Shown here piece after piece: positions 1-52,025 of a stretch of 52,025 bases of DNA. Origin of the DNA: an uncultured Nitratifractor sp. (lineage in GTDB: Bacteria > Campylobacterota > Campylobacteria > Campylobacterales > Sulfurovaceae); contig CAMZLH010000015.1 in NCBI GenBank assembly GCA_947311565.1, positions 1 to 52,025 of the forward strand, given 5' to 3'. A program made the translations under genes and the position numbers. The notes beneath the pieces are model-generated. The model was not told the DNA's origin, did not search any database, and worked only from the letters and a program-made list of their open reading frames with translations. Position 1 is the first letter of the stretch, and each line of letters starts with the position of its first letter.

Positions 1-14
1 AATAACAATGTCAC

Positions 15-90
15 GGTCGCTTAGCTCAGTTGGTAGAGCGCTACCCTTACAAGGTAGATGTCATAAGTTCGAGTCTTATAGCGACCACCA
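15..90 (+). tRNA. tRNA-Val (anticodon TAC)
   Basis: A complete 76-base cloverleaf is visible. The acceptor stem GGTCGCT pairs with the 3' side, the anticodon stem CTACC/GGTAG encloses loop CTTACAA with anticodon TAC, and the T arm carries GTTCGAG. The 3' CCA is encoded at 88-90. It is the first of four clustered tRNA genes, and an identical copy lies at 232-307. Confidence 0.97.
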
Positions 91-121
91 TTAACAAAAT
101 AACTGTTTATAGGTATCTGAT

Positions 122-197
122 GACCCTTTCATCTAGTGGCCAAGGATATTACGTTTTCAACGTAAAAACAGAGGTTCAAATCCTTTAGGGGTCGCCA
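122..197 (+). tRNA. tRNA-Glu (anticodon TTC)
   Basis: Cloverleaf with acceptor GACCCTT pairing to AGGGGTC through one T-G wobble, anticodon stem TTACG/CGTAA and loop TTTTCAA, anticodon TTC. The T loop has GTTCAAA. Discriminator G is followed by encoded CCA at 195-197. It lies between the two identical valine tRNA genes. Confidence 0.96.
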
Positions 198-231
198 AAG
201 TTATTTACGATAGTTTCACAGTTCAAAATAC

Positions 232-307
232 GGTCGCTTAGCTCAGTTGGTAGAGCGCTACCCTTACAAGGTAGATGTCATAAGTTCGAGTCTTATAGCG
301 ACCACCA
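232..307 (+). tRNA. tRNA-Val (anticodon TAC), second identical copy
   Basis: All 76 bases, including the CCA end, are identical to the tRNA at 15-90. The identity runs on for a few flanking bases (AC before, TTAA after), which suggests a recent local duplication or gene conversion. The anticodon is TAC. Confidence 0.97.
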
Positions 308-333
308 TTAAAGTAGTCTTCAGTAGACAGCTT

Positions 334-349
334 ACAAAACTAGTTTTGT
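334..349. repeat. 16-bp perfect palindrome between tRNA genes
   Basis: ACAAAACTAGTTTTGT is its own reverse complement. It lies 26 bases after the second tRNA-Val and 49 before tRNA-Asp. It could be a short terminator stem, although no T-run follows, or a protein-binding site. No function is shown. Confidence 0.4.
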
Positions 350-398
350 TTAGACAAAATTGAGTTTATTTCTTTTCAGCCTTTTATTAGGTTTAGGT

Positions 399-475
399 GC
401 GGCGGTAGTTCAGTTGGTTAGAATACCTGCCTGTCACGCAGGGGGTCGCGAGTTCGAGCCTCGTCCGCCGCGCCA
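399..475 (+). tRNA. tRNA-Asp (anticodon GTC)
   Basis: A 77-base cloverleaf. Acceptor GCGGCGG pairs with CCGCCGC, the anticodon stem CCTGC/GCAGG encloses loop CTGTCAC with anticodon GTC, and the T arm carries GTTCGAG. Discriminator G is followed by encoded CCA at 473-475. It is the last of the cluster, 75 bases before znuA. Confidence 0.97.
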
Positions 476-550
476 TACAATGTCTATTGAATCATTAAAA
501 CTTCAACATAGTATTAACGCTTTTTTGTTACAATCACGAAAAGGATTCTT

Positions 551-1366
551 ATGAGATATATTTTATTTTTTATCATAACAACAGTAGTTATCTTTGCAAA
601 GTTAAGTCTATCTGTTAGTATTCCACCTCAAGAGTATATAGTTAAAGAAATTGCTAAAGATAGAGTAGATATTTTAACAGTAGTAACACCAGGTAATTCA
701 CCACACACATACGAGCCTAAACCTTCTCAGATGGTAAAATTGAGTAATTCAAAGCTATATTTTGCAATTGGAGTAGAGTTTGAAGATGCATGGTTACCTA
801 AGTTTAAGTCTCAAAATAGTAATTTAAAGATTATTCATTGTGATAAAGATATAAAAAAATTAAAAATTTCACACGATAGTAAAATAGAGAATGAGCCTCA
901 TATTTGGCTAAATATTAATAATTTAAAAAAGATATCAAAAGCTACACTAGATGCTTTAGTTAGTGAAGATAGTAATAATAGTAGTTTTTATATAGATAAT
1001 TATAAAGAGTTTATTAAGAGAGTAGAGAGCTTAGATAGTGAAATTAAATCTAATTTAAGAGATATTAAAAATAGAGAGTTTTTAATTTTTCATCCATCTT
1101 GGGGGTATTTTGCAAAAGAGTATAATTTAAAACAGATTGCTATAGAGGCAGAGGGTAAAGAGCCAACACCTAAAGAGTTAATTAAAGTTTTAAAACTTGC
1201 AAAAGAGTATAAAGTAAAAGCTATTTTTGTTCAGCCAGAGTTTTCTCAAAAGAGTGCCAACTTAATAGCTAAAGAGTTGGGTATTAAAGTTATAGAGGTC
1301 TCTCCATTAAAAATAGATATTTTAGAGAATATTCAAGAGTTTACAAAAAACTTACTAGGAGAGTAG
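551..1366 (+). CDS. znuA: zinc ABC transporter, periplasmic substrate-binding protein ZnuA
   Basis: Binding protein of the cluster A-I (ZnuA/TroA) family, which captures Zn2+ (or Mn2+) in the periplasm for the ZnuBC importer. A hydrophobic signal segment spans about residues 3-22. The family hallmark PHTYEPKPSQ gives metal ligand His52, a second His lies in EPHIWLN, and a third in FHPSWGYF. The usual His/Asp-rich loop after the first ligand is nearly absent, so this is a compact 271-residue form. The start is supported by AAAAGGA at 539-545. It forms an operon with znuC, which begins on the next base, and znuB. Metal preference between Zn and Mn cannot be settled from sequence alone; zinc is the likelier choice. 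Confidence 0.88.
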   Translation: MRYILFFIITTVVIFAKLSLSVSIPPQEYIVKEIAKDRVDILTVVTPGNSPHTYEPKPSQMVKLSNSKLYFAIGVEFEDAWLPKFKSQNSNLKIIHCDKDIKKLKISHDSKIENEPHIWLNINNLKKISKATLDALVSEDSNNSSFYIDNYKEFIKRVESLDSEIKSNLRDIKNREFLIFHPSWGYFAKEYNLKQIAIEAEGKEPTPKELIKVLKLAKEYKVKAIFVQPEFSQKSANLIAKELGIKVIEVSPLKIDILENIQEFTKNLLGE

Positions 1367-2110
1367 TTGAAACTATTAGAGGGAAAAGAACTATACTATA
1401 AGTATAGAAAAGATTATGTTTTAGAAGATGTAAATTTTAAATTAAATAGTGGAGACTTTTTTGCAATTACAGGACCAAATGGTGGTGGTAAATCTACACT
1501 TGTAAAAAATATTTTAGGTATATTATCCCCTACAAAGGGTAGTATTGATATATCTTTTGAGGTTAAAAATGGTATAGATATAGGTTATGTTCCGCAAAAT
1601 ACTAACATAAACTTAGAGTTTCCAATTACTGTCTTAGATGTAGTAATGATGGGAAATGGTGCAAAACATAAAAGCATTAATAGAGTATTTAGTTTTAAAT
1701 ATAGTAGTCTTGAAATAGAGTGTGCAAAACATAGTTTGCAAAAAGTTGGAATGGATTGTTTTTTAAATAGCAAAATATCTAATCTTTCAGGTGGGCAGAG
1801 ACAAAGAGTAATGATTGCAAGAGCTATATGTTCGCATCCAAAACTTCTAATATTAGATGAACCAACTTCTAGTATAGATGTGCAGGGTCAAAAAGAGATA
1901 TACTCTTTACTTAAAAAGCTTAACGAAACTATTACAATTGTTGTTGTAACACACGATTTAACAGTAATTTCTAAATATGCAAATAGGGTTCTTTATATAA
2001 ATAGAAGTGGATATATGCACGATTTAAGTAATAAAAATTTTGCACTAAAAGATAATGAACATATATGTGAAGTTGAGTTAATGCAGATGTTAGGAGCAAA
2101 TAATGGCTGA
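1367..2110 (+). CDS. znuC: zinc ABC transporter ATP-binding protein ZnuC
   Basis: ATPase subunit that powers metal uptake on the cytoplasmic face. Walker A is GPNGGGKST near residue 38, the ABC signature is LSGGQRQRV, Walker B is LLILDEPTSS, and the switch histidine lies in VVTHDL. The length (247 residues) is normal for the family. The start is TTG immediately after the znuA stop, with TAGGAG just upstream inside the end of znuA, so the two genes are translationally coupled. The last 8 bases overlap znuB. Confidence 0.88.
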   Translation: MKLLEGKELYYKYRKDYVLEDVNFKLNSGDFFAITGPNGGGKSTLVKNILGILSPTKGSIDISFEVKNGIDIGYVPQNTNINLEFPITVLDVVMMGNGAKHKSINRVFSFKYSSLEIECAKHSLQKVGMDCFLNSKISNLSGGQRQRVMIARAICSHPKLLILDEPTSSIDVQGQKEIYSLLKKLNETITIVVVTHDLTVISKYANRVLYINRSGYMHDLSNKNFALKDNEHICEVELMQMLGANNG

Positions 2111-2921
2111 TATACTACAATATACATTTATACAAAATGCTCTCTTAGCAGCGCTTTTAGTTAGTATAATCACAGGAATTATTGGTAGCTTGATATCTGT
2201 CAATAAGATGACATTTTTAGCAGGAGGAATTGCTCATAGCTCATATGGTGGTATTGGTTTGGCTATCTATTTAGGGTTACCAATATTTTTGGGTGCATCT
2301 ATTTTTGCAATATTTAGTGCAGTATTAATTGCACTAATTAGCTTTAAACAAAGAGAGAGAGTAGATATATTTATAGGGCTTATATGGGCTGTTGGTATGG
2401 CTATTGGTATTATATTTGTAGATTTGACATCTGGATATAATGTAGATTTAATGAGTTACTTATTTGGGTCAATATTGGCAGTAAATAGAGACGATTTAAT
2501 ATTTATGTTTACCCTAATGGTTATTGTTTTACTATTTATACATCTATTTTATAGAGAAATTTTAGCAGTATCTTATGATAGTGAGTATGCTAACTTAAGA
2601 GGTGTAAAAGCAAAAGGTTTTTTTGTTGCTATTTTAGTATTATCAGCTTTAGCAGTTGTAGTTGCAATTAAGGTAGTAGGTTTAATACTAGTTATTGCAC
2701 TTATGACAATTCCAACTTATATAGCAGAGCTTAGTAGCAACTCTTTATATGGTATGATGATCAAAGCATCTGTACTATCTACTATATTTACTATTAGTGG
2801 TTTAGCAATTAGTTACGAGTTTGATATAACATCTGGAGCATCTATTATATTGGTATCTGCAACATTTTTAATACTTTTTTTACTATTTAAAAAAATCTCC
2901 ACCATTACTTCACGCTTTTAA
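2103..2921 (+). CDS. znuB: zinc ABC transporter permease ZnuB
   Basis: Polytopic inner-membrane permease of the ABC-3 family. Its 272 residues are almost entirely hydrophobic segments, about eight helices, with family-typical stretches GGIAHSSYGGIGLA (residues 41-54) and LRGVKAKGFF before the last three helices. It overlaps znuC by 8 bases and closes the znuACB operon. Adjacency to a ZnuA-type binding protein is the main reason for the zinc assignment; Mn and Fe permeases share this family. Confidence 0.87.
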   Translation: MADILQYTFIQNALLAALLVSIITGIIGSLISVNKMTFLAGGIAHSSYGGIGLAIYLGLPIFLGASIFAIFSAVLIALISFKQRERVDIFIGLIWAVGMAIGIIFVDLTSGYNVDLMSYLFGSILAVNRDDLIFMFTLMVIVLLFIHLFYREILAVSYDSEYANLRGVKAKGFFVAILVLSALAVVVAIKVVGLILVIALMTIPTYIAELSSNSLYGMMIKASVLSTIFTISGLAISYEFDITSGASIILVSATFLILFLLFKKISTITSRF

Positions 2922-2955
2922 TATAGTATTACACTATAAATTAAAAGGAGATTTT

Positions 2956-3771
2956 ATGAAAAGAGTAATTTTATTATTAACAATATTTGTTGCATATGCA
3001 TTTGGATACAACTATACAGGCACTTGGATTAACAAGAGTGAAAGTAGTTATAACGATCCTGTAAAGTTAGAGATTAAAGGTACAACAGTTAGACCAGTAA
3101 TAAAAAGAGGCTCAAAAGTTGTAGCACTTAAGAGTAAAAAATCTACAAAAGTTGGTAATGAATTGTTTGAGGCGTGGGGCTTTGGATCTAAAAATTTAGT
3201 TCTTTATATTAAACCAATTAATAGTAATAAGATAAGAGTTACAGAGAAAAAAATATATACCAATAAAAAGGTTGTATATACTAAAACATTTATTTTTACT
3301 AAAAAAGCAGCTCCTGTTAGTATTAGAAAAAGATTTGTAGGAAACTACAGAAGCAGTGGAGCATTTAGTGCAATATCTAGAGTATCTATACAAAATATAG
3401 ATGGTAAAATATTTGTAAGAGCGTGGAAGAGACACAATGGACGAGTAAAACCATTAGGGTCTGCTAGAGCAAAACTATATAATAATAAGCTACATATCAG
3501 ATGGAAAAGAAGAAATCTAGTTGTAAATGCAACTATAAAAGGGTATAACTATAACTCTCGTATAAATAGATATAAAAATTTAGAACTAGATGTAAGAGCT
3601 AAAAATTTAAAAAATGGATTAACTAATAGACAAACAATACAGTTAAAAAGAGGCTCTGTAAAAGTACCACCAAGACCAATTGCAACACCAAGAGCTAATC
3701 ACCCTAGACCAATATACAAAAAAATTAAAATTGGACCAGTTGATCTTAATTTAATGATAAATAGTTACTAA
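2956..3771 (+). CDS. exported, very basic protein with two similar beta-rich halves (unknown function)
   Basis: Not recognised. A clear Sec signal peptide (residues 1-17, cleavage near AFG-YNY) precedes a Lys/Arg-rich mature protein with almost no Cys. The mature part looks like two units of roughly 105 residues. The first starts at YTGTWINK and the second at FVGNYRSS; both continue into a strand with a G-x-x-VR or G-x-IFVRA pattern, a basic K/R-x-G turn and a K-x-x-I strand. This suggests an internally duplicated small beta-barrel. A Pro/Arg-rich linker follows, then a short hydrophobic end. The strong ribosome binding site AAAAGGAG is at 2943-2950. The very high positive charge suggests an acidic partner such as LPS, DNA or peptidoglycan, which is inference only. 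Confidence 0.6.
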   Translation: MKRVILLLTIFVAYAFGYNYTGTWINKSESSYNDPVKLEIKGTTVRPVIKRGSKVVALKSKKSTKVGNELFEAWGFGSKNLVLYIKPINSNKIRVTEKKIYTNKKVVYTKTFIFTKKAAPVSIRKRFVGNYRSSGAFSAISRVSIQNIDGKIFVRAWKRHNGRVKPLGSARAKLYNNKLHIRWKRRNLVVNATIKGYNYNSRINRYKNLELDVRAKNLKNGLTNRQTIQLKRGSVKVPPRPIATPRANHPRPIYKKIKIGPVDLNLMINSY

Positions 3772-3803
3772 ATAGCTTTAGGCAATTAGCCTTTAGCTTA
3801 TGC

Positions 3804-3809
3804 TATAAT
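3804..3809 (+). promoter_or_regulatory. -10 box for the small acidic protein gene
   Basis: TATAAT sits 21 bases before the ATG at 3830, inside an A/T-rich tract, with AAAAAAAGG as ribosome binding site between. No clear -35 is seen, which is usual for sigma-70 promoters in this phylum. Confidence 0.55.
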
Positions 3810-3829
3810 TAGTTAAAAAAAGGTATATT

Positions 3830-4138
3830 ATGGCTTACGAAGAACCACAACCTAAAGAGGGTAGAGAACTACTAAAAATAGATGCAAAGATAGTATCTAA
3901 TGATGATAATACCTTTAGAATAAAAATAAAGAATAGTGAGACTGAAGAGAGTATAGATGTAGATAGTGTAAGAGATTATGCTGAGTATCTAATAAAGAGT
4001 GTTAATAGCTCTTCTTGTGATGATTTTGTAGCAAATTGGCTACCATCTCCAGATGCAAAAAGAGAGCATATAGATTTAATAGGTATGCAGCTTGGAATGA
4101 TGCAGGAGTGGATGGATGAAGAGTTAAAGCAAGAGTAG
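3830..4138 (+). CDS. small acidic cytoplasmic protein, unknown function
   Basis: I do not recognise this 102-residue protein. It has no signal peptide or membrane segment and is strongly acidic. The first half reads as beta strands (ELLKIDAKIVSNDDNTFRIKI) and the second as helices, ending in LIGMQLGMMQEWMDEELKQE. It has its own TATAAT and ribosome binding site and converges on the M15 peptidase gene 32 bases downstream. Codon use matches its neighbours, so it is very likely a real gene. Confidence 0.6.
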   Translation: MAYEEPQPKEGRELLKIDAKIVSNDDNTFRIKIKNSETEESIDVDSVRDYAEYLIKSVNSSSCDDFVANWLPSPDAKREHIDLIGMQLGMMQEWMDEELKQE

Positions 4139-4170
4139 CTTTAACTAGAAATAAGAAGTTTAATTTGGCT

Positions 4171-4791
4171 CTATTTTTTATCAAAATGTTGGTAATCTTT
4201 ACAACATCTCCACGAGCCACCCCATCTAAAGCCATGTCTTTTAAATAGTTTAACTATATATGAGTTTGCTAGCAAAACACCTTTCTGATTAGCTCTTATT
4301 AGATACTTTTTAGAAGCTTCATGAGATGTATATCCATTATTGCTGACATATGGATTCTCTATAGGATTTATATCAATTGCTCTACCATATGTGTGATTAG
4401 ACCACTTTTTTGTTCCATCTACATATCTACAGTTAAAAGCACTTGTATTATCTGCTTCTATAGATGCAAAATCACTTCCTTTATAGTTGCTAACAAGATT
4501 CATTTTTTTAATTGGATATTTAATTTCGTATAGTTTTTTAAATATATCTACAATATCTTTTGCAATTGCCTTATTTACTATAAGTTCACCCCACTGCTCT
4601 TTTTTATTGAAATCTATATATTTTAATTTTATATACCTTAAAGAGTTAAGAGATACTGGACAGTAATTTTTGTAAGAGCCTCCATCTCTCATTCTTTGCT
4701 CAATTTTTGGAGATATTTTAGATATAGAGTATTTAAAATCTGCCAAAAGTAAGCTAGTCGAAATAGAGGTTAATATAATTAGTTTTTTCAT
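4171..4791 (-). CDS. exported M15-family peptidase (VanY/Ply-like D-Ala carboxypeptidase or endopeptidase)
   Basis: Zinc peptidase of the M15 (hedgehog-fold) group, which cuts peptide stems of peptidoglycan in the periplasm. A signal peptide covers residues 1-17 (MKKLIILTSISTSLLLA). The zinc motif SNHTYGRAIDINP supplies His and Asp, and the C-terminal motif near KDYQHFDK supplies the third His and the catalytic acid; GFRWGGSW lies just before it. The length of 206 residues is complete for the M15C-like class. It stands alone on the minus strand. Whether it acts as D,D- or L,D-peptidase cannot be read from the sequence. Confidence 0.78.
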   Translation of the reverse strand: MKKLIILTSISTSLLLADFKYSISKISPKIEQRMRDGGSYKNYCPVSLNSLRYIKLKYIDFNKKEQWGELIVNKAIAKDIVDIFKKLYEIKYPIKKMNLVSNYKGSDFASIEADNTSAFNCRYVDGTKKWSNHTYGRAIDINPIENPYVSNNGYTSHEASKKYLIRANQKGVLLANSYIVKLFKRHGFRWGGSWRCCKDYQHFDKK

Positions 4792-4839
4792 TTTTTTACC
4801 TTTTATTTAATAGCTTCTATTATTTTACCATAAAGGTGG

Positions 4840-4845
4840 TATAAT
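4840..4845 (+). promoter_or_regulatory. -10 box upstream of the TauE-type gene
   Basis: TATAAT preceded by GGTGG, 31 bases before the ATG at 4876. It is positioned to start the transcript that also carries uvrA and polA. Confidence 0.5.
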
Positions 4846-4875
4846 CAACGGTTAAATTTTAAAGTGGAATAGATT

Positions 4876-5631
4876 ATGATTACAATATTAATAGTAGTGG
4901 GAGTATTTATAGGAACTATATCTGGCTTTTTTGGAGTAGGTGGAGGCATGTTATTAATTCCAGTACTACTTACACTTGGCTTTGGTATAAAAGAGGCAAT
5001 TGCAATGAGTGTTGTGCAGATGGTATTTAGCTCTGTATTTGGCTCTTATAGAAATTATAAGTTAGGAAAATTAGTAATTAACGAAGGTATCTGGGTAGGT
5101 ATTGGTGGTATTATTGGTGGTGTTTTAGGTTCTTTTTTTACAGATCTACTGCCTTCAAATACTTTAGAGTATATATTTTTGGCTCTTGTAGTATTTGCTT
5201 TTTTAAGGGTTGCTACATCTAAAAAGTTAAGTGATGATCAAGAAGAGGGTAGCTTTAGCAAACTGACTCTATTTGTAATAGGGATAATTATTGGAACTAT
5301 TGCAATGATGCTTGGTGTTGGAGGGTCGGTAATGCTAACACCTGTACTTATTGGATTTTTGCATTTTTCTAGTAAGAAGGCAGCTACAGCAGGATTGTTT
5401 TTTGTTGTTTTTTCATCAATATCTGGATTAGTTTATAAATTAGTAGCTGGAACATTTAATACTTTAAATTTAGATATTACTTATGCTTTATGTATAGGAG
5501 TTGCTTCTGTTCTTGGCGTTGTGCTGGGCATTAGCTTAAAAGAGTATGTAAAAGATAGTATGCATAAGCAGTTTTTACTTATAATGTATATTGCAATTAT
5601 TGCTTTAACAGTTAAGAAGATTTTGTTTTAA
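4876..5631 (+). CDS. TauE/SafE-family permease (sulfite/anion exporter type)
   Basis: An integral membrane protein of 251 residues with about seven to eight helices. It carries the two internally repeated family motifs: the first after the N-terminus (FFGVGGGMLLIPVL, near residues 18-31) and the second about half way (MLGVGGSVMLTPVL). TauE/SafE proteins move organosulfur or sulfite anions across the inner membrane, but the substrate here is unknown. It ends 9 bases before uvrA, probably in one transcript. Nothing in the neighbourhood indicates a sulfur pathway. Confidence 0.8.
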   Translation: MITILIVVGVFIGTISGFFGVGGGMLLIPVLLTLGFGIKEAIAMSVVQMVFSSVFGSYRNYKLGKLVINEGIWVGIGGIIGGVLGSFFTDLLPSNTLEYIFLALVVFAFLRVATSKKLSDDQEEGSFSKLTLFVIGIIIGTIAMMLGVGGSVMLTPVLIGFLHFSSKKAATAGLFFVVFSSISGLVYKLVAGTFNTLNLDITYALCIGVASVLGVVLGISLKEYVKDSMHKQFLLIMYIAIIALTVKKILF

Positions 5632-5640
5632 GGAAATAGT

Positions 5641-8463
5641 TTGAAAAATAGTATAGATGTATATGGTGCAAAAGAGAATAACTTAAAAAATATAGATGTT
5701 AAAATTCCTAAAAATAGACTTGTAGTAATTACAGGAATTAGTGGTAGTGGTAAGTCGACTTTGGCTTTTAGTACACTATATGCAGAGGGGCAACGAAGAT
5801 ATATAGAGTCTCTATCTAGCTATGCCAGACAATTTTTAGGGCGTGTAGGCAAGCCAGATGTAGATAAAATAGATGGTCTTACACCTGCAATTGCAATTGA
5901 TCAAAAGACCACAAGTAAGAACCCTCGCTCAACTGTTGGGACAATTACTGAAATTTATGATTATTTGAGACTACTTTTTGCTAGAGTTGGTAAGCAGCAC
6001 TGCCATGAGTGTGCTAAACCAATATCGTCTATGAGTGCTAGTGATATTATTACAGAGGTTATGAGGCTACCAGATGGGGCTAAGCTTATAATAATGGCAC
6101 CACTTGTAAAAGAGAAGAAGGGTACTTTTGCGGATATGCTAGAGTCTTTAAGGCATAAAGGCTATGTTAGAGCTATGATAGATGGCGTGATGGTTAGATT
6201 AGATGATGAGATAGAGCTTAGTAAAACTAAAAAACATACAATTAAAGTTGTAATAGATAGGGTAGTAGTTAAAGAGGAGAGTAAAGAGAGAATTGCACAA
6301 GATGTAGAGAAGTCTCTTAATTTAAGCTTCGGAGAGGTAGAGATAGAGGTTGCAAACTATGAAGAAGTAGAGCTAGATAGAAAATATTGGCACTACTCGG
6401 AGCATCTAGCTTGCTTTGATTGTAAGCTTAGTTTTGAGCCACTAGAGCCAGTAAGTTTTTCGTTTAACTCCCCAAAGGGTGCTTGCCCAGCTTGTGATGG
6501 CTTGGGGCTTAGATATATATTAGATATTAAAAAGGTTATAGATAGCGAACTCTCTATTGGTGAAGGAGCAATTAAGATACTTTATGGCTTTAATAAAAGC
6601 TACTATTTTAAGTTCTTAACTGCATTTTGTGAACAACATGATATTGATATAAAAGCCCCATACTCTACACTAGAGGAGCATCAAAAAAAGGCGATAATGT
6701 ATGGTACACCAAATGAGGTTGGCTTTACATGGAAGCGACATAAACTTAAGCGTGTATGGCCTGGTGTTGTAAGAATTGCATATGATATGTCAAGTGACAG
6801 CAAAGATTTTGAAGAGTATATGACTGAAACTGTATGTGATGAGTGTCATGGACATAGGCTTAGACCACGCTCTTTAGCTGTAAAAGTAGAAGATAAAAAT
6901 ATAGCAGATATAATAAATATGCCTATTGAGGAGTCTTATAGTTACTTTTCAAATGAGGATAACTTTTCTCATTTAAGTGATCAGCAAAAGTTAATAGCTG
7001 AGTCTATATTAAAAGAGATAGAAGAGAGGTTGTTTTTTCTATTTGATGTTGGGCTTGGTTATATTACACTTAGTCGTGATGCAAGAACTATCAGTGGTGG
7101 AGAGGCACAAAGAATTAGAATTGCCAGTCAAATTGGTAGTGGATTAACTGGTGTAATGTATGTACTTGATGAGCCAAGTATTGGACTACACGAGAGAGAT
7201 ACCATGAGGTTAATTAGAACTTTGCAATCGCTTCGTGATAAAGGAAACAGTGTAATTGTTGTTGAGCATGATAAAGAGACAATAATGAGTGCAGATCATA
7301 TTATAGATATAGGTGCAGGTGCTGGAAAATATGGTGGAGATGTTGTATTTAGTGGTACAGTAGCTAAACTTAAAAAGGCTAAAACACTTACAGCAGATTA
7401 TCTCTTTGGTAGAGCAGATGTATCTTATCCAACTAAAGAGATATCAGATATATGGTTAGAGGTTAAGGGTGCTACACTTAATAATATAAAAAATTTAGAT
7501 GCTAAAATTCCACTTAGTAACTTTGTATGTATAACAGGTGTAAGTGGTAGTGGTAAGAGCTCTTTAATTTTACAAACTCTATTGCCAACGGCTAGAGAGA
7601 TACTTAATAGAGCAAGAAAGGTAAATAGAGTAGAGGGTGTAGAGATAAAAGGTTTAGAACATTTAGATAAAGTTATATATTTAGATCAGAGCCCAATAGG
7701 TAGGACACCAAGGTCTAACCCAGCTACATATACTGGTATAATGGATGAAATTAGAAAAATTTTCTCTCAAACTAAAGAGGCAGAACTTCGTGGATATAAG
7801 ATTGGTAGATTTAGCTTTAATGTTAAAGGTGGCAGATGTGAGAAGTGCCAGGGAGAGGGTAGAATAAAAATAGAGATGCATTTTTTACCAGATGTATTAG
7901 TAGAGTGTGATACATGTAGAGGAACTAGATACAATGAACAGACACTAGAGGTTGAGTATAAGGGCAAGAATATATCTGATATCTTGAATATGAGTGTAGT
8001 GGAAGCTATGGAGTTTTTAAAGGCTATTCCACCAATAGCATCTAAGCTAAAGACACTTATGGATGTTGGTTTAGAGTATATAACATTAGGTCAAAATGCA
8101 ACAACACTAAGTGGTGGTGAGGCACAAAGAATTAAATTAGCTAAAGAGTTAAGCCGTAAAGATACAGGAAAAACACTATATATATTAGATGAACCAACTA
8201 CAGGACTTCACTTCGCAGATGTAGATAGATTAACAGGGGTACTAAGACACTTAGTTGATTTAGGCAATAGTGTAGTAGTAATTGAGCACAATTTAGATAT
8301 GGTAAAGAATGCCGATTATATTATAGATATGGGACCAGAGGGTGGAGATAAAGGTGGCGTAATAATTGCTACAGGTACTCCATTAGAAGTTGCAAAAAAT
8401 TATAAAAAGAGTGCTTCATATACTGGAGAGTATTTGGCTAAAGAGCTTAGATTAGAAGATTAA
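5641..8463 (+). CDS. uvrA: excinuclease ABC subunit A (UvrA)
   Basis: DNA damage recognition ATPase of nucleotide excision repair; it loads UvrB at lesions. Two ABC modules are evident. Module 1 has Walker A GISGSGKSTLAF near residue 33, signature SGGEAQRIRIA and Walker B YVLDEPSIGLH. Module 2 has GVSGSGKSSL, LSGGEAQRIKLA and YILDEPTTGLH. Zinc-finger cysteine pairs appear as CFDC/CPAC and CEKC/CDTC, and an extra pair CHEC and a CDEC are also seen. 940 residues is full length. The start is TTG with AAGGA upstream. It is followed 10 bases later by polA, pairing damage excision with gap-filling synthesis. Confidence 0.97.
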   Translation: MKNSIDVYGAKENNLKNIDVKIPKNRLVVITGISGSGKSTLAFSTLYAEGQRRYIESLSSYARQFLGRVGKPDVDKIDGLTPAIAIDQKTTSKNPRSTVGTITEIYDYLRLLFARVGKQHCHECAKPISSMSASDIITEVMRLPDGAKLIIMAPLVKEKKGTFADMLESLRHKGYVRAMIDGVMVRLDDEIELSKTKKHTIKVVIDRVVVKEESKERIAQDVEKSLNLSFGEVEIEVANYEEVELDRKYWHYSEHLACFDCKLSFEPLEPVSFSFNSPKGACPACDGLGLRYILDIKKVIDSELSIGEGAIKILYGFNKSYYFKFLTAFCEQHDIDIKAPYSTLEEHQKKAIMYGTPNEVGFTWKRHKLKRVWPGVVRIAYDMSSDSKDFEEYMTETVCDECHGHRLRPRSLAVKVEDKNIADIINMPIEESYSYFSNEDNFSHLSDQQKLIAESILKEIEERLFFLFDVGLGYITLSRDARTISGGEAQRIRIASQIGSGLTGVMYVLDEPSIGLHERDTMRLIRTLQSLRDKGNSVIVVEHDKETIMSADHIIDIGAGAGKYGGDVVFSGTVAKLKKAKTLTADYLFGRADVSYPTKEISDIWLEVKGATLNNIKNLDAKIPLSNFVCITGVSGSGKSSLILQTLLPTAREILNRARKVNRVEGVEIKGLEHLDKVIYLDQSPIGRTPRSNPATYTGIMDEIRKIFSQTKEAELRGYKIGRFSFNVKGGRCEKCQGEGRIKIEMHFLPDVLVECDTCRGTRYNEQTLEVEYKGKNISDILNMSVVEAMEFLKAIPPIASKLKTLMDVGLEYITLGQNATTLSGGEAQRIKLAKELSRKDTGKTLYILDEPTTGLHFADVDRLTGVLRHLVDLGNSVVVIEHNLDMVKNADYIIDMGPEGGDKGGVIIATGTPLEVAKNYKKSASYTGEYLAKELRLED

Positions 8464-8473
8464 AAGGGATTAT

Positions 8474-11161
8474 ATGAAAAAAACAGTAACAGTAGTAGAT
8501 ACATTTGCCTTCTTTTTTAGGGCATACTTTGCTCTACCACCACTTAAAAGTAAAGATGGATTTCCAACAGGGCTATTAACAGGTTTTATCAACTTTGTAA
8601 ATCAACTGCAAAAGAGTCACTCAACAGACTATATAATATTTGCCCTAGATTCAAAAGAGGGAAATATTAGAAAAGATATATATTCAGATTATAAGGCAAA
8701 TCGCCCAACTCCTCCAGAAGATTTGATTAAGCAATTAAGTGTTGCAATTAGCTGGATAGAGAAGATGGGCTTCAAGACACTAAGTAGAGATGGATTTGAA
8801 GCAGATGATGTAATAGCAACAGTTGCAAAGTTTGCTAAAGAGCAAAATTTAGTAGCTAAGATGGTATCATCTGATAAAGATTTGTATCAATTAATTGTAG
8901 ATGATAGTGTATACCTATATGATTGGGTAAAGAGAAAAGATATAAAAGAGGAGGAGTGTATTAATAAATTTGGAGTGCCTCCTAAATATTTTATAGATTT
9001 TCAAGCACTAATTGGAGATAGTGCAGATAATGTTCCAGGGGTTCCAGGGGTTGGACCAAAGACTGCATCTAAAATAATTTTAGAGTATAATACGCTAGAA
9101 GAGATATATGAAAATATAGAAAATATCGGTACACCAAGAGTTAGAAAACTACTAATTGAGAATAAAGAGAAGGCATTTATATCTAGAGAGTTAGTAAGAT
9201 TAAGAGATGATATATATGAGACACTTGCGTTAGATGAGTTTAAATTTGAGGATAAAAACTATCTTGAATCACTTGCAGATGAGTTTGAAAAGTACAGTAT
9301 GGGAAATGCCTTAAAATTAGTTAAAGGTGGCAGTAAAAAAGTTAGCTCAATAAATTCAAAAGAGAGTATTGGAGTCTCTTTTGAAGCGATTACATTAGAT
9401 ACTAAAGAGAAGCTAGATGAGGTTATAGAAAAAATTAGTAGTGAAACTATAGTTGCTTTCGATACGGAAACAACAAGTTTAAATACAAAAGAGGCAAAAC
9501 TTGTTGGCTTCTCGTTTGCTACTAATGAGAAAGAGGCGTACTATATTCCTATAGCTCATAGCTACTTAGGTGTTGGAGAGCAGCTACCTTTAAGTGATGC
9601 AAAAGAGGCTATATTAAAAATATTAGAGTCAAAAGTTGTTGGACAAAATTTAAAATTTGACTACTCTATACTAAAAAATCATTTAAATATTGAGCCACAA
9701 ATTCCATATGCAGATAGTATGGTTTTAGCTTGGTTATTAGATCCTGGCAGTAGGGTAGGGCTAGATGCGTTGGCAAAAAAGTTTTTTAACTATGATATGG
9801 TTAGTTTTTCTAAAACAGTTAAAAAAGGAGAAGATTTCTCTAGTGTAGATATAGAGTCTGCAACAAAGTATGCTGCAGAAGATGCATGGATGACCCTTAA
9901 AATCTATAATAAGTTAATATATATATTTAACAATTTTGCATTAGAAGAGCTCTTAAGTGAAGCAAAAAATATAGAGTTTCCATTTATCTTAACACTAATT
10001 AAGATGGAGTCATTAGGTGTAAAAGTTGATACTAAATACCTAGAAGAGTTAAAAGATGAGCTACATGAAGAGTTGGTAAATTTAAGTAAAAGCATATATG
10101 AGCTTGCAGGTGAAGAGTTTAATATACGCTCTACAAAACAGCTAGGGGTAATACTTTTTCAAAAGCTTGGGTTAAAGGGTGGTAAAAAGACAAAAACTGG
10201 CTATAGTACTAACGAAGCAGTATTAAACTCATTAAAAGATGAACATGAAATTATTAGTTATCTTTTAAAGTATAGAGAGTATCAAAAGATGCAAAGTACT
10301 TATGTAGAACCACTATTAAAGTTAGGTTTAAAAAATAGCGAGAGAAGGATATATAGTAGTTTTTTACAGACTGGTACATCTACAGGAAGACTTAGCTCTA
10401 AAGATCCAAATTTGCAAAATATACCTGTGAGAAGTGAACTAGGAAGAAGAGTAAGAGGAGCATTTATATCTAAAGATGGATATAGTTTAATATCTATAGA
10501 TTACTCTCAAATAGAACTTAGGCTACTAGCACATTTTAGTGGAGATAGGGCTTTAAGAGAGGCATTTGAAAATGATACAGATATCCATTTAGCTACAGCA
10601 ATTAAGTTATTTGGAGAAGATAAAGCAAAAGATAAAAGAGATTTTGCTAAATCTATAAATTTTGGTTTGCTATATGGTATGGGTTCAAGAAAACTATCGC
10701 AAGAACTTGGTATAACAGCAAAAGAGGCAAAAGAGATTATTGAAAATTACTTTGATGCATTTCCAACAGTTAAGAGCTATTTAGAGTCTATTCAAGAGAG
10801 TGTTAAAGATAAAGGTTATGTAGAGACTCTACTGAAAAGACGTCGTATATTTGATTATGAGAATGCAAATGCTATGGCAAAAGCAGCGATACTTAGAGAG
10901 AGTGTTAATACCGTATTTCAAGGTAGTGCTGCTGATTTAATTAAGCTATCTATGTTAAATATAGATAGCTTAATAGCAGAGGATAATCTAGATGTAAATA
11001 TGATATTACAAATTCATGATGAGTTGATATTTGAAGTTAAAGATGATGTAGCATCAAAAATTGCAGATAAATTTAGCTATATTATGGAAAATATTTATCT
11101 GCTAGATGTTAAGCTTAGGTGCTCTGTTGCAATTGCAAAGAGTTGGAATAAACTTAAATAA
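8474..11161 (+). CDS. polA: DNA polymerase I
   Basis: Fills gaps after excision repair and removes RNA primers. Three domains occur in order. The 5'-3' exonuclease (about 1-290) shows FRAYFALPPL, EADDVIATV, SSDKDLYQL and the helix-hairpin-helix GVPGVGPKTA. The 3'-5' proofreading domain (about 315-490) keeps DTETT, NLKFDYS and YAAEDAW, so exonuclease residues are intact. The polymerase domain (about 515-895) has motif A DYSQIELRLLAHFSGD, motif B KSINFGLLYGMG and motif C QIHDELIFEV. 895 residues is normal. It directly follows uvrA. Confidence 0.97.
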   Translation: MKKTVTVVDTFAFFFRAYFALPPLKSKDGFPTGLLTGFINFVNQLQKSHSTDYIIFALDSKEGNIRKDIYSDYKANRPTPPEDLIKQLSVAISWIEKMGFKTLSRDGFEADDVIATVAKFAKEQNLVAKMVSSDKDLYQLIVDDSVYLYDWVKRKDIKEEECINKFGVPPKYFIDFQALIGDSADNVPGVPGVGPKTASKIILEYNTLEEIYENIENIGTPRVRKLLIENKEKAFISRELVRLRDDIYETLALDEFKFEDKNYLESLADEFEKYSMGNALKLVKGGSKKVSSINSKESIGVSFEAITLDTKEKLDEVIEKISSETIVAFDTETTSLNTKEAKLVGFSFATNEKEAYYIPIAHSYLGVGEQLPLSDAKEAILKILESKVVGQNLKFDYSILKNHLNIEPQIPYADSMVLAWLLDPGSRVGLDALAKKFFNYDMVSFSKTVKKGEDFSSVDIESATKYAAEDAWMTLKIYNKLIYIFNNFALEELLSEAKNIEFPFILTLIKMESLGVKVDTKYLEELKDELHEELVNLSKSIYELAGEEFNIRSTKQLGVILFQKLGLKGGKKTKTGYSTNEAVLNSLKDEHEIISYLLKYREYQKMQSTYVEPLLKLGLKNSERRIYSSFLQTGTSTGRLSSKDPNLQNIPVRSELGRRVRGAFISKDGYSLISIDYSQIELRLLAHFSGDRALREAFENDTDIHLATAIKLFGEDKAKDKRDFAKSINFGLLYGMGSRKLSQELGITAKEAKEIIENYFDAFPTVKSYLESIQESVKDKGYVETLLKRRRIFDYENANAMAKAAILRESVNTVFQGSAADLIKLSMLNIDSLIAEDNLDVNMILQIHDELIFEVKDDVASKIADKFSYIMENIYLLDVKLRCSVAIAKSWNKLK

Positions 11162-11215
11162 AACTTAAATATTATAGCTGATGTTATGCTTTATCTAGTT
11201 AATAGATAAAATATG

Positions 11216-11221
11216 TATAAT
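11216..11221 (+). promoter_or_regulatory. -10 box for the cytochrome c synthase gene
   Basis: TATAAT preceded by ATG. A transcript starting about 7 bases downstream would begin near 11228. That excludes the in-frame ATG at 11213 and supports the ATG at 11255, which has AAGGA at 11242-11246. Confidence 0.55.
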
Positions 11222-11254
11222 GGTGAAATTAAGAGTAATATAAGGATAAGTTAT

Positions 11255-14200
11255 ATGTTAAAAAAGATATTTTCAATGAAGATGGCAGTTGTAATTATGG
11301 TACTATTTGCCGCTACAATAGGTTATGCAACATTTATAGAGAATGACTACGGAACACAGACTGCAAGAGCTGTAATATATAATGCAAAATGGTTTGAATT
11401 TTTGCTACTATACTTTGTATTAATAATTATATATAATATATTAATATACAAAATGTACAAAAGATCTAAATGGGGGCAGTTGGTGCTTCATGTAGCTTTT
11501 ATATTAATTGCAGTAGGTGCTGCAATGACAAGATATGTAGGTTATGAAGGTATTTTACACTTAAGAGATGGTCAAAGCTCTAATACAATGGTTAGTGACT
11601 ATATGTTGTTAAGTTTAGGTATCAATAGTGGTGATAAAAACTATATTTTTGATAGTAAATTAGAGTTGTCATCTATGAGTAAAAATAGCTTTAAAAAGAG
11701 TGTAGAGGTTGGCGATAAAAAAATAGATATAGAGCTATTAAAGTATCTACCAACTGCTGAGAAAAAGTTAGTAGATGTGAAAGATGATGGTGCTACATAT
11801 ATAGAGATGAAAATAGCTTCTATGAGTAAAAGAGGTGTAGTAGATTATTTTAAAGAGGGAGAGATTTATAATTTAGGTGGTGGTATAACACTTGGGTTTA
11901 ACTCTAAAGCAGCATCAACTATAAATATTACAAAAGATATTAACAATAGGTTATTTATAGATTACGATAAAGATATTACAGCACTATCTATGGCAACAAA
12001 AGAGACAAAGAGTTTAAAAGCAGGAAGAAACTTACTTCAAAAGAGATATATGTATACAATTGATGGGGTTAATTTAGTTTTAAAAGATTTAAAGCTAAGT
12101 AGTAAAATAGAGTATAAATCTTCATCAATTAAAAGTGGTGGTGCATTACCTCAGATGGTAGAGTTAAAGTTAACTAGTGGTAGTGATAGTAAAGTTATAA
12201 ATCTTTTTGGTAGAAAAGGTCAAGTAGGTGAGAGTAAGAGTCTCTCTTTAGATGGTTTAAAGTTAAACTTAAAGTATGGTGCTAAAGTTATAAATTTACC
12301 ATTTTCTCTAAAACTTAAGAAGTTTCAGTTAGACAGATACCCTGGCTCTATGAGTCCATCTTCTTACTCTAGTTATGTACAAATTACAGATAAGGCTGAT
12401 AATAAAGAGTTTGATTACCATATCTTTATGAATCATGTTTTAGACTATAAAGGATATAGATTTTTCCAAAGCTCATACGATATGGATGAGAAGGGTAGTA
12501 TTTTAAGTGTAAATCATGACCCAGGAACTTTACCAACTTATATAGGATATTTAATGTTAACAATTGGTTTTTTATGGAGTTTTCTATCCGCAAAGGGTAG
12601 GCTTAAGGCTCTGCTTAAAAAGTTAAAAAAGCTTGAACAAAAGAGTGCTCTAGCAGCTATTTTTATTGCGACTGTTTTAACTACAGTACCTATTAATGCA
12701 GCTGATATAGATACTTCTACACTTACTACAAAAGAGCTTGAGAGAATTAGTAAAATAGATAAACAAAGTTCTCAAAAATTTGCGAGGTTGATAGTTCAAG
12801 AGAGTAGTGGTAGAATGGAGCCAATAGATACATTAGCTCTACAAGTAGTTAAAAAGATATCAGCTAAAAGAAGCTATTTAGGGTTAGATTATAATCAGAT
12901 ATTTGTAGGTATGATTATAGAGCCAGATATATTTAATAAATTAAGAATTATAAAAATTGCGCACCCTCTTGTGAATAAAAAAATAGGTTTACCAAAATCT
13001 GCTAAATATGCTTCATTTAATAACTTTTTTAAAGATAGAAACTATATCTTAACAGATGATTTAAATAGAGCAAGAGCAAAAAGAGCTGCTAATAGAGATA
13101 AATATGATAATGAGATTATAAAAATAGATGAGAGATTAAATGTTTTATATATGACTACTCAAGGTTTGTTATTAAAGCTTTTCCCAAAACCTAACGATTC
13201 AAATAATATGTGGTATAACCCACTAGATGCAATTAAGGCTTTCCCTTCAAAAGAGGGTCAGACAATAAAGTATATTGTTGGTTCGTATCTTAAAAGCTCA
13301 GTAGAGGCAATAGATAGTGGTGATTGGAGTAAGTCTAATGAAGCTATCGATGTTATATCTAATTTTCAAAAATTTTATGGTTCTAAAATTATGCCACAAA
13401 AAGAGAAGGTAAAAGCAGAGATAACATATAACCATATAGATATATTTACAAAATTGATTTTACCATATATTATTATAGGTTTAGCTCTGCTTATTTTTGC
13501 TTTTATAGCTATTGTAAAGCCAACATTAAATATTAAGTTAATTACAAAAATAGCGGCTACACTTTTAGTTATAACTTTAATAGTACATACTATAGGATTA
13601 ATAGCGAGATGGTATATAGCTGATCATGCACCATGGAGTAATGCTTATGAGTCTATATTATATATTGGATGGGCAACGGCATTAGCAGGTTTTGTATTTG
13701 CTAAGAGATCTCCATTAGCATTTGCAGCTACATCTATACTAGCTGGGATATTTTTGTTTGTAGCATTTATAAGTAATATGAATCCTCAAATTACAAATCT
13801 TGTGCCAGTTTTAAAGTCTTATTGGCTAATGATACATGTTGCTGTAATTACAGCAAGTTATGGCTTTTTAGGACTTAGTTCACTGCTAGGAATGTTTGTA
13901 TTAATACTATTTATTATTAATACAAAAGATAGTAAAAGTAATATTGCTAACTCTATAAAAGAGTTAACAGTAATAAATGAGATAACTCTATATATAGGTT
14001 TGGCATTAGTAACTATTGGAAATTTTTTAGGCGGTGTTTGGGCAAACGAATCGTGGGGTAGATATTGGGGGTGGGATCCTAAAGAGACTTGGGCAGCTGT
14101 TACAATTTTAGTCTATGCTGCAGTTTTACATATGAGATTTATTCCAAAATTAAACTCTATTTATGCATTTAATGTTGCATCTGTACTTGCTTACTTTAGT

Positions 14201-14362
14201 GTTATTATGACTTACTTTGGAGTAAACTACTATTTAAGTGGTATGCACTCTTATGCAGCTGGTGACCCTATGCCAATACCTATATGGGTCTATTTTGCAG
14301 TTGTATCAGTATTTGCGTTAATTTTTATATCTAGAAGATACAAGTTTGATGGTAGATTATAG
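11255..14362 (+). CDS. ccsBA: fused ResB-CcsA cytochrome c synthase (CcsBA, system II)
   Basis: Exports haem and attaches it to CXXCH motifs of periplasmic c-type cytochromes. The single 1035-residue chain starts with a ResB-like part: four membrane segments, a large periplasmic domain, then LPTYIGYLMLTIGFLWSF. A second periplasmic stretch leads into a CcsA-like part with about eight helices. The haem-handling WWD motif is present (ANESWGRYWGWDPKETWAA), flanked by conserved histidines in RWYIADHAPWSNAYES, LMIHVAV and SGMHSYAAGD. Fusion into one giant protein is characteristic of Campylobacterota. The start at 11255 is chosen for its ribosome binding site and promoter position. A client, a lipoprotein cytochrome c, is encoded at 35989. 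Confidence 0.93.
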   Translation: MLKKIFSMKMAVVIMVLFAATIGYATFIENDYGTQTARAVIYNAKWFEFLLLYFVLIIIYNILIYKMYKRSKWGQLVLHVAFILIAVGAAMTRYVGYEGILHLRDGQSSNTMVSDYMLLSLGINSGDKNYIFDSKLELSSMSKNSFKKSVEVGDKKIDIELLKYLPTAEKKLVDVKDDGATYIEMKIASMSKRGVVDYFKEGEIYNLGGGITLGFNSKAASTINITKDINNRLFIDYDKDITALSMATKETKSLKAGRNLLQKRYMYTIDGVNLVLKDLKLSSKIEYKSSSIKSGGALPQMVELKLTSGSDSKVINLFGRKGQVGESKSLSLDGLKLNLKYGAKVINLPFSLKLKKFQLDRYPGSMSPSSYSSYVQITDKADNKEFDYHIFMNHVLDYKGYRFFQSSYDMDEKGSILSVNHDPGTLPTYIGYLMLTIGFLWSFLSAKGRLKALLKKLKKLEQKSALAAIFIATVLTTVPINAADIDTSTLTTKELERISKIDKQSSQKFARLIVQESSGRMEPIDTLALQVVKKISAKRSYLGLDYNQIFVGMIIEPDIFNKLRIIKIAHPLVNKKIGLPKSAKYASFNNFFKDRNYILTDDLNRARAKRAANRDKYDNEIIKIDERLNVLYMTTQGLLLKLFPKPNDSNNMWYNPLDAIKAFPSKEGQTIKYIVGSYLKSSVEAIDSGDWSKSNEAIDVISNFQKFYGSKIMPQKEKVKAEITYNHIDIFTKLILPYIIIGLALLIFAFIAIVKPTLNIKLITKIAATLLVITLIVHTIGLIARWYIADHAPWSNAYESILYIGWATALAGFVFAKRSPLAFAATSILAGIFLFVAFISNMNPQITNLVPVLKSYWLMIHVAVITASYGFLGLSSLLGMFVLILFIINTKDSKSNIANSIKELTVINEITLYIGLALVTIGNFLGGVWANESWGRYWGWDPKETWAAVTILVYAAVLHMRFIPKLNSIYAFNVASVLAYFSVIMTYFGVNYYLSGMHSYAAGDPMPIPIWVYFAVVSVFALIFISRRYKFDGRL

Positions 14363-15101
14363 TATAAAAGATAGGTTAGAGAAAGAGTTAAATTATAGAG
14401 ACTCAGAAGGTGAACTTAGTTATGAGAAGCCAGACCCACTAATGGTAGCTAAGAGATATAACGATGAGTATATCTCTTTGATTTCGGCTCTTTTTGCATA
14501 TGGTAACGCAAAATTAATCGTTAAATTTTTAGACAGATTAGAGTTTAATTTATTAAATGAGAGTGAAGATAAAATATCTAAAGAGCTTAAAAATCACTAC
14601 TATAGATTTCAAAAACCTCAAGATGTTATAGATATATTTTTAACAATAAAAAGATTAAAAGAGATAGATAGTATAGAAAATATTGTATATAGTGGCTATA
14701 AAAAAGAGCAAAGTATATTAGATGGCTTGTGGAGTTTAATTAATACTATACGTAGTCTCAATAGTTCAAATACTCATGGGTTCAATTTCTATTTTTTAAA
14801 ACCAGCAAAAAAGATTATAGGTGCAGGAACATATAAAAGATACTTTATGTATTTTCGCTGGATGGTAAGAAAAAACTCTTTAGATATGGGTCTTTGGAGT
14901 AAAATAGATAAAAAAGATTTAATAATGCCATTAGATACGCATACTTTTAATGTATCTAGAAGAGTAGGACTACTAGAGAGAAAAAGCTGCGACCTTAAAG
15001 CATCTTTAGAGTTAACTAAAGTGTTACAATCTTTCGATAAATATGATCCAGTTAAGTATGATTTTGCACTTTATAGATTAGGACAAGAGAAGGTTTTGTA
15101 A
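14349..15101 (+). CDS. DUF2400/TIGR02757-type protein with HhH-GPD-like core
   Basis: I recognise it as the conserved family annotated TIGR02757, of unknown function. The C-terminal third contains MPLDTHTFNVSRRVGL followed by a Tyr/Asp-rich helix YDPVKYDFALYRLGQ. This closely resembles the endonuclease III segment with catalytic Asp (VDTHIFRV) and its following helix, so an HhH-GPD DNA-glycosylase-like fold is likely. No iron-sulfur Cys loop is present. The hairpin normally bearing the glycosylase Lys reads GAGTYKRYF here. TTG at 14346 and ATG at 14349 are both possible starts; ATG is preferred. It overlaps the end of ccsBA by 14 bases. Confidence 0.7.
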   Translation: MVDYSIKDRLEKELNYRDSEGELSYEKPDPLMVAKRYNDEYISLISALFAYGNAKLIVKFLDRLEFNLLNESEDKISKELKNHYYRFQKPQDVIDIFLTIKRLKEIDSIENIVYSGYKKEQSILDGLWSLINTIRSLNSSNTHGFNFYFLKPAKKIIGAGTYKRYFMYFRWMVRKNSLDMGLWSKIDKKDLIMPLDTHTFNVSRRVGLLERKSCDLKASLELTKVLQSFDKYDPVKYDFALYRLGQEKVL

Positions 15102-15109
15102 TTTTTTGA

Positions 15110-15115
15110 TATAAT
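15110..15115 (+). promoter_or_regulatory. -10 box almost touching the start codon at 15121
   Basis: TATAAT within GATATAATTATGT ends only 5 bases before the ATG at 15121, so the predicted transcription start coincides with the start codon. No purine-rich ribosome binding site lies between. A leaderless message is suggested. Confidence 0.45.
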
Positions 15116-15120
15116 TATGT

Positions 15121-16068
15121 ATGAAAAAATTATTAAAACTCTTAACAGCCACTTTACCACTAGTAACTTTTACTTCTGCAGAAGTAAATAAACTTGATAG
15201 TTATCATCTATTTCTCTCTAACTGGGTAATGAACAGTAGTGATAATTTAGATAGATATTTAGTAGAGAAAAATGATACTAAAAGCTTAAGTAATACAAAA
15301 ATTGATATAGCTTACGAAGGTGGCTTAAATACTGCAGGTGGTTTTTTAAATAATTTAGATTTTGGATTATTGCTTAACTTACCAAGATTTGAAAACAAAG
15401 TTAAACTATCTGTAAGTAAAGTTAAACAAAATTGGAATGCTACAGACGCAAATGGTAATGTTGTCTCTAATATGGATACAAGTAGTAATAAAAGTGATGA
15501 TGATAAGTATGATTTAATGGTAGAGTATCAAAATCATAAAGGTAAAAGAAGTTCTGTTGGGTTTACAGGTGGAGTAAGATTTAATAAAGTATTTTTTGAA
15601 CCATATATTGGCTTAAAAGCAAAATATCTTATCTATAGTAATGATTTAAATCTATTGGTTGCTAAGAATGTATTAAGATTCTATTTAGCTGGAGAGATTA
15701 GAGATACAATTTCGGCAAAATATATAAGATTAATAGATAGTGATTTACAATTTGGTTGGTATGGAAATATAGATTATAGTTCAAAATCTAATGAACAAGT
15801 ATTGAAGAGTGAATTTATTTTGCATAAAAAGTTAGGAGAGTTTACATTTATAAGAGGTGGCTTTTTTGCATCATCTAAATTAACTAACTTTAAAAATCCA
15901 AAAAAAGAGAATTTTGAACTCTATGCTAGATATCATCATAAACTCTTAAATAGAGATTGGCTCTATTATGAGCTAACTCCAGCTATAGAGTGGAAAAATG
16001 ATGATAAGTTTAGTGGCTCATTTACTCTAAAGTTTAAAGTGGGTGCTACTTTTGGTGGCGATAGATAG
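15121..16068 (+). CDS. exported beta-rich protein, probable outer-membrane barrel, unknown function
   Basis: Not assigned to a family. Residues 1-20 form a signal peptide (MKKLLKLLTATLPLVTFTSA). The 295-residue mature chain has alternating polar/hydrophobic strands ending in aromatic residues, for example LYYELTPAIEWK and SGSFTLKFKVGATFG near the end. There are no Cys, no long helices and several Gly/Asn turns, consistent with a transmembrane beta-barrel. The final residues are GATFGGDR rather than the usual terminal Phe, so barrel insertion is uncertain. No ribosome binding site precedes the ATG; see the promoter at 15110. Confidence 0.55.
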   Translation: MKKLLKLLTATLPLVTFTSAEVNKLDSYHLFLSNWVMNSSDNLDRYLVEKNDTKSLSNTKIDIAYEGGLNTAGGFLNNLDFGLLLNLPRFENKVKLSVSKVKQNWNATDANGNVVSNMDTSSNKSDDDKYDLMVEYQNHKGKRSSVGFTGGVRFNKVFFEPYIGLKAKYLIYSNDLNLLVAKNVLRFYLAGEIRDTISAKYIRLIDSDLQFGWYGNIDYSSKSNEQVLKSEFILHKKLGEFTFIRGGFFASSKLTNFKNPKKENFELYARYHHKLLNRDWLYYELTPAIEWKNDDKFSGSFTLKFKVGATFGGDR

Positions 16069-16158
16069 TAGTTTGTGTAACATTAAGTAATACTATAACT
16101 ATTAATAGTGCTAAAGATTCAAAAAGGGTTAAATAGAGTATATATTTTAGAGCAATTT

Positions 16159-16178
16159 TAGCCAATATTGGCTATAAT
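16159..16178 (+). promoter_or_regulatory. 16-bp palindrome overlapping the atpB -10 box
   Basis: TAGCCAATATTGGCTA (16159-16174) is a perfect inverted repeat, and TATAAT (16173-16178) starts inside it. AGGAGAGG lies just before the ATG at 16206. An operator covering the promoter would look like this. The binding protein is unknown. Confidence 0.5.
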
Positions 16179-16205
16179 CGCTACAATTTTTACATAGGAG
16201 AGGTT

Positions 16206-16928
16206 ATGGAAGAAACCGTATTTACCTTTATTGGTTCTATTTTTGGTCACGGAGATATGCTTACTATTGGACACTTAGTTTTAGTAACTGTATTAATTGT
16301 ATTTGTAACAACATTAGCAACAAAAAAATTGAATGTTGTACCAAGAGGTATGCAAAATATTATGGAGCTTTATTTAGGTGGTGTTTTATCTATGGGTAGA
16401 GATGTAGTTGGCGAGAAGTATGCTAGAAAGTATCTGCCTTTAGTTGCTACAATTGGTCTATTTGTATTTTTTTCAAATATGATAGGTATTATACCAGGTT
16501 TTGAGTCACCAACTTCAAATATTAATGTAACCTTACCATTAGCAGTTGCAGTATTTATCTACTATAACTATGAAGGTATTAAGAAGAATGGTGTAATAGA
16601 CTATTTTGCACATTTTATGGGTCCTGTACCTGCACTTGCACCTTTAATGTTCCCTATTGAGATTGTTTCTCATATCTCTAGAATTATCTCACTATCATTC
16701 AGACTTTTTGGTAATATTAAGGGAGATGATCTTTTCTTATGGGTACTATTAATGCTTACACCATGGATTATTCCTTTAGTACCATTTGCAATGCTAAGTT
16801 TTATGGCAGTGTTACAAACATTTATTTTCATGATTCTTACATATGTTTATCTTGCAGGTGCAGTATTAATAGATGAACACGATGATCATGAATCTACAAA
16901 TACAGAGAGAGCTACTGCAACTGTATAA
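16206..16928 (+). CDS. atpB: ATP synthase F0 subunit a
   Basis: Membrane subunit that forms the proton half-channels against the c-ring of F1F0 ATP synthase. Five to six helices are visible. The essential arginine lies in [13 protein letters not shown], the family signature, followed by a long hydrophobic hairpin with the conserved Gln in [15 protein letters not shown]. 240 residues is normal. The other ATP synthase genes are not nearby, and this separation of atpB is usual in Campylobacterota. Its stop overlaps the next start by 1 base. Confidence 0.95.
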
Positions 16929-17188
16929 TGTACTTAAAAGATAATTATATAAATATAATTTTAAATATTCTTCTAGGCGCAGCATGGGCTGCTGTGCTAT
17001 ATGGTTTTTTCTCTGGTTTTAACTCTCTAGATGCTAATATCTTTATTAAATTAATTAATGCACTAATCTACTCTATGTTCGGACTATTTTTAGTTTTATT
17101 AGTAGAAGTAGTCTATAGATTTTTTAAAAATCATGAAATATTAAAAAAACAGCTTGAAATTTTAGAAGAGTTGCAAAAAGTTGATTAA
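16928..17188 (+). CDS. small two-helix membrane protein downstream of atpB
   Basis: I cannot name it. Its 86 residues form two hydrophobic helices (about 8-30 and 38-65) and a charged C-terminal helix KNHEILKKQLEILEELQ that looks like a short coiled coil. Its ATG shares one base with the atpB stop, and its last 8 bases overlap the next gene, so it is co-translated. The same position next to atpB is held by small membrane proteins in other members of the phylum, as I recall. A role in ATP synthase assembly, in the manner of AtpI, is conceivable but unproven. Confidence 0.65.
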   Translation: MYLKDNYINIILNILLGAAWAAVLYGFFSGFNSLDANIFIKLINALIYSMFGLFLVLLVEVVYRFFKNHEILKKQLEILEELQKVD

Positions 17189-17720
17189 GTACGCAATAAC
17201 TGACCCAAGTTTTTTTAATCCCCAAAATATTGATAACTATTATATATACAAAGATGTAGATTTTCTACTCTTTAGAGATAAAAGTGCATCTTGCTACGCG
17301 CAAGTAGCTAATCTATTTATAGAAAACTCAAAAAAATTTAATTATAAAACAATAATCCATCAAGACTATATATTAGCAAAAGAGTTAAAAGCTTATGGTG
17401 TGCACTTAAACTCAAAACAGTTAATTGCAATAGAAAGAGCAAAAGAGTTAGGCTTGTTTGTAGTTGTAAGTACTCATACTTTAAAAGAGGCTAGAGAGGC
17501 TGATATATCTGGTGCAGATGCCATAACCTATAGCCCAATTTATTCTACACCTAATAAAGGTAAACCAAAAGGTATAGATGTATTAAAAGATTTAGTAGAT
17601 GCTATAAATATAAAAGTAATAGCACTTGGTGGTATAGTTACTAGTGAGCATATAAAAGAGATAGAGAGATCAAATTCGTGGGGTTTTGCCTCTATTAGAT
17701 ATTTTAGAAATAGTATTTAG
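17181..17720 (+). CDS. ThiE/TenI-family (thiamine phosphate synthase-like) protein
   Basis: A TIM-barrel protein of 179 residues related to thiamine phosphate synthase and the thiazole tautomerase TenI. The diagnostic C-terminal half is present: phosphate/pyrophosphate-binding strand ITYSPIYSTPNKGKPKG, then KVIALGGIV and GFASIRYF. The N-terminal half is shorter than in typical ThiE and lacks a clear DxxxR pyrimidine-diphosphate motif, so TenI-like activity or a divergent ThiE are both open. The start is TTG within TTGATTAA, which contains the stop of the preceding gene. Confidence 0.7.
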   Translation: MIKYAITDPSFFNPQNIDNYYIYKDVDFLLFRDKSASCYAQVANLFIENSKKFNYKTIIHQDYILAKELKAYGVHLNSKQLIAIERAKELGLFVVVSTHTLKEAREADISGADAITYSPIYSTPNKGKPKGIDVLKDLVDAINIKVIALGGIVTSEHIKEIERSNSWGFASIRYFRNSI

Positions 17721-17757
17721 TAGCATTAAATAAAAGTATAAAATAGATAAGCTATAG

Positions 17758-17847
17758 GGTCTCCTAAATAAAGAACTTGCTACTTATGGAAAAGTAGAGA
17801 TATTTAACACAGACCAAGGGAGCCAATACACAGTTTTACTTTTGTAG
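17758..17847 (+). pseudogene. IS3-family transposase (OrfB, rve core) fragment
   Basis: Too short for a gene, but the + frame from 17758 reads LNKELATYGKVEIFNTDQGSQYT before a stop at 17845. This matches the DDE-core segment of IS3-group OrfB transposases, where the second catalytic Asp lies in the phrase FNTDQGSQ(F/Y)T. Upstream and downstream parts are missing. It is a decayed insertion-sequence remnant in the 184-base gap between the ThiE-like gene and mrdA. About 25 residues are recognisable. Confidence 0.8.
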
Positions 17848-17856
17848 GGTAGAATA

Positions 17857-17879
17857 ATGTTTATTTAGTGAGGTAATAG
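17857..17879. repeat. 23-bp element, copy 1 (next to IS3 remnant)
   Basis: It begins ATGTTTATTTAG and ends GAGGTAATAG. A second copy at 21860-21882 differs at one base (T or C at its 13th position). It lies 25 bases beyond the 3' end of mrdA and 10 bases after the transposase fragment. In the frame reading CLFSEVI the single difference is a silent Ser codon change. Confidence 0.7.
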
Positions 17880-17904
17880 AGATTTTTTAAGAAGATAATT
17901 TATA

Positions 17905-19728
17905 TTAATAGTCACCTTTTAAAAGAAATGCTTTAGATTGCTCTCCAAAATAGTTATGTTGAAACATCCATCTGTATATTTTTGCAGCAATTGGTCCTGC
18001 TGCGCTACCACCATGACCTCCATGTTCAACTATAATAGATACTACATATTTAGGATTTTTAAATGGTGCATAAGTAGTAAGCCATGCATGTGATCTTTTA
18101 AAATACTTCATCTCACTCTCTTTAGCTCTTTTCTTAACATCTTGTCCAATAGATATTACTTGAGCAGTACCAGTTTTACCAGCAACTAATATTGGTAGAT
18201 TATGTAGTGCTTTGTATGCAGTTCCTCTTTTATGATTACATACATCATACATACCATTTCTTATACTATTAAATATATTATTATCAAAATTTAGTTTTTT
18301 CGATTTTTCCTCATATGGCTTTCCATTAATAATAGTAGCAAAGTGTGGAGTTACAAGGTTACCTGTAGCTAGAAAAGCAGTATATCTAGCCATCTGCATT
18401 AGTGTTACACTGTCATACCCTTGACCAATTGCTGAAATTACTGTCTCACCAATGTACCAACCTTGATGATATCTTTTTCTTTTCCATTCTTTATCTGGTA
18501 TAATACCTCTATACTCTTTTGGTAGATCAACACCGCTTTTTACTCCTAAACCCATTGAATGTAAGTTTGCTGCTAATTTATTAATACCTAATTTTAATGC
18601 TTTATTGTAGTAAAATACATCACAGCTCTCTCTAATAGATTTTCTTAAATCTACATCACCATGTCCCCAGTGTGACCAGCATCTAAATTTATGTTTACTC
18701 TTTCCTACATTAATATATCCACGGCAGTGCTCATGTTTTAATATTGCATTACCAAGCTCTTTAGATGTTGCTAATGCAACACCCATTTTAATTGTAGAAC
18801 CAGGAGGATATAGTGCATGTACAAGTTTATTAGTAAATGGATGCTCAAGGTTTGATTGTATTTTTTTCCAATTTTTTACACTTATACCATCTACAAATAG
18901 ATTTGGGTTATAACTTGGTGTACTAACTGCAGCTAAAATACCTCCAGAAGTCTTCATAACTATAATTACTGCTGTTTTATTATCATCTTCTACAGTATCA
19001 TATATAAACTTTTGTAGATTACTATCTAGGCTAAGTTTTATATCTTGATTACTTTTAGGGTTTTCTCTTTCTAGCTCTTTAAGCTCTTTGTTTACAACAT
19101 TAACTTTTACTACTCTATGTCCTAATTCTCCTTGAAGTATACTATTATAGTATCTCTCCAGACCAGCTTTACCTACACTGCCTACCTCTTTTACTACACT
19201 ATCTTTTGAGGCATCTTTTTTATTTGCTTTACCAATATAACCAATTATATGTGCTAAATATTTACCATAAGGGTAATCTCTTTTTGTTGATGATTCTATT
19301 TGAATATTTTCATTCATTGATAAAATAGGGTATATCTTTATCATATCATCGTAAGGTATAAAATCCATAACTTTAATATATTTATGATTATAGGGTGAAC
19401 TTTTCTTTTTATATACTTTTCTTAAAAGATCTTTGTCTAAATCGCTAAAAGACTCTTTTAGTAGATCTAAAGTATCGTTAAACTCTTTACTATCTCGTCT
19501 TATATGTGGTCTAATTGAGAGTGAGAAACCCATTTTATTACTAGCTAAATAGTTTCCATCTTTATCTAAAATCTCTCCTCTAATTGGCTTAAGACTACTT
19601 TTTTGTTCTGTATTTTCTTTAGCTAGTCTTTCATAAAAAAAGTTAGATTTAATACTAATTTCATATAATCTATCTATCAATAAGATCCAGATAGCAACCA
19701 TTATTAATAATATAAACTTATATTTCAT
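17905..19728 (-). CDS. mrdA: penicillin-binding protein 2 (MrdA), elongation-specific transpeptidase
   Basis: Class B PBP that cross-links peptidoglycan during rod elongation, anchored in the inner membrane and acting in the periplasm. One N-terminal helix (about 5-24) is followed by the PBP dimerisation domain (about 45-220) and the transpeptidase domain. Its motifs are STIK (nucleophile Ser, in LYPPGSTIKMG), SCD in RESCDVFYY, and KTGT in VAGKTGTAQV. 607 residues is full length. The start overlaps the preceding mreD-like gene by 4 bases. It is the last gene of the long minus-strand run. Confidence 0.94.
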   Translation of the reverse strand: MKYKFILLIMVAIWILLIDRLYEISIKSNFFYERLAKENTEQKSSLKPIRGEILDKDGNYLASNKMGFSLSIRPHIRRDSKEFNDTLDLLKESFSDLDKDLLRKVYKKKSSPYNHKYIKVMDFIPYDDMIKIYPILSMNENIQIESSTKRDYPYGKYLAHIIGYIGKANKKDASKDSVVKEVGSVGKAGLERYYNSILQGELGHRVVKVNVVNKELKELERENPKSNQDIKLSLDSNLQKFIYDTVEDDNKTAVIIVMKTSGGILAAVSTPSYNPNLFVDGISVKNWKKIQSNLEHPFTNKLVHALYPPGSTIKMGVALATSKELGNAILKHEHCRGYINVGKSKHKFRCWSHWGHGDVDLRKSIRESCDVFYYNKALKLGINKLAANLHSMGLGVKSGVDLPKEYRGIIPDKEWKRKRYHQGWYIGETVISAIGQGYDSVTLMQMARYTAFLATGNLVTPHFATIINGKPYEEKSKKLNFDNNIFNSIRNGMYDVCNHKRGTAYKALHNLPILVAGKTGTAQVISIGQDVKKRAKESEMKYFKRSHAWLTTYAPFKNPKYVVSIIVEHGGHGGSAAGPIAAKIYRWMFQHNYFGEQSKAFLLKGDY

Positions 19729-20171
19729 ATTATAACCGATAGAATAATATCATATATTAACGAGTAAACTATTAAAGAGTTATAGTTAATACTATCTTGA
19801 GAGTTTATAAAATCATATCCAGCTAAAAGAATAAAATATATTAAATTTATAAATATAATTGTAGCAATATATACACATTTTTTGCATAATTTTAAGAAAT
19901 GAAGTCTATTTTTAATTAAAATATAGAAAATTACAACCGAAATTGGAGCAAGTAAGAGTGGTAGTGACAAATTTAACTCTAAATTGAACATATATATTAA
20001 TGAAAATAGGCTATATACATATTTATCATCATCTATGCCAATTACTAACATTAGTCCAGAAAATCCAATAAATAGAGGTAGAGTTACATATATTGATATC
20101 ATCATTGGATATATAAGTATAACACTAATCCAAAATAGTATTACAGTAAAATTTAGAACTCTCTCTGACAT
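19725..20171 (-). CDS. mreD: small polytopic membrane protein, MreD-like
   Basis: 148 residues with about five hydrophobic helices and little else. It precedes mrdA with a 4-base overlap, the position in which the rod-shape protein MreD usually sits. Sequence alone does not prove the family because MreD proteins are poorly conserved; the assignment rests on size, topology and context. The start ATG at 20171 lies 5 bases after the stop of the acetyltransferase gene. Confidence 0.6.
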   Translation of the reverse strand: MSERVLNFTVILFWISVILIYPMMISIYVTLPLFIGFSGLMLVIGIDDDKYVYSLFSLIYMFNLELNLSLPLLLAPISVVIFYILIKNRLHFLKLCKKCVYIATIIFINLIYFILLAGYDFINSQDSINYNSLIVYSLIYDIILSVII

Positions 20172-20176
20172 TATAA

Positions 20177-20635
20177 TTAAACCTTATAGATTAGTGATAT
20201 CTCATTACATACAGAAAAATGAATACATTTAATACAATCTTGCCATATTTTATGCTCTGGAATTTGATTTTTTTCTATCTCTATAAAATTTGATTTTTTA
20301 AAAAAATCTGAAATATAAGTTAAGACTAAAATCTCTTTTAGACCCAACTTCTTTGCCTCTTTTTTACAATACTCTACAATATCTTTTCCTGCACCTAAGC
20401 CTCTAGCTCTATCGCTAACTATTAAGCTTCGTATTTCACTAATTTTAGTAGAGTGTATGTGAAGTGCCGCATAGCCTATTAACTCTTCATCTTTATATGC
20501 TAGAATGTAGCTTCGTATATTTGTTGCAATTTCATCGTTATCTCTTTTTAAAATAACACCATCTGTAACCTCTTGTGCTACTAATTTTTGCATTGCAGGA
20601 ATATCATATAGTGTACCATTTCTTAGTTTAATCAA
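20177..20635 (-). CDS. argA: GNAT N-acetyltransferase, short N-acetylglutamate synthase type
   Basis: A single GNAT domain of about 152 residues, with the acetyl-CoA loop RGLGAGKDIV and the substrate strand EIRSLIVS. The C-terminus carries IWQDCIKC followed five residues later by another Cys (C-x2-C-x5-C). That is a hallmark of short bacterial N-acetylglutamate synthases that start arginine synthesis without the kinase-like domain. The start is uncertain: ATG at 20653 gives 158 residues and a 26-base overlap with engB. TTG at 20635 gives the TTGATTAA overlap seen elsewhere in this window and is preferred. Other GNAT substrates remain possible. Confidence 0.7.
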   Translation of the reverse strand: MIKLRNGTLYDIPAMQKLVAQEVTDGVILKRDNDEIATNIRSYILAYKDEELIGYAALHIHSTKISEIRSLIVSDRARGLGAGKDIVEYCKKEAKKLGLKEILVLTYISDFFKKSNFIEIEKNQIPEHKIWQDCIKCIHFSVCNEISLIYKV

Positions 20636-21254
20636 ATTTGACCCCAAAAACATGATTTAATATCTCTTGATGTACTCTTATTTGACCACTCTTTTTTAAA
20701 TTAGATATTGTAATAGAGTCAGGATACTCTCGCTTTAATTTAGAACGCTCTTTTTGGTTTAATTTATCTATTTTTGTAAATACTGTTACAATCTTTTGGT
20801 CGCCTCTAACAATAGATTTTAAGAACTCTTCAACTCTATTGTCAATTTCAGTATTGGGGTGTCTAGCATCTCTTAGGTGAATAAAGACTCTTATTGCTAC
20901 TCTTTGCTCAATATACTCTCTTAAACTTTTTTGCCATACCTCTTTTATAGTTTTACTAACTTTTGCATATCCAAAACCAGGCAAATCAACAAAAAATAGT
21001 GGATATCTGTTATCTTTATAGAGATACTCAATATCGAAAAAATTAATAAGCTGAGTCTTTCCAGGAGTAGCAGAACTTTTAGCAAGAGATTTTCTATTTG
21101 TTAGCAAGTTAATAGTAGAGCTTTTTCCAACATTAGAGCGCCCCATAAAAACAACTTCACTTCTACTCTCATCTACACTATCATTTATGCTTTGTGCAGA
21201 TTTAATAAAGTCTGCTTTTACTACTCTAGGTAAATCTTTAGTTATACTATTCAC
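20628..21254 (-). CDS. engB: ribosome biogenesis GTPase YsxC/EngB
   Basis: An essential GTPase for large-subunit ribosome assembly. G motifs in order are GRSNVGKSS (G1, about residue 38), GKTQ with the switch Thr just before it (G2), DLPGFGYA (G3) and FTKIDKLN (G4). 208 residues is the usual size. Its GTG start shares a base with the lptA TAG stop, so expression is coupled to the LPS-transport gene. Confidence 0.93.
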   Translation of the reverse strand: MNSITKDLPRVVKADFIKSAQSINDSVDESRSEVVFMGRSNVGKSSTINLLTNRKSLAKSSATPGKTQLINFFDIEYLYKDNRYPLFFVDLPGFGYAKVSKTIKEVWQKSLREYIEQRVAIRVFIHLRDARHPNTEIDNRVEEFLKSIVRGDQKIVTVFTKIDKLNQKERSKLKREYPDSITISNLKKSGQIRVHQEILNHVFGVKFD

Positions 21255-21712
21255 TATTTACTACTCTTAACTTTAAATACAAATTTAACAGGTTTTTTAC
21301 TTTTACTATTTGCATAAGATGTACCTTTTTTATTGTCTAAAATAATCTCATCACCATAGACTTTACGACTATTTTTTCTATCATTAATTACAACATTACC
21401 AATTAATATATATTTATCTTGTTTTGGAAAATATGATAGTGTATCACATGAACCATTTATATCTTTTTTCTCATTCTTAATTTCAAAATAGACATTTTTT
21501 ATTGCTTTATATTTATCTGCTTCATTATCATTATCTAAAAATACGATTAGTTTATCACTATTAATTAAATTTTGACCTTTATGCGCAACTACATGACCAA
21601 TAAAATTTGCTTTATTCTCACCATCTTTATATAAAAAATCATCAGAGGTGATCTCTAAATTACTTGCCAATATAGGTAGTATTGCTATAGTTAATATTGA
21701 TACAAATTTCAT
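21254..21712 (-). CDS. lptA: LPS transport periplasmic protein LptA
   Basis: An OstA-fold bridge protein that carries lipopolysaccharide across the periplasm between LptC and LptD. A signal peptide (residues 1-16) is followed by repeated short strands, including LEITSDDFLYKDGENKANFIG, HVVAHKGQNLINSDKLIVF and GDEIILDNKKGT, as expected for OstA repeats. 152 residues matches the family. AAAAGGAG precedes the ATG. It is separated from lptC by a 183-base gap, and two TATAAT boxes on the minus strand in that gap suggest its own promoter. Confidence 0.82.
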   Translation of the reverse strand: MKFVSILTIAILPILASNLEITSDDFLYKDGENKANFIGHVVAHKGQNLINSDKLIVFLDNDNEADKYKAIKNVYFEIKNEKKDINGSCDTLSYFPKQDKYILIGNVVINDRKNSRKVYGDEIILDNKKGTSYANSKSKKPVKFVFKVKSSK

Positions 21713-21778
21713 ATTTTCTCCTTTTAGGTATTATATCTAAAAAAATATAGGGCATATCTAAAAACTATACTCTTTCAT

Positions 21779-21784
21779 ATTATA
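21779..21784 (-). promoter_or_regulatory. -10 box upstream of lptA
   Basis: TATAAT on the minus strand, 66 bases before the lptA ATG. A second TATAAT at 21730-21735 is also present but lies so close to the ribosome binding site that it would leave almost no leader. One of these probably drives lptA-engB-argA-mreD-mrdA separately from the genes upstream. Confidence 0.45.
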
Positions 21785-21859
21785 TTAGAGAAATTTTTTT
21801 TATGATGTATCAATTTATAATTAAATTAAAAGTAAATAGCAGAGTAAAAGTACTTTAAT

Positions 21860-21882
21860 ATGTTTATTTAGCGAGGTAATAG
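21860..21882. repeat. 23-bp element, copy 2 (in the lptC-lptA gap)
   Basis: 22 of 23 bases match the copy at 17857-17879. It lies 13 bases beyond the 3' end of lptC, in the same orientation relative to the upstream gene as copy 1 is to mrdA. No transposase sequence is recognisable around this copy. Confidence 0.7.
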
Positions 21883-21895
21883 CTTGATATAGGTT

Positions 21896-22423
21896 TTATT
21901 TATCAACACTTTTAACTTTAAAGGTAGCTCTTACTTTTTTTGCCTTTGTAACCTTTTTAGCAGCATCATACTCCATATTTCTACCATTAATCATATCGTA
22001 CTCATTAAATATTGTAAATTTATCAGGAGTAGTTAAAACTCTACTTTTTATGTTGTAAAATGCTCTTTGAGAGTTATATTTTTTTCCATCAAATTTTATT
22101 AATTCAACACTATTAATAAACTCAATTATACTATTTTTTCTAACTATAGCTCTCTTTGAAGTTAATTGTTTAATATCTAAATTTACTACTTTTGGAGTTT
22201 TAAGGTACCAAATATCTGCTACCTCTTCGCCATATTTAGATGTTAATTTAAAATTTATTGTTGTAGTATTAAAATCGTATTGAGTAAAGTTAATAAGTTC
22301 TGTACTCTTTTTTGACTCTATTACTTTGTCTATATTTTCAACATTATCTATTTTAAATAGTAGGGGTAGTGCACCCAACGAGGTAATTGCTACAATTAAA
22401 TATAATTCTAATCTACTTGCCAT
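21896..22423 (-). CDS. lptC: LPS export protein LptC
   Basis: A bitopic inner-membrane protein linking the LptBFG ATPase complex to LptA. It has one N-terminal helix (about residues 6-23) and an OstA-like periplasmic domain with strands such as DIWYLKTPKVVNLDIKQL and GRNMEYDAAKKVTKAKKV. 175 residues is typical. It overlaps kdsC by 16 bases. Identification rests on this layout together with kdsC before and lptA after it, because primary sequence is weakly conserved in the family. Confidence 0.8.
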   Translation of the reverse strand: MASRLELYLIVAITSLGALPLLFKIDNVENIDKVIESKKSTELINFTQYDFNTTTINFKLTSKYGEEVADIWYLKTPKVVNLDIKQLTSKRAIVRKNSIIEFINSVELIKFDGKKYNSQRAFYNIKSRVLTTPDKFTIFNEYDMINGRNMEYDAAKKVTKAKKVRATFKVKSVDK

Positions 22424-22911
22424 AAGCTTAGCAACTCCTCAACTCTATCCTCTTTCTTTAGTATATACTCTATCATCTCTCTAACTGCACCACTTCCACC
22501 ACTACATTGCAAAACAGTATCTACTCTATTTTTTACAAACTGACTAGCATTATTTGGCGCAAAAGATATTTTTGAAAGCTCTATCATAGGTAGATCGTTA
22601 AGGTCATCACCAATAGAAGCTACACTATCCCAACTTAAATTGCAAGAGTTTAAGATCTCTTCAACTTGTGTTCTCTTATTTTTAATGCCTTGATAGCAGA
22701 ATTCTACTCCAAGTTCTTTAGCTCTTTTATCAACTATTTTAGACTCTCTGCCTGTAATAATAGCAACTTTGCCACCAAGTCTAATCCAGCTAGCTATGGC
22801 TAAACCATCTTTTACACAAAAGCTCTTAAACTCTTCTCCACTGCTGCTATATGTAATTTTTCCATCAGTCATTGTTCCATCTACATCTAGTAGTAAAAGC
22901 TTAATACTCAT
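22408..22911 (-). CDS. kdsC: 3-deoxy-D-manno-octulosonate 8-phosphate phosphatase KdsC
   Basis: A HAD-family tetrameric phosphatase that makes free KDO for the LPS inner core. The nucleophile motif is LLDVDGTMTDG near residue 6, motif II is IITGRES, and motif III/IV is SIGDDLNDLPM. 167 residues without a cap domain is the KdsC type. It overlaps hisB by 4 bases (ATGA) and lptC by 16, which fits coupled LPS synthesis and export. Confidence 0.92.
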   Translation of the reverse strand: MSIKLLLLDVDGTMTDGKITYSSSGEEFKSFCVKDGLAIASWIRLGGKVAIITGRESKIVDKRAKELGVEFCYQGIKNKRTQVEEILNSCNLSWDSVASIGDDLNDLPMIELSKISFAPNNASQFVKNRVDTVLQCSGGSGAVREMIEYILKKEDRVEELLSLWQVD

Positions 22912-23483
22912 AGTATACCTTTAGTGCTAGGTACTTCTACTCTATCGTTTTTAGATATAGCTCTTCTTAGAGCAACAGCAAATGCCTTAAATGTAGCTTC
23001 AGCAATATGGTGGCTGTTAGTACCTCTGTTAAAGACTAAGTGTAGGTTTAGAGGCATATTAAAGCTTAAAGATTTAAAAAACTCCTCTACAAGTTCTGTG
23101 TCAAAATCTCCTATTTTATCTCTTTTAAATGGAATATCAAAGTGTAAATAGGCTCTATTTGAGAGATCTATATCGCAACTAACACTTGTTTCATCCATAA
23201 TTACAGTAGCATTTCCATATCTTTCAATACCTTTAGCTGGGTATATTAGTTCACCTAAAAGCTCTCCTAAGACGATAGCTACATCTTCTACTGTATGGTG
23301 ATCATCTATGTGTAGATCACCTTTGGCACTAACTGTTAAATCTATTAAAGAGTGTCGAGCTAGAGCATCTAGCATATGGTCAAAAAAACCTATTCCAGTA
23401 TCTATATTTGCAACACCTCTTCCATAAATGTTGCAAGATATTGTGATATCAGTCTCTTTTGTTACTCTACTTTTCTCTCTCAT
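22908..23483 (-). CDS. hisB: imidazoleglycerol-phosphate dehydratase HisB
   Basis: The sixth step of histidine biosynthesis. The protein is monofunctional (191 residues), without the phosphatase domain of enteric HisB. Metal-binding motifs are FFDHMLDAL, DDHHTVED and NSHHIAEATFKA. It sits between rlpA and kdsC, a mixed amino-acid/envelope run. Confidence 0.96.
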   Translation of the reverse strand: MREKSRVTKETDITISCNIYGRGVANIDTGIGFFDHMLDALARHSLIDLTVSAKGDLHIDDHHTVEDVAIVLGELLGELIYPAKGIERYGNATVIMDETSVSCDIDLSNRAYLHFDIPFKRDKIGDFDTELVEEFFKSLSFNMPLNLHLVFNRGTNSHHIAEATFKAFAVALRRAISKNDRVEVPSTKGIL

Positions 23484-23491
23484 TACTACTC

Positions 23492-24322
23492 CTAATCTCT
23501 AATTATAAATCCACCAGCTATAGAGTTATCGCTAATAAAGTCAAGCGCTTCCTCTTTTGAACCAAATCCCATTACATGAACTCTATGTAGTATTGTACCA
23601 TCTTTGCCTTTACCAACTTTTACATTAACACTTTTTCCAAGGGCAAGATATTTAGACTTAATTTTAGATGCATTATCAGCATTAGCAAAAGCCCCAACTT
23701 GAACACCAAAGTTTGTAAGCTTAACTTTAGGAGCTATTTTCCCAGCAACTGGTCTATATACTTTACCTGCAAAGCCAACAACTTTTAATTTAACATTACA
23801 GATACCTTTTTTATCAATTCCTATCTTTTTACCTACAGAGTAAGAGCAATCAACTATACGACCTGCAACAAATGGACCTCTATCATTTATTCTAGCAACT
23901 ATGCTCTTACCATTATCTAAGTTTGTAACCTTTACCATCGTATCCATCGGCCAAGTTTTATGTGCAAGAGTCATATCATACATATTATAATTTTCTCCAT
24001 TGCTTGTTTCATGTCCATGAAAATTTGGTCCATACCAGCTAGCAACACCACTCATTGTATCACCCACTCCTACAAATGTAGGACGATAAACTCTACCTCT
24101 TACTACATAAGTTTTCATTGTCGCTTTATGTCTTGCTTTGCTAGTAAAACCACCATCTGGTTTTCTTATTAATCTAGAGCCACTTCTTACAGTTGTATCT
24201 ACATAGCTACTCTCATCACCCTCTATATAGTAAATTGTCTTCTTTTGAAAAGGGTTTAAATTGCTAACACTGCAGCCTGCTATAACTAAAGTAATAGCAA
24301 TAAAAAATATTGACTTGTACAT
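23492..24322 (-). CDS. rlpA: RlpA-like lipoprotein with double-psi beta-barrel and SPOR domain
   Basis: A septal-ring lytic transglycosylase-type protein that acts on denuded glycan strands. The signal peptide ends in a lipobox (VIAGC), so it is probably anchored as a lipoprotein. The central barrel (about 90-185) has ASWYGPNFHG, the AHKTWPMDTMVKVTN segment and INDRGPFVAGRIVDCS with the catalytic-type Asp. The C-terminal SPOR domain (about 205-276) starts at GVQVGAFAN. 276 residues is normal. It lies 8 bases before hisB. Confidence 0.88.
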   Translation of the reverse strand: MYKSIFFIAITLVIAGCSVSNLNPFQKKTIYYIEGDESSYVDTTVRSGSRLIRKPDGGFTSKARHKATMKTYVVRGRVYRPTFVGVGDTMSGVASWYGPNFHGHETSNGENYNMYDMTLAHKTWPMDTMVKVTNLDNGKSIVARINDRGPFVAGRIVDCSYSVGKKIGIDKKGICNVKLKVVGFAGKVYRPVAGKIAPKVKLTNFGVQVGAFANADNASKIKSKYLALGKSVNVKVGKGKDGTILHRVHVMGFGSKEEALDFISDNSIAGGFIIRD

Positions 24323-24353
24323 ATCTCTTCCTTGATATTAAATAATTTAAATA

Positions 24354-25130
24354 TTAGCCTACAATCGCTTTAAATAGCCTTTTAGAGTTATCAAAAAATG
24401 TAGTTTCTAATACTTTTTTATCAATATTTAATAGCTCTTCGCACTTATTTAAAACTAACTTAGTATAAGATGGTTCGTTTCTTTTACCTCTATATGGATG
24501 AGGGGTTAAGTATGGTGCATCTGTCTCTAATAGAATTCTTTCTATAGGTATTTTTGGTAAAACATTAACTAATTTTTTAGCATTTTTAAATGTTAGAACC
24601 CCTCCTATACCAAAGTAAAAATCGTAATTAGCTAACTCTAAAAGCTCCTCATTTGCATTGAAACAGTGTAGTACACCACCACTTTTACTATACTCTTTTA
24701 ATATATTTTTACTATCTATGCTGGCTTCTCTTATATGAACAATTAGTGGTTTATTATACTTATTAGCAATCTCTATTTGGTCTATAAATATATCTTTTTG
24801 TATCTTTTTCTCTTTAGCTATCTCATCTAGACTTTCTGGTAACCTAAAGTAGTCTAAACCACACTCTCCTACTGCAACACACTTTGGGTGTTCTATATAC
24901 TCTAAAAGCATATCTCTACTATACTCTTTAGCATCATAAGGGTGAACACCAACAGCAAAGTATATATCATCATACTGACTACTTAGTTCAACTGCTCTTT
25001 GTAATGTTTTAGGATCAGCACCTGGTATTATATATCTATTAACATCAGCCTCTTTTGCTCTATTTATTACATCTTCTAAATCATCTTTATATCTGTTGTC
25101 ATCTAAGTGGCAGTGGGTATCTATTATCAT
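24354..25130 (-). CDS. tatD: TatD-family metal-dependent deoxyribonuclease
   Basis: A TIM-barrel amidohydrolase-type nuclease. The metal motif DTHCHLDD is at the N-terminus. Further ligands lie in GECGLDYFR (Glu), PLIVHIREAS (His), GGVLHCFNAN (His) and LLETDAPYLTPHPYRG (Asp), the last being the family signature. 258 residues is standard. It overlaps recN by 4 bases. Confidence 0.93.
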   Translation of the reverse strand: MIIDTHCHLDDNRYKDDLEDVINRAKEADVNRYIIPGADPKTLQRAVELSSQYDDIYFAVGVHPYDAKEYSRDMLLEYIEHPKCVAVGECGLDYFRLPESLDEIAKEKKIQKDIFIDQIEIANKYNKPLIVHIREASIDSKNILKEYSKSGGVLHCFNANEELLELANYDFYFGIGGVLTFKNAKKLVNVLPKIPIERILLETDAPYLTPHPYRGKRNEPSYTKLVLNKCEELLNIDKKVLETTFFDNSKRLFKAIVG

Positions 25131-26656
25131 TTAACCTCTTTATAAAGTTTTTTTGCAAAATTAATAGCCTCTTGTGTGTATCTCTCTCCACCAACTATTC
25201 TTGCTACCTCTTTTACTCTATCTTCACCCTCTAGAGCTTTTACATAGCTTCCATTACTATCTTTAGTAATTAATATATGTTCATTAGCCTTAGAGCTTAA
25301 GTGTGGCTGGTGAGAAATTGCAAATATCTGAAAACTATTAGATAATCTACTTATCATGTTTGCGATAGCTATTGACTCATCACCGCTAACATTTGCATCT
25401 ATCTCATCTAATATAATTATACCTTCAGTACTCTTGTTAGCCGCAACTGTAAGTAGAGCTAATCTAACTCTGTTAAACTCTCCACCACTTAGTTGTTCTA
25501 CTTTTGTGCCATTCATATCTATAGATAGCTCATCTGCACCTAAATTATATATCTCTATATTTTTAAAGTGAAATTTAATTGCAGGCAGCTTTAACTCTTT
25601 TAGATAAGAGAGTAGACCACTCTCGATTTTTTCTGCATATTTAGATCTTATTTTTGTTATTCTCTTAGCCTCTACTTTTAGATTGCTATTTAGTTTATTT
25701 ACTTCGCTCTCTAGCTCATCTAAGTTTCCTTCTAGAGATTTATAGTTAGCTAACTCTTCTGCTTTTTTAGATAAATACTCCAAAGCCTCCTCTTCTGAAC
25801 CATACCTATTTACAATAGTAGAGATATCTTCTAATCTATTTAAAACTTCTTCAATATCAATATCCGATAACTCTTCGCTAAGTGCATCAATATCTTCTAA
25901 ATCACCTCTAAGTTGATTCATAGTATCACTAAAATAGCTACTATCTTTCTCAAGCATATTAAATAGCTCATATATACTATCTTCGTATCCAAATATATCT
26001 TGAGCTTTAGATGTTACCTCTGATATTTTATCTAGTTTAGAGAGCTGTTTTTTTATAATAAGTAACTCATCATATTCGCCGATTTTTATATTTAGTTTAG
26101 AGAGCTTATCGATTTCAAACTTTAAAAACTCTACTCGTTCTATAGACTCTTTAGTTCTATTTTTTGCAAAATTTAATTGCTCTAATTTATCTTTGTATAT
26201 CTTGTAGTTCTTTAAATATTTATCTAAAGTAGTGCTAAATTTACTATCTTTATCTCTAGCATAACTATCTATTAGTTGTATTAAACTTTCACTTTCAAAA
26301 CCACTTTTGTCTCTAACACTTATATAAGATATATAATCTTTAAAGAGTGCTTTTAAAGCCTTTTTAGATGCATTCTGACCATCGATAAAGACTCTTACTC
26401 TATCTTTTTTAATAGATTTAATTGTAATCTCATCTTCTAAATCAAACTCTAAACTACTTAAATCTTTTGGTTGTTTAATAGTTATTTCGCAAAGTTTCGC
26501 CTCTTGGTTAGATATTCCAAAGCTAGATAGTAATGAGCCAATAAATACTGATTTTCCAGCTCCACTTGGACCAGTAATTACAACTAAACCACTATTAAAC
26601 TCTAAATTAATCTCTTTAAAGCCTAAAAGCTCTTTAATAAATACTCTATTAATCAT
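25127..26656 (-). CDS. recN: DNA repair protein RecN
   Basis: An SMC-like ATPase for double-strand break repair. Walker A is GPSGAGKSVFIG near residue 30, two long coiled-coil arms fill residues 150-345, and the C-terminal head has signature LSGGEFNRVRLAL, Walker B GIIILDEIDANVSG and FAISHQPHL. 509 residues is a little shorter than the roughly 550 of other phyla, mostly in the coiled coil. It follows nadK by 2 bases; nadK-recN adjacency is common in bacteria. Confidence 0.93.
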   Translation of the reverse strand: MINRVFIKELLGFKEINLEFNSGLVVITGPSGAGKSVFIGSLLSSFGISNQEAKLCEITIKQPKDLSSLEFDLEDEITIKSIKKDRVRVFIDGQNASKKALKALFKDYISYISVRDKSGFESESLIQLIDSYARDKDSKFSTTLDKYLKNYKIYKDKLEQLNFAKNRTKESIERVEFLKFEIDKLSKLNIKIGEYDELLIIKKQLSKLDKISEVTSKAQDIFGYEDSIYELFNMLEKDSSYFSDTMNQLRGDLEDIDALSEELSDIDIEEVLNRLEDISTIVNRYGSEEEALEYLSKKAEELANYKSLEGNLDELESEVNKLNSNLKVEAKRITKIRSKYAEKIESGLLSYLKELKLPAIKFHFKNIEIYNLGADELSIDMNGTKVEQLSGGEFNRVRLALLTVAANKSTEGIIILDEIDANVSGDESIAIANMISRLSNSFQIFAISHQPHLSSKANEHILITKDSNGSYVKALEGEDRVKEVARIVGGERYTQEAINFAKKLYKEVK

Positions 26657-26658
26657 AA

Positions 26659-27522
26659 CTATTTATCACCCCATGATAACTTTTCATTTAAGACTCTAAA
26701 ATAGTTTCTCTCTTTTCTGTGAAGTAGTTTAGCATTTCGTTTAGAGCCTCTTATTATTAAGTTGTCACTCTTTTCTAGTGTGTAAGAGTCTTGTCCATCT
26801 ACTACAACTAAAAGCTTATTATTAGGTGTCTTAATTTTAATAGTAAAATCTGCTGGCATTACAAGTGCTCTTTGGGTTAAAGAGTGAGGACATATTGGAT
26901 TTAAGATAAATGCTTTGGTTAAGGGGTACATTACTGGTCCATCTGCTGCTAAATTATAAGCTGTAGAGCCCGTAGGTGTAGAGATAATAAGTCCATCTCC
27001 TCTATAACTATTAAACATCTCATCTTCGATATATGCCTCTATTGTTGCCATTTTAGAGACTGTATCTCTAGTTACAACAACATCGTTAAATGCATAAAAA
27101 GGTTTCTCCTCTTTATCTCTAATTAATATTCCACTTATCATCATTCTATCGTCTATTCTACACTCACCATCTCTAAGTTGCTGTAGAAAGTTCTCTACCT
27201 CTTCTATCCTAACATCTGCTAAAAAGCCTAAATTTCCAGCATTTATTCCACAAACAGCTTTTCCATATTTGTAGCTTCTTCTAACAAGTGATAATAGTGT
27301 CCCATCTCCACCTAAAGATACTAGAAAATCGTTCTTTTCACACATTTGATCAAATTCTATTCCACTTAAGTCTATCATATCTGCAGAGGTTTCATCTAAA
27401 ACTACACTAATACCATATCGCTCAAATTTCTCTTTTATAGATAAAAATGTATCTTTAATATCTGGAGTATCTGGCTTTAATATAAAACCAGCACTTCTAT
27501 AATTTTTTATATCTTCTTTCAC
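26659..27522 (-). CDS. nadK: NAD kinase
   Basis: Phosphorylates NAD to NADP. The catalytic GGDGTLL motif lies near residue 70, followed by GINAGNLGFLADV, the NE/D-type motif VVVTRDTVSKMATIEAYI and ISTPTGSTAYNLAADGPV. 287 residues is complete. It is the first gene of the minus-strand run that ends at mrdA. Confidence 0.95.
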   Translation of the reverse strand: MKEDIKNYRSAGFILKPDTPDIKDTFLSIKEKFERYGISVVLDETSADMIDLSGIEFDQMCEKNDFLVSLGGDGTLLSLVRRSYKYGKAVCGINAGNLGFLADVRIEEVENFLQQLRDGECRIDDRMMISGILIRDKEEKPFYAFNDVVVTRDTVSKMATIEAYIEDEMFNSYRGDGLIISTPTGSTAYNLAADGPVMYPLTKAFILNPICPHSLTQRALVMPADFTIKIKTPNNKLLVVVDGQDSYTLEKSDNLIIRGSKRNAKLLHRKERNYFRVLNEKLSWGDK

Positions 27523-27603
27523 TAAATATGCCTTAAGATCTTAATCTTTTTTATTTAATAGATTACCATAAACCCTCTTTAGTTTGGGTTAATAATTAAA
27601 AGC

Positions 27604-27609
27604 TATAAT
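27604..27609 (+). promoter_or_regulatory. -10 box for the glycine-zipper lipoprotein gene
   Basis: TATAAT 18 bases before the ATG at 27628, with TAAGGAG as ribosome binding site between. It lies in the divergent 105-base region shared with nadK. Confidence 0.55.
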
Positions 27610-27627
27610 ATAGTATAAGGAGTCGAT

Positions 27628-27891
27628 ATGATAAGGTCATCTATTTTAATTACACTAATATTTTTTATATTAAATTCTTGCTCAAATAGACAAAATTCAC
27701 TAACTACAGGAGAGGCTGTTGGTGCAACAGTGGGTGCTGCTGGTGGTGCAATGATAGGCGGTATGTTTGGTCTATTGATTTCAAGTGGTGGCAACAAAAA
27801 GAGTACCGATGCAATACTAGCTACAAGTATGATACTAGGCGCAATTAGCTTTGGTTCTACAGGATATAGTGTTGGGAAAATTTTTAAGTAG
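27628..27891 (+). CDS. small glycine-zipper lipoprotein
   Basis: An 87-residue predicted lipoprotein. The signal peptide ends with a lipobox FILNSC (Cys18). The mature part has a glycine-zipper stretch AVGATVGAAGGAMIGGMFGLL and a second Gly-rich helix MILGAISFGSTGYSVG, as in SlyB/YMGG-type envelope proteins. It has its own promoter and a good ribosome binding site. Function is unknown; outer-membrane association is inferred. It converges on clpB with 4 bases between the stop codons. Confidence 0.75.
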   Translation: MIRSSILITLIFFILNSCSNRQNSLTTGEAVGATVGAAGGAMIGGMFGLLISSGGNKKSTDAILATSMILGAISFGSTGYSVGKIFK

Positions 27892-27908
27892 AGGGTTAAC
27901 TCTCTACT
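27887..27908. terminator. palindrome spanning two convergent stop codons
   Basis: GTAGAG, then GTTAAC, then CTCTAC, each separated by one base, make a near-perfect 22-bp inverted repeat with a single G-T pair. It contains the TAG of the lipoprotein gene and, on the other strand, the TAA of clpB. A bidirectional hairpin terminator is plausible, although the flanking T-run (TTTTT at 27881-27885) serves only the minus strand. Confidence 0.5.
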
Positions 27909-30478
27909 CTTGCAATAATAGTATCATTGTCACTATCAAAAACAACTTTAACACCATTATTTACTGCTCCTTTAAGTATCATTTCGGCTAATTGATCTTC
28001 TATTAGCCATTGAATTGATCTTCTTAGTGGTCTTGCACCATATACTGGGTCGAAGCCCTCTAGTGCGATTATCTCTTTAGCACTATCTGTTACTACAATT
28101 TCGATATCTCTCTCTGCAACTTTTGCTTTGATCTCTTGTAACATAATATCGACTATCTCTTTAATTTGCTCTAACCCTAATGGGTTAAAGATTATTAAAT
28201 CATCTAGTCTATTTATGAACTCTGGTTTAAAGTAGTTTTTTAACTCTGAATGAACTGCCTTTTCAAGTCTCTCTTTGTCATCTCTAATATCCATAATCTT
28301 ATCACTTGCGATGTTGCTTGTTAAGATTATAATTGTGTTTTTAAAGTCAACTGTTACACCTTTATTATCTGTTAGGCGACCATCATCAAGTACTTGTAAA
28401 AGAGTATTAAAAACATCTGGGTGTGCTTTTTCTACTTCATCAAAAAGTAAAACACTATATGGCTTTCTTCTAACAGCTTCTGTTAATTGTCCACCCTCTT
28501 CATAGCCAACATATCCTGGTGCTGCACCAATAAGGCGACTTACAGAGTGTTTCTCCATATACTCTGTCATATCGAAGCGAATAAGTGCTTTTTCGGTATC
28601 AAACAAAAACTTAGCTAGAGCTTTTGCACTTTGCGTTTTACCAACACCTGTTGGTCCAAGGAACAAGAAACTTCCTATTGGTCTGTTTGTATCGCTTAAG
28701 CCTGCTTTGTTTCTCTTAATTGCTCTTGCAACTGCCAATAGTGCTTCATCTTGACCTACAACTTCCTCTTTTAGATGCTTCTCTATATGAAGCACTTTCT
28801 CTCTTTCACTTTGTAGCATTTTGGTTACTGGAATACCTGTCCATCGGCTAATAATTCCTGCAATCATCTCTTCATCAACTGCATTTTTAAGTAGTGTTCC
28901 GGCCTCTTGCATTCTATTCCACTGTTTATTTAGCTCATCTAGCTCTTTTTGCATTGCAGGTATCTCGCCATACTCAATCTCCGCAGCTTTATTAAAGTTT
29001 GCCTCTCTTTTTGCTCTCTCGGCTTCGAGTTTTATATTCTCGATTTGTTGCTTAATTTTGGCTATCTTTTCGAAAATATCTTTTTCTGTATTAAATTGTG
29101 CTTCAAACTCTCTTTGTTTCTCTTCTAAGTTTGCCAACTCTTTCTCTATTATTTTAATCTTCTCTTCATTTTTAGCTGTTAGCTCCATTTTTAGAGCTTC
29201 TGTCTCGACTAAAAGTTTTTGAATCTCTCTTTTTATTTTAGATAACTCAAATGGCTCAGATTCTATCTGCATCTTAAGCTCTGATGCACCCTCGTCGATT
29301 AAGTCTATTGCTTTATCTGGCAAAAATCTATCTGTAATATAGCGATTAGATAGTTTAACTGCAGAAATTAATGCACTATCTAAAATTTGAACATTATGAA
29401 ATGCCTCTAAACGCTCTTTTATTCCTCTCATAATTTGTAGAGCTTCATCGATACTTGGTTCATCAACCTTTACAGGCTGGAATCTTCTTTGAAGTGCTGC
29501 ATCTTTTTCGATATATTTTCTATACTCTTTTAGAGTTGTTGCACCAATTGTATGCAGTTCACCTCTTGCTAACATTGGTTTTAGCATATTTGCAGCATCC
29601 ATACTACCTTCGCTTGCACCTGCACCTACTATGGTATGAATTTCATCTATAAAGAGAATTATATTACCATCTTTTTTAACCTCTTCGATTACAGCTTTTA
29701 ATCTATCTTCAAACTCACCTCTATATTTTGCACCGGCAATCAGTGCTGCCATATCGAGCTCTATAAGTCGGCGATTTTGCAAAGAGAGTGGAACCTCTTT
29801 ATTTACAATTCTTTGAGCTAACCCCTCTACAATTGCAGTCTTACCAACCCCAGGTTCTCCAAGTAAAATTGGGTTGTTTTTTGTTTTACGAATTAGAATT
29901 TGCATTGTTCTTTGAATCTCTTCATCTCTACCTATTATTGGGTCTAACTCTCCATCTATTGCTTTTTTTGTTAAGTCTATTCCATATTTAGATAGAGCTT
30001 CAAGCTTCTCATCTGCTGTTTGTGAGTCGATTGTTTTTCCACCTCTTAATGCTTCTAAACTCTTCTTAAATTCGCTTAAATCTAAAAACTCTCCAAGAGT
30101 ATCTTTTATAAAAGTATCATTTGAATTTGAAATAAGCCAACTATCAACAGATATATAGCTATCTCCATTTTTTGCCATTTGTCCCTCTGCACTCTGAAGG
30201 CTTCTAACTAGATTACTTGATAGCTTAATGCTCTCTTTTGTAATAGTAGAAGTTGATGGCAGTTTTTTGCTTAAAGACTCTACATGTAGTGCAATTGCTG
30301 CTTTATCTATATTTATTTTATTTAGTACTTGATTTAAAATAGAGTTGCTATTTGTTAGCAATGCCCATACTAAGTGTATTGGCTCTACTTCTGGATTTCT
30401 ATTGTGAAGAGCCAGCGAAAGAGCTGACTCTATAGTTTGTGTCATTTGATGTGTTAATTTCTCTAATATGCTACTCAT
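27896..30478 (-). CDS. clpB: ATP-dependent disaggregase ClpB
   Basis: A Hsp104-type chaperone that threads aggregated protein with DnaK. Order: Clp N domain (1-145); AAA1 with GEPGVGKTA, pore loop [10 protein letters not shown] and Walker [11 protein letters not shown]; the long middle coiled-coil domain (about 410-525) that distinguishes ClpB from ClpA/C; AAA2 with [18 protein letters not shown] pore loop and LFDEVEKAH. There is no ClpP-binding IGF loop. 860 residues is full length. AGGAGAAAATA precedes the start. I saw no clear CIRCE or HspR (HAIR) operator in the upstream gap. Confidence 0.96.
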
Positions 30479-30624
30479 TATTTTCTCCTAAATTTATATT
30501 CTAGTACAACTTTACCATATTTTTAAACTTTTGTTTGCTATTTAAGTTGCATTTATAAAATAACCACTCTTTAAGTGATAATTCAATAAAATAGTACAAA
30601 AATTTACCAAAGGCAATATCTACT

Positions 30625-31968
30625 ATGTATAAACATAAAAGAAAAGTTATACTATCTAGCTTCTTAGCTATCTCTGTTGCACTATTTATATCTAATCCTA
30701 CTAAATTAAATGCAAAGATGAGTAACGATAGCAAGTTAGATGCGTATCTAAAGTTTACAAGAGTATTAACGCTAATAGAGAGTCAATATGTAGAGGAAGT
30801 TAACTCTACTGCTTTAGTTGATAAAGCTCTAAAGGGATTGCTTGCAAATCTAGATGCACACTCTGCTTACATGGATGCTAAATCTTTTAAAGATTTAAAT
30901 ATTCAGACAAAAGGTGAGTTTGGTGGACTTGGAATTGTTGTTAGTATGAAAAAGGGTGCTTTAACAATTATTGCTCCTATTGATGATACTCCGGCAGCTA
31001 AAGCAGGTGTTAAATCTGGAGACATTATATTAAAGATTGATAAGAAATCTACACTAGGAATGAGTATAGACGAGTCTGTAAAATTAATGCGTGGAAAGCC
31101 AAAGACAAAGATAACATTGACACTTGTTAGGAAAGGTGAGTCCAAACCAATTAAAGTAGATATTATTAGAGATATTATCAAGATTCAATCTGTAAAATCC
31201 AAAGTTGCATATTTAAATAAAGATAAAAAAGATAAAGTTATCTATATTCAGATTTCATCATTTGATTCAAAAGTTGTTGATGGTGTTAAAAAAGTATTAA
31301 AAGATAATAGTAGTGCTAAAGGTATTGTATTTGATCTTCGTAACAATCCTGGTGGACTATTAAACCAAGCTACTGGACTTTTAGACCTATTTATAGATAA
31401 AGGTGTACTTGTTAGTCAAAAAGGTCGTGTAAAGAGTGAAAATATTGAGTATAAAGCGCATGAAAATGGAACAAAAAAAGATATTCCAATAGTAGTTTTA
31501 GTAAATGGAGGAAGTGCAAGTGCTAGTGAGATTGTAAGTGGAGCTATGCAAGATACTCATAGAGCTGCAATTATTGGAGAGAAAACATTTGGAAAAGGTA
31601 GTGTGCAAGTAATTGTGCCTATTGGAAGAGAAGAGGGTATAAAGCTTACAGTTGCTAGATATTATCTTCCAAGTGGAAGAACAATACAAAACAAAGGTGT
31701 TACTCCAGATGTTACTGTATATCCAGGTGAGGCGACTAAGAAAAAAGATAATGAGTTCTCAATTAAAGAGAGTGAACTAAAACAACATCTTAAAACAGAA
31801 CTTGAGAAATTAGATCATAAAAAAGATAGCAATACTACAAAAGTAGAAGATAGAAAAGATAATAAAAAGAGTAAAAAAATTATTACTGAAAAAGATATCT
31901 TACAAGATGCACAACTAAAAAGTGCTTTAGATATACTAAAAGTTTTAATTATTCAAAAAGGTAAATAA
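30625..31968 (+). CDS. ctpA: C-terminal processing protease (S41, CtpA family)
   Basis: A periplasmic serine protease with an uncleaved or cleaved N-terminal segment (about 9-31). A PDZ domain (about 95-175) includes GLGIVVS and GVKSGDIILKI. The S41 catalytic core has FDLRNNPGG, the Ser in NGGSASASEIVSGAMQ and the Lys in GEKTFGKGSVQ. A Lys/Asp-rich tail follows. 447 residues is typical. Its stop is directly followed by the purC ATG; ctp-purC adjacency is common in this phylum. Confidence 0.93.
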   Translation: MYKHKRKVILSSFLAISVALFISNPTKLNAKMSNDSKLDAYLKFTRVLTLIESQYVEEVNSTALVDKALKGLLANLDAHSAYMDAKSFKDLNIQTKGEFGGLGIVVSMKKGALTIIAPIDDTPAAKAGVKSGDIILKIDKKSTLGMSIDESVKLMRGKPKTKITLTLVRKGESKPIKVDIIRDIIKIQSVKSKVAYLNKDKKDKVIYIQISSFDSKVVDGVKKVLKDNSSAKGIVFDLRNNPGGLLNQATGLLDLFIDKGVLVSQKGRVKSENIEYKAHENGTKKDIPIVVLVNGGSASASEIVSGAMQDTHRAAIIGEKTFGKGSVQVIVPIGREEGIKLTVARYYLPSGRTIQNKGVTPDVTVYPGEATKKKDNEFSIKESELKQHLKTELEKLDHKKDSNTTKVEDRKDNKKSKKIITEKDILQDAQLKSALDILKVLIIQKGK

Positions 31969-32679
31969 ATGGATAAAAAAGAGTTACTATACGAAGGTAA
32001 AGCAAAGAAGATTTGGAAAACAGAAGATAAAGAGCTTCTAATATCAGAGTTTAAAGACTCATTAACTGCTTTTAATGGAGAGAAGAAGTCAAGTGAAGAG
32101 GGAAAAGGGGCTTTAAATAATAAGATATCAACAATTTTATTTGAGTATCTTGAGAGTAAAGGCGTACCAACACACTTTATTAAAATGCAAGATGATAACC
32201 ATATGTTACATAAAAGAGCTGATGTTATTTTAATAGAGGTAATAGTAAGAAATATTGCAACAGGAAGTTTAAGTAGAAATCTTGCTATAGAAGATGGTAA
32301 AGTATTACCATTTACATTAGTTGAGTTTGATTACAAAAATGATGAACTAGGAGATCCTAAATTAAATGATCAACACTGTCTAATTTTAGAACTTGTAAAA
32401 AGTGAAGATGAGCTTGACTATATTAGATATATGGCAAGAAAAATAAATAATTTTTTAAGTGAATTTTATGCAAAAGCTAATCTGAAGTTGGTTGATTTTA
32501 AATTAGAGTTTGGAAGAGATAGCAATGGAAATATTATTTTAATTGATGAGTTAAGTCCAGATAACTTTAGACTTTGGGATGCAGATACAAACGAGAAAAT
32601 GGACAAAGATAGATTTAGACAAGGCTTAGGTGGCTTGGTAGAAGCTTATGAAGAAGTATTAAAAAGAATTAAAGGATAG
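31969..32679 (+). CDS. purC: SAICAR synthase PurC
   Basis: Phosphoribosylaminoimidazole-succinocarboxamide synthase of purine synthesis. N-terminal [39 protein letters not shown]-type segment [13 protein letters not shown] and the C-terminal [14 protein letters not shown] are all present. 236 residues is normal. It begins on the base after the ctp stop, and purS follows 3 bases later. Confidence 0.96.
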
Positions 32680-32682
32680 ATA

Positions 32683-32925
32683 TTGAAAGCAGTAGTAAAT
32701 GTATTTTTAAAAGAGGGTGTATTAGATCCACAAGGAAAAGCAGCGAGACATGCACTAGGTTCTTTAGGATTTAATGGTGTTAAAGAAGTTAGAATTGGTA
32801 AGCAAATTGTTATTAATTTAGATGCAACATCTAAAGCAGATGCATTAAAAGAGGTTGAGCAGATGAGCGAGACTCTACTTGCTAATACTGTTATAGAAGA
32901 TTATACTATCGAGATTGTAGAATGA
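32683..32925 (+). CDS. purS: phosphoribosylformylglycinamidine synthase subunit PurS
   Basis: The small 80-residue subunit that bridges PurL and PurQ. The motifs VFLKEGVLDPQGKA and LGFNGVKEVRIGK are diagnostic. It starts with TTG preceded by AAAGGA. Its stop overlaps the purQ start by 4 bases. PurL is not in the window. Confidence 0.95.
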   Translation: MKAVVNVFLKEGVLDPQGKAARHALGSLGFNGVKEVRIGKQIVINLDATSKADALKEVEQMSETLLANTVIEDYTIEIVE

Positions 32926-33593
32926 AGAGAGCAGTTGTTTTAAGATTTCCTGGTACAAACTGTGAGTTCGATACAGACTATGCACTAGAGAAACTTGGTT
33001 TTAGTGTAGATATTGTTTGGCATAAAGAGGAGAAACTTCCTGAGTGTGATTTAGTAGTAGTGCCAGGTGGATTTAGCTATGGAGATTATCTTCGTTCTGG
33101 TTCAATAGCTAGATTTGCACCAATTATGAAAGCTGTAACTGAGTTTGCAAATAGAGGTGGATATGTTTTAGGAATATGTAATGGATTTCAAATTTTAACA
33201 GAAGCAGGGCTTTTACCTGGAGCATTAAAGAGAAATAACTCGTTACATTTTATATCTAAATTTCAACATATTAAAATTGTAAATAGTGATAATAAGTTTT
33301 TACAAAACTGTAAAGTTGGTGATATTTTAAACATTCCTGTTGCTCATGCCGATGGTAACTACTATATTGATGATGAGGGATTAGCGAAGCTAAAAGAGAA
33401 TAATCAAATCCTAATTCGATATTGTGATGAAAATGGAGATAGGGTCGTATTGAATGGCTCTGTTGAGTCTATAGGTGGTGTTTGTAACGAGAGTAAAAAT
33501 GTATTTGGTTTAATGCCACATCCAGAGAGAGCAATAGAGCTAGCACTTGGTTCAATAGATGGTATTAAAATGCTTGAGGGCTTAAGAACTTGA
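32922..33593 (+). CDS. purQ: phosphoribosylformylglycinamidine synthase, glutaminase subunit PurQ
   Basis: A class I glutamine amidotransferase that supplies ammonia to PurL. Sequence marks are RFPGTNCEFD at the N-terminus, VVVPGGFSYGDYLR, nucleophile Cys in GICNGFQIL and the His/Glu pair in LMPHPERA. 223 residues is normal. The start overlaps purS and the stop overlaps the next TTG start by 3 bases. Confidence 0.96.
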   Translation: MKRAVVLRFPGTNCEFDTDYALEKLGFSVDIVWHKEEKLPECDLVVVPGGFSYGDYLRSGSIARFAPIMKAVTEFANRGGYVLGICNGFQILTEAGLLPGALKRNNSLHFISKFQHIKIVNSDNKFLQNCKVGDILNIPVAHADGNYYIDDEGLAKLKENNQILIRYCDENGDRVVLNGSVESIGGVCNESKNVFGLMPHPERAIELALGSIDGIKMLEGLRT

Positions 33594-34642
33594 GATTAAC
33601 TCTTAATTTGCTAAAAGTTATTTTATTAATACTTTTAGCAACAATTATAGAGGCTAAAAATGCACCATATAGTTATAGCTATATGCCAAAAACAGTTTAT
33701 AAAAATCAAATATTCCCAGTAACTATATTAGTTAAACATTATGACTCTTCTGACCCTCTTCATTTTGATTATGATATTGTATCTCCTATACAACCAATCG
33801 ATCCTAAACCTTTAAAGTTAATTAATAAGAGTGAAGCATTTTTTACCCTATACTTTAAGGCAGATACGCAAGAGAAAGAGTTAATAATTCCTCAGTTATC
33901 AATATGGAATTTAAACTATACATATATGTTACAAGCAAAGAAGATTAAAGTTTTAGATATATCTACTAATGCAATAGATAATTTTAGTGGAGTTATTGCA
34001 TCTAACTTAAGAGTAAATAGTATAAAAGTTGATCCTTATGATGTGAAAAATTCATTAGTTACACTTACGTTAGAGGCAAATGAAGCAAATTTAGAAGATA
34101 TAAAATTACCAGATGTTGTTGATGATGGCATTGAGAGTATAGATAGAAAGGGCTCTAAGGTAACACTTAGATACTATTTTATTACACCAAGTAAAAAAAA
34201 GAGTATAGAGTTAGTCTACTATAACTTAATAAAAAATAGTTTTGAACTTAAAGATATCTCATTAGTAGATAGGGTTGGGTTTACAGAGAATATTAAGTTA
34301 GCACCTAAAGATTTAAGTTTTGAGAAGATTAAAAAGTATATTTTTATAGTAACAATATTGATATTTATGATTTTATTAATTGTAACAAAAGATATATTAT
34401 ATCTAATAATATCTATCTTATTAATCTCTTTTTTAATATATAGCTACTATCCAAAGGGGTCAGTTTGTATAGAGGAGGGGGCTTCAATATATATACTACC
34501 AACCCAAAATAGTAATATTAGTATGCAAACAGATATGCAAACTAATAGTAAAATAATTAAAAGATATAATAATTTTACTAAAATAGAGTATAAAAATAAA
34601 ATTTCAGGATGGATAAAAGATGAAGATATTTGCAAAGATTAG
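33590..34642 (+). CDS. membrane-anchored protein with C-terminal SH3-like domain
   Basis: Not assigned to a named family. Order: signal or anchor segment (residues 3-20); a periplasmic beta-rich region of about 220 residues resembling BatD-like Ig domains (for example YKNQIFPVTILVKHYDS); two adjacent hydrophobic helices (about 243-285); a C-terminal SH3b-like domain beginning at SVCIEEGASIYILPTQ and ending in SGWIKDEDICK. The TTG start lies in TTGA shared with the purQ stop. The last 23 bases overlap plsC. The order suggests an envelope role, with the SH3-like domain perhaps binding peptidoglycan. Confidence 0.65.
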   Translation: MRLTLNLLKVILLILLATIIEAKNAPYSYSYMPKTVYKNQIFPVTILVKHYDSSDPLHFDYDIVSPIQPIDPKPLKLINKSEAFFTLYFKADTQEKELIIPQLSIWNLNYTYMLQAKKIKVLDISTNAIDNFSGVIASNLRVNSIKVDPYDVKNSLVTLTLEANEANLEDIKLPDVVDDGIESIDRKGSKVTLRYYFITPSKKKSIELVYYNLIKNSFELKDISLVDRVGFTENIKLAPKDLSFEKIKKYIFIVTILIFMILLIVTKDILYLIISILLISFLIYSYYPKGSVCIEEGASIYILPTQNSNISMQTDMQTNSKIIKRYNNFTKIEYKNKISGWIKDEDICKD

Positions 34643-35330
34643 ATTTTATTGGGGTGCATTTACTATATCTACAATTGTTGCAGTTATTATGATACCTCTA
34701 ATGATGATACTACCTAAGTTTAAAGGCGATATACTACACTATTTTAATAGAGCGATACTATTCTTTATGAATGCAAGAGTTAAAGTATATGGAAAGAGAG
34801 ATAATAGTGTAGATTTGTGTTTAATTAATCATCAAGGTATTATGGATATAGTAGCGTTAGAAGCTAGTGAAAATATACACTTAAGATGGGTTGCAAAAAA
34901 AGAGCTTTTTGATGCAACATGGTTTGGAAATGTACTTAGATATGGAGACATGATAGAGGTAGATAGAGATAGCAAAGCAGGGTTGATTAAGCTTATTAAG
35001 GATGTAAAAGATACAATAGAGAATAAAGATAGAGTAGTAGCAATATTTCCAGAGGGTACTAGAGCAAAAGGTCAAGCTCTATTGCAATTTAAAGCTGGTA
35101 CTCAAATAGTTGCAAATAAACTAAAACTTAAGGTACAGCCAATTGTTATAGTAGGAAGTAAATATGTTTTAAATGAGCATATAAAGACAGGTCATAGTGG
35201 AACAATTGAGGTGCACTACTTAGAGTCTATAGATGTTGTAAATAGCTCTAAAGAGTGGTATAAAAATATATACTCTACAATGCAAGAGTATATAGATAAA
35301 ATTGAGAAAGATAAGAGTATATATAGATAA
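34620..35330 (+). CDS. plsC: 1-acyl-sn-glycerol-3-phosphate acyltransferase PlsC
   Basis: Transfers an acyl chain to lysophosphatidate in phospholipid synthesis at the inner membrane. It has an N-terminal hydrophobic segment (about 12-35), the catalytic motif NHQGIMD (H-x4-D) and the substrate-binding motif FPEGTRAKG, with VDRDSKAGLIK between. 236 residues is normal. It starts inside the end of the preceding gene, and its TAA overlaps the ATG of queD by 1 base. Confidence 0.92.
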   Translation: MKIFAKIRFYWGAFTISTIVAVIMIPLMMILPKFKGDILHYFNRAILFFMNARVKVYGKRDNSVDLCLINHQGIMDIVALEASENIHLRWVAKKELFDATWFGNVLRYGDMIEVDRDSKAGLIKLIKDVKDTIENKDRVVAIFPEGTRAKGQALLQFKAGTQIVANKLKLKVQPIVIVGSKYVLNEHIKTGHSGTIEVHYLESIDVVNSSKEWYKNIYSTMQEYIDKIEKDKSIYR

Positions 35331-35911
35331 TGATAATAAGAAAAGAGTTTAAATTTGAAAATGCACATATAGTAAGAGATTGTTCTACACTTAGATGTAG
35401 TCAAAATATACATGGTCACTCATATAGAGTAGAAGTACTATTAGAGTCTAACTATTTAGATGATGGACAGATGGTCTATGATTTTGGGTTAACTAAACTA
35501 TACATTAAAGAGTTTATAGACTCATTTGATCATGCAATTACCTTATGGTCAAGTGATTCTAAAGAGTATTTAGTAGATATGAAAAAACATAGTAAGCGCT
35601 GGATTGAGGTACCTGTAAGTCCATCTGCAGAGCAGTTTAGTCGAGTATTCTTTTTAGTTATTGATAAAATACTTAGTTTAAGTACAATGAATAATAAGGA
35701 AAAAGAGGTAAAATTAAATAGTATAATAGTTCATGAAACGAAGAGTGGATATGCACACTGCTTTAGAGAAGATGCATACTCAAAAAATATGGGTTTAATT
35801 AGATTAGAAGATATAATTTTTTCTAATCAAGTTAAAAGTGAGTGGTCAAAAAAAGATTTTTGGAGTAATATTTTAGAAGATAAAGAGTTAATTACTCCAA
35901 AAACTCTATAA
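35330..35911 (+). CDS. queD: 6-carboxy-5,6,7,8-tetrahydropterin synthase (QueD/PTPS family)
   Basis: A zinc enzyme that makes the queuosine precursor from dihydroneopterin triphosphate. The zinc histidines lie in FKFENAHIVRD and IHGHSYRVEV, with the catalytic Cys in LRCSQNIHGH. VYDFGLTKLYIKEFIDSFDHAITLW is the family central segment, and a Glu follows in VHETKSGYAHC. 193 residues is longer than the roughly 120 of classical QueD, because of an insertion and a C-terminal tail, as seen in epsilonproteobacterial relatives. Confidence 0.85.
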   Translation: MIIRKEFKFENAHIVRDCSTLRCSQNIHGHSYRVEVLLESNYLDDGQMVYDFGLTKLYIKEFIDSFDHAITLWSSDSKEYLVDMKKHSKRWIEVPVSPSAEQFSRVFFLVIDKILSLSTMNNKEKEVKLNSIIVHETKSGYAHCFREDAYSKNMGLIRLEDIIFSNQVKSEWSKKDFWSNILEDKELITPKTL

Positions 35912-35951
35912 ACTAGATATAAAACTCCACAAATAAATATAATAGTTATGA

Positions 35952-35957
35952 TATAAT
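35952..35957 (+). promoter_or_regulatory. -10 box for the lipoprotein cytochrome c gene
   Basis: TATAAT 31 bases before the ATG at 35989, with AAAGGGG at 35977-35983 as ribosome binding site. Confidence 0.6.
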
Positions 35958-35988
35958 TGTCTATTCAAAAATTTTTAAAGGGGTATTA

Positions 35989-36543
35989 ATGAATAAAATA
36001 GTTATACTATCTGTTGCAACTGTAGCAGTATTAACATTTAGCGGATGCGGAAACAAATCTAGTGATGAAGGCTCTAAAAATGCAGTAACAACTGCAGTTG
36101 AGAAGACAAAAGAGGCTGCATCATCTGCGACTGATGCAGTAAAAGAGAGTGCACATAAGGTTGTTGAAACTACAAAAGAGGCTGCTACTAAAACTACAGA
36201 AGCGGTTAAAGAGACAGCTACTAAAGCAGTAGAAGCTACAAAAGAGGCTGCGTCAGCTACTACTGAAAAAGCTAAAGAAGTAGTTTCTGGTGGTAACAGT
36301 AAAGGTAAAGCAGCATATGCTAAATGTGTTAGCTGTCATGGTGCTGATGGTAAGACAAAAGCTCTTGGTAAATCAGAAGTTATTGCAGGTCAATCAGTAG
36401 CAGATTTAGAAAAGAAAATTCAAGAGTATAAAGCTGGAACAAGAAATGTCGCTGGTATGGGTATGCTTATGCATGGTCAAGTAAAGGGTTTAAGCGATGA
36501 AGATGTTAAAGCAGTATCTGAATATATATCTTCTTTAAAATAA
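35989..36543 (+). CDS. lipoprotein c-type cytochrome on a repeated helical stalk
   Basis: An electron carrier tethered to the membrane. Signal peptide with lipobox FSGC (Cys20); then residues 37-101 form nearly three copies of a 22-residue, Ala/Lys/Glu/Thr-rich unit (TKEAASSATDAVKE, TKEAATKTTEAVKE, TKEAASATTEKAKE), predicted to be a long amphipathic helix like LEA or apolipoprotein repeats. The class I cytochrome c domain (about 104-184) has CVSCH at 113-117 and candidate axial Met in GMGMLMHGQ. The redox partner is unknown. The haem would be attached by the CcsBA encoded at 11255. Confidence 0.88.
   Translation: MNKIVILSVATVAVLTFSGCGNKSSDEGSKNAVTTAVEKTKEAASSATDAVKESAHKVVETTKEAATKTTEAVKETATKAVEATKEAASATTEKAKEVVSGGNSKGKAAYAKCVSCHGADGKTKALGKSEVIAGQSVADLEKKIQEYKAGTRNVAGMGMLMHGQVKGLSDEDVKAVSEYISSLK
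36097..36291 (+). repeat. 66-bp coding repeats in the cytochrome stalk
   Basis: Residues 37-58, 59-80 and 81-101 are successive 22-residue units, each made of two 11-residue halves. The DNA copies share phrases such as ACAAAAGAGGCTGC, which could allow expansion or contraction by slippage. Confidence 0.75.
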
Positions 36544-36547
36544 AGAG

Positions 36548-36578
36548 AATATCTACAACCACTTGTGGTTGGGATATT
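36548..36578. terminator. bidirectional hairpin terminator
   Basis: AATATC and CAACCAC pair with GTGGTTG and GATATT around a TT loop, with a small internal bulge. It starts 4 bases after the cytochrome stop and overlaps the stop codon of the convergent asparaginase-like gene. A strong stem of 13 base pairs; the T-run is weak. Confidence 0.65.
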
Positions 36579-37065
36579 ACACCTTTGTAAATAGACCTAA
36601 TTCTCTATTTTTAATTATATTACTATAACTATCTACAACACCATTAAGCGCAATATAAACTCCACTGTTTGCAAGTTTGGAGTATCCAATTGCTAAAGCT
36701 AAGTTTGCAGTTGCTTCTATTGATTCAATAGAAAAAGGTACCATTGCACCAGTAAATACTATAGTCTTGTCAAGACAATTTTGACTAATATAGATTGCAC
36801 TTTTATCTATTGTGTCTGTACCATGAATAATAATAATTTTGCTATATTTAGACTCTTTAATTGCTGTTAAAAGTCTCTCTCTATCGCTATTTGTAAAATC
36901 TAAAGAGTCTTTTCCAATTATATTTATATAGTTTAAATTAGTTAACCAACACTCCTCTATATGTTTTAGTGATTTAGAGTTGTTATCTATCTCTAACTCT
37001 CCACTAACTCTATTGTATACTTTATTGAAAGTTCCACCTGTTGATATGATTAGTATATTTTGCAT
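36577..37065 (-). CDS. asparaginase N-terminal-domain protein (one-domain form)
   Basis: A 162-residue protein equal to only the first domain of L-asparaginase. The nucleophile loop STGGTF (Thr12) and the second Thr-Asp pair in IHGTDTIDKS are present, and a Lys in GYSKLANSGVYIALNGVV aligns with the catalytic Lys of the family. The C-terminal domain, which completes the active site across subunits, is absent and the stop falls at a neat domain boundary. Short relatives are known in Campylobacterota, so this is probably a stable family rather than a truncated pseudogene. Asparaginase activity is doubtful. Confidence 0.75.
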   Translation of the reverse strand: MQNILIISTGGTFNKVYNRVSGELEIDNNSKSLKHIEECWLTNLNYINIIGKDSLDFTNSDRERLLTAIKESKYSKIIIIHGTDTIDKSAIYISQNCLDKTIVFTGAMVPFSIESIEATANLALAIGYSKLANSGVYIALNGVVDSYSNIIKNRELGLFTKV

Positions 37066-37126
37066 ATAAAAGCCCTAATATTATAAATTTATGTTAAAAT
37101 ATCAAAAAAAATTTAAAGGTTGCTTT

Positions 37127-37948
37127 ATGATAATGAAGGGTAAGCGAGGAGTAGTACTTGGTATTGCTAATAAAAAATCTATTGCTTATGGTATTGCAAA
37201 AGCGTGTAAAGAGCAAGGTGCAGAGCTTGCTATTACATACTTAAATGAGAGGTTTCAAAAAAAACTAGAGCCAATTGCAGAAGATTTAGATTGTAAAGAT
37301 AGATTGTATCCATGCGATGTTACAAAACCAGATGAGATAGAGGCATTAAAAGAGTCACTAGAGAGAGATTTTGGAAAAATTGACTTTATAGTACACTCTA
37401 TTGCATTTGCACCAAAAGAGGGTCTTAGTGGTAGATTTGTAGATATTACAAAAGATGCATTTAGTGTGGCAATGAATATATCTGTCTATTCACTTATAGA
37501 GGTTACACAAAAATTAAAGCCAATACTTAGTGATGAGTCATCTGTATTAACTTTAAGTTATTATGGTGGAGAAAAGTATATACCAAATTATAATTTAATG
37601 GGTATAGCAAAAGCAACATTAGATATGACAGTTAAATATTTAGCTGAAGATTTAGGTAAAGATGGTATTCGTGTAAATGCTATTAGTGCAGGACCTATTA
37701 AGACTTTAGCTGCAGCTGGAATTGGTGATTTTAGCTTTATGTTAAAGTGGAATGCGGCACACGCTCCACTAAAGAAAAATGTAACTATAGCAGAAGTTGG
37801 AAATAGTGGAATGTATCTACTAAGTAACTTAAGTACAGCGGTTACAGGTGAGATTCATCATGTTGATAATGGCTATAATGTAATGGGTATGCCAGCAGTA
37901 AAATTTGATGAAAATGGAAAACCACATATAGCTTGGAATGGCGAATAA
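37127..37948 (+). CDS. fabI: enoyl-[acyl-carrier-protein] reductase FabI
   Basis: An NADH-dependent last step of fatty acid elongation. Nucleotide-binding segment GVVLGIANKKSIAYGIAKA is at the N-terminus. Catalytic Tyr and Lys are in YIPNYNLMGIAKATLD, with LSYYGGEKY before and GPIKTLAAAGIGDF after (triclosan-loop region). The ATG at 37127 is chosen because AAAGG precedes it at 37115-37119 and the resulting 273 residues match FabI; the in-frame ATG at 37091 would add 12 unusual residues. Confidence 0.96.
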   Translation: MIMKGKRGVVLGIANKKSIAYGIAKACKEQGAELAITYLNERFQKKLEPIAEDLDCKDRLYPCDVTKPDEIEALKESLERDFGKIDFIVHSIAFAPKEGLSGRFVDITKDAFSVAMNISVYSLIEVTQKLKPILSDESSVLTLSYYGGEKYIPNYNLMGIAKATLDMTVKYLAEDLGKDGIRVNAISAGPIKTLAAAGIGDFSFMLKWNAAHAPLKKNVTIAEVGNSGMYLLSNLSTAVTGEIHHVDNGYNVMGMPAVKFDENGKPHIAWNGE

Positions 37949-38043
37949 GTTTAGATTAATATATTTTAGATAAAATTCCAAACAATTTTGCATTGCAGAT
38001 TAGATGCATGTAAAGATAGCAAATATTTTAAGGATGTAGCAGG

Positions 38044-38178
38044 ATGAAAAGAACATATCAACCACACAACACACCTCGTAAGAGAACACACGGATTCAGA
38101 GTAAGAATGAAGAGCAAAAATGGTAGAAAAGTTATTAGAGCTAGACGCGCTAAAGGTAGAAAAAGATTAGCAGCTTAA
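38044..38178 (+). CDS. rpmH: 50S ribosomal protein L34
   Basis: A 44-residue highly basic protein, [20 protein letters not shown] at the start and a C-terminus of [13 protein letters not shown], as in all bacterial L34. AGGATGTAGCAGG precedes the ATG. A TAAAAT box at 37971-37976 is a candidate promoter. Its 3' end overlaps the apparent beginning of rnpA. Confidence 0.97.
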
Positions 38179-38513
38179 GAGGCTTTAAAAGATTAAACTC
38201 TCAAAGAGAGTTTAATAAAATATATTCAAAACCAAGCCACTCATGGCATAGTGAGTGGTTTGTACTCTTCTATAAAAAATCTACAAAAAAAGAGATAGCA
38301 TTTGTTGCTAGTAAAAAAGTGGGAAATGCAGTATCTAGAAATAGAGCTAAACGCTTATTAAGAGCACACTTTATTAGCAATTGTAATAGTTTAAAAAGCG
38401 GATACTATATTTTTGTAGCAAAAAACCCAATACTAACTTCTGATTATAAGAATGTTGAGAAAACATTTAATAAAATATACAAAAGATTGAAACTTTTTAG
38501 AGATATTGAGTAA
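38166..38513 (+). CDS. rnpA: ribonuclease P protein component (non-canonical start)
   Basis: Protein subunit of RNase P. The reading frame has the family core [25 protein letters not shown] and upstream the conserved N-terminal stretch [14 protein letters not shown], which aligns with the start of other RnpA proteins. The frame is open from the TAG at 38157-38159, but there is no ATG, GTG or TTG before a GTG at 38319 in the middle of the core. ATT at 38166 is the only near-cognate codon in the right place; AAAGG at 38152-38156 lies 9 bases ahead of it. That gives about 115 residues. A start at 38319 would remove the substrate-binding N-terminus and is unlikely. Confidence 0.75.
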
Positions 38514-38632
38514 AAAAATACTCTTTTTTTAGCTTTATATTCGATATTTAGAGACATTTCGATATAATTTCAAGATTAAATTAGTGTTGTTACGGCATAT
38601 CTAATTAAAATATAATATAAAGGTTTTAGGGT

Positions 38633-40267
38633 TTGGAAAAGTCGGATATGAATAAAAGATTACTGTTAGCACTAGTCTTATCGTTTTTAGTATTAAGTGC
38701 ATATGGTTATTTAATGCCTAATCAGAGTTTAGATGGTGAAAAAAATAGCTCATCTACTACAATTGCAGAGAGTAGTTCTATGAAAAAAAATAGTGCACCA
38801 GTTGCGCCAGCAAGTAGTAGTATTGTAAAGAGCCAAGAGCCTACTAAAATTAAGCCGCCAGTTACACAAAAGAGCGCTATCGAATCTATTGCAACTGTAG
38901 ATACAAAAAGATTTACTCTAAAAGTTGATAATCTTGGTAGAGTAAACTCACTAATTTTAAAAGAGACAAAATATAGAGATAAAGATGGAAATCCAATCGA
39001 TTTAATAAACAGAGATACAATTATGCCTTTAGAGGTTAGATTTAGAGATGATAAATTAAATAGTTTAGCATTTTCTACTAACTATAGTGTAAACGAGGCA
39101 AAAATTGATGCTACAACTACAGCTAAAGAGTTAGTTTTAACTCAAAACTTAGGTGATACAACTTTAACAAAAAAATTAAAATTTTATCCAGATGGTCATT
39201 ATGATTTGAGTGTTGAAGCATCTAATAATAGTGAATATTTTATAACACAAGGTTTTAGACCAACGATAGATGAGAGTATGTATATGGTTGTACGTGGTAC
39301 AATTGTAAGAGACTCTAAAGGAATTATAACAACATTAGAAGATGGCGATGTAAAAGAGGCACAAAATTTTTTAGATACAAGTGTAATTTCAGGTTCAGAC
39401 AGATACTATGCAACAATACTTTATAAAAAAGATGGTACTTTTAAATCTACTGTAGCATCATCTGGTGTTAAAGATTATGAAGATGAGCCTATTACTTTTG
39501 TTCAAGTTAATGGTAAAGAGAGACTATCTGGATATATTGGTGCAAAAGAGTGGAAACTATTTACTACTTTAGACCCTAAACTTACAGATGTTATTGAGTT
39601 TGGTTGGTTTACTTTTTTAGCAAAACCATTTTTTAAAGTAATGCTAGCTATATATAACTTTGTTGGCAACTGGGGTTGGTCAATTGTTCTATTTACTATC
39701 TTAGTTAAGCTAGTTCTATTCCCTCTCTCTTATAAGGGTTTAATGTCTATGCAAAAACTTAAAGATTTAGCACCTAAAATGAAAGAGTTAAAAGAGAAGT
39801 ATGGTAAGGATCCTGCTAAAATGAGTCAGCAGACGATGGCTCTTTATAAAAAACATGGTGCTAATCCAATGGGTGGTTGTTTGCCTATGTTACTTCAAAT
39901 CCCAATTTTCTTTGCACTATACAGGGTTTTATTAAATGCAGATGAGCTACAAGGCGCTTCATGGATTACATGGTTTGGTTGGATTACAGATTTGTCACTA
40001 AAAGATCCCTCTTACATCTTACCAGTTTTAATGGGTGTTACAATGTATATTCAGCAAAAAGTTACACCAAATACAATGACAGATCCAATGCAACAGAAGA
40101 TTTTTCAGTGGTTACCTGTACTTATGACATTCTTCTTCTTAACATTCCCATCGGGGCTAGTACTTTATTGGTTAACAAACAATATTTTAACAATAGCACA
40201 GCAGTACTATATTAACATTTCCTATGAGAAGTATAAACAAAATTTAAAAGCATCCAATAAGAGTTAG
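38633..40267 (+). CDS. yidC: membrane protein insertase YidC
   Basis: Inserts proteins into the inner membrane with or without SecYEG. Order: N-terminal helix (about 6-25); Ser/Pro-rich linker; large periplasmic beta-sandwich (about 75-320); five conserved C-terminal helices, including WSIVLFTILVKLVLFPLSY with the functional Arg/Lys-region groove, and PMGGCLPMLLQIPIFFALYR. 544 residues is typical. TTG at 38633 is preferred (AAGG upstream, and MEKSDMNKRLLLA resembles other YidC starts); ATG at 38648 is an alternative. No yidD gene lies between rnpA and yidC. Confidence 0.95.
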   Translation: MEKSDMNKRLLLALVLSFLVLSAYGYLMPNQSLDGEKNSSSTTIAESSSMKKNSAPVAPASSSIVKSQEPTKIKPPVTQKSAIESIATVDTKRFTLKVDNLGRVNSLILKETKYRDKDGNPIDLINRDTIMPLEVRFRDDKLNSLAFSTNYSVNEAKIDATTTAKELVLTQNLGDTTLTKKLKFYPDGHYDLSVEASNNSEYFITQGFRPTIDESMYMVVRGTIVRDSKGIITTLEDGDVKEAQNFLDTSVISGSDRYYATILYKKDGTFKSTVASSGVKDYEDEPITFVQVNGKERLSGYIGAKEWKLFTTLDPKLTDVIEFGWFTFLAKPFFKVMLAIYNFVGNWGWSIVLFTILVKLVLFPLSYKGLMSMQKLKDLAPKMKELKEKYGKDPAKMSQQTMALYKKHGANPMGGCLPMLLQIPIFFALYRVLLNADELQGASWITWFGWITDLSLKDPSYILPVLMGVTMYIQQKVTPNTMTDPMQQKIFQWLPVLMTFFFLTFPSGLVLYWLTNNILTIAQQYYINISYEKYKQNLKASNKS

Positions 40268-40275
40268 GAGTCTAA

Positions 40276-41076
40276 ATGATTAAAAAGTTTGAAGCAAAAA
40301 GTATCGAAGAGGCATGCAAGTTAGCTTCAGTTGATCTATCTATAGCTATAGATAAATTAGATTATGAAATTATGCAGTATCCATCTAAGGGCTTTTTAGG
40401 GTTGTTTTCTAAAAATGCACTAATTGCTGTAGTAGTTAAAGAGAGTAAAAAAGAAGAGAAGAGTAAAAGTTTACAATTAGAAGATAGTATAAAAGAAGAT
40501 AATAGAGATATCGAAGCAGAAGATAAAGAGTCAAAGCCTATATTAGAGCCTCAATTAGAGGAGTCAAAGATTGTTGACTCATTCTTCAATAGCAGTAAGG
40601 CAGATGATAGTAGTCTTAAATCTATTAGTGCAGAAGATTTAGAGTTAGAGATAAAAAAACTACTCTCATTTAGTTGTTTCAATTTAGATACAATTGAGTT
40701 AGATATAGAGGATAATACAGCATATCTTTTTATAGATGGTGATGATGCAGCTCTTCTTATTGGTAAAGAGGGTTATAGATATAATGCATTATCTTATCTT
40801 TTATTTAATTGGATAAATACTAAATATGGTCTATACCTTAAGTTGGAGATAGCTCAATTTTTAGCATCACAGCAAGATATGATTAAGCATCAACTTCAGC
40901 CAGTAGTAGATCATATAAATAAAGAGGGGTGGGGTAGAACTAAAGAGTTAAATGGTATTTTAGTTCAAATTGCATTAGAGTATTTAAGAGATACATTTTC
41001 AAATAAGTATGTTGCTATTAAGAGAACAAAAAGTGGCGATAGATATATAATTATTAACGATTTTAATAAAAGATAA
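40276..41076 (+). CDS. jag: RNA-binding protein Jag/KhpB (SpoIIIJ-associated)
   Basis: It has the Jag-N domain (about 1-55: KKFEAKSIEEACKLA and YPSKGFLGLF), an acidic Ser/Glu/Asp linker, a KH domain with LLIGKEGYRYNALSYLLF, and a C-terminal region in the R3H position. The R3H Arg-x3-His signature is not preserved, the end reading EYLRDTFSNKYVAIKRTKSGDRYIII, so this domain is degenerate. The gene lies 8 bases after yidC and overlaps mnmE by 1 base. It may bind RNA and help regulate envelope growth. Confidence 0.88.
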   Translation: MIKKFEAKSIEEACKLASVDLSIAIDKLDYEIMQYPSKGFLGLFSKNALIAVVVKESKKEEKSKSLQLEDSIKEDNRDIEAEDKESKPILEPQLEESKIVDSFFNSSKADDSSLKSISAEDLELEIKKLLSFSCFNLDTIELDIEDNTAYLFIDGDDAALLIGKEGYRYNALSYLLFNWINTKYGLYLKLEIAQFLASQQDMIKHQLQPVVDHINKEGWGRTKELNGILVQIALEYLRDTFSNKYVAIKRTKSGDRYIIINDFNKR

Positions 41077-42422
41077 TGTCAAATCAAACAGTTGCAGCAG
41101 TAGCAACAGCTAGTGGTGTTGGTTCGATAGCAATAGTAAGGGTTAGTGGGAATAGTGCTTTAGAGATATCTAAAAATCTTTTAAATAAAGATATGTCTCT
41201 AGAGCCACGAGTTGCCACTTTAGCATCTGTATATAGTAAAGACTCTAATTTAATTGATCAAGCAATCGTAATTTATTTTAAGTCACCAAACAGTTTTACA
41301 GGAGAAGATATAGTAGAGTTTCAGTCTCATGGTGGCTCTGTTATAGCACAAGAGATATTAGATACTTTAGTAAGTTATGGTGCATATTTAGCTAAACCAG
41401 GTGAGTTTACACAAAGAGCCTTTTTGAATGGTAAAATTGATTTAAGCGAAGCAGAAGCGATTGCAAAGATGATAGAGACAAAAAGTGTTGATGGTGCAAA
41501 GATTTTAGCAAGGCAATTAAAAGGCGAGTTGAGTGAGTATATAGATAATACAAGAGATAGATTAATATCTTTGCTTGCACACTCTGAAGTTATGATTGAT
41601 TATGCAGAAGAGGATATACCAGATGATCTATTAAATCAAATTGAAGAGAGACTAGTAAGTATAAGAGATGAGCTAGAGTCTATAGTAAAATCGTCACTTA
41701 GAAGAAAAGGATTAATAGAGGGCTTTTGGCTCTCTATTATTGGTAAACCAAATGTTGGTAAAAGCTCTATTTTAAATAAGATGTTAAATTATGATAGGGC
41801 AATTGTAAGCGATATTGCTGGAACAACACGAGATAGTATAGAAGAGCAGATAAAAATTGGTTCACATATTGTAAGAGTTGCTGATACTGCAGGTATTAGA
41901 GAGGCAACTGATACTATAGAGAAGTTAGGTGTTGAGCGTTCTATAAAGTGGCTTGATGAGTCAGATATTGTTGTTGCTGTATTTGATGCTTCTAGTGAAC
42001 TAGATAACGAAGATTTAAAGGTTTTAGATTTAATACATAACTCAAATGATTTAGAAGTTATTGTTGTACTTAATAAGATAGATATAGATAGAAAAATAGA
42101 TTTAGCAGTATTTAAAGAGTTTAATACTATCTCTCTGAGTGCAAAAGAGTCTGTTGATAATTTAATTATAGTAATAGAAGAGTCATTAAGTAGCTTCTCT
42201 AAAATTGATGAACTTATGCTTATCTCCTCTAGGCAAATAGATTCTGTTAATAGAGCAAAAGATGAGATTAATTATGCTTTAGAACCTTTATTAAATATAG
42301 AGTTGGAGTTTTTTAGTTACCATATAAATATTGCAATAGAAGCTCTAAATGAGATAACAAAACCATACAGACACGAAGAGTTACTAGATAAGATGTTTAG
42401 TGAATTTTGTTTAGGTAAATAG
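41076..42422 (+). CDS. mnmE: tRNA uridine-5-carboxymethylaminomethyl modification GTPase MnmE
   Basis: Works with MnmG to modify U34 of several tRNAs. The N-terminal tetrahydrofolate-binding domain is at about 1-118 (AAVATASGVGSIAIVRVSG). A helical domain encloses the G domain with GKPNVGKSS, GTTRDSI, DTAGIREA and LNKIDI. The C-terminal FCLGK contains the conserved Cys of the C-(I/L)-G-K motif. 448 residues is complete. Confidence 0.97.
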   Translation: MSNQTVAAVATASGVGSIAIVRVSGNSALEISKNLLNKDMSLEPRVATLASVYSKDSNLIDQAIVIYFKSPNSFTGEDIVEFQSHGGSVIAQEILDTLVSYGAYLAKPGEFTQRAFLNGKIDLSEAEAIAKMIETKSVDGAKILARQLKGELSEYIDNTRDRLISLLAHSEVMIDYAEEDIPDDLLNQIEERLVSIRDELESIVKSSLRRKGLIEGFWLSIIGKPNVGKSSILNKMLNYDRAIVSDIAGTTRDSIEEQIKIGSHIVRVADTAGIREATDTIEKLGVERSIKWLDESDIVVAVFDASSELDNEDLKVLDLIHNSNDLEVIVVLNKIDIDRKIDLAVFKEFNTISLSAKESVDNLIIVIEESLSSFSKIDELMLISSRQIDSVNRAKDEINYALEPLLNIELEFFSYHINIAIEALNEITKPYRHEELLDKMFSEFCLGK

Positions 42423-42484
42423 TTTTAGAGAACCCCTTATCTATGCTACTTATTTTGAGTTACACTATATAAAGAAAAATATTG

Positions 42485-42490
42485 TATAAT
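42485..42490 (+). promoter_or_regulatory. -10 box for the lipoprotein gene at 42552
   Basis: TATAAT 61 bases before the ATG. A TAAGAG/CTCTTA inverted repeat lies between this box and the ribosome binding site TAGGAG. A second TATAAT at 42532-42537 is closer to the gene. Confidence 0.4.
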
Positions 42491-42551
42491 TTTTAAAATA
42501 GACTCTTACTCTTGTTATAAGAGATCTAATATATAATTTTAGGAGAATTTA

Positions 42552-43220
42552 ATGAGAATATATACAAAAGCTTCCCTATTTATAGGAGCACTTTTAATAT
42601 TTAATGGATGTAATGTATACAGACAAAAGTTAGTTATGGAAGTACCTTATAATGGCAATGACTCTACTTTAGTTAGTGATGAAAATGAGAATAGTAATTT
42701 GGGTGATGTTGTTAACGAGACAATAAATGAGAGTAGTGAGCAGACATTTACCAATGAGAATGAAACCAATATATCAACAAAAAACACTACAGTTGTACAA
42801 AGAGTAGCTTTCCCTGTATCTGAGTATAATAGTTTAGCTACAACAGGTTCTGCTGCTGTTACAGGTAGTATATATATTAAGAGTGCATCTGGTAGTAGAG
42901 TTATTGGTAAAAATACACGATTATATCTAAACCCTGTAACTAGCTACTCTACACAGTGGTATTTAAAGAGTTACTTAGGTGGTGCTAAGATGTCAAAAGT
43001 TGATTCAAGGCTATTTAACTATCTAAAATTTACTACATCTAATAGTAGTGGCAATTTTGAGTTTTTAAATATACCAAGTGGCAGCTACTACCTTATAGGT
43101 GTTGTTAAGTGTGGAACAGCATGTGGCTATAGTAGCGTTAAGAATATAAGAATTGCTAAAAAAATATCTATCTTTGGAAGTGATACAAAGATGGTAGATT
43201 TAACAAAAAGTGTTAAATAA
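42552..43220 (+). CDS. lipoprotein with carboxypeptidase-regulatory-like (transthyretin-like) domain
   Basis: Function unknown. The signal peptide ends in a lipobox FNGC (Cys20). An Asn/Glu/Ser/Thr-rich, probably disordered stretch follows to about residue 90. The C-terminal part (about 100-222) starts TGSIYIKSASG and contains SNSSGNFEFLNIPSGSYYL, the pattern of beta-sandwich CarboxypepD_reg/TTR-like domains. Two close Cys in VVKCGTACGY may form a disulfide. A surface or periplasmic adhesion role is conceivable. TAGGAG precedes the ATG. Confidence 0.68.
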   Translation: MRIYTKASLFIGALLIFNGCNVYRQKLVMEVPYNGNDSTLVSDENENSNLGDVVNETINESSEQTFTNENETNISTKNTTVVQRVAFPVSEYNSLATTGSAAVTGSIYIKSASGSRVIGKNTRLYLNPVTSYSTQWYLKSYLGGAKMSKVDSRLFNYLKFTTSNSSGNFEFLNIPSGSYYLIGVVKCGTACGYSSVKNIRIAKKISIFGSDTKMVDLTKSVK

Positions 43221-43333
43221 CTCTTAAATAAAATTGGGTTTTTAATTTAGTATATTTTTACTCTATAGTAGTACTAAGTAATTGTGGTAGTTGATAACAA
43301 AATTATGCTAAAATATATTTAAAAAGGCATTAT

Positions 43334-45226
43334 ATGTTTGGTTTTTATAGAGTTGCCACAGTTGCACCCAAGTTGTTTTTAGCAAATCCACTTAAGAATG
43401 TAGATGAGATTATCTCTTCTTTAGAGAGTTGTGAAGATAAAAATGTATCTATTGCTAACTTTGGTGAACTTACACTAATAGGTTATAGTGTTGGAGATTT
43501 GATATTTAATACTTCTTTATTAAATGCGCAAGATTTAGCTCTTAAAAGTATATTAGAGTACTCTAGAAATGTAAATATTATCTTTACTATAGGTTATGCA
43601 CTAAAGTATAAAAGTAGATTATATAATACGGCATTAGTTATAAAAAATGGTGAAATATTAGGCGTTGTGCCTAAAACTTATATTCCAAACAAACAGGAGT
43701 TTTACGAAGCTAGATACTTTTCTAGTGGCAGAGATATTAAGAATGAAGTAGTAAATATTCTCTCTCAAGATGTACCTTTTGGCATTGATTTACTCTTTAG
43801 TGATAGTGATGTTTTAACTTTTGGTGTTGAGATATGTGAAGATCTTTGGGCGGTTACTCCACCTAGTAATATTTTAGCACAATCTGGTGCAAATCTTATT
43901 TTAAATTTAAGTGCTAGTAATGAAATTATTGGTAAAGATAGTTATAGAGTAAGTTTAGTAAGTTCACAAAGTGCAAGATTAATATGTGTATATGCATATG
44001 CTTCTAGCTCTCTTGGTGAGAGTGGAAGTGATACTATTTTTGGTGGTGATTTAATTATATCAGAGTATGGAACTATTTTAAAAAGAGATAAAAATTTAAC
44101 ATTTAATAGTAAGTTAATCTATGCTGATGTAGATATAAATAGAGTTTCTAATTTAAGAGTAAATGATAGCTCTTTTAACCAAAGCTCAATTAGTTTATGT
44201 AGGAGTATAGAGTTTAATAGTCTAAATAGACCAGCTAAGATAGATAGGTTTTATAATCCACATCCATTTATTCCTAATAGTGTAGATAGTATTAAGCAAA
44301 GAAGTGAAGAGATTACTAATATTCAAGCTTATGCATTAATTAGAAGAATGAGACAAGCTAATATTAAAAGAGCTCTTATTGGAATAAGTGGTGGGTTAGA
44401 TTCTACTTTAGCACTCTTATCTACACATAAAGCATTTATTGAGGCAAAGTGGGATATAAAAGATATTGTGGCTGTTACAATGCCTGGATTTGGAACAACG
44501 AGTAAAACACTAAGTAATGCAAAAGAGATTTGTAAAATTTTGGGTGTTACACTAAAAGAGATAGATATAAAAGAGTTAGCTACACAAGAGTTAAAAACGA
44601 TAGATCATGATCTAGAAACATACGATATTACTTATGAAAATACACAAGCTAGGTTAAGAACAGCAATACTTATGAATCTATCAAATAAGTTAAATGGTTT
44701 AGTGGTTGGTACAGGTGATTTAAGTGAAATTGCACTAGGATGGAGTACCTACAATGGAGATCATATGAGTATGTTTGGTCTAAATAGTGGTATACCTAAA
44801 ACATTAATTAAGTATCTAATTAGTTACTATGCAAAAGGCAACTTAGAAGTGCTATTAAAAGATATATTAGATACTCCAGTATCACCAGAGTTAATACCAG
44901 CAGTAGATGATAAGATAGTACAAGCTACAGAAGAGATAGTTGGACCATATGAACTACATGACTTCTTTTTATATCACTTTATACGAGATGGGTTTTCTCC
45001 TAAGAAGATATTTTATATTGCATCTTTAGCATTTAAAGATAAGTATAGTGATGACACAATTAAGAGATGGCTAAAACTATTTATTAAACGTTTTTTTACT
45101 CAACAATTTAAAAGAAATGCTATGCCAGATGGGGTAATGATTGGAACTGTATCTTTAAGTCCAAGAGCAAATTGGAGAATGCCAAGTGATTTATATTTTG
45201 ACTCTTTTTTAGAGGAGCTAAATTGA
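43334..45226 (+). CDS. nadE: glutamine-dependent NAD+ synthetase
   Basis: The last step of NAD synthesis. It has a two-domain protein: an N-terminal nitrilase-like glutaminase with Glu in ANFGELTLIGY, Lys in VVPKTYIPN and nucleophile Cys in FGVEICEDLW, then an NAD synthetase domain starting at about 340 with the pyrophosphate loop ISGGLDSTLAL and GTGDLSEIALGW. 630 residues is slightly short for the class but both domains are complete. AAAAAGG precedes the ATG. Its TGA overlaps the TTG of the next gene by 4 bases. Confidence 0.95.
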   Translation: MFGFYRVATVAPKLFLANPLKNVDEIISSLESCEDKNVSIANFGELTLIGYSVGDLIFNTSLLNAQDLALKSILEYSRNVNIIFTIGYALKYKSRLYNTALVIKNGEILGVVPKTYIPNKQEFYEARYFSSGRDIKNEVVNILSQDVPFGIDLLFSDSDVLTFGVEICEDLWAVTPPSNILAQSGANLILNLSASNEIIGKDSYRVSLVSSQSARLICVYAYASSSLGESGSDTIFGGDLIISEYGTILKRDKNLTFNSKLIYADVDINRVSNLRVNDSSFNQSSISLCRSIEFNSLNRPAKIDRFYNPHPFIPNSVDSIKQRSEEITNIQAYALIRRMRQANIKRALIGISGGLDSTLALLSTHKAFIEAKWDIKDIVAVTMPGFGTTSKTLSNAKEICKILGVTLKEIDIKELATQELKTIDHDLETYDITYENTQARLRTAILMNLSNKLNGLVVGTGDLSEIALGWSTYNGDHMSMFGLNSGIPKTLIKYLISYYAKGNLEVLLKDILDTPVSPELIPAVDDKIVQATEEIVGPYELHDFFLYHFIRDGFSPKKIFYIASLAFKDKYSDDTIKRWLKLFIKRFFTQQFKRNAMPDGVMIGTVSLSPRANWRMPSDLYFDSFLEELN

Positions 45227-45969
45227 AATTAACTCTACTCTTAGTTATACCTATATCTCTATTTGCTAAGGATCCAACAGGTCTAAGTAGATATAAAAAA
45301 ATAGTTGAGCATAGTATAGAAAAGAGTAGTGGTACTCAAAAAAAGATACTACAAAATGCCTTAAAGATGGTAGAGAGTAGAGTTATTATCAGAGGCTCTT
45401 GTTGGGACTATATAGATAGAGTATATAGAGAGTCTAATGCTAGTAAAGTAGATATATTTAGCTCTAAAAAGAGTGAATTATATGCAGATATAGATAAAAT
45501 AAAGCCAGCAGATTGGTTATATCATATAAACTACTCATATAAAAATATAGAGCATAGTGGATTGTTTATAGATTGGGTAGATAAGAATAAAACAGAAGCA
45601 GTAATGCTTAGCTATGCAGGAGAAAAAAAGCTCTTACCTGCAAGGTTTAGAGTCTATAATATTAAGAGTACATACAATATAGTTAGAGCTAAGGAGAAAG
45701 AGATGGATTATATATCTATAAAAGATTACGCGAGAGTCAATAAAATAAGCATATTTAATGCTATAAAGTTAGCTAAAAGTGGTAAGGTAGAGACAATTAC
45801 TAAAGATTTAAATGGTAAAGAGCATATATTTATTAAAAATGATAGTACTGTTTTGGTAGATAAAGAGCCAAATAGAGAACCAACTGTAAGAGAGTTAATG
45901 AAAGAGATAGAAAAATTAAAGAGTAGAGTTGATGAATTAGAGCGAAAAGTCTCTAAGGGTAATAAGTAA
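45223..45969 (+). CDS. exported Cys/His protein fused to an HTH-like segment and coiled coil
   Basis: Not recognised as a named family. Order: signal peptide (1-15, ending LFA); a helical part; a segment with GSCWDYIDRVY (Cys60), IKPADWLYHI (Asp97) and EHSGLFIDW (His111). The spacing and pattern recall the NlpC/P60 or CHAP papain-like core, in which PGD and HVGIY motifs follow the catalytic Cys. From 161 comes MDYISIKDYARVNKISIFNAIKLAKSGK, which looks like an excisionase-type helix-turn-helix, then a coiled coil (about 222-247). An internal ATG at 45703 has AAGGAG six bases ahead, so a separate 88-residue product is possible. TTG start with AGAGGAG upstream. Confidence 0.62.
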   Translation: MKLTLLLVIPISLFAKDPTGLSRYKKIVEHSIEKSSGTQKKILQNALKMVESRVIIRGSCWDYIDRVYRESNASKVDIFSSKKSELYADIDKIKPADWLYHINYSYKNIEHSGLFIDWVDKNKTEAVMLSYAGEKKLLPARFRVYNIKSTYNIVRAKEKEMDYISIKDYARVNKISIFNAIKLAKSGKVETITKDLNGKEHIFIKNDSTVLVDKEPNREPTVRELMKEIEKLKSRVDELERKVSKGNK

Positions 45970-45980
45970 ATATTTATGAA

Positions 45981-46001
45981 CTATCCCCAATAAGGGGGTA
46001 G
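45981..46001. terminator. bidirectional hairpin terminator
   Basis: CTATCCCC pairs with GGGGGTAG around loop AATAA, with one T-G pair. It lies between the convergent gene ending at 45969 and glnA ending at 46004. Confidence 0.7.
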
Positions 46002-46003
46002 CT

Positions 46004-47437
46004 TTAGCAAGAGTAAGTAGATATATACTCAAATGCTGTTGGTCTTCCTTCTACAGGAATAACATGTCTGTTGAACATATAGTCAACATACTCTTTTACA
46101 TACTCTGAGCTCATAATTGGGCTTAAGAAGTCGTGATCTTTTTCTAGACCTTCAAGAGCATCTCTAAAGCTATTTGGAAGTTCAGGAATTTTTCTCTCTG
46201 CAATTTCATCTCTGCTTAGTTCAAATAGATCTTCGTTAAATGGTCCAACTAAATCGTAACCACCTTTTTTAATACCATCTAAACCTGCAATCATTAAAAC
46301 TGAAAATGCAAGGTAAGGACAAGCTACTGAATCTGGGAATCTTGTCTCAATTCTTGTAGCCATCTCTCCTGCACCATAAGGAATTCTACAAGCAGCCGAT
46401 CTGTTTTGGCTTGAATATGTTAGAATTCTTGGAGCTTCAAAACCTGGTAAAAGTCTTTTGAAAGAGTTTGTACTTGGGTTTGTAAATGCTGCAACAGCCT
46501 CTTTGTGTGCAAAGATACCACTTAGGTAGTCTAGTGCAGTTTTACTCAAATTCGCATACTCACCCTCTTTGTAGAATAGGTTTTTACCATCTTTCCATAG
46601 TGATTGGTGAACGTGCATACCGTTACCGTTATCATTATAGATTGGTTTTGGCATAAATGTAGCACTTTTACCATTTAGGTGAGCTACCATTTTTACAACA
46701 TACTTATACTTTTGAACATTGTCCGCTGCTGTAATAATATCAGAGAAAACGATACCAATTTCGTGTTGACCTTGTGCAACTTCGTGGTGTCCTAAAACAA
46801 CTTCTAAACCAACTTCTTCAAGAACATGCATCATCTCTGCTCTTAAATCAACTGCGCTATCAGTTGGCATTACTGGGAAGTAACCACCTTTAATTCTTGG
46901 TCTATGACCCATGTTACCCATATCTTCATACTCTGTACCATCAGCCCAATGACCTTCGTCTGTATCAACTCTAAAGTGCTGTTCATTGTCTTGATCAACA
47001 ATTTTAACATTATCAAAGATAAAGAACTCATTTTCTGGTCCAAAGTATGCAGCATCAGCAACACCAGCTTCTTCAAGTGCTTTAAGTGCTTTTTTAGCAA
47101 TACTTCTTGGGCATTTTGCATAAAGTTCGTTTTTGTAAATGTCATAAACATCACAAATTACTACAACTGTAGGGTCTGCAGTAAATGGATCCATAAATGC
47201 ACTTCCTGCATCTGGTTTAAGTAGCATATCTGACTCATTAATTGGCTGCCAATTTTCTATTGAAGAACCATCAAATGGCAAACCAGCCTCGAAAGATTCA
47301 GGACTAACTGCACTCATTCTATATGAGATATGATGCCACGCACCTTTAATATCTGTAAATCTAAAATCTACAAATTCTACTTCGTTATCCTCACAATACT
47401 TAAAGAACTCATCTATATTGTTAACAAATTTACCCAT
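46004..47437 (-). CDS. glnA: glutamine synthetase type I, without adenylylation tyrosine
   Basis: Fixes ammonia into glutamine. Family motifs are present: FDGSSIENW, PENEFFIFD, GHHEVAQGQHEIG, NGNGMHVHQS and RIETRFPDS. 477 residues is normal for GSI. The usual adenylylation site NLYDLPPEE is replaced by DLFELSRDE, so the modified Tyr is Phe405 and GlnE control is not expected. The same loss is known for Helicobacter pylori GlnA. The gene has its own promoter and TAGGAG ribosome binding site and no nitrogen-regulator gene nearby. Confidence 0.97.
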   Translation of the reverse strand: MGKFVNNIDEFFKYCEDNEVEFVDFRFTDIKGAWHHISYRMSAVSPESFEAGLPFDGSSIENWQPINESDMLLKPDAGSAFMDPFTADPTVVVICDVYDIYKNELYAKCPRSIAKKALKALEEAGVADAAYFGPENEFFIFDNVKIVDQDNEQHFRVDTDEGHWADGTEYEDMGNMGHRPRIKGGYFPVMPTDSAVDLRAEMMHVLEEVGLEVVLGHHEVAQGQHEIGIVFSDIITAADNVQKYKYVVKMVAHLNGKSATFMPKPIYNDNGNGMHVHQSLWKDGKNLFYKEGEYANLSKTALDYLSGIFAHKEAVAAFTNPSTNSFKRLLPGFEAPRILTYSSQNRSAACRIPYGAGEMATRIETRFPDSVACPYLAFSVLMIAGLDGIKKGGYDLVGPFNEDLFELSRDEIAERKIPELPNSFRDALEGLEKDHDFLSPIMSSEYVKEYVDYMFNRHVIPVEGRPTAFEYISTYSC

Positions 47438-47467
47438 TGTTACTCCTAATTAAAATTTAATGTAGCT

Positions 47468-47473
47468 ATTATA
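47468..47473 (-). promoter_or_regulatory. -10 box for glnA
   Basis: TATAAT on the minus strand (GTGTATAATAGC), 31 bases before the glnA ATG, with TAGGAGTAAC as ribosome binding site. Confidence 0.6.
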
Positions 47474-47507
47474 CACTCTTTTTATTTTTATCTTTAAGTA
47501 AATATGA

Positions 47508-48287
47508 TTAAATTTTATGCAATTGCATCTCTTTGTTGATATATGATACACAATTACTATATCCAATACTTTTGGCAAACTCTAAGGCTCTAGTGTAGTT
47601 TAAGCCAACTTGCTCAATACTATGGGCATCTGAACCAAAAGTTATTGGTATATTAGCTTCGTAACATACCTCTAATATATATTTACTTGGATATTGCTCT
47701 TTTACTGGCTTTCTGTAACCTGCTGCATTTATCTCTACAGACATTCCAGCTTTTTTAATTTCTTTGATAGCATTTTTCGCTATTAATCTTATATCTTTTT
47801 TAGGAAGAAAATTAAATACTTTCATCAAGTCTATATGTCCAACTATATTAAATCTACCCATTTTAGCCATCTGCTCTACTGCATTAAAGTACTCTTGCCA
47901 AATTGTATCTATATCTCTACCCTCATATCCTTTGATATACTCAGGATTATCAAACCCCCAATTATCTAAAAAATGAACAGAGCCTATTAGATAGTCTACT
48001 TTAGCGCTTAAGACCTTTTCGAACATATGCCCTTTTAGGTAGTCAACTTCGTAGCCAAGTCGAATATCTACTCTATCTTGAAACTCATTTTTTAAAGATA
48101 AAATCTCATCTTCATAGCTCTTCATTGCATCGAAACTCATTCTATATTTTTTATCAAAATCCATAGGTGCATGGTCACTAAAGCCGTAAATATCTATACC
48201 CTCTTCTATAGCTTTTATAATATACTCTCGTGGTCTTCCAGTTGCATGATTGCAAAGAGGTGTGTGGTTGTGAAGATCTACTCTCAT
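47508..48287 (-). CDS. hisK: PHP-domain histidinol-phosphatase (HisK/HisJ type)
   Basis: A polymerase-and-histidinol-phosphatase TIM-barrel with trinuclear metal site. Motif 1 is VDLHNHTPLCNHA, then GFSDHAPMD, GYEVDYL, GSVHFLDNW, VGHIDLMK, EINAAGY and FGSDAHS. 259 residues fits the HisJ family. It would complete the histidine pathway to which hisB at 22908 belongs. Other PHP phosphoesterase substrates cannot be excluded. It diverges from the U32 gene across 57 bases. Confidence 0.85.
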   Translation of the reverse strand: MRVDLHNHTPLCNHATGRPREYIIKAIEEGIDIYGFSDHAPMDFDKKYRMSFDAMKSYEDEILSLKNEFQDRVDIRLGYEVDYLKGHMFEKVLSAKVDYLIGSVHFLDNWGFDNPEYIKGYEGRDIDTIWQEYFNAVEQMAKMGRFNIVGHIDLMKVFNFLPKKDIRLIAKNAIKEIKKAGMSVEINAAGYRKPVKEQYPSKYILEVCYEANIPITFGSDAHSIEQVGLNYTRALEFAKSIGYSNCVSYINKEMQLHKI

Positions 48288-48344
48288 ATAAAACCTTATT
48301 TTTATTGTTATTATAGTAAAATTACCAAAAAATTATGGATATTT

Positions 48345-49682
48345 ATGAAAAAAGTAGAACTTTTAGCACCAGCTGGTAATTTAGAGAAGTTAAAAATCGC
48401 ACTAAATTATGGTGCTGATGCTGTATATGGTAGTACAAGTACATTTTCTTTAAGAATAAGAAGTGGAAAAGAGTTTGATATGGACTCATATAAAGAGGGA
48501 ATAGAGTATGCTCATAATATGGGTAAAAAGGTCTATGCAACTGTAAACTCTTTTCCTTTTAATTCTCAAATAGATCTTTATGAGAACCATATTGCAAAGA
48601 TTGCAGAGCTTAATCCTGATGCACTAATAGTTTCAAGCCCTGGCGTTGTTAAAATTGCGTCGAAAATTGCACCAAATATTCCTATACATCTATCTACACA
48701 AGCGAATGTAATGAATGCAATAGATGCAGAAGTTTATTACGATTTAGGTGTAAAAAGAATTATAGTTGCAAGAGAGATTAGTTTAAAAGATTGTGAAGCT
48801 ATTAAAAAACATCTGCCAGATATAGAGCTAGAGGTCTTTGTGCATGGTTCAATGTGTTTTGCGTATAGTGGTAGATGCTTAGTTTCGGCACTTCAAACTG
48901 GTAGAGTGCCTAACCGTGGAAGCTGTGCAAATGATTGCCGCTTTCCGTATGAGATTTATGCTCATAACCCAGAGAGTGGTACAACATTTAGATTAGATGA
49001 AGAGGAGGGCGTAGGAACATATATAATGAATGCCAAAGATATGAACCTTGCTTCTCATGTAGATGAGATTTTAAGAAGCGGCGTTATTGATTCTCTTAAA
49101 ATTGAGGGTAGAACTAAGTCTCCATACTATGCAGGAGTTGTTACAAAGGCTTATAGAGAATCGATTGATGACTTTTATAATGATAAGTTTAATGCGAACA
49201 AGTACCAAAAAGAGCTACATACAACACAAAATCGTGGCTTTACAGATGCATATTTAATATCACGCCCATTTGAAAGAGATGATACACAGTCACATGAGTT
49301 TTCTATACAGTATGGAACACATCAAGTTGTTGGACTTGTTAGCGAAGATGGCTTAAGTTGGAAGTGTAAAGATAAAACTTGCATTGGAGATAGAGTAGAG
49401 ATTGTTCTACCTATTGGTGTAAAAGTTGATTTAGTAGATAATGAAATTGGTAAAATAGAGCTTATAGATGGCTCTTATTGGTTAACATTTAATAAGATAG
49501 AGAGAGTGGACAATAAATTTTTAGATTGTGTACATAGTGGTTATATTTTTGATGTTAAACTACCAACTAAGCTACCAAGCTATACAATTTTAAGACGAGA
49601 GATAAAAGAGGCACTAGAAAAAAAAGGCTTAGTAGATGAGTCAACACCAATGAATTTAACACCAAAAGATAAGGAGAATTAA
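48345..49682 (+). CDS. trhP: U32-family protein, probable tRNA uridine-34 hydroxylation enzyme TrhP
   Basis: A U32 family member, formerly called a collagenase-like peptidase; related proteins TrhP/YegQ and RlhA hydroxylate RNA. It begins MKKVELLAPAGNLEKLKIAL, and the U32 signature follows: EVFVHGSMCFAYSGRC then GSCANDCRFPY with conserved cysteines that may bind an iron-sulfur cluster. A C-terminal beta domain (about 350-425) is present, as in TrhP. 445 residues agrees. The ATG at 48345 is chosen over an upstream extension that would run into the divergent PHP gene. Confidence 0.82.
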   Translation: MKKVELLAPAGNLEKLKIALNYGADAVYGSTSTFSLRIRSGKEFDMDSYKEGIEYAHNMGKKVYATVNSFPFNSQIDLYENHIAKIAELNPDALIVSSPGVVKIASKIAPNIPIHLSTQANVMNAIDAEVYYDLGVKRIIVAREISLKDCEAIKKHLPDIELEVFVHGSMCFAYSGRCLVSALQTGRVPNRGSCANDCRFPYEIYAHNPESGTTFRLDEEEGVGTYIMNAKDMNLASHVDEILRSGVIDSLKIEGRTKSPYYAGVVTKAYRESIDDFYNDKFNANKYQKELHTTQNRGFTDAYLISRPFERDDTQSHEFSIQYGTHQVVGLVSEDGLSWKCKDKTCIGDRVEIVLPIGVKVDLVDNEIGKIELIDGSYWLTFNKIERVDNKFLDCVHSGYIFDVKLPTKLPSYTILRREIKEALEKKGLVDESTPMNLTPKDKEN

Positions 49683-50177
49683 GTGAAGTTTGTATCGATA
49701 ATTATGGGAAGCAAGAGTGACTATGAGGTTATGAAAGAGTGTGCAGAGACGCTAAAAAAGTTTAGTGTACCATTTGAGATGATTATATCATCGGCACATA
49801 GAAGCCCCGATAGAACGAAAGATTATATTAAAGAGGCAGAGAAGAAAGGCTCTCAAGTATTTATTGCAGCTGCTGGTATGGCGGCACACTTAGCAGGTGC
49901 AGTTGCTGCAGCAACTACAAGACCAGTAATTGGAGTGCCTATGAAAGGTGGTGCAATGGATGGTATGGATGCAATGCTTAGCACCGTTCAAATGCCTTCA
50001 GGAATGCCAGTAGCAACAGTAGCGCTTGGAAAAGCAGGGGCAATTAATGCAGCATATTTAGCAATTCAAATAATGGCACTAGATGATGATGAGTTAAAGA
50101 CTAAGTTAGATGAAGATAGAATTTCAAAAGCAAAAAAAGTAGAACTAGACTCTAGTGAGATAGAGGTAATTTTATAG
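49683..50177 (+). CDS. purE: N5-carboxyaminoimidazole ribonucleotide mutase PurE
   Basis: A class I PurE (octameric) of purine synthesis. MGSKSDYEVMKECAE, SAHRSPDRT, AAGMAAHLAGAVAA and GVPMKGGAMDGMDAMLSTVQM are the family motifs. 164 residues is normal. GTG start directly after the U32 stop; AAGGAG lies just upstream. No purK is adjacent. Confidence 0.96.
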   Translation: MKFVSIIMGSKSDYEVMKECAETLKKFSVPFEMIISSAHRSPDRTKDYIKEAEKKGSQVFIAAAGMAAHLAGAVAAATTRPVIGVPMKGGAMDGMDAMLSTVQMPSGMPVATVALGKAGAINAAYLAIQIMALDDDELKTKLDEDRISKAKKVELDSSEIEVIL

Positions 50178-50185
50178 GAGCCAAT

Positions 50186-50440
50186 GTGGATAAGCCAAAG
50201 AGACAAAAGAGTGTAACTCTATTTACTTCACCATTATGTATATGGTGTACAAGAGCTAAAAATTACTTTAAAAAAAAGGGTATTAAATATAGAGCTATCG
50301 ATGTAAGCAGAGATAAAAAAGCCGCAAGAGATTGCATAAGAAATGGATGCAAAGGAGTACCAGTTGTATTAATAGCTGGAAGCCAATGGATTTGTGGATT
50401 TGACCAAAAGAAGATAGATAGAAGTTTGGGAATTAAATAA
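50186..50440 (+). CDS. glutaredoxin-like thiol-disulfide protein
   Basis: An 84-residue thioredoxin-fold protein. Active site SPLCIWC (Cys18, Cys21), cis-Pro in GVPVV (Pro59) and the terminal GFDQKKI helix are those of glutaredoxin/NrdH-type proteins. Three more cysteines (50, 55 and 70) are unusual for such a small member. GTG start with TAGGAG at 50175-50180; an overlapping out-of-frame ATG is not used. It follows purE by 8 bases. Confidence 0.82.
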   Translation: MDKPKRQKSVTLFTSPLCIWCTRAKNYFKKKGIKYRAIDVSRDKKAARDCIRNGCKGVPVVLIAGSQWICGFDQKKIDRSLGIK

Positions 50441-50447
50441 TTTTTGA

Positions 50448-50453
50448 TATAAT
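50448..50453 (+). promoter_or_regulatory. -10 box for the ATPase-partner pair
   Basis: TATAAT in TTTTTGATATAATC, 28 bases before the ATG at 50482, with TAGGATAA as ribosome binding site. This suggests that the two genes form their own transcription unit. Confidence 0.55.
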
Positions 50454-50481
50454 CAAAAAAGATAAAATATTAGGATAATCA

Positions 50482-51648
50482 ATGGCAAAAGAGTTAGCAC
50501 ACTTTAAAAACTTTGCTAAACTTAAAGATACTTCATTAGAGTTTAATGACATTACCGTCTTGGCAGGAAAGCCAAGCACTGGTAAGAGTTATGTGATGAA
50601 GTTTATGTATGCTGTTGAAGAGGCTAAATATTTAGTAGATAAAGATTATTGGAATAATTATAAATCTGTATGGTCTTTTTTGGAAGGTTTCTATTTTTAT
50701 GATAAAAACAATAAACTCCCACATACATTATTGTATGAAATGTTAGAAAACAGTAAATATCAAGAGTTATTAGAGTTTATAGAGAATAACAAATTTGATT
50801 TACATAATAAAGATAAGGCTATAAAGCTTTTACAAATGATTATAAATGATCAAAATGATATAAAATATTATTTAAATAATATTTCTAAATCAATTTTTGT
50901 AAATCTTAATCAAATATCTAAAAAGTTTGAGTATAAAAGTAAAAAAATATTATTTAAATTTGATAATAATAAGATATTGGTAAAAAGAGAGGTTAACTAT
51001 ACTATAGAAAATATTCACGAACCCATTTTTGTAGAAACTCCACTTATATTAGAATTTAAATCTTTTATGAGAAGAGAGAAAGGAAAAGTTCCATACCATA
51101 TTGAATCTCTATTGAATATTTTAGATACAAATTATTCATTTACAGACGAAGAGCAAGATAGATTTATTCAAAACTTTATAAAAAAATCTAAAGAGATAAT
51201 TTCTGGAGATATAGAGAGTAGTGGAGACTCTTTTATTTATAGAACTGATACTACAAATTATGATATTTTAAATACATCTTCTGGAACAAAAAGTATAGGT
51301 TTACTTCAATATTTGGTTACAAATAAAGCTTTAAAAAAGGGGTCAATTTTATTTTGGGAAGAACCAGAAGTTCACCTTCATCCTGAGTGGCAACTTAAAA
51401 TGGTAGATTTGTTTGTGGAGCTTATGAATGCAGGTGTAAAGATTGTATTCTCTACTCATAGCCCTTATATGGCTGATTATTTAAATGCAATATCTCAAAA
51501 GAGAGGTTTTAGAGGTAGGGTCTCTTTTAATGTATTAGAGGAGAAAGATGGTATTGTTAGCAACTATATTTTAGATGATAACAATTGGAATATATTACAA
51601 AAAGAGTTAATGGATACATTTGAGGATATTTTGTGGCAATACCTATAG
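50482..51648 (+). CDS. OLD-like AAA/ABC-type ATPase, first gene of a two-gene cassette
   Basis: A 388-residue single-domain SMC/RecF/OLD-type ATPase (AAA_15/AAA_21 group). Walker A is GKPSTGKS (residues 29-36). The middle (about 45-260) is a variable helical insertion. A signature-like NTSSGTKSIGLLQYL follows, with Walker B LFWEEPEVHLHPEWQ and the switch STHSPYMADYL. There is no C-terminal TOPRIM nuclease, so an effector would have to be separate; the next gene overlaps it by 16 bases. Such ATPases occur in anti-phage systems such as PARIS, Septu and retrons, but nothing proves that role here. Confidence 0.78.
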   Translation: MAKELAHFKNFAKLKDTSLEFNDITVLAGKPSTGKSYVMKFMYAVEEAKYLVDKDYWNNYKSVWSFLEGFYFYDKNNKLPHTLLYEMLENSKYQELLEFIENNKFDLHNKDKAIKLLQMIINDQNDIKYYLNNISKSIFVNLNQISKKFEYKSKKILFKFDNNKILVKREVNYTIENIHEPIFVETPLILEFKSFMRREKGKVPYHIESLLNILDTNYSFTDEEQDRFIQNFIKKSKEIISGDIESSGDSFIYRTDTTNYDILNTSSGTKSIGLLQYLVTNKALKKGSILFWEEPEVHLHPEWQLKMVDLFVELMNAGVKIVFSTHSPYMADYLNAISQKRGFRGRVSFNVLEEKDGIVSNYILDDNNWNILQKELMDTFEDILWQYL

Positions 51649-52025
51649 CAAGAGTTAAAGAGAAGTGCTGCGATGAAGAGCTGAGTGCTTTTACTGTAAT
51701 AGATATGGATTGTTTAGATAATATTGGCTCAACTTGTGATAAAGTTATTGAGTGTAAGAATAGATACTATTTAGTTGAAGAGAAGAGTATTACACTCTCT
51801 TTTTTAGATAATTGTTGTAAAGAGTTAGGGTTGAATTTGGATGATTTTAAGTATATAGCTGATGATATAGAATATCTTAAAATTAGTGAAGTAATAGCAC
51901 ATATACAACCTATGAGTATAGATACAAAAAGAAGAGTATTATCAGAATCTATTGTAAATATGATAAATAGTTCAGCAAAAAAAGCAAGTAATACAACAGA
52001 TATTTTAAATAAACAATTTAATAAT
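51633..52025 (+). CDS. Cys-rich partner of the ATPase, cut by the window end
   Basis: Only the first 131 codons are present, with no stop before the window end. GTG at 51633 has GAGGA six bases ahead. Seven Cys occur in the first 62 residues (12, 13, 27, 35, 41, 61, 62), and two acidic/hydrophobic strands run AFTVIDMDCLDN and NRYYLVEEKSITL. The second has a Glu-x-Lys (49-51) that, with Asp36, recalls PD-(D/E)XK nuclease cores; this is a weak match. The C-terminal part seen is helical. I do not recognise the family. Overlap and order make it the likely effector of the ATPase. Confidence 0.6.
   Translation, partial: MAIPIARVKEKCCDEELSAFTVIDMDCLDNIGSTCDKVIECKNRYYLVEEKSITLSFLDNCCKELGLNLDDFKYIADDIEYLKISEVIAHIQPMSIDTKRRVLSESIVNMINSSAKKASNTTDILNKQFNN

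Follow-up and report, generated by a model that had tools for sequence, protein, structure and literature searches.

The open reading frame (ORF) described here is best explained as a stop-loss fusion of two adjacent genes whose locus still gives two products, a reading to which we assign a probability of about two in three. The chimera most likely formed when the stop codon between the neighbours was lost. Its two products are most likely an exported hydrolase extended by a C-terminal tail and a cytoplasmic helix-turn-helix (HTH) protein that is free of the hydrolase. The model is based on the existence of free homologues for each half, the unfused pairs of a sister genus, the shared register of the junction, the retained Shine-Dalgarno (SD) site and ATG of the second gene, and the conservation of both halves. 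The locus lies in the window, i.e., the whole stretch of 52,025 nucleotides that was analysed, which is one contig of G000, a draft genome of 1.69 Mb in 73 contigs. Named relatives (Sulfurovum, Nitratifractor, Campylobacterota bacterium) place it within or close to the Sulfurovum group of Campylobacterota.

43334–45226, + strand: nadE (NAD synthase), upstream neighbour of the fused ORF and the gene that C usually follows in the window's genus
45213–45217, + strand: AGGAG, SD-like site 5 nt 5' of the TTG, still inside the terminal part of nadE
45223–45969, + strand: fused ORF, 248 aa, TTG start (ORF list and sequence)
45223–45696, + strand: N-half, residues 1–158, predicted exported papain-like, NlpC/P60-CHAP-like domain (structure prediction, fold search, alignment)
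45703–45969, + strand: C-half, 88 aa, possible gene-within-gene, its ATG aligned with the starts of stand-alone homologues

The ORF is present as the first-pass annotation had described it, and the two-part layout holds as well, with the boundary shifted from residue 155 to about 158–160; residue 161 is an ATG which, in the alignment, coincides with the start of C where C is a stand-alone gene. The TTG overlaps the stop codon of nadE. Several genomes of the window's genus have a site similar to the AGGAG at the nadE end, where it stands ahead of a free C gene. No Pfam family was above the cut-off for the whole ORF, the N-half or the C-half, and neither half had a match above the cut-off in the NCBIfam and PHROGs searches. 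The frame is beyond chance, since separate searches returned a large homologue set for each half and comparison with the sister genome G002 gave pN/pS values of 0.43 (N-half) and 0.37 (C-half, 52 codons), with pS near saturation. Further upstream, the window contains a lipoprotein-like ORF of 222 aa (42552–43220) with LIFNGC near its N-terminus and no Pfam match at E 1.

The N-half opens with a signal-peptide-like segment, in line with the signal peptide of the first-pass annotation, and two of its invariant codons mark the putative active site.

45223–45270, + strand: signal-peptide-like segment, residues 1–16, without a lipobox Cys (read by eye from the sequence)
45400–45402, + strand: Cys60 codon, invariant, opening helix 60–70; catalytic Cys by analogy
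45553–45555, + strand: His111 codon, invariant, within strand 109–120; catalytic His by analogy

The lipobox Cys is present in many relatives of the N-half (the N-family) and absent in the window. AlphaFold2 modelled residues 1–160 from 10 sequences as a papain-like fold (pLDDT 89, pTM 0.83). The best Foldseek matches were CHAP and other papain-like endolysins, the best of them with an E of 2.7e-3 and a probability of 0.99, and none below 0.001. The top VIA rows were PlyC (Z 9.4, rmsd 2.6, 113 aligned residues), the Acd24020 autolysin (Z 9.2) and PlyGRCS (Z 9.1), followed by NlpC2, CwlO, MepS and similar proteins. The N profile had no match at E 1 among the sequences of solved structures.

In the papain-like NlpC/P60 fold, a helix begins with the catalytic Cys, the strand after it bears the His, and a polar residue (His, Asn or Gln) is the third member of the active site. 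The Cys60/Asp97/His111 pattern recognised earlier is borne out by an alignment of 24 diverse sequences, in which all three are invariant together with W61, W98, N103 and S112, and by the fold obtained from AlphaFold2 and VIA. Asp97 forms part of a G-D-W motif, and its role is probably a structural rather than a catalytic one. The strand after that of His111 carries S130 and Y131, and a conserved His, Asn or Gln was not found there in the 24-row alignment and the model. Moreover, PF00877 did not match the window, and the best relative reached 16.7 bits against a cut-off of 23. On account of this sub-threshold score and the third catalytic residue not being found, the N-half is classed as NlpC/P60-like and not as a member of that family. 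By analogy with the fold matches, its function is probably that of a peptidoglycan hydrolase. That peptidoglycan is the target of the N-family is hinted at independently by a Candidatus Campbellbacteria record (L105, 2884–3702), where an N-family domain is fused to a C-terminal PG_binding_1 domain (E 2.9e-14).

The N profile was found in 26 of 175 genomes of the window's taxonomic family and in 6 of 298 genomes of the class. A scan of named genomes yielded 109 N relatives; the best 80 of these come mostly from Psychrobacter, with others from Campylobacterota, Neisseriaceae, Thiomargarita and Bacteroidales. The coding sequence usually ends with the domain: among the collected loci there were 86 distinct N-domains, and in 81 of them the protein terminates no more than 5 residues from the domain end, the remaining five being those of the window, G002, L105 with its PG_binding_1 fusion, L005 (+32) and L112 (+13). 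The Psychrobacter loci (within L107–L175) place the N-family in dozens of genome records; the member examined, L119, had no Pfam family above the cut-off. Two N-family genes lie in tandem on one Bacteroidales contig (L112, 1–489 and 664–1266). A phage lysin origin of the N-family gains no support from a scan of viral contigs, which gave 22 pattern matches and no confirmed one. In a limited look at the literature on NlpC/P60 proteins in Psychrobacter and on peptidoglycan hydrolases with Sulfurovum, a description of the N-family was not found. Overall, the distribution points to an NlpC/P60-like exported family, still without a name, in Campylobacterota, Psychrobacter, Neisseriaceae and other groups.

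The C-half is predicted to combine a compact DNA-binding-type core with a long terminal helix.

45709–45837, + strand: winged HTH core, C residues 3–45 (model and fold search)
45886–45960, + strand: long C-terminal helix or coiled coil, C residues 62–86 (model and alignment)

AlphaFold2 modelled the last 88 residues from 36 sequences as a strand-helix-helix-hairpin followed by a long helix (pLDDT 85, pTM 0.50). For the 50-residue core, VIA listed Pukovnik Xis (Z 7.5, rmsd 2.5 over 50 residues), BldC (Z 7.0) and MerR-type domains, and Foldseek gave probabilities of 0.98 and 0.96 at an E of about 0.4–0.5. As the Z values are below 8, the winged-HTH assignment rests on the topology and on the consistency of the top rows. 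None of the HTH family profiles in Pfam and NCBIfam matched the window's C-half at E 1; for 12 C relatives, 25 of 45 Pfam matches were available. The best matches of the C-half among the sequences of solved structures, including designed peptides, reflect coiled-coil likeness and were rejected. The earlier guess of an excisionase-type HTH was a reasonable one, the model being an Xis/BldC-like winged HTH plus a long helix, and structure prediction for the two halves accordingly gave one papain-like and one HTH fold.

Elsewhere each half is a gene of its own. When the full protein was searched against 60 relatives, 22 matched, and a frame running across the junction through both halves without a stop was found only in the window and in G002. 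The C profile was detected in 93 of the 175 family genomes and 34 of the 298 class genomes, and the free C gene encodes 84–98 aa without an export signal. In the window's genus, it lies directly 3' of nadE in G003, G005, G006, G008, G009 and G011, where nadE was recognised by its likeness to the window's nadE (in G006 from 90 nt only); with the window counted, nadE is upstream in 7 of the 8 C-bearing genomes of the genus. The window keeps this nadE–C order with N in between, whereas G002 does not. The two genes are not obligate partners, since their co-occurrence is no better than chance: 13 of the 25 solid N-bearing genomes of the family also have C against 13.3 expected (a weak partial N match in G449, E 4e-4, was left out of this count). 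In genus g3, C is on another contig in all 8 N-bearing genomes.

The unfused arrangement is preserved in the sister genus g10, where N directly precedes C as a separate gene in all three N-bearing genomes (L038, L026 and L041). In two of these pairs the genes overlap as ATGA; the third, L038 (in G348), has a different junction, CGT CCC AAG GAG TGA AGC ATG GAA. The window reads AGA GCT AAG GAG AAA GAG ATG GAT in the same register, and what counts in comparing the two is the stop codon, present in L038 and missing in the window.

45691–45696, + strand: AAGGAG, internal SD-like site, 6 nt 5' of the ATG at 45703
45697–45702, + strand: AAA GAG, the codons standing where the unfused L038 locus has TGA AGC

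We infer that the stop was lost in the window's lineage, and not the reverse. The flank before C in g10 is common to L026, which has N, and L021, which does not (78–95% protein identity), so N comes and goes directly before C. In the tree, the five g1 and g10 rows fall on one side of a branch with a support of 19/0, and a single origin of the adjacency is neither shown nor rejected. The second fused locus, in G002 (apparently record JAADEQ010000011.1), likewise has no stop at the junction, although its codons there are not those of the window (RAK-GAIVRE-DYI), and has its internal start at the same place, a GTG after AAGGGG, which is weaker than an ATG. The G002 contig ends inside the C-half, its upstream neighbours differ from those of the window, and no convincing nadE match was found in this 82%-complete genome.

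Within the fused frame, the predicted ribosome-binding site and start of the second gene are intact (45691–45705). Among the 297 internal in-frame ATGs in the 46 long ORFs of the window, 11 have any of the tested SD cores upstream, and a single one, the ATG at 45703, has AAGGAG at a distance of 4–9 nt. The RNA structure at this site is not unusual (z 0.70). The starts of the free C genes, to which the ATG aligns, were picked by script near the expected place, and several of these frames are open just a few codons further upstream. The pN/pS of the C-half is 0.35–0.39 against four free relatives, in comparison with 0.30–0.33 among three of those relatives, and its end branch is 0.37; by these measures the C-half evolves about like its free relatives. 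A second C gene was not found in G000. Continued internal initiation is favoured, rather than shown, by the aligned start, the unique AAGGAG, the lack of strong structure, the G002 GTG, the constraint on C and the failure to find another C gene.

The proposed course of events begins with an adjacent pair, an exported papain-like gene followed by a winged-HTH/coiled-coil gene of 84–98 aa, with the SD of the second located in the final codons of its predecessor. The genes would then have been joined when the in-frame stop was lost. Initiation at the TTG (45223) would give the exported hydrolase with a tail of 88 residues, while initiation or re-initiation at the ATG (45703) would give the free cytoplasmic HTH protein, which would act like its stand-alone relatives and most likely bind DNA as a coiled-coil dimer.

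The first-pass annotation had suggested that one half may have been repurposed, perhaps for a role outside the cell. This is not the simplest reading: elsewhere the HTH half is free and without an export signal, here it keeps its own SD and ATG, and the g10 relatives with both as neighbouring separate genes weaken the claim further. Export is probably not required for the HTH half to function, and an exported, repurposed DNA-binder is possible but not needed. A full-length chain that stays stable after export would bring the HTH half into the periplasm, where it may have a use. In its strict form, a true exported chimera made as the full-length chain only, in which the HTH/coiled coil would dimerise the hydrolase or bind DNA or protein outside the cytoplasm, we hold this explanation to be unlikely. 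It would account for the uninterrupted frame between the halves in two genomes whose junction codons differ, for the conservation of both halves behind an export signal read by eye, and for the G002 fusion standing in another neighbourhood. However, the SD and ATG are kept where stand-alone relatives start; the constraint on the C-half resembles that of free proteins; and, as no second C was found in G000, the cell would have to do without what the free protein normally does. Certain observations do count against the two-product model, namely the weaker G002 GTG, the G002 contig ending inside the C-half, the differing G002 neighbours without a convincing nadE, the chance-level co-occurrence of N and C, the g3 layout and the departures in the N-half.

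These departures bring in the idea of decay in progress, by which the N-half would be dispensable, the fusion a neutral step towards loss of the hydrolase, and the C product alone of importance. Of 29 near-invariant positions, 4 (72, 85, 96 and 142) are changed in the window's N-half, the highest number of the 24 rows, with an end branch of 0.63 compared with 0.28 for G002, so that it may be drifting, and the presence or absence of N directly before C among relatives fits the same idea. Yet the invariant columns, Cys60 and His111 among them, are all kept, the pN/pS to G002 is 0.43, neither the SD ahead of the TTG nor the signal-peptide-like segment is damaged, and a frameshift is absent; we consider decay to be quite improbable. 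A sequencing or assembly error that removed the stop codon is conceivable in a draft of 73 contigs, where the stop codon separates the window from the unfused G348 layout, but G002, a second assembled genome, is also open with other junction codons, which makes such an error very improbable indeed. Returning to the stop-loss fusion with two products, one doubtful extension, for which we would give long odds, is a division of labour in one frame between two compartments: the HTH/coiled coil would be a cytoplasmic regulator and, as the hydrolase tail, would dimerise or place the enzyme, the arrangement being kept by dose coupling. If true, a two-gene unit has been caught becoming a two-compartment gene, with the dose of the hydrolase tied to that of its regulator.

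The surprise of an apparently exported HTH protein is mostly explained by the stop-loss fusion, which makes the locus a neat case and not a new kind of protein. It is a readable example of a stop lost between adjacent genes with the start signals of the second gene staying in place, and the unfused, fused and first-gene-less states are all found among related genomes. For annotators, it is a warning not to take such an ORF for one exported DNA-binding protein.

The N-half shares with the NlpC/P60 and CHAP hydrolases (PlyC, Acd24020, PlyGRCS, MepS/Spr) the papain-like fold and export, with the Cys at a helix N-terminus, the His in the next long strand and G-D-W before a strand; it differs in the N-family's own signature around RG[SA]CWDY and GDW[LI]Y. 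Similarly, the C-half has the two helices followed by a beta hairpin of the minimal winged HTH proteins Xis and BldC (MerR superfamily), but it carries a C-terminal coiled coil and is coded behind nadE in the window's genus. Among gene-within-gene systems, Cas11b is reportedly an in-frame product of internal initiation. The pIGRK plasmid codes for two in-frame Rep proteins, RepR and RepR' (PMC6854812), and the Salmonella N-terminal proteoforms are bacterial cases of in-frame internal starts which may change the protein location (PMC11005335). The fused locus resembles such systems in having one frame, an in-frame internal start and a shorter product, which in some known cases occupies another location, as is proposed here. 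In contrast to them, the predicted products of the fused locus are unrelated domains for two compartments, the short one being predicted only, and a sister genus still has the two genes unfused.
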